In this document: positions 1-40,091 of the stretch, piece after piece
Numbering within the stretch: position 1 is the first letter of the stretch
Layout of the letters: each line of letters begins with the position of its first letter
IMG/VR virus record: IMGVR_UViG_3300010373_000086
Coordinates: 1-40,091 of that record
Length of the DNA stretch: 40,091 nucleotides
Reading direction: 5' to 3' (one strand)
From: a virus
Translations under genes and position numbers: made by a program
Notes under the pieces: model-generated
What the model was told of the DNA's origin: nothing
The model's input: only the letters and a program-made list of their open reading frames with translations
Databases searched by the model: none

Positions 1-36
1 GACCACGGCAAGCGCCACTCCTATCACAAGCCACAT
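1..36 (-). CDS. Start of a leftward gene with a hydrophobic N-terminus (partial)
   Basis: Reading leftward from an ATG at position 36, twelve codons are open to the window edge and encode MWLVIGVALAVV. A strong ribosome binding site (GGAGGAG) sits 4 bases upstream of the ATG, which is the main reason to call a gene. The hydrophobic start suggests a signal peptide or a membrane segment; nothing more can be said because the rest lies outside the window. It is separated from the late array by the hairpin at 451-474 and the tRNA, so it is probably a separate transcription unit. Confidence 0.6.
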   Translation of the reverse strand, partial: MWLVIGVALAVV

Positions 37-61
37 AAGGCTCCTCCGTTTCGGTTGAAGA

Positions 62-126
62 GGGGGGCCGGGACTCCCGATTCTCCACCCGGCGTTTCCG
101 GCGCCCCGGCCCCTACATCCGGGAGT
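62..126 (-). promoter_or_regulatory. Highly structured leader upstream of the gene starting at 36
   Basis: Two competing stems can be drawn. Positions 64-72 (GGGGCCGGG) pair with a C-rich run at 104-113, and positions 73-79 (ACTCCCG) pair with 120-126 (CGGGAGT), with a further small stem (GGCG/CGCC) inside. On the minus strand this RNA would lie 26 to 90 bases ahead of the ATG at 36. Overlapping alternative stems recall attenuators or riboregulators, but no known riboswitch motif was recognised and no clear U-tract follows. Confidence 0.35.
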
Positions 127-246
127 TCTGGGTAGCTACCAACCGGCGTGCTTACTTGTTGATCGTTCTCGTTGCACCACACCCATGAAAGCCGTCCGCG
201 CTGCCCAGTAGCTTCTTGAGGGCTTCCTGTCTAGGGAAGTGAGTAG

Positions 247-318
247 GCCCTCGTAGCTCAGCGGAAGAGCACCTAGCTGCTAACTGGGAGGTCGCGGGTT
301 CGAATCCCGCCGGGGGCC
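247..318 (+). tRNA. tRNA with GCU anticodon (serine AGY) but a class I body
   Basis: A full cloverleaf folds: acceptor 247-253 with 311-317 (7 pairs, one T-G), D stem 256-259/267-270 with G263-G264 in the loop, anticodon stem 272-276/284-288, T stem 294-298/306-310 with the loop TTCGAAT. The anticodon at 279-281 is GCT, which reads serine AGC/AGU. The variable loop is only 5 bases (289-293), whereas bacterial tRNA-Ser has a long variable arm needed by seryl-tRNA synthetase. The discriminator is C318 and CCA is not encoded. G246 could pair with C318, giving a G-1:C73 pair as in tRNA-His. It lies on the strand opposite to the phage late genes. Confidence 0.85.
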
Positions 319-450
319 TTATTCAAGCTGGAGGCTCATCCTCCTGCATCTTGACAAGCCGTCCGGACACCACGTAAGATGGTCCGTAGCAGCTAGGCAG
401 AAGTTCCGCTGGGTGGCCAACCAAGTTCGGTACCCAAGCAAGATTGGCGT

Positions 451-474
451 AGGAGCCCGCTTCGGCGGGCTCCT
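451..474 (-). terminator. Perfect 10-bp hairpin closing the leftward late operon
   Basis: AGGAGCCCGC (451-460) and GCGGGCTCCT (465-474) pair perfectly around a 4-base loop, which is TTCG on the plus strand and CGAA on the minus strand. The stem begins 8 bases past the stop codon of the Rpf-like gene (482). A U-tract is missing on either side, so it may be an L-shaped terminator of the type common in GC-rich bacteria, or may act in both directions. It fits as the end of the array that runs down from the tail genes. Confidence 0.6.
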
Positions 475-481
475 CGTCTGT

Positions 482-891
482 CTAAGGGCCCCCGCAAGCC
501 GGGACGCTCTCGGGCCATGCCCCTGGATCTCGCTTCTCGTACGCGTTGAAGATGATCGTCTGGTGTTCCGGCGTCGCGCTCGACGCCGATCCATAGCGCA
601 GACCGCCAGCAGCAGCCCAAGTACTTGGAACCCACTGGTAACCGCCTTCATAGGGCGGATCGACGATATGCCAGTCCACCGTACTCGACCGATACGGGGG
701 CCCGTTGGGTTCACCGGCCTCGTGGTTGGCTACACAGAGGTTGAAATGGTCGAAGACGCCCCTGCTGTGGTGCTGGCGCCGATCAACTCGCGCTGGGCCT
801 CGGTGGCCAAGATGAGCACTGACGGACTGGTGTGTATGGGCCGGCCCGAATGCGAGCGCGGCGATGAGTAGGGCGAGTCGGAGGATTGCAT
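482..891 (-). pseudogene. Rpf-like transglycosylase domain protein, frame broken at codon 2
   Basis: The minus-strand frame from 889 to the stop at 482 encodes a signal-peptide-like stretch (ILRLALLIAALAFGP) and then a transglycosylase/Rpf-like fold. Its signature includes CVANHEAG with the candidate catalytic Glu, then GGYQWVPSTWAAAGGL, and a C-terminal AWPESVPACGG; two Cys frame the domain as in resuscitation-promoting factors. A good start (AAAGGAG, then ATG at 891) lies in a different frame: one base added within codon 2 joins ATG to this frame and gives a product of about 136 residues. As written, the ATG frame hits a stop after about 50 codons. A GTG at 679 or an upstream CTG at 922 are weaker start options. 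The family cleaves peptidoglycan glycan strands, so a role in lysis or entry is likely if the frame is intact in reality. Confidence 0.7.
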
Positions 892-980
892 CGGTCTCCT
901 TTCCCGGGTCGCCGCGGCGCAGTGCCGAGGCCGGATCGCGTCAACCGTCGACGCCTTCCGCTCTAGGGAGAGCGGGTCAG

Positions 981-1421
981 CTAAGCAGCGAGAGCGAGCA
1001 CGGGCCGCTCGGGTTCGCGCTTCTCGCCAGGAACCGAGATGCGTTGCTCGATGCGCATCGCGCCGAGCATGTACCGCATCTCTAGTCGCGCCCGACGCTC
1101 CTCTTCAGACCCAAACCGTGTCTTGAGCATCCGGTCGAACACATCCAAATAGAGGCGTTGAGCGGCCGTGATCTTCGGCCACTCCCCGGCCTCTTCGTCA
1201 TGTTCGAGTCTGACTGGCCGGGTCGCCAACCATCCCCGCTCATAACATTCAGCGACTAGAACTGCGTTGCTATCCGCGCCGATCTGTTCGCGCGCAGCCT
1301 GCAATCGTCTATACAGGCCAGCCCGACTCAAACCGAGCTTGACAGCACTCTCTTCGGGCGAGAACCCGTCCGCCAAAAGAAGGATCGCCTCCCACCGCTC
1401 GATACTAAACGGGTGTGTCAA
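981..1421 (-). CDS. LuxR/GerE-type HTH DNA-binding protein
   Basis: 146 residues from a TTG start at 1421, just after the stop (1423-1425) of the small membrane gene. Residues about 6-50 form a GerE-like helix-turn-helix: SIERWEAILLLADGFSPEE followed by SAVKLGLSRAGLYRRLQ as turn and recognition helix. The rest is charged and helical, and no response-regulator receiver domain is present. A DNA-binding role is inferred from the HTH only. It sits at the distal end of the lysis array, so it could act late, or could be a packaging/terminase-small-like HTH protein; I cannot tell which. No clear ribosome binding site was seen, so translational coupling to the upstream gene is likely. Confidence 0.7.
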   Translation of the reverse strand: MTHPFSIERWEAILLLADGFSPEESAVKLGLSRAGLYRRLQAAREQIGADSNAVLVAECYERGWLATRPVRLEHDEEAGEWPKITAAQRLYLDVFDRMLKTRFGSEEERRARLEMRYMLGAMRIEQRISVPGEKREPERPVLALAA

Positions 1422-1422
1422 C

Positions 1423-1560
1423 CTAGTCGAGTTCGCCGAGGATCTTCACCCAATGCAAAAACTCGTAAACACCGTAAATCACGCCTCCTATCAACAGGAC
1501 AACGATAATCAGGGCGACGAGTTGGGCAGCACGTACGCCGCCCTTAGAGTCGAGATTCAT
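1423..1560 (-). CDS. 45-residue single-pass membrane protein
   Basis: ATG at 1560 overlaps the TGA of the PLD-like gene (ATGA junction), and the frame runs to TAG at 1423. After MNLDSKGGVRAAQ comes a hydrophobic segment (residues about 14-32, LVALIIVVLLIGGVIYGVY), then a short amphipathic tail with Trp and Glu. One transmembrane helix with the N-terminus probably inside. The size and position next to lysis genes would suit a small holin or antiholin, but single-pass proteins of this kind have many roles and I do not recognise the family. The tight coupling on both sides supports that it is a real gene. Confidence 0.7.
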   Translation of the reverse strand: MNLDSKGGVRAAQLVALIIVVLLIGGVIYGVYEFLHWVKILGELD

Positions 1561-2126
1561 GAGGCTGCCTTAGCTTCCATTTGCGACCGCATCTGCGAGT
1601 GGATTATCTGAATGCGGTTGACGACCTCACCCGCAAACGCGCGGTCATAGACGACGACAGCCTCGTTGTTTTGCTTGCCCTCTCCGCCTTCCGAGAGGTT
1701 CGTGCTTCCACAAACGGTCACGAGTCGGTTGATGACGATGAGCTTGTCGTGGTTGATCGCGCCCTTCTCCGAGCGTCCGATCACGACATCGTTGCCCAGC
1801 TCACTCCCGGGCCACTTAGCGACGATGGCCTTCTCATGCACGCCGGCCGCCTGCGAACTATCCAGACAGAGCGTGACCGGCAGGTGCTCCGTCAGCAGTG
1901 CCGTGCGAAACAGTTCGTCAACGGTATCGTCGTCCCACCCGTACATCGATGCGTCGAGGGACGTTAGATCGCTGACCGAGCACAGCGCGACGAACGCCTC
2001 ATGCACCTTGTCCACGGGGGCGAATAGGTGCTTGGCGTTCGCTGGGTAATCAGGTGGAAAGGGAGTCGCCTTGTAGGCGCTAAGTCCTTCCCAGGTTTCG
2101 AGGAGTGTGGCTGCTGTGGTCATCAT
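1557..2126 (-). CDS. Phospholipase D-like (single HKD motif) protein
   Basis: 189 residues. The C-terminal half carries the PLD superfamily motif: NHDKLIVIN (H126, K128; the usual Asp is Asn133) followed by VCGSTNLS. One HKD motif means the enzyme would act as a dimer, as in Nuc-type nucleases and cardiolipin-synthase-like proteins. No signal peptide or membrane segment is evident, so it is probably cytoplasmic. Possible substrates are DNA or phospholipid; the sequence does not decide. It starts at 2126, overlapping the end of the papain-like gene (2123), and ends in an ATGA overlap with the small membrane gene, so the three are likely co-translated. Confidence 0.8.
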   Translation of the reverse strand: MMTTAATLLETWEGLSAYKATPFPPDYPANAKHLFAPVDKVHEAFVALCSVSDLTSLDASMYGWDDDTVDELFRTALLTEHLPVTLCLDSSQAAGVHEKAIVAKWPGSELGNDVVIGRSEKGAINHDKLIVINRLVTVCGSTNLSEGGEGKQNNEAVVVYDRAFAGEVVNRIQIIHSQMRSQMEAKAAS

Positions 2127-2845
2127 CTCGTCGTAATCACGGACGCTTCTCCGGCCTCGTTGTCAAGGATCTGCACACCAGTCGTCTCCGGATCGAAATA
2201 GACGACCTCGGGGTATCCTTCGCCCCACGAGTTCAAGAGCGGAACCTCGCCGCCACTCGACAGGCCGAGCAATTGGAGAACATCCGCCATCTTCGTCGTC
2301 CAGCGGTAAGCACCGATCTCGATGCCACCCGTATTCGGACGCCAAGGCGTGTGTGTCGCCACGTCTCCGCCCTCGAAATGGTCACCCCACTTCTTGAGCA
2401 CCGCTCCCGCAGTCCGGCAAGTAGACCCTTCCCCATCCGGGTAGGTACCTTCGTAACGACGGCAATCATCATACAACCAGAAACCATCGAAAGTGCGACG
2501 GTAAAGCAGGCTCATCATGCGCGAATGGCCGAAACCGACACATGCTCCTTCTGGTCCTTGATTATAAAACTTCCACCAGGCCCGCTTCTCCTGCTCCAGT
2601 TCCGGCTGTCCGGACTGCGGAGCTGGCTCCAGACAGACACAGTGACCGCCTCGAATAGCACCGGAGATGCTGATGCGCCACTTCCCATCCGAACCCTGTT
2701 GGGGAATGTCGAACCCTTCATACCAGTTGATGCCGATGGGTACCGGGACATGGATAGGATGCAGCTCTAGCGGCAACGCCGAGAGTGGATACTTGTCAAG
2801 GTGCTCAGTGTCAGGGACCTTATTCAGTCCTAGTGCGCCAGTCAT
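2123..2845 (-). CDS. Papain-like (C1A) cysteine peptidase with permuted order
   Basis: 240 residues. Papain motifs are present but out of order. GINWYEGF and RGGHCVCL (H68) come first; then YNQGPEGACVGF (Q96, oxyanion hole; C102, nucleophile); then EIGAYRW and finally LLNSWGEGY (N205). In the actinobacterial and phage C1 peptidases I recall, the order is Gln-Cys, then the YRW and GINWY segments, GGHxI and NSWG. Here the GINWY-to-GGH block has moved to the N-terminus while NSWG stays at the C-terminus. All four catalytic residues are there, so activity is plausible, perhaps against host peptidoglycan cross-links or wall proteins during lysis. No signal peptide. It overlaps both neighbours (ATGA at 2842-2845). 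Confidence 0.75.
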   Translation of the reverse strand: MTGALGLNKVPDTEHLDKYPLSALPLELHPIHVPVPIGINWYEGFDIPQQGSDGKWRISISGAIRGGHCVCLEPAPQSGQPELEQEKRAWWKFYNQGPEGACVGFGHSRMMSLLYRRTFDGFWLYDDCRRYEGTYPDGEGSTCRTAGAVLKKWGDHFEGGDVATHTPWRPNTGGIEIGAYRWTTKMADVLQLLGLSSGGEVPLLNSWGEGYPEVVYFDPETTGVQILDNEAGEASVITTR

Positions 2846-3102
2846 AGACTTGACTTCCGGGCAGCAACAGCAGCCTTAGCAGCAGGCGTGTAATGGCCAC
2901 TGAGGATATGATGGTTCACCAGATAAGCGATGCCCGTCACGACACCGAATACGAGGGCCTGCGTAATCTCAGCAGCCGCTGCGTTCGCGGTGATGTGAAA
3001 CACGGCAAAGACCTGGGTGCCCGCAAGCCATGTTGCTAGGGCACCAGCGATAGGCGGAATGACGACCCCTATGAGGAACTGCTTGATCGCTTCAGCGGAC
3101 AT
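2842..3102 (-). CDS. Holin-like membrane protein
   Basis: 86 residues from the ATG at 3102, chosen because AAAGGG lies a few bases upstream and the longer frame only adds charged, unlikely sequence. Two hydrophobic segments (residues about 9-28 and 46-66) are separated by a short Ala-rich stretch, followed by a basic tail (HYTPAAKAAVAARKSS). Size, two helices, and position directly after the lysozyme gene (3105) fit a class II holin that opens the membrane for the endolysin. No sequence-level family match is claimed. Confidence 0.7.
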   Translation of the reverse strand: MSAEAIKQFLIGVVIPPIAGALATWLAGTQVFAVFHITANAAAAEITQALVFGVVTGIAYLVNHHILSGHYTPAAKAAVAARKSSL

Positions 3103-3104
3103 GA

Positions 3105-3932
3105 TTATTTCCCTTTCGGATAGAGGCGAGAACGCAAGACGCGTATCTCGCGGTTGACAGCAGCCCCACGCCTGAATAGGGGCGTGCAAGCTGGACGGGG
3201 ATGATTGACTCGACAACCCGCGTTGACGAGGTGTCGGCGGATCTTGGCCCGTTCAACATCGAGCCTTTTCAGCTCGGCGTGTTCGGCGGCCCGATTGCGT
3301 TTCGCTGGTTTCGCGACAGGCAACAGGAGGAGCCGCACCTCGGCTTCACGGCGTGTCCTCAACCCGGGGAGAACTACTCCTCCTGCGTGATCGTAGGCGA
3401 GCATGATTCGGCTGGCCGCATAGATCCGACCGCTGGCTAGGTCGGCTCGTAGCGTTCCTGTAAAGATCCCGGCGCCGAGATTGTAGGCGAAGCTGTCGAG
3501 CGCATCGACCTCATGCTGGTTGAATGGGTAGCCGATCTGGTGGACAGCCCACTCGTATTCGATCTGGACGGAACGCTTGAGGTTAACCTCGGCGGCTTCC
3601 CGGCTCGCGAAACAGAACCCTCGGTATATGCCTTTAGTCTGACCAAACCCAGCCGTGTAGACACGACCATACGGGTCCCAGTAAGCGCACCGCGAATACC
3701 CCTCGAAGCCCTCGACCAGATGCAGCCCTGTCGAGTCGATCGTCAACTGGTGCGTCACCGTCGGTGGTAGCGAGACCGGAGGCCTCGCGGTAATAGCGCC
3801 TTCGGGCGTGACAGAAGATTCCGGCTGGATGTAGGTCACTTCCGGTGCGGGCACACTCACGGTGTGTGTGACCGTCGATCCGCACCCAGCGACTAGTAGC
3901 GCAGCACTGAACGCTACGAAACACTTCTTCAT
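3105..3932 (-). CDS. GH24 phage lysozyme with lipoprotein signal (endolysin)
   Basis: 275 residues from the ATG at 3932, preceded by GGGAGG. The N-terminus is a lipoprotein signal (MKKCFVAFSAALLVAGC, lipobox Cys17), followed by a Thr/Pro-rich linker to about residue 65. The GH24 catalytic region is VEGFEGYSRCAYWDPYGR and VYTAGFGQT: E77, D86 and T93 correspond to the Glu-Asp-Thr triad of T4-type lysozymes. The domain continues to about 210 (SFAYNLGAG, PGLRTRR), then a basic coiled-coil tail with two Cys to the end. It would cut the glycan strands of peptidoglycan. A lipidated lysozyme is unusual: it would be exported by the host Sec system and held at the outer face of the membrane rather than wait for a holin. 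It sits just upstream of the holin candidate. Confidence 0.88.
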   Translation of the reverse strand: MKKCFVAFSAALLVAGCGSTVTHTVSVPAPEVTYIQPESSVTPEGAITARPPVSLPPTVTHQLTIDSTGLHLVEGFEGYSRCAYWDPYGRVYTAGFGQTKGIYRGFCFASREAAEVNLKRSVQIEYEWAVHQIGYPFNQHEVDALDSFAYNLGAGIFTGTLRADLASGRIYAASRIMLAYDHAGGVVLPGLRTRREAEVRLLLLPVAKPAKRNRAAEHAELKRLDVERAKIRRHLVNAGCRVNHPRPACTPLFRRGAAVNREIRVLRSRLYPKGK

Positions 3933-3952
3933 GGAGACCTCCCTAGAGGTGG

Positions 3953-4234
3953 TTAGAGCTTGCGAGCAGCCGCCGCTCGAGCGGCCTTGTGGTCCTCGAG
4001 GACCTGGGCGTGTGTCGGCTCGTCCTGAGGCGAATGCTTCTTGCAAACCACATGGTTCGTGCCAGGCACCGTCTTCCACTGGTGGCGTTTACAACCAGCC
4101 ACATGACATTGGGTCATCTTCCAATAGCGTCGAGCAGCAGCGAGAACAGTCAACAGCGTCAAGAACGTGAGCACTTCTGTCCAACTCGTCACGATCACAA
4201 CCGGCTGACTGATCCACTCGATAGCGAACATCAC
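3953..4234 (-). CDS. Small membrane protein with a Cys/His-rich tail
   Basis: 93 residues. A hydrophobic segment covers residues about 11-34. The cytoplasmic or external tail contains C43, C48, C64 and several His (CHVAGCKRH, VVCKKH), which could bind zinc, and an Ala/Arg-rich helical end. GTG at 4234 and ATG at 4231 are both possible starts; the upstream gene's TGA overlaps them and GGAG lies 6 bases before the GTG. Its place between the coiled-coil membrane proteins and the lysozyme suggests a part in lysis, but I do not recognise the family. Confidence 0.65.
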   Translation of the reverse strand: MMFAIEWISQPVVIVTSWTEVLTFLTLLTVLAAARRYWKMTQCHVAGCKRHQWKTVPGTNHVVCKKHSPQDEPTHAQVLEDHKAARAAAARKL

Positions 4235-5061
4235 CCCGCACTCCGATGATCGCTCCCTTTCCCGACGCCTACATGGATGTGCGGACCGTGTTCGACCCCT
4301 ACTTCCGTTTCGACTTCGGGCCCTTTGCCCTGTTCGGGCCCATGAGCCCGTTCGCTCTTATCAGGACCAGGCATAGGAGGAGGACTTGTAGGACCCGGAG
4401 GGGCCGGAGCCGGTGCGGGGACGGCCGGCGATGGTGAGGGTGAGGGTATGGGCACCATTGTTGGAGGCGAAGGATGCACGGGCCCCGGAGTCACATGGTG
4501 AGGTACGACCACAGGGTGATGTACGGATGGTCGACGAACGATCGGAGCCCCAATCGACGGTGCTACTAGCGCTTCGCCCTCCAACACGAGACTACGATCT
4601 TCAGGACTATCCGATGGTCTCCTGAGACCAACCGGAGTACCCGCACATGAGGATGCTGCAGGGATCTGTGCGACACGCTCAAGCGCTACCCGCCAACGAG
4701 CCTGAGCACGAGACGAGAGTAGATGGAAACCAGCTGCGATCCGCAACACAGCACCACCAGACAACGTCTCGTAATGCTTCAAACGACAATACGCATCAGC
4801 GGCCTGGATCGCTTGGGAGCGCTCCCGCTCAACCTCAGCTTCCAAACCCGCGATCAACACCCTGTTCTGAGAAGAGAGGGCTTCGAGAGCGTATGCCTGT
4901 TCCCCCAAACGTTTCGAGTCGTGACCCTGACCAAACAACGCGACGACTAGCAACACGAGGCTCGTCACGACAAGAGCGCACACGACGAACAAGCCGATCG
5001 TGCCGCGCCGCGTCAACCCATACACAGATCCATCCGTAGAAGTCTTGATAGTCCGGATCAA
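4231..5061 (-). CDS. Membrane-anchored coiled-coil protein with Pro- and His-rich tail
   Basis: 276 residues from a TTG start overlapping the upstream TGA (TTGA). Residues about 21-43 form one transmembrane helix; 47-90 are a coiled coil (LEALSSQNRVLIAGLEAEVE); the C-terminal 100 residues are a low-complexity Pro/Ser/Ala stretch ending in a His/Gly/Glu-rich tail. The layout (short inside, helix, coiled coil, Pro-rich stalk) resembles proteins that span the cell wall, such as spanin-like or tail-tip anchor proteins. No enzymatic motif is visible. Low-complexity tail makes homology searches unreliable. Confidence 0.7.
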   Translation of the reverse strand: MIRTIKTSTDGSVYGLTRRGTIGLFVVCALVVTSLVLLVVALFGQGHDSKRLGEQAYALEALSSQNRVLIAGLEAEVERERSQAIQAADAYCRLKHYETLSGGAVLRIAAGFHLLSSRAQARWRVALERVAQIPAASSCAGTPVGLRRPSDSPEDRSLVLEGEALVAPSIGAPIVRRPSVHHPVVVPHHVTPGPVHPSPPTMVPIPSPSPSPAVPAPAPAPPGPTSPPPMPGPDKSERAHGPEQGKGPEVETEVGVEHGPHIHVGVGKGSDHRSAG

Positions 5062-5369
5062 CGGCCCATCCCCCCACTCACCAGCAGCGTCAACCCAACC
5101 AACACCACGCTCGATACGATCGCCGCGATAACCGCCACCCGCAACGTCTGTTTAGACTGGCGAGCTTCCGCCGCCGGATTCCCCGCGAGTTCGTCGATCT
5201 TGGTCGATAGTCGAGCTATCGCACCAGCAGGATCAGTCAACTCACGCTTAATCCAGCGCAGGTCGGTCTTGAGCTCTGTGACCTGGGTCGGCAGGCCGTT
5301 CATGTGGCGCTCCACCTGTCCGACACGCCTAGCGAGTTCGTCCAAGCGCGAATCAGGCTCTGGGACCAT
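5058..5369 (-). CDS. Coiled-coil protein with C-terminal membrane helix (XhlA-like layout)
   Basis: 103 residues. Residues 5-65 are a heptad-rich coiled coil (RLDELARRVGQVERHMNGLP), and 77-98 form a hydrophobic helix (VAVIAAIVSSVVLVGLTLLV) followed by a short polar end. This matches the layout of XhlA-type haemolysin/holin-associated proteins that pair with a holin and endolysin in phage lysis cassettes. The assignment rests on topology and position only. Its stop overlaps the TTG start of the next gene. Confidence 0.7.
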   Translation of the reverse strand: MVPEPDSRLDELARRVGQVERHMNGLPTQVTELKTDLRWIKRELTDPAGAIARLSTKIDELAGNPAAEARQSKQTLRVAVIAAIVSSVVLVGLTLLVSGGMGR

Positions 5370-5476
5370 GACTCACTACATGCTCGTGATCGATGATCTT
5401 CCTTGCTGGGCGCATCGTCGAGCTGGATATAGACATTGTCCAAGAACCCCCATGATTCGTTGAGACGGAGACAGGA

Positions 5477-7007
5477 TTAGACGTTGACTGTCATTTCGAT
5501 TGTGAGCAAATAGTCACCACTCGCGCCTCCGATAAGACGCACATACGCATATGGCGCACCAAGCGCTACCTGTTTCAGTGCGCGCTTGATGCTGTACCGG
5601 CCCACGTTCGAGACGGCGCCATCCGTGGCACCCAGATCGACGCCCGAGACCTCCAGACGCCACCCCGTCCCATTCAGGACCTGCACGACGACGGCGGCAC
5701 TCACAATATCTTCGAGGTTCGCTGGCAATACCACCCTGCCGTAACCGTCAGGCGCTGAGTGCGCTGGCGCACCAGCGCTCGTAGCACCACCAGGCGTGCC
5801 CGTTACAAGCGCTCGGCTGCCCTGATATGTGCGGCGTGGACCGAAGATCGCTGCGTGCAACCGCTTCAATGCTGCACGAGGTGTGCGTGGACGTTGACGG
5901 AACCCGACCGTGGGTGCTCCGATCCCGTCGGGTCGGTGCGACCAAGTGACGGTCGTGAGTTGTCGCGGCGTCTCGTCTTGCACGTCGATTCGCGACAGTC
6001 CCACCATACGCGTTGATTTCGGCACTGGACATGTCCGGCCATTCGTTTGAGCGCCGGAACTCGGCAGTCAGTTCGCCCGCGACGAACGCGAAGATCCGGT
6101 CGTAGCGCGCTACGAAACGGAGATCGACGGGTCCTGGTACAACGAGGCCCTGTCTCTTAGCGGTAACGTTGCGCTCGGGTACCCCGATGAGTATCGTCGA
6201 ACCGTCAAACACATCTACTTGCAGCGAAAGACCAGCGACGTCCAGACGAACAAATGACGCGCTCGCAGCCGTCGGCTGTGCGGAGACCCACCGCAACCTC
6301 GCCTCGCATGTCCAACAGTCGGTGCTGATACCCGACAGTTCTTGCGTATAGGACGCTGCTCCCCATTTGCCGACAGCCCCGGTCTGCATGACCGTGAGAT
6401 CGGCTCCATAGGCAAGCACGGGTATCCGCGTGTAATGACCCAGAACGTCGGCGGGGGCAGTGCCGTCCCACACGTCCACTTCGCTGCTGATTGCGCCTGC
6501 GAGCACTACGGGAAGATCGGTACCCTTGATCGTGATCGTGGACTTGCTCTTTTCATAGTCGGTTGGTGTACCGACATAGACAAGATCGTTTGGGTCGCGC
6601 CAGAACTCCAACCACTCCTCGCCGGGCTCATAAGCAGTATCCGTTAGGATACGAAACCGGCGACGGTGGAGAACACCATCATCCCCAGCAGCGTTTGGGA
6701 GGACGACGGTGAATGATCCGTCGTCTGATAGCACCGCAGTCGTCTCGGCTGCTTGCCAGCCCTGCCTACCCTGTAGACCGTCCTCGCCTGTGACAGTATC
6801 ATCACGAACGAAATACGCGCGAGCTACCTCTATCGCAGACGGGTCACCCGGCTCGCCGCGGCGCACATGCTTGATCCAGCACTCGGATGGATCAATGGAT
6901 CGGGGGTCTGGGCTCGCTTCGAGTGGCTGCGCTGTACTTTCGCCGCCAAGTTCTTCTCCGGGGGGGAGCGGGGATGGTTCCCCTCCAAGCAGCGTAAGAA
7001 GCGGCAT
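5477..7007 (-). pseudogene. Minor tail protein split by a one-base shift near 6000
   Basis: Two frames join into one protein. The first frame (from 7007) is convincing up to SSAEINAYGG and then turns into Arg/His-rich nonsense; the second frame is convincing from SRIDVQDETPRQL to its stop at 5477. The switch falls at a GGG at 6000-6002; with one G removed the gene reads straight through as about 509 residues. The N-terminal 60 residues are Pro/Gly/Glu-rich; the middle has beta-rich, Calx-beta-like and LamG-like features (FTVVLPNAAGDDG, GELTAEFRR); the C-terminus is beta-rich. No catalytic motif. It is most likely a virion surface or tail-tip protein. The shift could be real decay, a +1 programmed event, or a sequencing error. 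Confidence 0.65.
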
Positions 7008-7019
7008 CGCCTAGTCTTA

Positions 7020-7643
7020 TTAACCCGAGAGTCCGTACAGCAACACGTACGTCCAAGGGGATTCGTCGGACGGGTTGACCTGGATTGAGAACTGCTTAGG
7101 AATAAAGGCGTTCGCGGTCTCCATAGTAACTGTGGGTGATTCTGTGCTTAGCGTTTCGCCCGTAATCCATGATCTAGTATCAAGACCAGGCCCAATCTGA
7201 TACAGGAAAGTGTTGACCGTTTTGACAGGCAGGAAATGAACCATATTGCCCACATCACAGCCTACCGATACTCCGAGCGCTCCAGTTCCGGCCACAGTAA
7301 CGGTGAGCCTGATATGAAGCATATTGTGGTTGTAATTCAGGATTACTCCCGTATTACCCCTAGAGGTGCGATTTTCCAATGGCAGTCCAACTTCGTTGAA
7401 CAAATTGCCACGCATTCTGTCCAATGTGCCTTCTTTATTCAAGAGGCAAAGCTCAACAGGTATCGCTTCGGATGCGGGTTCACCATCTTTCGTGTTCCCC
7501 GACAGAGGTCTCCAACCCGTGCCATCCCATACCATAGCCCCCGTGTTCTCTACAACACTGCCCGCGTTATGGTATCCACCTGGCTGTATATCGGATGCAA
7601 TCGTTTCTTCTTCACCTTTAGCATTGATCCTTGTAGAGCCCAT
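7020..7643 (-). CDS. Minor tail/virion protein, paralogue of the gene at 15110
   Basis: 207 residues from the ATG at 7643, with GGAGG 6 bases upstream; the longer open frame overlaps the next gene and is not credible. It is a beta-rich protein that shares a scaffold with the protein at 15110-15790: MGS start, (M)LWNG/VWDGTGW, LCxxEG(T/N)xDxxRxN, NYNxxxLHIxLxxT, a QxxPGL(D/E) block and a C-terminal QIQV-PSD-S-WTY-YxL end. The two are therefore diverged copies. Function unknown; the repeat use and location between minor tail genes suggest a virion decoration or tail-fibre component. Confidence 0.75.
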   Translation of the reverse strand: MGSTRINAKGEEETIASDIQPGGYHNAGSVVENTGAMVWDGTGWRPLSGNTKDGEPASEAIPVELCLLNKEGTLDRMRGNLFNEVGLPLENRTSRGNTGVILNYNHNMLHIRLTVTVAGTGALGVSVGCDVGNMVHFLPVKTVNTFLYQIGPGLDTRSWITGETLSTESPTVTMETANAFIPKQFSIQVNPSDESPWTYVLLYGLSG

Positions 7644-7710
7644 GCCATCCCTCCAATATCGGGTGTTTATTTTCCGCCAACAGTCGGTGTTAGGGCGCGT
7701 GTGAGCGCTA

Positions 7711-8172
7711 TCAGCTACGACCGACCAAAACGGGCACGGGTCTCGCATCGACGAGCGACATGCTCGCGAGATCTTCTGCTCCCGGTCCGGGCGGACACGC
7801 AAGCTGGCCGACGAGCACGCGGATACGACGAAACGCAGCCGCGCTTCCGCCGAGAACTGTCGGCGTGCCGCCCACCGTCTCATCATTAGTACCGGATGCC
7901 CACAATAGTGAATGGCCACCAGCCGCCGGTTTGATGAGATGCACCCAGGCAGGCGTCTGCGGGATCATGGTAACGTCACCGATACCCTCGGGAGAATACT
8001 CAAGCCGGGCCGTTTCGCCACCATCGTCGTAGGACTCTAGGCGCGGTCCCCACCATCCGCGTTGGAGGATGGCGCGCATTCCGTAGCGGCCGGCCCGCCA
8101 CTCGATCACGGCTCGCTCGGGAGTGATTTCAACCACATATGGGTCATCTCTGTATAAGCGGGGTTTCGGCAC
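7711..8172 (-). CDS. Unknown protein at the head of the left tail/lysis array
   Basis: 153 residues from a GTG at 8172 (AAGGA 9 bases upstream). It is rich in Trp, Gly and beta-strand formers early on (VVEITPERAVIEWRAGRYG, WWGPRLESYDDGG), then Ala/Pro-rich. No known motif. Being the first leftward gene after the accessory island, it may lead a separate transcript reaching down to the hairpin at 451. Probably a minor tail or baseplate protein by position only. Confidence 0.65.
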   Translation of the reverse strand: MPKPRLYRDDPYVVEITPERAVIEWRAGRYGMRAILQRGWWGPRLESYDDGGETARLEYSPEGIGDVTMIPQTPAWVHLIKPAAGGHSLLWASGTNDETVGGTPTVLGGSAAAFRRIRVLVGQLACPPGPGAEDLASMSLVDARPVPVLVGRS

Positions 8173-8224
8173 GTTGATCCGTCCTTGACTCGCCCTACGG
8201 TCCGGTCTGACCCCTATTCAAGTT

Positions 8225-8277
8225 GGCCCCAGCGACAGCGTGAACTGTCCTGGGGCCGTGGCAAAGGAGCGTGAACT
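8225..8277. promoter_or_regulatory. Strong hairpin plus a direct repeat between divergent genes
   Basis: GGCCCCAG (8225-8232) pairs with CTGGGGCC (8250-8257); inside, GACAG (8234-8238) pairs with CTGTC (8245-8249) around the loop CGTGAA. The 10-mer AGCGTGAACT occurs at 8237-8246, in the hairpin, and again at 8268-8277, about three helical turns away and overlapping the GGAG in front of the gene at 8281. It lies between the starts of the leftward gene (8172) and the rightward gene (8281), as expected of an operator or an RNA element controlling one or both. Confidence 0.5.
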
Positions 8278-8280
8278 CCC

Positions 8281-8529
8281 ATGCAAGACGACCCTTCTAT
8301 GGGCGCGGGCGATGTCCTGCGCGTAGCGGACCCCGGTGTCTACGGCCTTTTGATCCAGCCGACGCAGCAGAGGCCTTGGTCGGTAGGCGAGCTTGTGCTC
8401 GAACTTGGCAGTCGCCTCGATGTTGAGGACGCTCTCGCACGCCTGCACGGCGCGGGCTTGGTGCATCGCTGCGGCGACTTCGTATGGGCCACTCGGGCCG
8501 CGCTCGCGGCGGACGCTATCGACCTGTAG
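8281..8529 (+). CDS. Small winged-helix-like protein
   Basis: 82 residues, rightward, with GGAG 11 bases upstream. RPWSVGELVLELGSRLD, then VEDALARLHGAGLVHRCGDF and VWATRAA, has the spacing of a winged helix-turn-helix: two helices, recognition helix, and a beta wing. I recall short proteins of this type in Thermoleophilia genomes, but that is from memory. A DNA-binding regulator is the likely role, and the repeats just upstream could be its own operator. It opens the rightward part of the accessory island. Confidence 0.65.
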   Translation: MQDDPSMGAGDVLRVADPGVYGLLIQPTQQRPWSVGELVLELGSRLDVEDALARLHGAGLVHRCGDFVWATRAALAADAIDL

Positions 8530-8544
8530 TGCCCGAGGCGGCGG

Positions 8545-8826
8545 TTAGACCGTGGCGCACTCTAAGGGCACAGTCTGACCCTTTTTCGCCCGCTTGTGGA
8601 AGAAGTCAAGGTATTCGGCCTCGCTCAACCCTGCGTTTTGGATCTGCTTCTTGAGTAGTGCTCGCTTGACCTCGCGGTGGTCGGGGATCGAGAGGTGTCC
8701 CTTTCCATCCATGGAGAGGATGAAATGCTTGCCGTTTCCTCGCCTTTTGAGGCAAGTCCACCCGGCACGCTCAAATGCCTTGACGTGGCTGCTTCCGCTC
8801 GCTAGCGGAAGATCGCTTTGGCCCAC
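8545..8826 (-). CDS. hicA: HicA-family mRNA interferase toxin
   Basis: 93 residues from a GTG at 8826. The HicA/YcfA fold is clear: SGSSHVKAFERAGW, then KRRGNGKHFIL with the catalytic His34, and LSIPDHREVKRALLKKQIQ. HicA toxins use a double-stranded-RNA-binding-like fold to cleave mRNA and are held inactive by HicB. The C-terminus extends about 20 residues past the typical end (FFHKRAKKGQT). It follows hicB with 3 bases between them, in the antitoxin-first order. Confidence 0.88.
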   Translation of the reverse strand: MGQSDLPLASGSSHVKAFERAGWTCLKRRGNGKHFILSMDGKGHLSIPDHREVKRALLKKQIQNAGLSEAEYLDFFHKRAKKGQTVPLECATV

Positions 8827-8829
8827 GAG

Positions 8830-9243
8830 CTAGAGATGAACGCTGAATCGACGAGCAACCCCGGTGGGCATATCTAGATCAAGCTCCCGGAAGTGTTCCT
8901 CCATCTTTGCGGCGACGATACCGTGGATGGCGTCGATCAAGTTCTCCACGGCCTCCTCCTCGGTCTCGCCCTGCGCCATTGCCCCTGGTATATCTGGGGT
9001 CTCGGCAACGAAGCCTCCGTCGGTTGTGTCGGCCTCCACGACGACCTCGATATTCCATGTACCGCGCTCATTGACGTTGGGCGGATTGCGGATCGTCTCG
9101 CGCCCGTCCTCAGCCCTACCGAGAATCTTGCGCAATGCGGCGAAGAACGCAATGACCGGCTTCGGTACCGGCGAGGGCGCGTAGCCCGCGTCCGAAGCCT
9201 CATCGGGCCTGCAAACGGACCCCTTGGCCTCCTGTACGGTCAT
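8830..9243 (-). CDS. hicB: HicB-family antitoxin
   Basis: 137 residues from the ATG at 9243 (AAAGGAG upstream, spacing 7); the longer frame start at 9276 has no such site. The N-terminal 60 residues are not typical. The HicB RNase-H-like core starts near residue 65 (TWNIEVVVEADTTDGGFVAE) and continues TPDIPGAMAQGETEEEAVEN, as in the family. No C-terminal ribbon-helix-helix or HTH is seen after the core, so DNA binding, if any, would come from the atypical N-terminus. It should neutralise HicA and, in many systems, repress its own promoter. Confidence 0.85.
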   Translation of the reverse strand: MTVQEAKGSVCRPDEASDAGYAPSPVPKPVIAFFAALRKILGRAEDGRETIRNPPNVNERGTWNIEVVVEADTTDGGFVAETPDIPGAMAQGETEEEAVENLIDAIHGIVAAKMEEHFRELDLDMPTGVARRFSVHL

Positions 9244-9316
9244 AAATCTGCTCCTTTCGCTTGTCCCTTCTCCCAAGCGTCAAACCAAAACCCCGCAAAT
9301 AGCGACGATTTCGGTC

Positions 9317-9346
9317 TGCCGGTGCTTATGATGACATACGTCGGCA
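9317..9346. promoter_or_regulatory. Imperfect palindrome upstream of hicBA
   Basis: TGCCG (9317-9321) and CGGCA (9342-9346) flank TATG-ATGA-CATA (9327-9338), about 75 bases upstream of the hicB start. The symmetry is off by one base between inner and outer arms. HicB-type antitoxins often bind a palindrome in their promoter, so it is a candidate operator. No confident -10/-35 pair was found next to it. Confidence 0.3.
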
Positions 9347-9421
9347 CTCGGACGCCACAGACAAAGCTCTCTGCCCTTTCATCGGCACTTATTCGCTGAT
9401 GATTAGTGAGTGTCAGGCAAC

Positions 9422-9450
9422 TTGACAAGCGCAAGAATGTCAGGTAGCCT
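9422..9450 (+). promoter_or_regulatory. Promoter of the transposase gene, apparently leaderless
   Basis: TTGACA (9422-9427), a 17-base spacer and TAGCCT (9445-9450) lie 6 bases before the ATG at 9457. Transcription would start at or next to the A of the ATG, and no ribosome binding site precedes it, so the mRNA would be leaderless, which is common in actinobacteria. Confidence 0.5.
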
Positions 9451-9456
9451 TACGGT

Positions 9457-10440
9457 ATGCCTCCGGTAGACCGCAATACGCCCCGTCGTGCCGAATCGTC
9501 GGAGTCCACGTACTCGCTGATGGAGTTCATGCATGAGTTCCCTGACGATGCTGCTTGCCTTGAGCACTTGTGGCGCTCTCGGTACGCGCCGGATGGCGAA
9601 CACGCCGAGTGTCCGAAGTGCAAGCAGGAGCGTGTCTTTCGCCGGTACGCGACGGCGCAGGGTCGCCAGTCGTGGACCTGTACCGGCTGCGGTCACCACG
9701 TCCACCCGACCGCAGGGACGATCTTCGCGAAGTCCTCGACCTCGCTGCACTTGTGGTTCTACGCGATGTATCTCGTGACTAGCACTCGTTGTGGGATCTC
9801 CGCCAAGCAGCTAGAGCGCTCCCTCGGAGTGTCCTACCGGACGGCATGGCGGATGCTCAACAAGATCCGCAACGAGGTGATGGCCGACGACGGCGAGCCG
9901 CTACGCGGCGATATCGAGGCCGACGAGGCTTCTGTGGACGGCAAGCCGCGCAAGCCACACGGTCAATACAAAGGGCTCGCGATAGGTCCTGAATCGTCGC
10001 GCCGCTCAGAAGCGATGAAGCTGCGCGAACGTAGTAGAGCAACCGTGTTCGCTGCCGTAGAACGCGGCGGGCGCGTCAAGGCGACCGTCTTGCCGTCTCG
10101 GCGTGGGCCGCGCTTGAAGGAAACGCTGATCGAGTGGGTAGAGCCGGAGTCGATCATCGTCACCGACGAGTGGCCCGCATACAACGGTCTCGACCGCCAC
10201 TTTATCTCCCATAGTCGAATCAACCATTCGACGGGTGTTTACGTCGATGGAGACACGCACACGAACACAATCGAGGGATTCTTCGGCCATCTCAAGCCAT
10301 CGATCAAGGGCACCTACAGGAAGGTGTCCCACAAGTGGCTACAGGGCTACCTCAATGAGTTCACGTGGCGTTACAACCTGCGCTTTCAGCGGGACCCGTC
10401 GATGTTCGCTGAGCTAGTCGAGCAGGCGTGCGCGAAATGA
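9457..10440 (+). CDS. IS1595-family (ISXO2-like) DDE transposase
   Basis: 327 residues. The N-terminus has a zinc ribbon (CPKC at 52-55, CTGC at 75-78), then an HTH-like stretch (SAKQLERSLGVSYRTAWRML). The ISXO2-like catalytic core follows: DIEADE (D156), IVTDEWPAY (D237) and NTIEGFFGHLK (N270, E273). It looks complete. Terminal inverted repeats could not be found by eye in the 60 bases before or after, and an HTH gene overlaps its stop, so it may not be a simple insertion sequence. Function: DNA cleavage and joining for transposition. Confidence 0.88.
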   Translation: MPPVDRNTPRRAESSESTYSLMEFMHEFPDDAACLEHLWRSRYAPDGEHAECPKCKQERVFRRYATAQGRQSWTCTGCGHHVHPTAGTIFAKSSTSLHLWFYAMYLVTSTRCGISAKQLERSLGVSYRTAWRMLNKIRNEVMADDGEPLRGDIEADEASVDGKPRKPHGQYKGLAIGPESSRRSEAMKLRERSRATVFAAVERGGRVKATVLPSRRGPRLKETLIEWVEPESIIVTDEWPAYNGLDRHFISHSRINHSTGVYVDGDTHTNTIEGFFGHLKPSIKGTYRKVSHKWLQGYLNEFTWRYNLRFQRDPSMFAELVEQACAK

Positions 10441-10643
10441 GTGAAGCGAAGGCCATCGAAGCCCTACGCCGAGCAGCCGAGCGTCGCAAAGCCGCCGATG
10501 ACGAGCGACACGCCGCGTCAGCCGAGCTAAGAAAGCGAGTCCAAGACGCCCGCGCGGCTGGAGTCAGTCCGACTCGGATCGCTCAGGAGGCCGGTCTATC
10601 TCGTCAGGCTGTTTACGAAGCGCTGGGCCAGCGACCTTCCTAA
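10437..10643 (+). CDS. Small HTH protein overlapping the transposase stop
   Basis: 68 residues from the ATG at 10437, which overlaps the transposase TGA (ATGA). An Ala/Arg/Glu-rich helix (residues 1-35) precedes a helix-turn-helix, AAGVSPTRIAQEAGLSRQAV then YEAL, like those in resolvases and small regulators. Translational coupling to the transposase suggests a shared role, perhaps control of transposition. Its last 80 bases overlap, on the other strand, the end of the gene at 10564-10746. Confidence 0.7.
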   Translation: MSEAKAIEALRRAAERRKAADDERHAASAELRKRVQDARAAGVSPTRIAQEAGLSRQAVYEALGQRPS

Positions 10644-10746
10644 CCGTCTTCAAGAAGTCGTCGCGCGACGGGATCGGGACCTCGATATCGCCGTCCTTCG
10701 CCGGAATCGTCTGGGTATGGCTTGGCTCGCGTTTGTCGTCTGACAT
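10564..10746 (-). CDS. Small acidic/charged protein, convergent overlap with the HTH gene
   Basis: 60 residues. The run TQTIPAKDGDIEVPIPSRDD then FLKTVRKVAG looks like a short, widespread actinobacterial hypothetical family with the pattern G(x)IEVPxPxRxxF, which is memory only. No ribosome binding site is visible, but TACCCT lies 8 bases before the ATG, consistent with a leaderless mRNA. Its 3' part is antisense to the last 80 bases of the HTH gene. Confidence 0.55.
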   Translation of the reverse strand: MSDDKREPSHTQTIPAKDGDIEVPIPSRDDFLKTVRKVAGPALRKQPDEIDRPPERSESD

Positions 10747-10803
10747 CTACGGCGAGGGTAGCGCGCTCGGTTACGCCGATGCACAGTCCATGATTCTCTG
10801 TTG

Positions 10804-10857
10804 CCCGTTTACGGGTGATAAGCCCCTCGACCGCCGTTAAGAGCGACGGCCGAGGGG
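10804..10857 (+). promoter_or_regulatory. Palindrome and hairpin ahead of the small gene at 10884
   Basis: CCCGTTTACGGG (10804-10815) is a short palindrome. Next, CCCCTCG (10823-10829) pairs with CGAGGGG (10851-10857), with GCCGT (10833-10837) and ACGGC (10846-10850) inside. The hairpin ends 26 bases before the ATG at 10884. It could be a leader structure, or the terminator of something to the left; no U-tract follows. Confidence 0.4.
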
Positions 10858-10883
10858 AACCACCACAAACAAAGGCACTAGCA

Positions 10884-11078
10884 ATGCCTAATTCGCAACT
10901 CAATCCCGGAGAGACGGTCCGCGTCGCCGGGCCTTACATCCTCGTCAACCGCAACGGCAAGTCGATGGACGTTGCCATACGGCGCGAGATAGGCGAACGG
11001 CTGCCGTTGGCAGTCGCCGCCGATGGTCCGCTCTGGTACGTCCTGGTGGCATCCACCACGACGGCTCAGGCGGCGTAG
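10884..11078 (+). CDS. Unknown 64-residue protein
   Basis: Start chosen at the ATG at 10884 (AAAGG about 10 bases upstream); the longer frame begins inside the hairpin. The sequence alternates hydrophobic and polar residues (ETVRVAGPYILVNRNGKSMD, RLPLAVAADGPLWYVLVAS), which suggests a compact beta-rich fold. No family recognised. It lies in the rightward accessory island. Confidence 0.55.
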   Translation: MPNSQLNPGETVRVAGPYILVNRNGKSMDVAIRREIGERLPLAVAADGPLWYVLVASTTTAQAA

Positions 11079-11665
11079 ACGACGCCCTCGGTCCTCGGCG
11101 TTCTGTCGGGGACCGTTGGCATCCTTCCCAGGCCACTCGGCCATAACGGAGCTGCCTCGGCCCATTCCGAACTGCCTAGCAAGCAGGGCCGGGGCGGTTC
11201 CCGTTTCTTGGGGGAAGATCACAGTCATGTGGGGGTTCAACTCTGTCGAGCGAGGGCCATCGGATAGCTCTCCGGCCCTTACGCCACCGCGCTCAGCGGC
11301 TTCCGCGTTCTCGATACTGCTCAAAACTGCTTGGTAATGCTCGATCCTGCACCAAAATGCGCCATTGTGCGCTGTTATGCAGCATTGTAGATGCACCGGA
11401 CGGAACCATGTACGAGACGTGCATGTACGCACCAGCCCTCTCCATCCTCGACCCCTTTGGCGGTGCAGGCGGCACATGCGGCCAAACACGTGCCCCAAAG
11501 ATCCGTAGTTTGGGACGACAAGCCTTCTCGGCGCTTATACACAGATGACCCATATGTGCGACTTCGCGGCAGCAGCGACTACAGCAGGAATGGCTTGACT
11601 CCCATTCCGGATGGTGCCCCGCGCGACTAGAGATCGCCGAGGGCCGACGACAGGAGGTTGAATCC
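11079..11665. other. 587-base stretch without a confident gene
   Basis: Several frames are open on both strands. A leftward frame at about 11078-11340 has fair GC at third positions and reads like protein (TGTAPALLARQFGMGRGSS), but lacks a ribosome binding site and runs antisense through the gene at 10884. On the plus strand, a frame at 11391-11630 ends in RRLYTDDPYV and another contains SILDPFGGAGGTCG, which looks like a methyltransferase motif I but stops soon after. Short repeats of CATTGT occur near 11369 and 11391. The GGAGG at about 11651 belongs to the metalloprotease gene. Confidence 0.4.
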
Positions 11666-12208
11666 ATGTCGCACCACAAGAGTATCGTGACCCTCGCCGT
11701 ACTCGTCTCGCTCGTCTTCTCAACCCCAGCCCTAGCCGCTCAATCTAAGCTAGTCAAGGAGGGGGCCCGGCACCATCATCGCGACATGCCTCATCCTCGC
11801 CGAGTTGCCCGTGCAGAACCTATCGCTGCCGCAATAGCCATCGCTGAGCGCTACTGGCATGCGGCCCCCTGTTCCGGACAGATCCGGATCACCGTTACAA
11901 TGCCCCCAGCGAATGACGAAAACGGCGGGATCGATGCGAGCATGTGGTCGTCATGGAACTCTACAGCGGGCACGAATGTCGAGACCGGGACACAACCCTT
12001 CACAAACTGTATAATTGGCATTAACTCGGCAGTATGGAATACCGGGGAAATGATGGCTTATACGGCATGGCCCGAGTTCAGCATAGATCTAATTCATGAG
12101 TTCGGACATCTGCTCGGACATAGCCATTCGACTGACCCAGCAGACGTAATGTACTCTGAACCATCTGCCAAAGTGCAGATAACTGGCGAATATCTATGGG
12201 CACTTTAG
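11666..12208 (+). CDS. Secreted matrixin-like zinc metalloprotease
   Basis: 180 residues with AGGAGG 8 bases before the ATG. A Sec signal peptide (hydrophobic 7-21, cleavage near ALA-AQ at 24-25) precedes a His-rich, basic linker and the protease domain. The metzincin signature is LIHEFGHLLGHSHS (H144, E145, H148, H154) followed by the Met-turn DVMYSEP (M162). This is the M10A-type zinc site. The length is short for a matrixin; there is no hemopexin or calcium-repeat domain. It would be exported and could cut host surface or environmental proteins. It is convergent with the end of the tail array (12264), and its 3' half is less GC-rich than neighbours, which suggests a separate origin. Confidence 0.88.
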   Translation: MSHHKSIVTLAVLVSLVFSTPALAAQSKLVKEGARHHHRDMPHPRRVARAEPIAAAIAIAERYWHAAPCSGQIRITVTMPPANDENGGIDASMWSSWNSTAGTNVETGTQPFTNCIIGINSAVWNTGEMMAYTAWPEFSIDLIHEFGHLLGHSHSTDPADVMYSEPSAKVQITGEYLWAL

Positions 12209-12263
12209 AGAATGCGATAGGTTGAAAGAATACCGCTTATAGTCGCTCCAGCGGCGGGAAGAG

Positions 12264-13214
12264 TCATAGAATCATATATCTAGTCTTCGAAAGTTCCCCT
12301 TCGGCAGACGTCGTAGCCTTCCACTTCGATTTAGGCGGACACAGGAAACCAAAGGTAATCGCCTTGCTGACCGCACCTCCAGTTGTGACTTCTCCGACAA
12401 TTACGCCGCCTACGGTGACTGTAAATGTCGTATATAGGTTTTTGTTGTCCTTGAAGATCAGTGATACATATACCATTCGGGTTGAGTTGGCTTCTATTTC
12501 TTCATTCAGGGAGGGCAATTCTTCTGGGGTATATATGTTCCCCGTATCTATAAGCGCACGCCCTTTGACTACCTTTGCATCGGTGACCGCTTCTTCGGCT
12601 ATCTTCGCTGTTGCTACCGCTAGCGCTGCTAGCTGAGCTGTGGAGATAGTCCCAACGAGCGAAGCCGTAGGAAAATGAAGGCCTAGGTTAAGCAGCGGCG
12701 CGACGTTTTCAATATCGCCGCTGACGATCGATGAGGCTTTCGCAGGCACCAGAACGGGCCCGAGCGTGAGGCTCGACGCTGGGGCGGCGGGATACCCGTG
12801 TGTTTCGCGGTTGCCGAGGGTAGCGCCGCTCGTGGGGGTTCCCGTGAGGACTGCGACGGTGAATAGGTTTTCGGTTCCGGTGTAGGCTGCGTCCTTGACG
12901 AGCGCGACTACACGGTCTACCCGAGGATTCGTTGGGTCAGACGCGGCTATTGCGAGGGCCGTGGACGAGCTTACACGACCGTAATACCCGGACTGTGTAG
13001 CTGACGTGCTGCCAGGAATGATGCCCTCTCCTGGAGCGACGAGCACCTGCATCCCGGAGCCGGCGGTGATGAGCATGTCGCCCGCGCCGACGAGACCGCC
13101 GACGACGCTGCCGATTGTCCCGCCTCGTGCGAGCAGAGCATAGATCGCGCGTCTCGTGACCTCGGCCGAATAGTTGCTTGCTTGGAGTGAGAATGGTGGT
13201 GTCTCAACGCCCAT
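12264..13214 (-). CDS. Minor tail / baseplate protein
   Basis: 316 residues. The N-terminal half has the pattern I know from actinophage tail-tip proteins: MGVETPPFSLQASNYSAEV, GAGDMLITAGSGMQVLVAPG, IAASDPTNPRVDRVVALVKD and an Ala/Ser-rich SLTLGPVLVPAKASSI. A coiled-coil linker (STAQLAALAVATAKIAEEAV) leads to a C-terminal beta domain of about 110 residues, probably the variable, surface-facing part. Its start overlaps the stop of the gene before it (TGATG). It is the last gene of the main tail array before the accessory island, where receptor-contact proteins often lie. Confidence 0.75.
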   Translation of the reverse strand: MGVETPPFSLQASNYSAEVTRRAIYALLARGGTIGSVVGGLVGAGDMLITAGSGMQVLVAPGEGIIPGSTSATQSGYYGRVSSSTALAIAASDPTNPRVDRVVALVKDAAYTGTENLFTVAVLTGTPTSGATLGNRETHGYPAAPASSLTLGPVLVPAKASSIVSGDIENVAPLLNLGLHFPTASLVGTISTAQLAALAVATAKIAEEAVTDAKVVKGRALIDTGNIYTPEELPSLNEEIEANSTRMVYVSLIFKDNKNLYTTFTVTVGGVIVGEVTTGGAVSKAITFGFLCPPKSKWKATTSAEGELSKTRYMIL

Positions 13215-13549
13215 CAGTCGCCTACCTTCGCTTTGAGTTCGGCTATCTCGCGTTGCATGTCTGCGATGGTCGAAGCGAGTTGAGCCTCGACGGACGGCGG
13301 CTGGGGCTCTGGTGTCTTGTGGTGCATTCGCAGCGCGTAGCCGAGCGGCTGGACCGTGGCGGCTACAGCATCAATGTCTTCGCCTTCGACGGTTAGGAAG
13401 GCGACGGCTTGCCTGATCTTCTTGCCGGTCACCGTCTCGGCTAGTCCGTGGTCGTGTGCTGTGGCTTGGACCGCGTGGCCGGCGCTCGCAAGGGCGGTGC
13501 GTGCTTGTTGTTCGCTGCTCTTGGGTCCGCTGAGAATTATCGTGAGCAT
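13214..13549 (-). CDS. Unknown tail-region protein
   Basis: 111 residues. A ferredoxin-like alternation of strands and helices at the start (LTIILSGPKSSEQQARTALA, then QAVAFLTVEGEDIDAVAATV) is followed by a Pro-rich link and a C-terminal coiled coil (ASTIADMQREIAELKAKVGD). No catalytic motif. Its start directly follows the stop of the upstream gene. Tail assembly or baseplate role by position only. Confidence 0.65.
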   Translation of the reverse strand: MLTIILSGPKSSEQQARTALASAGHAVQATAHDHGLAETVTGKKIRQAVAFLTVEGEDIDAVAATVQPLGYALRMHHKTPEPQPPSVEAQLASTIADMQREIAELKAKVGD

Positions 13550-13777
13550 TTAGAGCTTCACCCAGCTTCCTGTCTTGTGGCTTGCTAGCCCCCAGCCTGT
13601 GAGGCCTGTCAGGTTGCCTTCATGGTCGTGTGTGAGGTTCCCAACGATTGCTTGACAGTTGCCTTCGCTGTCTATGACGTACTGTGTGGTTTGCTGCTTG
13701 AGTCCTGCGACATCTCGGGCTAGTTGCGCGAGGCGTTGCGCGAGCCATTGAGCTGAGGGCTGTTGAAAGGGAGGCAT
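13550..13777 (-). CDS. Unknown small tail-region protein
   Basis: 75 residues: an amphipathic coiled-coil start (WLAQRLAQLARDVAGLKQQT) followed by a small beta-rich end (YVIDSEGNCQAIVGNLTHDH). This helix-then-beta build occurs in small trimeric tail-tip proteins. The ATG abuts the stop of the hub gene (TAAATG). Confidence 0.65.
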   Translation of the reverse strand: MPPFQQPSAQWLAQRLAQLARDVAGLKQQTTQYVIDSEGNCQAIVGNLTHDHEGNLTGLTGWGLASHKTGSWVKL

Positions 13778-15100
13778 TTAGACAGCTGGGCTGAGCGCTT
13801 CGAGATAGGGTGGTTGGGCGAGGGCTAGTTCGTTCAAAGCTTGCCCCTTGTCTTCTACCGTCACCGTCCAGCTTGTGATCCGCCACTCTTGGTCGAGACC
13901 AGCGGGGAATCCTGGGTCGAACACGTCGCCGTCCTCTCCTAATTCGGGCATGACGAGCTGCACATCGTCACCGACTACGAAGGAACCTACGGGGAGGTTC
14001 GGGTCGAATGCGCTGAGCGTCACCTTTGGTGCTACTGGTGCGTAACTGTACATCGCGAGGTCACTAGTCCCGAACTGTGACAACAGGCTTGTGATGTGTT
14101 GTGATTGTGCGGTGGCATGACTTATGACGCGCTCCCACAACAGGTAGCCTTGTTCTAGCGGGTTGATGTTCTCCGCGACGACTATCGCACCCGAACCGCC
14201 GATCTCGAATACTTGGTTGGCTGTTTGTGTGCCGTCCTCGGGGATTTTATAGTTGCGTGCGAGCGTCAGGTCAATACTGAGATTGTTCTCAGAGACCGTT
14301 CTGCCGCGCCTAGGGTAACTCAGGTTGATAGTACCTACGAGCGGTGATCCCGGCCCAGAACTGTACGCGACGTCGATCCCGAAGTCGGGTCCAGCACCGA
14401 GACCCAACTGTGATAGTTGTGTGACTATCGTGCCGACCATTTGGACACTTGCATAGGGGTATTGGACTGCTACCCAGTCGGCTTCTGGTGCGACTGGTTT
14501 AGAGCCGGATGGCGTTTCGCCGTTGAGTAGGATCCCGAGACCGCCGAGTGGATCGCCGTACGGTACGCTGAGGGCATCGCTAAGCAATTGCACGCATATC
14601 AGTGATGCGTCCCACGGGGTCGCCGTCCAGTACGGCATCGCTTTTTCACCGGAAATGCCCGAGAATGGGGGGGCCGAATAGTCTGTTGCTTGTGCTCGAC
14701 TTTGTTCAAAATATGCCCATATCTCACTACACGTGATTTCTACGGGTGTAGGAGGATTAGACCTGTTTCGAGGTAGCACCACCCCGGCCCAAACGACCGC
14801 TCCTTCATAATCGACGACAATCAAGCTCTTGTTGGGGATCGTTGCCGCTATCGGGTTGGTCCCCCTCACGCGGGGGTCCATTAGGTCGATACTCGCGGTC
14901 AGCTGTTGTGCGGTATTGAGCTGCTGTCCAAACTTGACTTTCTGCAACGGGAGCTGCGCGAGCGGCATACCAGTCTTGAAATCGTATGCATAGTAGCTGA
15001 ATGGGTTCCGGACAATATCCGCTGTACTAGTAGCTACTGGTGACGGTTTCGGTTTTGGTGAGGCTTCAACAATCTCGTCTAGCAGCAATAGGAGCGACAT
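13778..15100 (-). CDS. Tail hub / minor tail protein
   Basis: 440 residues. After a Pro/Ser/Lys-rich start, the sequence (YYAYDFKTGMPLAQLPLQKV, QQLNTAQQLTASIDLMDPRV, LIVVDYEGAVVWAGVVL) matches the first domain of siphovirus hub proteins (gp27/Gp37-like) that connect to the distal tail protein. The middle part (SEIWAYFEQSRA, ISFxxxQL-type segments) and the long C-terminal beta domain fit the same class. No enzymatic domain is seen. It is downstream of the distal tail gene, as expected. Confidence 0.75.
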   Translation of the reverse strand: MSLLLLLDEIVEASPKPKPSPVATSTADIVRNPFSYYAYDFKTGMPLAQLPLQKVKFGQQLNTAQQLTASIDLMDPRVRGTNPIAATIPNKSLIVVDYEGAVVWAGVVLPRNRSNPPTPVEITCSEIWAYFEQSRAQATDYSAPPFSGISGEKAMPYWTATPWDASLICVQLLSDALSVPYGDPLGGLGILLNGETPSGSKPVAPEADWVAVQYPYASVQMVGTIVTQLSQLGLGAGPDFGIDVAYSSGPGSPLVGTINLSYPRRGRTVSENNLSIDLTLARNYKIPEDGTQTANQVFEIGGSGAIVVAENINPLEQGYLLWERVISHATAQSQHITSLLSQFGTSDLAMYSYAPVAPKVTLSAFDPNLPVGSFVVGDDVQLVMPELGEDGDVFDPGFPAGLDQEWRITSWTVTVEDKGQALNELALAQPPYLEALSPAV

Positions 15101-15109
15101 AGCGTACGC

Positions 15110-15790
15110 CTAGACGAGCAAATCGTAAAACATTTCGTATGTCCAAGATGAACTATCGCTCGGGATCACCTGTATCTGAAATACTCCCGGGAGTACAGCA
15201 TTTTCCCTATATGCGTCTTCGGCATTGCCCGGCGTACCGACTTCCAAGCCCGGTGCCATCTGAAAGGCACGAGATGCTTCGACTGCCGGAAATCGGCATA
15301 TAACCTGGTCGGGGTTTCCCCCAAATACCGAGACGGTAAGCGCCTTGCCACCACCGGGATTGCCTGTGATATGCAGGTTTATATGTAGCTTAGTCCAGTT
15401 GTAGTTAGTAATAGGCGCCGTTGCTGCTGTTTTTGTGCGCACTTCCGATGCGAACGCAACCAACTGATGATGATTGTTCCGTTGCTGATCGAAATTGCCT
15501 TCCGCATTACAGAGACCGATTGACATCTGTGCCGTATTCTGTCCCACTGAGTTATCGGGAAGCGCAGCAGAATTTAGGCTCGGTACTAGTTCACCAGTGC
15601 TGGTCATTATCCCAGGCACAACGGCCGCCATGCCATTATGTGGTCTCGGGCTAGCCGAACCTACAGCCTGAACGGCTCGTTCCCATTCCGATCCGTTCCA
15701 GAGCATTGGCCCCACTTCTTGATACTTCTGGCCGCCCTGAAGGGAGCTGGCTACTTCTTCTCCGCTTCCAGGTGTTCTTGGTGAACCCAT
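15110..15790 (-). CDS. Minor tail/virion protein, paralogue of the gene at 7020
   Basis: 226 residues with AAGGAGG ahead of the ATG. It shares its ordered motifs with the protein at 7020-7643: GSxR start, MLWNGSEWE, LCNAEGNFDQQRNN, NYNWTKLHINLHIT, QMAPGLE and a closing QIQVIPSDSSSWTYEMFYDL. It has an extra 20 residues near the N-terminus. The protein is beta-rich and lacks Cys pairs or catalytic motifs. A virion or tail-fibre role is inferred from its place between the distal tail and hub genes. Confidence 0.75.
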   Translation of the reverse strand: MGSPRTPGSGEEVASSLQGGQKYQEVGPMLWNGSEWERAVQAVGSASPRPHNGMAAVVPGIMTSTGELVPSLNSAALPDNSVGQNTAQMSIGLCNAEGNFDQQRNNHHQLVAFASEVRTKTAATAPITNYNWTKLHINLHITGNPGGGKALTVSVFGGNPDQVICRFPAVEASRAFQMAPGLEVGTPGNAEDAYRENAVLPGVFQIQVIPSDSSSWTYEMFYDLLV

Positions 15791-15812
15791 CGGTTCGTCC
15801 TCCTTACCCTTA

Positions 15813-16784
15813 CTACAGTATGTATGCGCTCGCCCATTCGGCGGTTAGTACGCCCGACGGTTCTGGATCTTCAGTCAAGAACTGGATAGTGTTCAACCCC
15901 CGAGGCAGCGTGAACCATTGTGAGCCGGGGGCCCTCGTGTACCATCGGGTCGCGCCTATCGTGCTGCCTGCCGTGAAATACGTCGCGGTTTTCATGTCTG
16001 TGTTGAGTACGAGCCTGTCGCCTGCCGCCATCGTCAGTTCGAACGTGAGGTTCGGTGAGTTTTCAGCGGAGGCGAGAGTGATCGACGGGTTCGTGCAGGG
16101 TCCTTCGACGGTCAGGATCGGCTTCGTGTCGATGTTGCCTTCATTGTTGAGACTCAAGACACCAGCGACGCTTCCTCCACCAAAAGACAGGGGGAAGACG
16201 AGAGGGAAGGAGAAGCCCGAACCTGTACCGGGTGGAGTGACGGATGCTGATTGGGTTGGTGTGGAGTAGAGCCTCGGGTCACTCGCAGCAAACAGGAGCG
16301 TCACCCCACCCAATTCTCCAAGGGCGAACGTGATGTCGATAGGTATGCTCCGCTTGCGGACGCGGGCCATCGAGACGAGCGTCCCGTACCCCGGCAAGCT
16401 GACGTACAATGGAGCCTCGACGACGCCTTTCGGGACCGTCGCCGCAGCCAAGGCTCGCCAAGCATGAGCGAAGCTCACATCGTCTTTCTGCAGGTCCCCT
16501 TCGAGGGTTAGTTCTCCGCCGGCCATCACGTCGAGACCTACGAACATGCCGTGTTCCCTGGGACGTTCGCTATCCCCACTCCTGATGGTCGGTAGCTCGG
16601 CCCCGTTGATCTTCTTCAGCTCGACGCTCGTGTTCGGACCCAACAAAAGATCGTAGAACCAGAACTGGTAAGGAGCGAGGGTAGGGACTTCGACGCTCGG
16701 GGCTGGGAAGGGCTTCTGGTAGTAGCCGGGTTCGAGCGTGACTGGTTTGGCCGTGCTCGGAGAGCCGGGGATGAGGATCGGCAC
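15813..16784 (-). CDS. Distal tail protein (siphovirus Dit-like)
   Basis: 323 residues from a GTG at 16784 with GGAAGGGG upstream. The N-terminal half carries the features of Dit proteins (FWFYDLLLGPNTSVELKKIN, a loop, then FVGLDVMAGGELTLEGDL and LFAASDPRLYS), which form the hexameric ring at the tail tip. The C-terminal half is a jelly-roll type domain (VAGVLSLNNEGNIDTKPILT, WFTLPRGLNTIQF), as usual in this family. It precedes the hub gene in transcription order. Confidence 0.8.
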   Translation of the reverse strand: MPILIPGSPSTAKPVTLEPGYYQKPFPAPSVEVPTLAPYQFWFYDLLLGPNTSVELKKINGAELPTIRSGDSERPREHGMFVGLDVMAGGELTLEGDLQKDDVSFAHAWRALAAATVPKGVVEAPLYVSLPGYGTLVSMARVRKRSIPIDITFALGELGGVTLLFAASDPRLYSTPTQSASVTPPGTGSGFSFPLVFPLSFGGGSVAGVLSLNNEGNIDTKPILTVEGPCTNPSITLASAENSPNLTFELTMAAGDRLVLNTDMKTATYFTAGSTIGATRWYTRAPGSQWFTLPRGLNTIQFLTEDPEPSGVLTAEWASAYIL

Positions 16785-16804
16785 GCATGCCCCTTCCTTC
16801 TTTG

Positions 16805-17527
16805 TCAGCGAGCGCCGGGCACCGGCATGACCGGCGGTTTGCGTCGACCGATCGGCTCAAGCAGCTCCACAGGAGCCACGCCACGCAAATAGGCCGCAGT
16901 CACATCGAGGCGAGCATGGCCGAGTTGCTGTTGGATGGTGTACACGTCGATCCCCTCTCGCCAGAGCTCGACTGCGTGCTCGTGACGGAAACTGTGTGGG
17001 TTGGCTCGTCTGCGGAGTCCTGCTCGAGCGGCTGCATCTCGTAGTTGCCTGCGAGCATCGGTGGCGCCTATCGGCCGGCCTGCTGTCGGACCCGAGAGGA
17101 CACAGAAGATCGCTCCGAACGGAAGCTCTCGACGGGCCTCAAGCCACGGTTCGAGCTGTTTCCACGCCCACTCGTCCATCGCGCTGATCCTGCGCTTGTC
17201 GCCCTTGCCGTGCCTGACCGTGATCGCCAGGTCTCTCGGGTTCAGGTCGCGCTCCTCCAACGCTAGGGCCTCGCTGATGCGAAGGCCGGTGCGCCAGAGG
17301 ACCACAATGAGCGCTCGGAGGCGCATCGAGGACAGTTCGGCAAGTCTTCCTGCACGGTGAGGCTTGCAGGCTCCCAGCAGCGCCACGACGTCCTGGACCT
17401 GAATCGGGTCTGGCGGGAAGCGGCATCCCTTCGTGACCGGCGGCCTGCCGGCGTGATAGCCAGGTGTCGCTGCCGGGCTCAGCCTGCGTCCGCGTACGTC
17501 GAGGCGGATACCATCCTTGGTGCTCAT
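16805..17527 (-). CDS. Short tyrosine recombinase (integrase)
   Basis: 240 residues; AAGGAG about 10 bases upstream of the ATG. The catalytic set is complete: TGLRISEAL (R83), HGKGDKRR (K108), HSFRH (H178, R181), LGHARLD (H204) and the nucleophile Y213. The N-terminal part before the catalytic domain is only about 60 residues, so most of the core-binding (SAM-like) domain is missing compared with XerC/D-type enzymes of about 300 residues. Role: DNA strand exchange for integration, inversion or resolution. The location between the tailspike and distal tail genes is unusual for an integrase. Confidence 0.85.
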   Translation of the reverse strand: MSTKDGIRLDVRGRRLSPAATPGYHAGRPPVTKGCRFPPDPIQVQDVVALLGACKPHRAGRLAELSSMRLRALIVVLWRTGLRISEALALEERDLNPRDLAITVRHGKGDKRRISAMDEWAWKQLEPWLEARRELPFGAIFCVLSGPTAGRPIGATDARRQLRDAAARAGLRRRANPHSFRHEHAVELWREGIDVYTIQQQLGHARLDVTAAYLRGVAPVELLEPIGRRKPPVMPVPGAR

Positions 17528-17550
17528 GGAGTGTCTGCTCCTTGGGCCAT

Positions 17551-17579
17551 GCCCCGGGACGTTGGCGCGTCGCCGGGGC
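17551..17579. terminator. GC-rich hairpin between tailspike and recombinase genes
   Basis: GCCCCGG-GACG (17551-17561) pairs with CGTC-G-CCGGGGC (17568-17579) around the loop TTGGCG, with one bulged base. It lies 150 bases past the tailspike stop and 24 bases before the recombinase start (17527). It may end tailspike transcription or control the recombinase; no U-tract follows. The other 150 bases of this gap show no gene. Confidence 0.45.
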
Positions 17580-17732
17580 GCTTTATGTTGGCCTACGAAG
17601 CTAGTCGACTCCGATCCCGTGGTCGGGGTTTATGGACGGATGTACGACTGTCCGGCATCACGCGCGAGGGCGACCGCTCCGACCTATTCCCCTCGACAGA
17701 CTAGCCCTGCTCACGCATAGCGGCAGTCCCGG

Positions 17733-20153
17733 CTACCCTGCCGAGTACCCGGCTTCGACGAAGAACTGTGCGGCGGTCGTCGCCACATTTACTGCTGTAT
17801 GGACCACGATTTTGGACGATGTCATCGTCACCCACCACAACTGTTGGGGAGTGGCTTCCTTGGGAGTGACATTGACCCAAGTCGGGGTCTGCTGGAGGCC
17901 GTGCGCAACTTCGCCTTCGGCTTTGCCCACTGCGACGGTGACGGAGCCGCGGAACGGGTTGCGCACATTGTTTGCGTTTATCCCAGTGAAACGCAGGCTT
18001 ATACCTGCCGCGCTAGTAGGAACGTACAGAGTCGTTTGATCGGGTTGGGACGTCCAGTATTTGAAGTCGCCGTAGATGTTGTTGAGCGCCCGGTTGCCCT
18101 GGGTCACGATGGCACGGTCGGGGACTTCTTTGTGCGTGCCGCCAGTGCAGCCGGTCAGGAAGTGTTGGCCGATCCCGGTACCGACGGGTAGACCGGAGGC
18201 GGGTATGCCCGCGACGCCTGTGAGCTTCTTGCCCACTATGCCCGTGTAGGAGAGCGCGACGGCGGGTACGGTGCCTTCCTGTTCGAGCGACGGGAAGGCC
18301 GTCACGACACCGCCACCGGGCTTGAATCCAAGCGCGGCCGGTTCGGACTCAAGTTCGATTTCCGTTTCGCCTTCGGCCGCTGCTTTGGCTAGGCCGCCTG
18401 TTGCGCTCGTGGTCCCCGTGTAGCTGATTACGTCGCCCAACACTGAGAACAAGATCGTGCCGCCCACAGTCGATCCCTGCGGACAGAAGTTGCGTGCGTT
18501 GAGCACCTGGATTTCCCCCGTTGTAGCATCAACGGTCCCGCCCGCTTTGGCTACCACCGCCGACCACGCACCGTTCTCATAGGGACGAGAGATACGCCCC
18601 CTCATCCTCAGGTCAATGTCAACGTTTTCAAACCGGCTAAGTGTTGACCCGCTCTTGCCGATCCCTATCACGGCCGCGCCGCCTCCCGCGACCGCCCAGC
18701 TTGCCTGGAATATTTCGCCCTTGATCGTGATGCCTGCCCGCGTCTGTGAGCTACCCATCGAAAGGGTGTCGAGCATCACTGCTGCGTATGGCGGCGTGTC
18801 GATATAGATGTTCGGTGCGGTATAGCTACCTGCGCATAGGCGCAGGAGGGCGCGCGCATTGCGCGCATTCCAGTTTCCCCCTGATACCACGCCACTGGGA
18901 TGGTAATGCACATCGTTCCAATCAGGGGACGCCATGAATAGATCCCCCAGCGCTGCGTTAGCGCCCGCGAAACTAACCGTGCGCCCGTCGGGCGCATAGG
19001 GCATGATTTCGCGACTATAACGGTTGCATTGGAACGCCTGACAGTTGTTCAGATGGATGTTGCTCGCAGATACCGAATAGCCGGGAACACCCTGCGCTGC
19101 GAAACCCGAGCCGGGACATCCCTTGGGGTACACATTCTCGATCACGACCTGGCGCGACTGTATCGCGACGCCATGCCCCGTCTGGTTGAACGGGACTACG
19201 AGCGTCTCCGCGAGAGGGGTAATAGACTGGCCCGCTACCACTGTCGCCACTTCGAGTAGCGTCGAACCACTGACGCCCGTGAACGAACACAGATGTTCCC
19301 CAATCCACAGTTCGCCTTTGCCGCCGCTGATGAACGCAGCAAAAGCCGCTGTCGAGCGGTCCATCGTGAGCGTTTTCGGCGCATTCGTGATGGTCGGATT
19401 TTCGGCCAGCTTCGCTTCGGCTGGCACAGGAGGACCGGCGAGTTCCTTGTTGCTCAAGAGCGTACAGCCGCCGTGGATTTCCCAGCCGGAGTTACCAACG
19501 GTCGAAGTGCCCCAAAGGGCATCTTCGACGAAGTTCCCCTGCCCAGCATTGAGCCTGATGAAGCATTGGGCTGGTCCCGCGAGGACAAGCCGCTGTTGTT
19601 GCAGCATCCTGAGCGTGTTCTCTTTGTAGGCCGTGGCGCTCGTGTTCGGAGCGACGTAGACGATGCCGCCTTCGCCGACCTGGCTCAGTGCGTGACCGAT
19701 CGTCGCATAAGCGGTGCCCCACTTGTGGCCATTGTTTGCGTCGCTTCCTTCGGTGGTGACATAGGCCACCTTGGGGCTGCCGCTTTCCACCGAACTAAGC
19801 AGTGGTACGAGGCCGGCACCCACGGCCGCTTTGCCTGTTCCCGGATCGACACCAGCAAGGTCTTGAGCTCGTAGCGCGACAACCTCAGCCGCGGCAGCCG
19901 TGTTCCCGAGATAGGTGGCTACCACGTCGAGGTCCTGCTCAGCAACCACATAGCCGGGGAGCTGCCCGTTCGAGTCGGCCGTCAAGGGTTGCGTGAGCGT
20001 TTCCCCGACCGTCGCGGTTGCATACACGGTCACGGGGGTTGTCGTCCCGTGTTCATACACATGCGCGGTCGCTCCTACGGCCGGCTTATACGTGCCTTGT
20101 ATGAGGATCGTCCCGTTGGGGAGGGAACTGAGGGGTACTAGGCTGGTTGTCAT
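17733..20153 (-). CDS. Tailspike / tail fibre with a beta-helix body
   Basis: 806 residues. Residues about 1-125 are an N-terminal particle-binding-like beta region (LPNGTILIQGTYKPAVGATA). From about 130 the sequence shows right-handed beta-helix character typical of tailspikes and pectate-lyase folds: VTTEGSDANNGHKWGTAYAT, then GGIVYVAPNTSAT, and repeated short strands with Asn/Gly turns up to about 700. The C-terminal 70 residues form a small beta domain (GSVTVAVGKAEGEVAHGLQQ). No catalytic acid pair could be assigned. Likely role: receptor binding or polysaccharide degradation at the tail. It lies directly after the tape measure gene, ahead of the distal tail gene, which is not the usual order. 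Confidence 0.75.
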   Translation of the reverse strand: MTTSLVPLSSLPNGTILIQGTYKPAVGATAHVYEHGTTTPVTVYATATVGETLTQPLTADSNGQLPGYVVAEQDLDVVATYLGNTAAAAEVVALRAQDLAGVDPGTGKAAVGAGLVPLLSSVESGSPKVAYVTTEGSDANNGHKWGTAYATIGHALSQVGEGGIVYVAPNTSATAYKENTLRMLQQQRLVLAGPAQCFIRLNAGQGNFVEDALWGTSTVGNSGWEIHGGCTLLSNKELAGPPVPAEAKLAENPTITNAPKTLTMDRSTAAFAAFISGGKGELWIGEHLCSFTGVSGSTLLEVATVVAGQSITPLAETLVVPFNQTGHGVAIQSRQVVIENVYPKGCPGSGFAAQGVPGYSVSASNIHLNNCQAFQCNRYSREIMPYAPDGRTVSFAGANAALGDLFMASPDWNDVHYHPSGVVSGGNWNARNARALLRLCAGSYTAPNIYIDTPPYAAVMLDTLSMGSSQTRAGITIKGEIFQASWAVAGGGAAVIGIGKSGSTLSRFENVDIDLRMRGRISRPYENGAWSAVVAKAGGTVDATTGEIQVLNARNFCPQGSTVGGTILFSVLGDVISYTGTTSATGGLAKAAAEGETEIELESEPAALGFKPGGGVVTAFPSLEQEGTVPAVALSYTGIVGKKLTGVAGIPASGLPVGTGIGQHFLTGCTGGTHKEVPDRAIVTQGNRALNNIYGDFKYWTSQPDQTTLYVPTSAAGISLRFTGINANNVRNPFRGSVTVAVGKAEGEVAHGLQQTPTWVNVTPKEATPQQLWWVTMTSSKIVVHTAVNVATTAAQFFVEAGYSAG

Positions 20154-20170
20154 CTATCGCTCCCCCTTCC

Positions 20171-23100
20171 CTATGCTGGTATTTGCGTCCGCATGACCCA
20201 GCCGACCTCTGAAGCGATAGCTGCCGCGTCGGTCGGGTTTACTCCCTCGATGTTCACGGTCAGTCCAGAACCGGCGTATTGCGTGTTCGCCTCAGCCTTA
20301 GTCTTTTCGATAAGGGCCTGCTGTTCAGCCTCGGCGATGTTCGCTTTGTCTTGCGCTTCGACAAGTATCTTGTTGGCTTCAGCGAGCACGATTTCCGCAT
20401 GGCCTTTAGCGTTAGCGACGGCGTTCGATGCTTCCTGCTCGGCCTTCGCGGCGTTCGCTTCTGCGGTACTCAAAGCATTTTGAGCCTGTTGGAGAGCGGC
20501 ACTCGACGCATTCTTCGCGGCCGCAAGGGATGCTTCGGCTTGGGCGACCTGCTTGGACTGTTCCGCCTTCGCGTGTTCTACCGCGGCCTCCGCTATCTGC
20601 TGTTGGGCTTGTGTGCCTGTCGCGACCTTCTGAGCCGCGTTTTCGGCTTCCTGCACAGCCTGGTTAGTCGTCCTCGTCACATTGTCCAGGTTCTGTTGGG
20701 CGCCTTGGATCGCAGCGTTCTCGTTCTGTTCAGTCGTAGCGACCGATGTCTTCGCTTGTCCGACCAACACATCCTGTTGGGCAGTCACGGCATCGATCAT
20801 TGCTTGGGTAGCAGCAGTAGCGGAGTCCGTTTCGGTTTGGGCTTTGTCGATCGCTTGTTGAGCGAAGGCGTTCTGTGCGTCATAGCCGGTCTTCATCTGG
20901 TCCAATGAGACCTGTTGTTGTTGCGCGACGAGGTTCAGCCCGTATAGTCCGCGCTCGCCAAGCTTGTCAACTTCGGTTTGTGAGCGGTCCTGTATCTGTT
21001 GGACCGCAGCAGCGTTAGCGTCAGCCATTTCCTGCGTATTGTCCCGGATTGCGGTAGCCTCAGCGCTCATCGCATCGCTGATAGACTGTCCCGCGTCCTT
21101 CAATGCGGTGGTCGCATTGTTGATGCCGGTAACCATCAGGTTCTCGGCGTCCTTCCAGCCTTCGATGACCTTCATCGCCATGTCTTCAGCGATCTTTGTC
21201 TGGTCTTTCATCTCGACTACTTCGAGATTCATCTTGCGAACGTCAGCCTTCTCCTGGGACGCCAATAGCTCTGCGTCAAGGGTCGAGAGCGCCTGCTTAT
21301 GTGCAACTGTGAGCTGACTAGCGAGTTGGACTAGACCCTTTTCGTGGGTGGCACGCAGTTCCTTGACTAGCTTGTCGAACGCTTTCTCGGCCTCAGATTT
21401 TGCGGTCGTCAACGTGGGTTGTGCTATGCCACTACCGTGCGCGTTCTCAACAACGGTATGGGCACCGAGCAGCTTCTCAAGAATCTTGATATTGCCGGTT
21501 TGGATATCCGCTTCATATGTCTTTAGCTTGCCAGTTCCGCTGCCTTCCAGGCGCTTCATCGCAGCTGCGTGCTTCTTGGCTTCCTTTTCTTCGGTCGCGG
21601 CGACCAGGTTCGCTACACCAAGAGCAGACCCCGGTTTACCGAGTGTGGCAAGAAACTTGGAATACTCGACCGCAGCCGGTGTGACTTGTCCCTCCTTATA
21701 ACCAGTGGTCGCCTGAGCGAGCGTCCTTCCTCCACCGGCACCGAACCCGAACTCAAGTCCGGTTCCCGTCTTCGCGTATGTACCGATCGTTTGGCCAGCC
21801 TTGACCCTTTGTCCTTCTCGGACCATTGACGCGATCTGCTCCGCGTAATAAACATGTTGGCCCTTGTGGGTACCGCTAGTCAGCTCCTCTTCGATCAGCG
21901 GCTCGCCCTTATACCAGTCCTGGATGATCTTGTCGATAACACCCGACCCGATAGCGCCGATGCGGGCACCGGGATGCAGGCCACTGAAGTCAATGCCCTC
22001 ATCCTCCCGGCCTCGATGCAAACCAGCGGGATCTAGGAATGGGCTGACGTAAGGTTCGACCTTCCTTTTTTTCTTCTTTGAGCCTGTCGCCGATTCGAGA
22101 TATTCTTTGAGCGCCTTGGATTCCGTTGGATGCGTTTCGTGACTTGTCGCTGCGTGACTCGCACCCTTGGGCGCGCTCGAACCGAATGCGCGTTCCATGA
22201 TCTTCGGTATCTGCGAGTTTTCGGGACGCTCAAACTTGCGTATGAACAATTCAGCGGCCTGACGCGAAGATTTCGCTCCCTCCAGTCCCTTTAGGGTGCC
22301 TCGTTCACCGTGATTGAGTTCATACCAGAGGTATTCGAGCTGCTCCTGCATCGAGTCGCCGGGACCGGCAGCATTGCCCGGCCCGATCTTGCCGCCAGCG
22401 TACTTCTTGAGTCCTTCAAGGCGCGAGCCGAGCCATTGGGCTATGCCATACGCCCCTTCGCTACCAGTCGCCTTGGGATTGAGCCCTGATTCCCCATACA
22501 GGGCACGCATAACGCCTTCGGCGGCGGGATGGGACAACCCGTGCTTTTGTAGGAAGGAAGTGACGTTGCCACCAGCGGCACTGCCGACGGGACCCTTTGC
22601 ATAATGTACTTCTTTTTCGCCGAGGGTTTCACCCCCGATCAGTTCGCTGAGGCTTTTTGCTTGTTTTTCACCCGTGATTCCTTCGAGGGCCGCACCGAAG
22701 GCGTGCGCTCCAACTTCAGCGCTAGCGAAAGCGACGCCGATCATGCCGATCTTGCCTGCTAGGGACGCAAACGATGCTCCTGCAGCAGTATTGCTTGCCT
22801 CTATCTCCGAGTCGGCCGCCGCGACCGCACCGGCCTCCGTCGCCATCGTGCCCTCAATCCCACTGGCCGCAGTCTCTGCCGAAGTTGCTGTTCCGGCGAA
22901 GCCCGTGTCGATCTCCTCGAAGGACATTTGCATCTTCGCCGCCTCGGCCTCGACGGCAGCAGACGACGTCGCTGAGGCGGCCTCGATTTTTGCTGAGGAG
23001 ACGGTGGCCGCCTCATCCTCAGCGGTGAACCTGGCGATCACCCTGGCGGCAGCAGACTCAACAGCCCCAGCGAATTTGGCCAGATCGCCGACAGCGGTAG

Positions 23101-24748
23101 CTGTGGCACGACCGAATTTGACTAGCTTCTGCTCTGCGTATACCGCTACAGCGACGCTAAGTACTCCACCGATTGTGAGTCCTAGCGCCTCGGCGATAGC
23201 CTTATGGCGCTCCATCCAACCGATGGCCTGACCAGTGTCATGTCCAAGCTCCTGAATCTTTGGTATTAGGAACGCCCCGAGCTTGTCGTCAAGCACAGTG
23301 ACGGCGGCATGTAGCTGTTCAGTCTCGAATGAGAGTTCGTGCTCCTTGGTCAACCAGTCGGACCCGAAACTGTGGGACCCCTTCCCGATGTCCGCGTACT
23401 TTTCCTGGAGACGACTGACCTGGTGGAGAAGAACCTGTACGCCCGTGGATTGGCGTCCGCCGAACGCGCGAGCTATAATGAGACCCTGTTGGTCTGCAGT
23501 CGCTCCTGAGTCGTGCAGATGAGTCTTCAGGTCCTCTAGCGCCTTGACGATCCCACCAGAACGCATGTCCGATGCGAGCTGGAGGGTAGAGAGTCCCACA
23601 GCACCAAGGGCCTTACTAGCTGCAGCCGAGGGGGCCGCCATGATCCGTATAGCGCTCGTTAGCTTGGTCGCGGCGTCCTGGCCACGAATGTTGTTGTCGC
23701 CGAAGACTGCTAGCGCAGCGCCCACATCCCGGATACTGAGGCCGTAGGTCTTCATTGGGCCGAGCAGACCTGTACCGAAGGCGTCGGCGAGGTCTTGCAT
23801 TTTCATGTCGCCGGACCCGACGATGCTGTTCATCGCGCCCATCGCCTGCCCGTAGTTCTGGACACCGGAGATCCCGGAGACGATCGCTGCGTCTAGAGCG
23901 TTCGTGACGTCTACGAGGTTGGCGTTGCCGACCTTTGCGCCCTCGGCAGCGATCTTGAGGACGTTCATCGCCTTGGCGCCACGGAGACCAACGGACTCGA
24001 CGTGGTAGAGCCCTTCAGCTAGCTGTTGCGGGCCCGTACCGACGCTTGCGGACATCCCCTCGACCGCGCCGGTCATCTTCCCCACTTCGGCCTGTGTCGC
24101 GCCGGCCTGAGTGTGGATCATCTCCATTTGCTTCTGGAGAGCCGCAGCGCCCTTTACGCCCTCATAAGCAGCCGCAGTGAACCCGACAATCCCTGCTCCA
24201 AGGGTGAGCTTCCCCATTGACGACAGGGCGCTCCCGAGCTTCGCGCTCTTAGTCTCTGCCTCGTCGAACTGCTTCCCCATTTTCGAGAGGGACCCCGACA
24301 TCGGGATACCCCACGATTCGCCCATCTTCCCGAGCCGTGAGAGAGCGTTCCCAGCCTTCGTCGTCCCATCGTCGAACGCCTTGCTGATCCGGGAACCAGA
24401 GACCTCGGCTGCCTGGGCCGCTCGTGCAGCAGCAGCCTCTTGCTCGTCGGCGGAAAGGCCCATCCGCTTAGCTGCGTCAGCAGCAGCAGCAGACGCCACC
24501 TTCTGGGCGCGGGTCATCTCGTCCTGGGCAGCCACGAACGCTGTCGCAGCACGCCCAGCGGCTGCTATCTGCTCATCGGCGGATGCTCCAGCCTGCTTTG
24601 CTTGCTCTGCGGCTGCAGCTCCGGCTCGTTTGGCGGAGTCGACCATCGTGTTGGCCGAGTCGCTGACGACAAGACCGGCGCGACGGAACGAGTCCTCCAG
24701 GTCCTTTGTGTTCCCGAGAGCGGTGACTGTGACTACGCGACCAGGCAT
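20171..24748 (-). CDS. Tape measure protein with lysozyme and M23-like domains
   Basis: 1525 residues. A coiled-coil start (1-190) leads to the TP901 tape-measure core (about 200-450: MEMIHTQAGATQAEVGKMTG, LRDVGAALAVFGDNN-type segments). Membrane-prone helices occur around 520-540 and 660-690. Residues 727-850 form a phage tail lysozyme-like domain (YGESGLNPKATG with the candidate Glu753, GAYGIAQWLGSR). Residues about 905-1015 resemble a peptidase M23 domain (DFSGLHPGARIGAIGSG, VREGQRVKAGQTIGTY) but the HxH zinc motif is replaced by GLEFGF, so it is probably inactive. A long Ala/Gln/Glu coiled coil fills 1080-1480. It sets the tail length and would locally open peptidoglycan during entry. Confidence 0.88.
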   Translation of the reverse strand: MPGRVVTVTALGNTKDLEDSFRRAGLVVSDSANTMVDSAKRAGAAAAEQAKQAGASADEQIAAAGRAATAFVAAQDEMTRAQKVASAAAADAAKRMGLSADEQEAAAARAAQAAEVSGSRISKAFDDGTTKAGNALSRLGKMGESWGIPMSGSLSKMGKQFDEAETKSAKLGSALSSMGKLTLGAGIVGFTAAAYEGVKGAAALQKQMEMIHTQAGATQAEVGKMTGAVEGMSASVGTGPQQLAEGLYHVESVGLRGAKAMNVLKIAAEGAKVGNANLVDVTNALDAAIVSGISGVQNYGQAMGAMNSIVGSGDMKMQDLADAFGTGLLGPMKTYGLSIRDVGAALAVFGDNNIRGQDAATKLTSAIRIMAAPSAAASKALGAVGLSTLQLASDMRSGGIVKALEDLKTHLHDSGATADQQGLIIARAFGGRQSTGVQVLLHQVSRLQEKYADIGKGSHSFGSDWLTKEHELSFETEQLHAAVTVLDDKLGAFLIPKIQELGHDTGQAIGWMERHKAIAEALGLTIGGVLSVAVAVYAEQKLVKFGRATATAVGDLAKFAGAVESAAARVIARFTAEDEAATVSSAKIEAASATSSAAVEAEAAKMQMSFEEIDTGFAGTATSAETAASGIEGTMATEAGAVAAADSEIEASNTAAGASFASLAGKIGMIGVAFASAEVGAHAFGAALEGITGEKQAKSLSELIGGETLGEKEVHYAKGPVGSAAGGNVTSFLQKHGLSHPAAEGVMRALYGESGLNPKATGSEGAYGIAQWLGSRLEGLKKYAGGKIGPGNAAGPGDSMQEQLEYLWYELNHGERGTLKGLEGAKSSRQAAELFIRKFERPENSQIPKIMERAFGSSAPKGASHAATSHETHPTESKALKEYLESATGSKKKKRKVEPYVSPFLDPAGLHRGREDEGIDFSGLHPGARIGAIGSGVIDKIIQDWYKGEPLIEEELTSGTHKGQHVYYAEQIASMVREGQRVKAGQTIGTYAKTGTGLEFGFGAGGGRTLAQATTGYKEGQVTPAAVEYSKFLATLGKPGSALGVANLVAATEEKEAKKHAAAMKRLEGSGTGKLKTYEADIQTGNIKILEKLLGAHTVVENAHGSGIAQPTLTTAKSEAEKAFDKLVKELRATHEKGLVQLASQLTVAHKQALSTLDAELLASQEKADVRKMNLEVVEMKDQTKIAEDMAMKVIEGWKDAENLMVTGINNATTALKDAGQSISDAMSAEATAIRDNTQEMADANAAAVQQIQDRSQTEVDKLGERGLYGLNLVAQQQQVSLDQMKTGYDAQNAFAQQAIDKAQTETDSATAATQAMIDAVTAQQDVLVGQAKTSVATTEQNENAAIQGAQQNLDNVTRTTNQAVQEAENAAQKVATGTQAQQQIAEAAVEHAKAEQSKQVAQAEASLAAAKNASSAALQQAQNALSTAEANAAKAEQEASNAVANAKGHAEIVLAEANKILVEAQDKANIAEAEQQALIEKTKAEANTQYAGSGLTVNIEGVNPTDAAAIASEVGWVMRTQIPA

Positions 24749-25251
24749 TACGCTCCGATCGACTCAAGAACGGCGGACTCGATAGCGTCGAGCGCCATCT
24801 CGGCCACTTGATCTGTTGTCTCCTCGAGAGCAGGAGCCAGGAACGCGGGATGACTGTTCTTTTCGGTCCAACGGTTCTTGTACTTGTCTCCACCCGAGTG
24901 TGCTTGGTCATACGTGAGGTAGACTGGGTGTCGAATGAACCCCCTACCTTTGTTCTCGATCGGCGCGGCGTTGGGGGCTGCGTCGCCACCAAAACTGACC
25001 TTGATGTTGCCGCGCCCCGTCGTCCTGACTTTTCTCGATCCGGGGACGCGACGCGAATAGGACGCGTTTCTCGCTGCCGCATCGGCGATCAGCTCGCCAC
25101 CCGCACGCAACCCCTTCTGGCAACCCTTCCATGCAGCCGGGGATGCTGCGCGTATGTCCTTTGCGAGTCGTGCGATCGAATCGACATCGACAACTATCGG
25201 TTGGCCGGTCAGGCTTGTTTTAGGGGTACTGACGGTTAGCGGCATTACCAT
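24748..25251 (-). CDS. HK97 gp10-like neck/tail protein (tentative)
   Basis: 167 residues. The segment AWKGCQKGLRAGGELIADAA then the Arg/Ser-rich RNASYSRRVPGSRKVR and a beta part (NIKVSFGGDAAPNAAPIENK) resemble the HK97-gp10/minor-tail group. Such proteins usually sit between connector and tail terminator, but here the gene lies after the chaperones and directly before the tape measure gene, so the assignment is uncertain. Its ATG is four bases after the frame end of the long chaperone form. Starts at 25251 or 25245 are both possible. Confidence 0.55.
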   Translation of the reverse strand: MVMPLTVSTPKTSLTGQPIVVDVDSIARLAKDIRAASPAAWKGCQKGLRAGGELIADAAARNASYSRRVPGSRKVRTTGRGNIKVSFGGDAAPNAAPIENKGRGFIRHPVYLTYDQAHSGGDKYKNRWTEKNSHPAFLAPALEETTDQVAEMALDAIESAVLESIGA

Positions 25252-25753
25252 GAACCCCCTGCCTTCGCGGCCTCTTTCTTAGTTTCCAACCACTTATCTG
25301 ACCAGTCGATCAGGGTCAGGAAATCGAGCCATGACAGCTCGTCTACTTCACGTGGCGTGACGTGACAGACGGTTGCTAGCTGTCCGAGGTGTTCTCGTCG
25401 GAGTCGCTCGGGATCTCCGTCGAGCTTCGGGTTGGGAGGACCTGGGTCCCCTCGGTAGGAGGGTCAGTCGTCTCGATCTTCTCGTCCTCAGCGTCTTCGA
25501 GGAATCCCTTTAGGGGAAAGTCGGGCATTTGGTTGGGCTCAGGCACGTTCGCCTCACCGGCAGCCGTACGCGCGACCCATAGGGCGCAGACGGCCGCCTC
25601 GGGGTCCAGGAGACGCAAGGCCCCGATGAATGCCATGTACCTGCCGAGTTCCGGTCCGTACCATCCCTTTATCTGCCGCAGACGTCCGACGGTCAGATCC
25701 TCGAAGCTGAACGGATATTTCTTTTCTCCTACGTTGAGGATAAGGTCAGCCAT
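25245..25753 (-). CDS. Tail assembly chaperone, long form made by -1 frameshift
   Basis: The minus-1 frame is open from about 25463 to the TAA at 25245-25247 and reads as real protein: DPERLRREHLGQLATVCHVT, then PREVDELSWLDFLTLIDWSD. It has no start of its own, so it is reached from the 125-residue chaperone by a -1 shift, giving about 169 residues. A stop in the -1 frame at 25464-25466 limits the slip to downstream of it; the GAG-GGG-ACC run at 25448-25451 allows a GGG codon to re-pair with GGG. This is the G/GT arrangement conserved in tailed phages, where the long form helps load the tape measure protein. Confidence 0.75.
25376..25753 (-). CDS. Tail assembly chaperone, short form
   Basis: 125 residues with AAGGAG ahead of the ATG. 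The N-terminal domain (ADLILNVGEKKYPFSFEDLT, then VGRLRQIKGWYGPELGRYMA) fits small siphovirus tail assembly chaperones found between major tail and tape measure genes. The acidic, Ser/Thr-rich end (ETTDPPTEGTQVLPTR) is the part replaced in the long form. Works in the cytoplasm during tail assembly. Confidence 0.8.
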   Translation of the reverse strand: MADLILNVGEKKYPFSFEDLTVGRLRQIKGWYGPELGRYMAFIGALRLLDPEAAVCALWVARTAAGEANVPEPNQMPDFPLKGFLEDAEDEKIETTDPPTEGTQVLPTRSSTEIPSDSDENTSDS

Positions 25754-25762
25754 CGATTCTCC

Positions 25763-26806
25763 TTAAAACGTCGTATCCGCGGTGATGAGTGATGCCTTCA
25801 CCGCCGGTTCGTTAGTAGCGTTGATCGTGCCCTTCAACGTAACCGTGTTTTTCACGATGTCAGGCCCGTCGAGAGGGGCCTCGCCGCCCGTCTGGATGAA
25901 CGCGTTCGTGAACGACATCGAGAGCGTGTTCTTCTTGCCAGAACTCCCGATGGCTCCTCCGACGGCGGTCATAGTCATGGCTTGCGGTTCGTTTTTCAGG
26001 AACGTTTCGAGGATCGTCTTTGCTGCTTCGGTGTAATCGACTTCCGCGACGAGAGTGATGTCAATCAGTCCGTTTGTGACGGGCATTTCCTTGTGTTCCT
26101 GGCCGAGATAGATCCGGTCGGTCGCGAGCTTGTGCTCCAACGTCACTGTGATCTTCTTGACACCCCCAAGAGTCGCCTGAGAACCGGGGGGACCGATGGT
26201 AAAAACGGATTCTGTGCTTCCCATCGAGAACGGTACAGCCGCCGTGGTGTAAACCGGCACGATTAGCCCTGTTTCCGTCTCGGGGTACTGGGCGTCCCAA
26301 TCATAGCTGTAGGTGACTAGGCCGGTACGGTCGAATACCCACTCTGCCTTCTGGATCATGCACGAGTGGTAGTTGTACGCTTGCTGTTCACCCGCGCTGG
26401 TGGGGACACCCATCTGCATGTCGAAGAACGCTTTGTTCTTTTCAGGCGGTTCGACCTTGATCCCGGAGGCGCCCCCGAGTTCGTATGCTGTTGTCGTACC
26501 GGCTTTTTCTAGGGTCGCACCAGAACCAAAGGCGCAAGCGAGAAGCAACGCGGCCCCCGTACTCATCATGTCTCCCGTGAGGGGACCCTTGGCGTCGCGC
26601 CACGTTTGTACATGCGCGGAACCGATATCGACCGCTCGACCACCGGCAAGATACGGACCGCCCTGGACGATGTGGGGATCGTGTGTCGGCTTGTTTGTCT
26701 TGACTGACGGCAGCGTACGAGTGGGGGTTGCCCATGTTCCGCCATATGTTGGTTGAGCAGCTATCGCGACGAACCCGCCGAGACCGCTGCCGATGGTATT
26801 AGCCAT
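25763..26806 (-). CDS. Major tail (tube) protein
   Basis: 347 residues with AAAGGAG before the ATG. The start GSGLGGFVAIAAQPTYGGTW and the alternating beta pattern throughout (AEWVFDRTGLVTYSYDW, ITVTLEHKLATDRIYLGQEH, LIDITLVAEVDYTEAAKTIL) fit siphovirus tube proteins. The position between tail terminator genes and the chaperone pair agrees. About 350 residues is large for the tube fold, so an extra surface domain is likely. Confidence 0.85.
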   Translation of the reverse strand: MANTIGSGLGGFVAIAAQPTYGGTWATPTRTLPSVKTNKPTHDPHIVQGGPYLAGGRAVDIGSAHVQTWRDAKGPLTGDMMSTGAALLLACAFGSGATLEKAGTTTAYELGGASGIKVEPPEKNKAFFDMQMGVPTSAGEQQAYNYHSCMIQKAEWVFDRTGLVTYSYDWDAQYPETETGLIVPVYTTAAVPFSMGSTESVFTIGPPGSQATLGGVKKITVTLEHKLATDRIYLGQEHKEMPVTNGLIDITLVAEVDYTEAAKTILETFLKNEPQAMTMTAVGGAIGSSGKKNTLSMSFTNAFIQTGGEAPLDGPDIVKNTVTLKGTINATNEPAVKASLITADTTF

Positions 26807-26811
26807 GTGGC

Positions 26812-27045
26812 TTACTCCTTTTCTCCGGTCTCCACCGGCTCGGTCCCTGTCGCACCCGGATCATCGGAGGCGGACTTGTCTTTACTACTTCCCCTGGACG
26901 CTTTACGCGGCTCACCCTTTGACCAAACGCCACTGATACCAGCCGCAATCTGCTCGTCTGTGAAATCGTAGCTTTCGCCCGGTCTCACGCCGGGCTCATC
27001 CTGCTCTACGATGGCTGCCTGATGGTCACGGTTATATAGGCGCAC
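26812..27045 (-). CDS. Small tail-region protein with a charged tail
   Basis: 77 residues from a GTG at 27045, chosen because AAGGAG lies 7 bases upstream. The N-terminal half (VRLYNRDHQAAIVEQDEPGV, GESYDFTDEQIAAG) resembles short head-tail or tail proteins seen before the tube gene; the rest is Lys/Ser/Glu/Asp-rich and probably disordered. Function unknown. Confidence 0.65.
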   Translation of the reverse strand: MRLYNRDHQAAIVEQDEPGVRPGESYDFTDEQIAAGISGVWSKGEPRKASRGSSKDKSASDDPGATGTEPVETGEKE

Positions 27046-27056
27046 CAGTCTTCTCC

Positions 27057-27599
27057 TTATTCGGGTGTGAGGATCGCCTCGAAACTGAAACCCCAGTCCA
27101 GTACTCCACACCATCCAGCGGGGCCCCCACCCATCTCTCCGGGCGCAGCGTCATACCTCGCATAGCTCGGCAACATCAAGTACGGGGTTGGCCCTTCAGT
27201 GTCGAGTATCGGCATGTTCCTGTTGGACATGGCCGGCGTCATAACGCAAGCCTGAAACAATGCGTAGGTTTCGGCTAGGACTTTCGTGGCTAGTTTCTGG
27301 TTGACTGCGGGAGAGTCGCCCGTGAAGACCGTTGTCTTTCCGACGATTTCGTATCGCTCCTTTTGAGCAAATACGCCGATGCTCTTCCATTCAAATTGGT
27401 GATTCTCGATTTTCGAGAGGATGATGTAACTCTTGGGCTCGTACTGGCTCAACTCGAACGGGAACACGCTCACCGGAGTTGCTTGTCCGGCCGCTGCTTC
27501 CCCTACGAGCTTTAGGAAAGCTGCGTAGATTCCTGGAGCCGAAGAGATGAGATCCTGCGTTCCGAGAGGCAGCGTGTCCGACACGACAACCGGACTCAC
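27057..27599 (-). CDS. Tail terminator / neck-like protein
   Basis: 180 residues from a GTG at 27599 that overlaps the upstream TAG. Helical start, then long beta segments (KSYIILSKIENHQFEWKSIG, RYEIVGKTTVFTGDSP), and a C-terminal aromatic stretch. Order (connector, this gene, small gene, tube) fits the tail terminator or tail-completion position. The family is variable in sequence, so the call rests largely on context. Confidence 0.6.
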   Translation of the reverse strand: MSPVVVSDTLPLGTQDLISSAPGIYAAFLKLVGEAAAGQATPVSVFPFELSQYEPKSYIILSKIENHQFEWKSIGVFAQKERYEIVGKTTVFTGDSPAVNQKLATKVLAETYALFQACVMTPAMSNRNMPILDTEGPTPYLMLPSYARYDAAPGEMGGGPAGWCGVLDWGFSFEAILTPE

Positions 27600-28258
27600 T
27601 ATCCCATCCCCTGCTGTGCGTAGGGCGACAGGAACTCCTGAACGCGGTGAGGGACTGCGGCAAACATGCCGACAGGCGGATTCTCTGGGTCATATCCAGC
27701 GGGCGCCGGGACGCTACGGCTAGCTTGTTGTGTGTTACGCCACCAGTGCGCTATCAGCTCAAGCGTTGCGCGCCGAATATCGGCCGGCACGGGATTGTAG
27801 CCCGCAACCCACGTCACTTCGATATTGCGTTGTCCGGGGAACCAGGGTCGCTGGACGAGCCCGGTGAAGGTCCTGATTAGCCGGCCGGTGAGAGCTTCGA
27901 GTTGGAAGACTTCCTGGCCACCCTGGTTAGCTGGGGTTTGTTCGGTCAGTTCGTGGGGTCCCGAGCTTCCCCAATACTCAACGACCCTCTTGACTTCGAG
28001 CACTGGATAGTAGGGGAGCATTACGCTTGACCCATTCAGTCCAGTCCATCCGGAGAACCGTCGCCAGAACTTGGTAGGCGCTATTGGGCGCCCGAGATAA
28101 TTCTGGACCCACTGGCAACTCATGTCGATGGTTTCCTGGAGTTGCACGTTCTCGGCCTCGGGAACCGAGAGCGATGTGAATTGAAGGTATGGCTTGACGT
28201 CGCTTTCGAGATCCAAATAGTTCTGCCACGCCGATGTAGTCTCGATTTGGGCGGTCAT
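27599..28258 (-). CDS. Head-tail connector (gp6-like) protein
   Basis: 219 residues. YLQFTSLSVPEAENVQLQET, WVQNYLGRPIAPTKFWRRFS, then IRRATLELIAHWWRNTQQ with Trp- and Arg-rich helices is the pattern of HK97 gp6/SPP1 gp15-like adaptor proteins. These form the ring under the portal. Position right after the capsid and glycosylation genes and before the tail terminator agrees. Confidence 0.8.
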   Translation of the reverse strand: MTAQIETTSAWQNYLDLESDVKPYLQFTSLSVPEAENVQLQETIDMSCQWVQNYLGRPIAPTKFWRRFSGWTGLNGSSVMLPYYPVLEVKRVVEYWGSSGPHELTEQTPANQGGQEVFQLEALTGRLIRTFTGLVQRPWFPGQRNIEVTWVAGYNPVPADIRRATLELIAHWWRNTQQASRSVPAPAGYDPENPPVGMFAAVPHRVQEFLSPYAQQGMG

Positions 28259-28259
28259 G

Positions 28260-28595
28260 TCAACCTCCGAACGGCTGTTGCGGAAGCAACGTGCCCAGGT
28301 CGATCGAGCCGCTACCTGTGGGTACGATTATGTAGAAGGTCTCTGGTGAGTCGCCGAGTAGCCGAAAGTCAACTCGCCACTGTGAATCTGTAGGGATCGT
28401 TTCCTGGTCGGTGTTAGCGAGCAGTTCTTGAGAAAGCTTCCCTTCGCTGTTGAGGTTCGCGGTGATCTCCGACGGCAAGATGGTGGTGCCGTTGTTGGTT
28501 ATCCTCTTCGTCAAGGTGAACGTGATAGCCCCCGAGCCGGGCGTACCGTCAGCGTTCTCAACCGTGTGCGTTATGAGACGACGGCTAAAACTCAC
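28260..28595 (-). CDS. Small beta-rich structural protein (unknown)
   Basis: 111 residues from a GTG at 28595, in a GTGA overlap with the upstream glycosyltransferase stop and with GGAAGGAG before it. The beta-rich, Thr/Asn-rich sequence (AITFTLTKRITNNGTTILP, EGKLSQELLANTDQE) resembles an immunoglobulin-like or fibronectin-type domain, as in small capsid decoration or tail proteins. No catalytic motif. Confidence 0.65.
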   Translation of the reverse strand: MSFSRRLITHTVENADGTPGSGAITFTLTKRITNNGTTILPSEITANLNSEGKLSQELLANTDQETIPTDSQWRVDFRLLGDSPETFYIIVPTGSGSIDLGTLLPQQPFGG

Positions 28596-29224
28596 TGTTG
28601 CTCCTTCCAACTAGAGCCGGCAGGGCCTGGGATAGCGTGCTCCAGGTAGTAGGCATCTTCTGCGTCGGGCTCCGTCACGTACCAGGACATGTGGCGCGCC
28701 TGATAAGGAGCACCAGTGCGGACCGCTCGATAGTCGAACCGCGCTCCAGGCCGATAGAGAGCGAAAGTGGTGTCGATGAGCGAGTCGAAGGCGCCGGGCT
28801 CAAGTTCCCGGTCTGGTGAGACGAGCGACTGCTCCCATTTGAGGCTTGGGAGCGTTGCCGGAAGATCGTCCAGATGCAATCCAAGACCAGCCTTCGGGAA
28901 CGTGGGATATCGCTCCAGAAGGTCGTATAGATGAGCTACAGCATCGTGTGGACACTCTGCGATCGGTATGACGTCGGGGTCTGTGTAGACGAACCACTCG
29001 CCGGGCACGAGGTCTGTGATCCAGAGTGCGCGTGAGCCGGCGTTCCGTCCGAGATGGATGACTTCGTGCGACGTCGCCTTGTAGTAGGCAAGCAGCGGCT
29101 CGTAGGTCGAATCGTTGTCCAGCAGGACAATGCGCTCATGACTCGCAGTCTCAAGCCATTCGACTAGCGCGCGTAGAGGTGTTACACGGTCTCGGCAGTT
29201 TATGTAGATCGGGGTGTCGCTCAC
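28592..29224 (-). CDS. Glycosyltransferase, GT-A type
   Basis: 210 residues, GTG start in a GTGA overlap with the epimerase stop. LLDNDSTYEPLLAYY and the DxD-containing FVYTDPDVIPIAE (D82, D84) are typical of GT-A enzymes, which use a nucleotide sugar and a divalent metal. The acceptor is not deducible. It is one of several such genes between capsid and connector genes. Confidence 0.75.
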   Translation of the reverse strand: MSDTPIYINCRDRVTPLRALVEWLETASHERIVLLDNDSTYEPLLAYYKATSHEVIHLGRNAGSRALWITDLVPGEWFVYTDPDVIPIAECPHDAVAHLYDLLERYPTFPKAGLGLHLDDLPATLPSLKWEQSLVSPDRELEPGAFDSLIDTTFALYRPGARFDYRAVRTGAPYQARHMSWYVTEPDAEDAYYLEHAIPGPAGSSWKEQQ

Positions 29225-30081
29225 GCCGCCAAAGCGCGCCTGACGCCCTCCTCAACGCTGATCTTCGGCTCGTAATACTGTCGGAGTAGCGAGTTGTCGC
29301 ACACGCGGTGGAGAACACCCACGGGCTTGTCGCTGAGGTGCCTGACGGCGACGTCGTAGCCTGCTGCCTTCATGCAGAGCTGGGCAAGCTCGTCCATTGA
29401 CGTGGGAACACCCGTACCGAGGTTTACGGGACCGTCTACGCCAGAGTGAGCGAGAACTAGGACCGCCGAGACAAGATCGTCGATGTGGATGAAGTCCCTG
29501 ACCTGCGTTCCGTCGCCCCAGACGACAAAGGGATCGTCGTGGCGCTTGGCTCGACGGATGAATTCGGGGAACGGGTAGCAGTCGTCTTGGTCGTGGTCGT
29601 AAGAGGAGAACGGTCGCACGACGGTGACGGGGACCACGGTGGTGCGGACGCACTGGGCGACCATCTCGCCCGTCAGCTTCGCCCACCCGTAGCTCTCGTC
29701 CGGTACCCCGATCAGGTCAAAGCGAATGTCGTCCTCAGCGAGTTTGCAAGCTTTCTGCTGGAGGGCGACCGGATAGGAAGCCGCGCTCGAGAAGAACACG
29801 ACACGCTCGGGTCTCGTGCGTAGCGCCCACTCAAAGAGTGCTCCGTCGAGCTGAAGATTGTTAGCTCCGAGAAGCGCGGCATTGCAGTCGATGCCCTCTC
29901 GGCCGCCTACGGTCGCCGCACAGTGGAAGACGAGGCCGAAGTGTTGGTCGCTTGCGAATAGGTCTCGGCAGTCGAGGTCTTCCTTGAGATCACAGCGGAA
30001 CACATTGTGGCCTTCGCCCTCAAGGGCCGTAACGAGGTGCCTGCCGATGAAGCCAGCGGAGCCGGTGACGAGGACGCTCAC
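29221..30081 (-). CDS. NAD-dependent sugar epimerase/dehydratase (extended SDR)
   Basis: 286 residues from a GTG at 30081. VLVTGSAGFIGRHLV (Gly-rich NAD site), SSAASYP (Ser), YGWAK (Y131, K135) and RDFIHIDDLVSAVL are the hallmarks of extended SDRs acting on nucleotide sugars, such as GDP-sugar or UDP-sugar epimerases and reductases. The exact substrate cannot be told. It most likely makes the sugar donor used by the neighbouring glycosyltransferases. Confidence 0.88.
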   Translation of the reverse strand: MSVLVTGSAGFIGRHLVTALEGEGHNVFRCDLKEDLDCRDLFASDQHFGLVFHCAATVGGREGIDCNAALLGANNLQLDGALFEWALRTRPERVVFFSSAASYPVALQQKACKLAEDDIRFDLIGVPDESYGWAKLTGEMVAQCVRTTVVPVTVVRPFSSYDHDQDDCYPFPEFIRRAKRHDDPFVVWGDGTQVRDFIHIDDLVSAVLVLAHSGVDGPVNLGTGVPTSMDELAQLCMKAAGYDVAVRHLSDKPVGVLHRVCDNSLLRQYYEPKISVEEGVRRALAA

Positions 30082-30734
30082 AAGATGCTCCGCACACGGT
30101 CAACGATCCCGGGATGCTCGTCGGCGATAAACGCTGCGTACGCTTGCCGATCGTGCTCATAATGCGAGTCGTTGGCTCGGTTCACGTCGTCCTCCTGCGC
30201 CTTTCCGGCAGACGGGTGCAAATGCTCTATGAGGACATCCGGCAGATACTTGGAGCGCCCGATATCGGTTGCGAGTTTCAGCCAGTAGTTGTCGGCGTAC
30301 AAGTGCTTGAGTGCCGGCGGGAAGAACCAGCCAAGCTTCCGGATGATGTCGGCCGACCAAAACGGTGCGGTGGGTAGTCGCTCGTCTTGGAGACCGTCTG
30401 CCGTGTACACGAGCCCAGACCGAATCGTGCCCATCGCGTCTTCGACTGCTGTGTCCCAGCCTTGAGTGCGGGGCCGGTGATCGTCACCAAAGGACGCGAG
30501 GATGTCCGCGCCATCGGCCAGGGCGAGCAGGGCGAGATAGTTCGTCCAAGGCGCAAGCTGCTTGCGCGGCCCGACTACATAGCGAACGTCCGGAAGCCTC
30601 TCGTAAAAATCGGCGTCGTCTTCGTCGAGCCCCACGTAGATTGCGATGTCGCCGCCAGCCGTTTCGCGTGCCGCTTCGATCATTTCCGTGAGTTGCCGCG
30701 GCCGCGCGCGAGAGGGCGTAAGGACGGCGATCAC
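30078..30734 (-). CDS. Glycosyltransferase-like protein (GT-A)
   Basis: 218 residues from a GTG at 30734 that overlaps the upstream TAG (TAGTG); the longer frame to 30851 would run through the neighbour. VIAVLTPSRARPRQLTEMIE, AIYVGLDEDDADFYERLP, and ADILASFGDDHRPRTQGWD (DDH in the DxD position) point to a GT-A fold. Later motifs (WFFPPALKHLYADNYWLKLA) resemble family 2-type transferases. Acceptor unknown. Confidence 0.75.
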   Translation of the reverse strand: MIAVLTPSRARPRQLTEMIEAARETAGGDIAIYVGLDEDDADFYERLPDVRYVVGPRKQLAPWTNYLALLALADGADILASFGDDHRPRTQGWDTAVEDAMGTIRSGLVYTADGLQDERLPTAPFWSADIIRKLGWFFPPALKHLYADNYWLKLATDIGRSKYLPDVLIEHLHPSAGKAQEDDVNRANDSHYEHDRQAYAAFIADEHPGIVDRVRSIL

Positions 30735-31237
30735 TACCAGCACCCATGCGTCGGCATGATCTCCTCGCCATCCTGCACGCGAAGATGTTCGAGCGGTGGT
30801 CCGTGTACACACTTGGTCTCGCCCGCCGACTCGAGCACTCCCTGGAGCCACGCGTCAAGGCGACACCAGTGCTTCGGTGGATGATGCTCGTCGCCCTCGT
30901 TTTCGGCCACCCGCGCGAGTGCGTCGGGGACCCTAGCTATGAGATCAGCAGTGAACTTGGCGCACCCAAGGCCCGCATACTCGACACCCACGTAGGGCAC
31001 AAGGAAGCTGCACCAATCAGACGGGCATTCGTCTAGTTCGTTGAGCGTATCGGAGCGAACAACGACGTCGTGCTCAACCACACAGAACGTCTCCCCCGTG
31101 TTCCACAGCGAGTCGAAGAGTCCCCAGTAAGCACTATCACCACCGGCCACGTTGTGTGGCCACCATTCATGGCCTGTCAGCTCAAGGGCACGGCAGACCG
31201 GGGCGCAAGAGTGCGTAAACGGTAGGATCACTCGCAA
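30734..31237 (-). CDS. Glycosyltransferase-like protein
   Basis: 167 residues. WGLFDSLWNTGETFCVVEHD and NELDECPSDWCSFLVPY parallel the protein at 32482 (VNVEHDMECSDELIQQLLDC, then CPHPLCTHAY), with EHD as the presumed metal-binding motif. Short for a full GT-A domain. A TTG at 31237 (GAGGAG upstream, good spacing) or GTG at 31231 (GTGA overlap) may be the start. Confidence 0.65.
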   Translation of the reverse strand: MRVILPFTHSCAPVCRALELTGHEWWPHNVAGGDSAYWGLFDSLWNTGETFCVVEHDVVVRSDTLNELDECPSDWCSFLVPYVGVEYAGLGCAKFTADLIARVPDALARVAENEGDEHHPPKHWCRLDAWLQGVLESAGETKCVHGPPLEHLRVQDGEEIMPTHGCW

Positions 31238-31824
31238 GCGAACAGCTCCTCTCCCGGCCAGCCGGGCAACAAGTCAAACACCTTCGGATTGCCGAGACCG
31301 ATCCACCTCTCAGCGTCGAACCGGCTCTCCGTTGAGCACTCGGGCAACGTGCGCAGATAGTCACACCGCGCCATCCAATAATTGCCTCCAAAGAACGGCG
31401 TTGTGACATATGACGGCCACTGCTCGGCGGTCAGCCAGTGGCAACCCACAGCGTCATGCTCGTCAAGCATCGCGAGGTTCTCTCGCCACCTGGCGACCAC
31501 TCGCCGACACATTGAACGCCGCCATCGAGCACGAAAGTCGCTCGTGTCGTGCGCGCCCTTTGTGTGTGCGTAGAGGACTGCCCCATCATGCGTTTGGGCG
31601 TACTCGCGGACGGCACGGAGTGTCACCTGCTCCCAACCCTCGAATGCCATGACGATCGGTGGATGGTCTATCGCACGAGTCGCCGCGTCTATCTCGGTTG
31701 TCGATCCGACGACCCCCCAAAGCATCTGATGTCGGAACCCGGAGGCTACGAGCGCTTCTCGATGCTCGATCAGCGGTGTCCGCCACTCTCCACCCGCATA
31801 TACATGGTAAAAGTGCGCGAGCAC
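31228..31824 (-). CDS. Glycosyltransferase-like protein
   Basis: 198 residues from a GTG just after the upstream TAG. AHFYHVYAGGEWRTPLIEHR, LYAHTKGAHDTS and FGGNYWMARCDYLRTLP are motifs I associate with sugar transferases of capsule or rhamnan biosynthesis. Trp/His-rich. No membrane segment. Belongs to the same cassette. Confidence 0.7.
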   Translation of the reverse strand: MLAHFYHVYAGGEWRTPLIEHREALVASGFRHQMLWGVVGSTTEIDAATRAIDHPPIVMAFEGWEQVTLRAVREYAQTHDGAVLYAHTKGAHDTSDFRARWRRSMCRRVVARWRENLAMLDEHDAVGCHWLTAEQWPSYVTTPFFGGNYWMARCDYLRTLPECSTESRFDAERWIGLGNPKVFDLLPGWPGEELFACE

Positions 31825-32382
31825 CTAGACCTGTACGACCTTGAACGGTCCCCGAACATACGGCGTCAGCTTCTCTGCTGCGTCTAGCGCCGCGAGGATC
31901 TTGGATTCGGGCGTGCCGTTGCCGTCGCGCAGCACGTATAGCGCCCCCGTGGCCCAGCTACCACCGGAACCAACGGCGTCGAAGCCTTGGACTGCCCTAC
32001 CTACTTGAAAATCACTCTCGACTTGGTAGAGCTTGCCTCGCCAGCCGACCAAGAATGTGCCGCCAGACTCTTCACCATTGACGACTTTTGCGTAGCCGCC
32101 TTCTTTGAGCACTGTCCGCACGCCGTCGATAAACGCTGTGCTCATGAACTTGATCTCGGCGGCGGCATCGTCCACTGGCACCTCGTGTCGCTCTAGCGCG
32201 AGCGTCAGCTTGTACCTGAGGAGTTGCCCCATTCGGAAGCTGCTCGTGAAGCCGAAGGCGAATCCCTTGTCGACCCAGACCTTCTCGTCAGCTCGAATCG
32301 TCAGCGAGCTGCCATCACTCCCGGCCGAGTCGCCTCCGATCCACACCTTCCCGGCGTGCTCGATCCCAGCAATACAGGTCAT
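31825..32382 (-). CDS. Proteasome-like Ntn hydrolase
   Basis: 185 residues. Removal of Met1 exposes Thr at the N-terminus (TCIAGIEHAGKVWIGGDSAG). With that Thr as residue 1, Asp17 (GGDS) and Lys33 (ADEKVW) fall exactly where catalytic residues of proteasome beta subunits and HslV sit; GSGGSWATGAL supplies the later Gly/Ser segment. This supports an active N-terminal threonine hydrolase, perhaps a peptidase. No propeptide is present, as in HslV. Substrate and partner ATPase are unknown. It lies in the glycosylation cassette, 100 bases from the upstream gene. Confidence 0.85.
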   Translation of the reverse strand: MTCIAGIEHAGKVWIGGDSAGSDGSSLTIRADEKVWVDKGFAFGFTSSFRMGQLLRYKLTLALERHEVPVDDAAAEIKFMSTAFIDGVRTVLKEGGYAKVVNGEESGGTFLVGWRGKLYQVESDFQVGRAVQGFDAVGSGGSWATGALYVLRDGNGTPESKILAALDAAEKLTPYVRGPFKVVQV

Positions 32383-32394
32383 GCGCGACCCTTT

Positions 32395-32457
32395 CCGCTC
32401 CCTATGCCGGAGCGGCGCTTTAAGTTATCGCAGCGACAGGGCATAGCAGCCGCTGCG
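32395..32457. promoter_or_regulatory. Two tandem hairpins upstream of the Ntn hydrolase gene
   Basis: CCGCTCC (32395-32401) pairs with GGAGCGG (32409-32415), and CGCAGCG (32429-32435) pairs with CGCTGCG (32451-32457). They fill the 99-base gap between the glycosyltransferase-like gene (stop 32482) and the Ntn hydrolase (ATG 32382). On the minus strand the first hairpin ends immediately before AAAGGG, the likely ribosome binding site. They could mark a terminator with restart or control translation. Confidence 0.4.
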
Positions 32458-32481
32458 CTTCGCCCCGTAGGGCCAAGTTCT

Positions 32482-32970
32482 CTATCTGTGGTAGTGCTCA
32501 ACTTCGGGCCAATGCACATGCCAAGGCCCCTCAGTCGCCTTGGTGACATCGCAGTCCACGGTTTGCCACGGACTCTCAACCAACGCGCTGACGCGAGCCT
32601 CTGGGGTGATCTTGCAGAAGCCGATCCCGGTGAACCCGCACCATTCGACGCCCTCTTTGATCCATTCGCCGTAGTTCGGGCCACCATCACGTTGCGCGTA
32701 GTGCGGTCTGACTTGGTGTGTTGACGGCCAGTAGAGCTTGTAGGCGTGTGTGCAGAGCGGATGAGGACAGTCGAGTAGCTGTTGGATCAGTTCGTCCGAG
32801 CACTCCATGTCATGCTCGACGTTCACAATCGTCGCATCGGTACCCCACACGGCATGGAGTCCGCGTGAGTAGTCGGTGTCTCCGACACATTCGACTGCTA
32901 CGCCCTCAAACTGTTGTGCCTTGAAGTGCTCCTCACCTGGAAGGTGTGAGCACACGACGAGCGTGCTCAG
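32482..32970 (-). CDS. Glycosyltransferase-like protein, probably CTG start
   Basis: 162 residues if it begins at the CTG at 32970, which overlaps the upstream TGA as CTGA and has GGGAG 5 bases before it; a GTG at 32955 has no ribosome binding site and would cut into the first beta strand (STLVVCSHLPGEEHF). WGTDATIVNVEHDMECSDEL carries EHD as the presumed metal site, followed by LLDCPHPLCTHAYKLYWPS and FTGIGFCKITPEAR. Related to the protein at 30734. Acceptor unknown. Confidence 0.7.
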   Translation of the reverse strand: MSTLVVCSHLPGEEHFKAQQFEGVAVECVGDTDYSRGLHAVWGTDATIVNVEHDMECSDELIQQLLDCPHPLCTHAYKLYWPSTHQVRPHYAQRDGGPNYGEWIKEGVEWCGFTGIGFCKITPEARVSALVESPWQTVDCDVTKATEGPWHVHWPEVEHYHR

Positions 32971-33152
32971 CGGGTCTCCCGTGCCGGAGCATCAATCTCG
33001 ACGAGCTTGCCGCCCCGGGTGACAAAGCGGCGTAGCCGGCGTGCCCACGGTGACGTCGCGCTGCTTCCGGCGTCGCTCGGCGCGGGCGGTGGAGTAGTGG
33101 GGCTTGGAGGACAATCTCGCGGTCTGTAGCCGCCTCGCGTCTCCTCGACCAT
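32967..33152 (-). CDS. Small basic protein after the major capsid gene
   Basis: 61 residues from the ATG at 33152 (AAAGGAGG, spacing about 7); the longer frame has no such site. Pro/Ser-rich middle and a basic C-terminus (WARRLRRFVTRGGKLVEIDA). Small proteins of this sort often follow the capsid gene and may be head-completion or decoration proteins, but no family was recognised. Confidence 0.6.
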   Translation of the reverse strand: MVEETRGGYRPRDCPPSPTTPPPAPSDAGSSATSPWARRLRRFVTRGGKLVEIDAPARETR

Positions 33153-33230
33153 CTGAACCCTCCTTTTGATAGCCGGCGCGCGGAGTTGAACCGCACGCGA
33201 GGGCAACCCGCCCCGGCTTGGTAGACTTGT

Positions 33231-34775
33231 TTAGTCCGTGTAGCTGATCGTCGAAAGGCCTGTGCCGGTGATGACCACGATGCCGTTCGGGTAGCGAACG
33301 ATGATCGTCCGGTATGCGTACAACTGCAGGAGAACCTGGAGGTTCTTTGCCAGCGTCTGCGGGATCACGCGCATGACGGGATCACCCTCGAACCAGTACA
33401 CCTCGGCGAGATCGCCGATGACGACCTGGTCGCGGCCCGTCGTGCCCTGTGTCGGAATGTTCGCGTCAGTGAATGCACGCAACCCGTTGAACCGATAGCC
33501 AGTCGCACCCTCAATCCCGGCGTCTCCATCGGAGGAGCCGGCAGCTAGGGCGTTGAACGGTCCGGCATAGTCCGGTACGACAACCGGACGACCGTTGGCG
33601 TCCGCCCACGCGGCGATGAACTCCCATCGCGCCGGGTCGTAGAAGGCGTGCGTCGGGTTCAAGACGGTGCCTTCCGCCTTGCGAATAAACGCCTTCGCCT
33701 TCGAGACCTGTCCGTAGAAGCCACCGGAGCCCGGCAGAGAACCGGATGGAGGTGTCAGCACGAACGAGCCGCTGTTGCCCGTCCAGGACTGTTCCTTGGC
33801 GACCGCGATGACTTTCGACAGCGCGTACGTGTTGACCTTCGGCGCATAGTCACGCTGAAGCTGGTCGAACAGCATCTTGTCGTAGCTGAAGTTCGGTCCA
33901 GCACGATCCAAGAGCTGCTGAGTGACAGTCACCTCACCAGCCTCAGTCCCGAGCGCACCCGCCAAGAACCCGGCGGCGGGATCTTTCTCAGCGATACCTT
34001 CGCCCTCGGTCTGTTCCGCAACTTCCGCTCCACTCGTGATCTGCGGGATGTAGACATTCATCCCCCAGTCGGGGAGAGGCTGCTTGTTGCACTGGTCAAC
34101 GAACGCCCGGCCGTACTCGCGCCACGGCGCGTAATCTCCGAGCATGATGATCGGTGAGACGAACGCTGCTCCACCACCGCCGGACGCGGACGCGCTTGCG
34201 CCACCGCCGGTAGTGATGCCCGTGCGCTCCTCGACCTTCTGCTCCAGCGCGGCGCGTCCGCGAGAGCGGAACTCCTCCATCGCTTCTTGTCCTGGGCCTG
34301 CGCCAAGCTCGCGGCTCAGCTCACGCATCTGCTTCTCGGCTACTTTGCCGACTTTTGAGTCGTTGGCGTACTCGCGCTCAATCTGGTGCTCCCAGCGATT
34401 GAGCCGCTCAGACGCTCCACCATCCGTCGTCTGGCCGAGTCGGGCCATCGTTCGGCGTGCTAGGTCGAGGGCGTGCGAGTGAGGTGAGCCCGGTCCGTAG
34501 ACCATCGGTTCCTCGGTGACCTGGGCGTCGGTCCTTGACTCGGCGGGAGTAACAAGCGCCCGGGCGTCGGAGACCATGCGTCGCTTCTCCTCGGCGCGCT
34601 TCTCCTCGGCGATGCGATCGTCGAATTCGTCGATCTCGGAGATGAGGGCCTGACTGCGGGTCTCCTCGTCCTCGGTGAGATCGCGTTTCTCCGTCTCGAC
34701 GAGCGTTGTCAGGCCCTCGAGCTCGGTCGTCTTTGTATCGCGCTCCTCTAGAAGCGCCTTGAGAATCTTCGGCAT
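33231..34775 (-). CDS. Major capsid protein (HK97 family)
   Basis: 514 residues from the ATG at 34775 (AAAGGGG upstream; a longer frame to 34856 has no site). Residues 1-190 are charged coiled coil (LLEERDTKTTELEGLTTLVE, EEKRAEEKRR), the built-in delta/scaffold domain usually removed by the prohead protease. From about 200 (AFVSPIIMLGDYAPWREYGR) to the end the HK97 fold is recognisable: E-loop region, TVTQQLLDRAGPNFSYDKML, LNPTHAFYDPARWEFIAAWA and a final FEGDPVMRV strand. The neighbouring protease agrees with a processed capsid. Confidence 0.92.
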   Translation of the reverse strand: MPKILKALLEERDTKTTELEGLTTLVETEKRDLTEDEETRSQALISEIDEFDDRIAEEKRAEEKRRMVSDARALVTPAESRTDAQVTEEPMVYGPGSPHSHALDLARRTMARLGQTTDGGASERLNRWEHQIEREYANDSKVGKVAEKQMRELSRELGAGPGQEAMEEFRSRGRAALEQKVEERTGITTGGGASASASGGGGAAFVSPIIMLGDYAPWREYGRAFVDQCNKQPLPDWGMNVYIPQITSGAEVAEQTEGEGIAEKDPAAGFLAGALGTEAGEVTVTQQLLDRAGPNFSYDKMLFDQLQRDYAPKVNTYALSKVIAVAKEQSWTGNSGSFVLTPPSGSLPGSGGFYGQVSKAKAFIRKAEGTVLNPTHAFYDPARWEFIAAWADANGRPVVVPDYAGPFNALAAGSSDGDAGIEGATGYRFNGLRAFTDANIPTQGTTGRDQVVIGDLAEVYWFEGDPVMRVIPQTLAKNLQVLLQLYAYRTIIVRYPNGIVVITGTGLSTISYTD

Positions 34776-34812
34776 GGGGTATCCCCTTTGGATTGGTGTG
34801 GACTTTCCACAC
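34776..34812 (-). promoter_or_regulatory. Hairpins in the capsid gene leader
   Basis: GTGTGGA (34796-34802) and TCCACAC (34806-34812) form a 7-bp hairpin with a 3-base loop, and GGGG-TAT-CCCC (34776-34786) can form a 4-bp stem that holds the capsid gene's ribosome binding site next to its ATG. The 147-base gap between protease and capsid genes contains no other gene. It may stabilise or tune the strongly expressed capsid mRNA. Confidence 0.45.
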
Positions 34813-34922
34813 GCGTCCCGGACCCCTGAGCTAGCGCGCGCCGCAGTACTCCCCAATATGGGTTTCCTTGACCGTCACGTTGCCGCGCAGAGCGGTACCT
34901 ACGTGGTTACTGCAAGATTTGG

Positions 34923-36323
34923 TTAGGCAGCGATACGTCGCCGCTTACGTGCCTCTAGCTGGAGGCGCAACCTGGCTGCCGACGAGCCGCGGATCTTCTC
35001 GCCAGGATCTACCTGTGAGCGAGCGCCCGTACCGTCCGTGTAGCCCGGTGCGCTAGCTTCCGCACCCGTCGCGTCGCCACCCTGGGAGGCATCATCTGTC
35101 GTGCTGACACCCGGTTCCCTCTCGTCGCCAAGCTCTTGCTCGTCGCCGTCGTTGGGCTCCTCGATCAGGTCAGCAGGATCAAACCCGGCGCCGCCCAATA
35201 CCTCGTGGAGTGTCTTGACTGCGCCCACCAGCTTGTCCTGATTGCCCTGGGAGAGAACCTTTCCGGCTCGAACCTCAACGTACATTTGGCGCACCCGGGC
35301 ACGAGACTCTTCTGGCATCGCTAGCGCCATGCGCTGGGCGATCTTGAGGGTAGTAGTCGGAGATGCTGGATATGTGACGCCGCTTACGTCGAGTAGGTCG
35401 GCGAATTTGGTGACTGATCGTTGGTCCTTGGCCTCATTCCATTTGTCGTGCGCGACGATGAACCCACACGACATCTGTGACAGGTCCTCGCGTTCGATCG
35501 CGATAGCGAGATCGTTTGCTAGCTGCTGGCGAGCATCGAGTTTTGCGACAAAGCGCAGTGCTGTTGCCGAGTCCTCGAGCGCCATCGTGCCCGAAGTGGT
35601 CCGGGCGAGAGGCAGACCCTCGTGGTTTATGAGGAACCGTACGTCGGCACCTCGTGCGAGGACGTCCGAGGCGACGCCGGGGAGCATTCGCTCCTCGAAC
35701 TCGCCGAACATGTCCACGACCGTGTACGGCTCGTTGTAGACAATTGGTTCGCCACTGATCAGGATCTCGTCGCTAGTGCTGCTGCTACGCACTTCGAGTC
35801 GTGTGGCGCTGAAGTGGCGTATCTCGGGCATCAACGGTATAGCACGGTGGCGTTCGCGCTTGCGTCGAGCGACGGGCGCTTTGGATTGGCGCTCTGCCCC
35901 TTGCGCGGTCTCGTCGCGGGCTTCGGTGGCGTTTCCCGTGCCGCCACAGTCGGGGCACTTGACGTGTCCGTCGCGGATCTTGCCGGTGCCGTCACAGGTC
36001 GAGCACTTCGCTCGCTCCTCGACCACAGTGTCAGCGTCGTTCTGTTGCTTGAGCGACCCGTCCGCTTGCCAGGTGTCGGGGATCAAGTCAGAACAGCCAA
36101 GAGCAGAGGCGCGGGCCATGATGTGTTTGCGGATTGCGTTGTGTGACGAGTCGCCCATGCCGACAGCTTTGATGGCTTTTTCGACATCTTCCTTGTCCTT
36201 TATCGGGAAGGATTCGTCGGGCATAGCCTCTTTGCCGGCCATTTCTTTGCGTTCCTTGACGTTGTACTTGTCGCGCGTTTCGGCCTCGAAGGCAGCGATG
36301 CGCTCCTCATGCGTGTCCATCAC
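34923..36323 (-). CDS. Prohead protease with N-terminal DnaJ-type zinc finger
   Basis: 466 residues. Residues 25-90 are a helical module common in phage proteins (MPDESFPIKDKEDVEKAIKA, HIMARASALGCSDLIPDTW). Residues 107-126 hold CSTCDGTG and CPDCGGTG, a single DnaJ-type CxxCxGxG pair. From about 168 the HK97 U35 protease begins: FLINHEGLPLARTTSG (H234), LSQMSCGFIV (S285) and DLLDVSGVTYPA (D312 as third residue). The C-terminal 120 residues are acidic and Gly/Ser-rich. It should cut the capsid delta domain. No good ribosome binding site marks an internal start, so the long form is taken. Confidence 0.85.
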   Translation of the reverse strand: MMDTHEERIAAFEAETRDKYNVKERKEMAGKEAMPDESFPIKDKEDVEKAIKAVGMGDSSHNAIRKHIMARASALGCSDLIPDTWQADGSLKQQNDADTVVEERAKCSTCDGTGKIRDGHVKCPDCGGTGNATEARDETAQGAERQSKAPVARRKRERHRAIPLMPEIRHFSATRLEVRSSSTSDEILISGEPIVYNEPYTVVDMFGEFEERMLPGVASDVLARGADVRFLINHEGLPLARTTSGTMALEDSATALRFVAKLDARQQLANDLAIAIEREDLSQMSCGFIVAHDKWNEAKDQRSVTKFADLLDVSGVTYPASPTTTLKIAQRMALAMPEESRARVRQMYVEVRAGKVLSQGNQDKLVGAVKTLHEVLGGAGFDPADLIEEPNDGDEQELGDEREPGVSTTDDASQGGDATGAEASAPGYTDGTGARSQVDPGEKIRGSSAARLRLQLEARKRRRIAA

Positions 36324-37651
36324 TTACCTCCCTTGGCCGGGACATCCCCGTCCTCGTCATCATCTGGTGGTTCCTGTTTGCTTTGCCCTTCGGTCTGACC
36401 AGGCGCGACGTTCGAGGCGAGGGGTGCCATGACATCGTCGCCGCCTTCGACGGGTGCCCAGCCAAGCCGGCGAGTGCGTACGTCGTTAATCGAACCGACT
36501 TGCGTTCCTCGCAATGCGGTGATTTCTTCGGCGAGAGCCGCAGCGTTTGGTCGGGAGAGCTTGTTCTCTTCAAACGCCGCCATTTTGTCCTTAGGCAGAA
36601 GATTCGAGTAGGCCTCTTCCAGCGGGACCAAGAACCCGGAGAGTGTGTGCTGCAGGAACCTCATGGTCTCTTCCTGCATCGACCCGGCTGGTGGTGGTGT
36701 GACTCGTTGGAGGGCGTTGCTGTTGGCGAACTCAACGCCGAACCAGGAGAAGATGACTGACCGGGCGTACTCCAATGTCTGGAGGTACTGTGCCTCGTCG
36801 GGCGTGTTGAGCACCTTGTCGGCTTTCAAGCCGTTGTCGAGCACCAGCGGCAGATGGGCGGCCTGCAAGCCAGAGTGCTCAAGCATGAACTTCTGGGCGA
36901 TCCGTTCAACCTCCGGCTGTCCCAGCTTTGCATCGGTAGACAACAGGAATGACGGTGATGTGCCCTGTGAGAACCATGCTGAGCCGAACTCGTATGCGGC
37001 CATCGCGAGCGCACCAGCAACCCCCGCGTACTCGATAGGACTCAGTGCTCGCCTAGCCCCGGGGAGCGACTTGAGCGGGATATGGACCACATCCTCAGGG
37101 TCCAATGTGCGCTTGTGAATGCCTGTCCCGTATTCGTAAATCGGGTTGCCTTCTTTGTCTGCCTTCACCTCCATGAAGGCCGGGTGGAGTACGTCTAGGA
37201 CGAGCGGGTATTGCAAGCGGTCCCGAGCGAGCACATACCAGAAGCACTCACCGAACAGAGCCATGCTCCACACGGTGCGATCGTTGCCGGTGCATTGCAT
37301 CATCCGCCCACCCCACGTATCTGTGAGGATTTCCGGCTGTTTGGCGTCCCACACGCGGTAGGGAATGTTGTCGTCTGACAGTTTCTCGGAATAGGAGCGC
37401 GGGTTCCCGAGCTTGATCATGTTGTTCGAGATGATCCGCAGACAGGTAAACACGACATCCACTTGCAGCAGCGTGTGCTGCGTCACGACTACGCCTGCAC
37501 GCTGCTGGTTGAACATGCCGGGTGGCGGGATCGCCGAGGGGTCCATCCACCCGTAGCCGTTAGGCCACGATGTTTGTATTCCGCTACGGGTCTCGCTTCC
37601 AGGAAGCTTTCGGTTGCCCCCCCTGGTCGCTACGACATGGGTCGCGGACAT
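36320..37651 (-). CDS. Portal protein (HK97 family)
   Basis: 443 residues. VDVVFTCLRIISNNMIKLGN, VHIPLKSLPGARRALSPIEY, EFGSAWFSQGTSPSFLLSTD, and the C-terminal ALAEEITALRGTQVGSINDV with RRLGWAPVEGGDD are typical phage portal segments. The last 40 residues are acidic and disordered. It forms the DNA gate at the capsid vertex. Its stop overlaps the protease start, and the gene before it is adjacent, as expected for packaging genes. Confidence 0.92.
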   Translation of the reverse strand: MSATHVVATRGGNRKLPGSETRSGIQTSWPNGYGWMDPSAIPPPGMFNQQRAGVVVTQHTLLQVDVVFTCLRIISNNMIKLGNPRSYSEKLSDDNIPYRVWDAKQPEILTDTWGGRMMQCTGNDRTVWSMALFGECFWYVLARDRLQYPLVLDVLHPAFMEVKADKEGNPIYEYGTGIHKRTLDPEDVVHIPLKSLPGARRALSPIEYAGVAGALAMAAYEFGSAWFSQGTSPSFLLSTDAKLGQPEVERIAQKFMLEHSGLQAAHLPLVLDNGLKADKVLNTPDEAQYLQTLEYARSVIFSWFGVEFANSNALQRVTPPPAGSMQEETMRFLQHTLSGFLVPLEEAYSNLLPKDKMAAFEENKLSRPNAAALAEEITALRGTQVGSINDVRTRRLGWAPVEGGDDVMAPLASNVAPGQTEGQSKQEPPDDDEDGDVPAKGGK

Positions 37652-37855
37652 CTACCCGATCACCTGGTAGTAGAGGACCCGCTTGTGGGGGATCTCTACG
37701 TGGCCGGATACCTCGACCTCGGGCTCTTTCTGCTCACCAGTGATGATCCGTGGTGCCCACAGGATGTACTCATGGCGTGTGCGGCCGGCAAGTATTCCTT
37801 CGATGGTGGGTCCGTCTTCGATGTACATACGGACCTTGCGCTTCTGCTTGAACAT
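37652..37855 (-). CDS. Small unknown protein between terminase and portal
   Basis: 67 residues: a basic start (MFKQKRKVRMYIEDG) and a small beta-barrel-like sequence (TIEGILAGRTRHEYILWAPR, VEVSGHVEIPHKRVLYYQVI), in an LSm- or SH3-like alternation. No catalytic motif. It lies in the 20-to-200 base gap where many phages keep small accessory packaging or capsid proteins. Unknown role. Confidence 0.7.
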   Translation of the reverse strand: MFKQKRKVRMYIEDGPTIEGILAGRTRHEYILWAPRIITGEQKEPEVEVSGHVEIPHKRVLYYQVIG

Positions 37856-37873
37856 CGTGCGGCCCTCCAGCGG

Positions 37874-39571
37874 TTAGGGCCGGAATAGGCCACTCCGTGC
37901 AGGCATCTGGTCGAGCGAAATGAACCGAGCGCCATCCGGGGCAGCAGGCTCCATGGTCTGTGCCTCGGGCTCGGGCTGGCCGCCTTGTTCGCGGCGCAAC
38001 CGCTCCGCTACCTCGTTTAGATCCCACACCGTCGGGACGCCTTGTGTACGCGCAGCCCACAGAGCGTTCGTGCAGCTAACCAACGGAGTGATCGTCACCC
38101 CGGATTCGCGCGACCACTTCCACGCATCGAGTAGCGGCTTCGTCTTCGCACCGGACACAGCAGAATCAAGCTCGGGCTGGGGCGGCATATATCGCAGGCC
38201 CTTCTCGATGACCGTTTTGAAGAATCCGCCGCAGGCATCCTTGTAGTCGGCGGGACTCATCCGCACGATCGGAATACCGGCGTCTTCGAGTTCTACGAGA
38301 AGGTTGCCCCAGTCAGCTCGCGGATCAGCCACCCATTGTGCGCTCGGCACACGCTCATGCCACTGCTTCGCGCTCTCAAGTATCCAGCTGGTGCTGCGTC
38401 GGTGCTCGACTACGCCTATGTGGTAGAGGCCGTCGTCACGCTCACCGGCCGCCGAGAGTGTCGCCCATGCTTGGCCGCGTTCGATGTCGATGTTGAACGC
38501 GTGCTGTGTGGCGATCTTGCTACTGGGGTCGGCTAGGGCGGACCATGCCTCCTTCGGGATGACGCGCCCCGCGTCCTCGGACACGTCGGGCCACGCACCA
38601 ATCCCGAGTCGCTCGACAGCGAATTGTCGGTCACCCATCGCTCGCCGTTCGTTAGCGACGTACTCGGTAGTGATCCTGATCCCGAGCCCGGGATTGGCCA
38701 GCGCCCACTGGCCAGGGTCATCGAGGATCTTTGGATCGACAGCGCCGGGATCATCAGCCTCAGCGCTGTGCTCAAAATATGCGAGGGACTCGTCGCCTCC
38801 AGCTAGCGCGCGCTTGCGTCGCTTTGCTAGGACCACACCGTCATGTGTGGGGTCCTCCTCGTCCGGTGGCGACCCGGCGAGCCAAATCTGTGGGTTAGCG
38901 CGAGCGGAGAGGATCGGGATCGTTGCCCCGAGAAACATCTCGCGCAAGATCATCGCCTCGTCCAGGTACAGCGTGTCGCCAGAGAACCCGCGGCCCCCAC
39001 CACCCGTCCGAGCCTTAAACCGGATACGCCGGCCGTCCGTAAGCTCGATGCCCTCTTGCCCATGGCTATACGTAATCCCAGCGAGCTTGGAGCCACGACG
39101 CTTGACTTCACGCCGCAGGTCATCACAGTTTTCGACGACGAACACGAGGCGACGGAAGATCTCCATCGCCGTGTCGAACAGGTGCGCCGAATAGATCTGG
39201 AGTTCCTCCTCCAAGAGGAACAAGCCAGCGAGCATCCGGGCGATCAACAGCTCGGACTTGCCGTTCTGGCGAGGAACGATCTCGGCGACCTCGAACGCCG
39301 CCCAAGGATGGATCAGTTCACGATCAGGATGGTCAGGACACGGGACGCCCTCGAGCACGCGATAGGTGCACTTCGGGCACTTCCAGTCCGCCGACTCGCC
39401 AAGCCCGTGCGTCAGCTCGACCTGCTGCCACGGGTCAAGCTCAATACCCGCAAGACGCGCAAGCGCGATCGCTTCGGGGCCTGTCGTAGACGCGTACGGC
39501 GGATGCCACGCGATCCTAGCCTCCTGTACCCCCTGAAGCGAGACGGAGGGAACGACCAGACTTGATGTCAT
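37874..39571 (-). CDS. terL: Terminase large subunit
   Basis: 565 residues from the ATG at 39571 (GGGGGAG 4 bases upstream). The ATPase contains EIVPRQNGKSELL (Walker A, 101-106) and TLYLDEAM (Walker B, D204-E205), with coupling motif LAGSPPDEED further on. A Cys-rich insert (CPKC, then CPDH, about 65-80) may bind zinc. The nuclease half follows from about 350 (AFNIDIERGQAW with the first Asp, WVADPRADW). It cuts and pumps DNA into the prohead. Confidence 0.92.
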   Translation of the reverse strand: MTSSLVVPSVSLQGVQEARIAWHPPYASTTGPEAIALARLAGIELDPWQQVELTHGLGESADWKCPKCTYRVLEGVPCPDHPDRELIHPWAAFEVAEIVPRQNGKSELLIARMLAGLFLLEEELQIYSAHLFDTAMEIFRRLVFVVENCDDLRREVKRRGSKLAGITYSHGQEGIELTDGRRIRFKARTGGGGRGFSGDTLYLDEAMILREMFLGATIPILSARANPQIWLAGSPPDEEDPTHDGVVLAKRRKRALAGGDESLAYFEHSAEADDPGAVDPKILDDPGQWALANPGLGIRITTEYVANERRAMGDRQFAVERLGIGAWPDVSEDAGRVIPKEAWSALADPSSKIATQHAFNIDIERGQAWATLSAAGERDDGLYHIGVVEHRRSTSWILESAKQWHERVPSAQWVADPRADWGNLLVELEDAGIPIVRMSPADYKDACGGFFKTVIEKGLRYMPPQPELDSAVSGAKTKPLLDAWKWSRESGVTITPLVSCTNALWAARTQGVPTVWDLNEVAERLRREQGGQPEPEAQTMEPAAPDGARFISLDQMPARSGLFRP

Positions 39572-39776
39572 GAAGCTCCCCCTTCTTCTCCTCCACGGGG
39601 GCAAGCTCACGCAACTTTGCCAGCGCGTCGATCAGTACCTTCCCGCACTCGCTCGGAGAGCCACGACCACCGTCAATCCGTTCGGCCATCGCCACCGCGA
39701 GCGCAGCCAAACCAGATTCGCGCAAGTCATCCGGGTAGCCAGCCAGATCCATCTCGACACCATCGAGAACGCTCAT
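39516..39776 (-). CDS. Putative terminase small subunit
   Basis: 86 residues from the ATG at 39776, which overlaps the HNH stop (ATGA). Helical throughout: DLRESGLAALAVAMAERIDG, then CGKVLIDALAKLRELAPVEE and a basic end (HDIKSGRSLRLASG). Its 3' end overlaps the large terminase by 56 bases. Size and place between HNH and terL fit a small terminase; no clear HTH, so the call is from context. Confidence 0.65.
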   Translation of the reverse strand: MSVLDGVEMDLAGYPDDLRESGLAALAVAMAERIDGGRGSPSECGKVLIDALAKLRELAPVEEKKGELHDIKSGRSLRLASGGTGG

Positions 39777-40066
39777 AGCCAATCCTCCGGCGCCGGCCGC
39801 ACCACACGCGGGCGACGCAAAGACCTCTCCCACGTCGTGTCCCGATTGCACCGCATGTGCATCGGCCCGAGATACCTCCCCGGTTCGAGCGGGTTATGAC
39901 CAAGATCCCACGGCTCGCCAGGACTGATCCATCGTCCACAACTCGGGTGCGCGCAGAATACTTCGCCGCGCTTGACCTTCGGAGCCCAACGCCTACGCAA
40001 CTTCTGATGCGTCGTCCCGTATCCCCGCGCCGTTGTCGTGCCTACGCGCCCATGGTTAGCGTCCAT
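39773..40066 (-). CDS. HNH endonuclease
   Basis: 97 residues. GRWISPGEPWDLGHNPL (H57) and GPMHMRCNRDTTW (H70, N74) form the beta-beta-alpha metal site, with C38, C43 and C73 as likely zinc ligands. Small HNH proteins of this kind lie next to terminase genes in many HK97-type phages and help with DNA packaging cuts. It ends in an ATGA overlap with the small terminase. No obvious ribosome binding site is seen at the chosen ATG. Confidence 0.88.
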   Translation of the reverse strand: MDANHGRVGTTTARGYGTTHQKLRRRWAPKVKRGEVFCAHPSCGRWISPGEPWDLGHNPLEPGRYLGPMHMRCNRDTTWERSLRRPRVVRPAPEDWL

Positions 40067-40091
40067 TTTTTCGGTCGGAGAAATCGCTGAC

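Follow-up and report, generated by a model that had tools for sequence, protein, structure and literature searches.

In their 2021 survey (PMC8665760), Fuchs, Alva and Lupas catalogued 22 proteasome homologs, among them two groups that are common in phages, PPH and AAH. The gene context of the phage homologs was not suggestive, a co-occurring AAA+ partner was not found, and the two families have been known since then without a functional clue. AAH proteins retain the catalytic triad, are compact with helices H1-H4, have no propeptide and are distributed among alphaproteobacteria, actinobacteria and phages; a head-cassette context was not reported for them. PPH proteins carry the same triad but comprise ~140 residues and lack helix H2. 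BPH, the betaproteobacteria proteasome homologue (5ovs; PMC5777263), exposes Thr1 by losing its Met and binds epoxomicin, and no unfoldase is known for it; it is characterised by a tetradecameric double ring with a long acidic pore loop. It was inert on standard peptides and on casein. No assayed phage HslV-like protease was found in the openly accessible literature.

Family membership and predicted fold

The window, which is the whole 40,091-nucleotide stretch of the IMG/VR virus record IMGVR_UViG_3300010373_000086 that was analysed, encodes a proteasome-like Ntn hydrolase. The coordinates given by the sequence-only reading were right, and the strand, which it had left unstated, is minus (Table 1); the plus strand over the same interval is interrupted by stops. 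The hydrolase matched phrog_1040 ('peptidase HslV family') over residues 1-184 (E 5e-17). This is a direct match to a family used for phage annotation, which is broad and whose name implies no tested function. Members are present in 165 phage records, and the viral matches were other phage HslV-like proteins. The idea that such an enzyme is unusual in phages is thus not supported, as the family is already described as PHROG 1040 and as AAH/PPH (PMC8665760).

As a single sequence, the hydrolase had no match in Pfam and no significant match in the PDB, and PF00227 was matched weakly by just 22 of 62 relatives. A profile of 62 sequences identified HslV (E 1.8e-6), BPH (E 2.6e-5) and bacterial proteasome beta (E 4e-5) in the PDB. 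An AlphaFold2 model of the hydrolase (pLDDT 94.7, pTM 0.90) bore out the Ntn-type fold anticipated from the sequence. Foldseek placed BPH 5ovs first (E 2e-10, TM 0.78) and HslV 1m4y second (E 1.5e-9), with BPH, HslV and proteasome matched at a probability of 1.00 and an Ntn beta-sandwich of proteasome-like topology. BPH, at about 20% identity, shares Thr1, Asp17, the Lys, the oxyanion glycine and the lack of a linked unfoldase. HslV (ClpQ) was the second-best structural match and among the top sequence matches; however, the hydrolase scored 12.4 bits against an equivalog cut-off of 137-158, which makes it an HslV relative rather than a true HslV.

All four helices were present in the model (H1 at residues 49-58, H2 at 73-94, then 141-151 and 158-172). 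Membership of PPH is disfavoured by the presence of helix H2 and by the length of 185 residues. By size, helices and distribution, the hydrolase fits best with the AAH group, its relatives being located on Rhizobium/Sinorhizobium plasmids, on a Streptomyces plasmid and in phages. The gene was present in only one other genome, as a weak match, among 246 genomes drawn from the phylum of genome G051.

Active site and gene structure

The encoded protein begins MTCIAGIEHAGKVWIGGDSAGSDGSSLTIRADEKVW..., and removal of the Met leaves Thr as residue 1, Asp as residue 17 and Lys as residue 33, the spacing of the proteasome. The ATG is the earliest start codon after the preceding in-frame stop, so a propeptide could not be encoded with an ATG, GTG or TTG start. 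The residue count and the position of the ATG upheld both the triad spacing and the lack of a propeptide proposed earlier. A purine-rich stretch (GGAAAGGG) precedes the start. A scan for promoters and terminators around the gene gave no signal beyond shuffles.

Residue conservation was analysed in the window hydrolase and 84 related phage and bacterial genes (n = 85). An alignment-based scan had identified 283 viral relatives, of which 80 were kept, and the earlier matches were added to give the 84. The start codon was followed at once by Thr in 85/85 sequences, and Asp17, Lys33, Gly43, Ser47, Arg49, Asp123, Gln125, Gly137 and Gly139 were invariant, so that the three catalytic residues named in the sequence-only reading are kept throughout. 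The invariance of Gly43, Ser47, Arg49 and Asp123-Gln125 is partly due to selection, because these residues lie inside the search patterns; the patterns did not include Thr1, Asp17, Lys33 or Gly137/139. The conservation of the Thr-Asp-Lys triad exceeds chance. It is also retained in more distant isolates, with Ser1 in Tenacibaculum phage pT24. In a codon comparison with the nearest relative, in contig L001, dN was 0.125 and dS 0.81 (dN/dS ~0.15), and the hydrolase is under purifying selection.

Gly43 aligned with the oxyanion glycine of HslV in the HMMER alignment, which rules out Ser47 as a substitute for this glycine. Ser138 (mature numbering) is the equivalent of proteasome Ser129; this position is a Ser in the window hydrolase and a Cys in 76/85 relatives.

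Genomic context and distribution

On the minus strand of the window the order of genes is terminase, portal, S78 protease, major capsid protein (MCP), o157, hydrolase, o198, o167, glycosyltransferase, epimerase, o210 and head-tail adaptor (Table 1). The glycosylation neighbourhood described previously was supported by the GT-A-like o198, the PHROG glycosyltransferase and the sugar epimerase. The structure matches of o198 were modest, with TM-scores near 0.5. For o167, a family search gave no match and the viral contig scan confirmed no relatives; several were identified by tblastn against the hydrolase and cassette loci. Because the start of the glycosyltransferase overlaps o167, translation may in fact begin further inside this frame. 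Residues 98-133 of the S78 protease, preceding the protease domain, contain a CxxCxGxG-like (zinc-ribbon-like) stretch.

The nearest isolates by MCP were mycobacteriophages (26% identity), and an actinobacterial host is therefore possible. Virion glycosylation has been documented in mycobacteriophages (PMC12363180).

Table 1. Features of the window, with the strand and the basis of each assignment
Feature	Coordinates	Strand	Basis	Remark
Proteasome-like Ntn hydrolase (185 aa)	31825..32382	-	PHROG, profile, model, residue conservation	
Portal protein	36320..37651	-	family matches	
S78 prohead maturation protease	34923..36323	-	family matches	
Major capsid protein (MCP)	33231..34856	-	phrog_2263, E 2.1e-26	
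o157, glycosyltransferase-like	32482..32955	-	motif only	upstream of hydrolase
o198, GT-A-like (nucleotide-sugar transferase fold)	31228..31824	-		directly downstream of hydrolase
o167, glycosyltransferase-like	30734..31237	-	motif only	common to L001 and other cassette phages
Glycosyltransferase	30078..30851	-	phrog_14945, E 2.6e-42	
NAD-dependent nucleotide-sugar epimerase	29221..30081	-	family matches	
tRNA-Ser (gct)	246..319	+		near window end; opposite strand to virion genes

Relatives of o198 were present in 18 viral records, and 17 of these had no hydrolase anywhere in the record (the exception was L001/L112); most of the records are fragments, so a phage could still carry the gene where its record does not show it. 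Six hydrolase-free records keep the MCP/o157/o198 cassette with the o157-o198 order. The o167 gene was present as well in five of the six, the remaining record (L113) stopping short of it. The gap between o157 and o198 in the hydrolase-free cassettes was as small as 12 and 49 bases, and no decayed hydrolase copy was detected over background in the empty cassettes. Cassettes with and without the hydrolase form natural comparison pairs.

The identity between L001 and the window was 85% for the hydrolase, 31% for the MCP and 48-58% for o157, o198 and o167, and the L001 hydrolase lies on the opposite side of o198 relative to the window. A 20-bp direct repeat (19/20; 3725-3744 and 4318-4337) surrounds the L001 gene; it may mark an insertion, or may represent a repeat associated with gene starts. 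The window yielded no comparable repeat. Given the absence from 17 of 18 records, the uneven identity to L001, the switched side of o198 and the flanking repeat, the hydrolase is considered mobile and dispensable, and it appears to be an accessory gene that moves between phages. In the related contig L110, consecutive stretches (3-626 and 875-2095) matched the window MCP at 53% and 32% identity, respectively, and the second resembles the MCP of L001, which suggests a phage with tandem capsid genes.

Of the 85 hydrolase loci, 46 had a gene for a terminase, portal, S78 protease or MCP within about 5 kb, often directly adjoining, in orders that included TerL-NTN-portal-S78-MCP, TerS-TerL-NTN-portal-MCP and portal-NTN-S78-MCP. 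These loci represent different phage types, because the terminase (phrog_9, 15, 2) and portal (phrog_12, 21, 30703) families differ. Where a record held both genes, the hydrolase was within 5 kb of the portal in 14/27, compared with 6.9 expected under random placement on the same contig (p ~0.003), and the two were on the same strand in 23/27. The corresponding figure for a DNA methyltransferase control was 1/10 (Fisher p 0.03). The contigs used for this portal-distance test are fragmentary, the ORF caller is simple and the control family is small. The tree required about 20 changes of the head-cassette label, at least seven of them forced by supported branches. Homologues in isolated phages are situated near RNR, PhoH, thymidylate synthase and similar genes, so the head-cassette position is not universal. 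The recurrent head-cassette context of phage proteasome homologs is new relative to the 2021 survey. Repeated nesting in terminase-portal-protease-capsid cassettes, combined with absence from sister phages, offers a first testable clue to the timing of enzyme production.

Proposed role and alternatives

An AAA_2-type ATPase was absent from the window and exceeded the cut-off in 1/49 related records, in line with the earlier statement that no ATPase adjoins the gene. An HslU/ClpX-type ATPase linked to the hydrolase was also sought and not found. We give an even chance to the hydrolase being an ATPase-independent, BPH-like Thr peptidase, carried as an optional cargo gene ('moron') in a head/glycosylation cassette. 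The host methionine aminopeptidase would take off the Met to expose Thr1, which would act as the nucleophile, activated by Lys33 and Asp17, with Gly43 providing the oxyanion hole. A double ring, as in BPH and HslV, would be the probable assembly. The enzyme would be made and be active late in infection and would act without a dedicated unfoldase, presumably cutting peptides or unstructured proteins; the inertness of BPH on standard peptides and casein means that peptidase activity cannot be presumed. Since the gene behaves as optional cargo, its target would more likely be a host or stress-related protein than a step on which capsid maturation depends.

The repeated placement in head cassettes counts against the cargo reading and could indicate a virion-linked role. 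As a protease of virion morphogenesis, the hydrolase would trim or clear scaffold, portal or capsid peptides, or would travel inside or on the head and be injected. This is rather unlikely in our assessment, although relatives are nested in TerL-portal-S78-MCP cassettes of several phage types, their proximity to the portal exceeds both the random expectation and the methyltransferase control, and the window gene follows shortly after the MCP. Sister phages share the MCP/glycosyltransferase cassette without a hydrolase, the homologues of isolated phages lie in replication and metabolism regions, and gaps between structural genes are frequent sites of cargo genes as well. An S78 protease is encoded in the window and accompanies roughly half of the portal-adjacent hydrolases; for this reason, the hydrolase was not accepted as a general substitute for the maturation protease. 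Processing of the capsid as a required step, which the sequence-only reading had entertained, is unlikely given the S78 protease, the similar cassettes without a hydrolase and the accessory distribution. A broader version, in which a clade of phage proteasome homologs was repeatedly recruited to the head-packaging operons of unrelated tailed phages, there to perform a shared late function linked to virion assembly or to be carried in the particle, is improbable in our judgement; if true, it would be the first known role of a viral proteasome-like enzyme.

In a further reading, the hydrolase could supply the peptidase of an HslVU-like machine whose unfoldase, e.g., HslU or ClpX, comes from the host, and the ranking of HslV among the top sequence and structure matches, together with the lack of an ATPase encoded nearby, is consistent with this. 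However, the structure matches BPH, for which no unfoldase is known, better than HslV, the score is far under the HslV equivalog cut-off, and no AAA+ protein was found to co-occur with these homologs in the survey of Fuchs et al. (PMC8665760); we regard a borrowed unfoldase as unlikely. A similarly low probability is assigned to a Thr-dependent amidase or protein ligase (transpeptidase) that would, e.g., modify a virion or host protein. Connectase provides the precedent, being a proteasome homolog that works as a monomeric ligase (PMC8665760), and the inertness of BPH as a protease (PMC5777263), the conserved residues that the hydrolase family has of its own besides the triad, and the location of the window gene within a glycosylation cassette all point in the same direction. 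Nevertheless, the hydrolase lacks the two-helix S3/S4 insertion of connectase and has the full set of four flanking helices; the glycosylation cassette also occurs without it, and most relatives lie outside such cassettes.

Bacterial homologues were identified on rhizobial symbiosis plasmids and on a plasmid of a nodulating Paraburkholderia (L102:8001-8546, L105:8001-8546 and L104:6001-6591). The Sinorhizobium americanum homologue lies between nifQ and nifS, and that of Rhizobium jaguaris is near nifH/nodD2. These plasmid-borne homologues nest among phage sequences in the tree. The copies beside nitrogen-fixation genes suggest that the same enzyme was adopted by cells.

Tandem hydrolase pairs were present at three loci (L005:4450-4980 and 5001-5552; L009:7783-8370 and 8662-9198; L017:6001-6552 and 6570-7454), and both genes of each pair retain Thr1 as well as an Asp and a Lys at the triad positions. 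It is conceivable that such pairs form hetero-oligomers. In the pair of Aeromonas phage 4L372D, the second hydrolase is of a different, PPH-like type.
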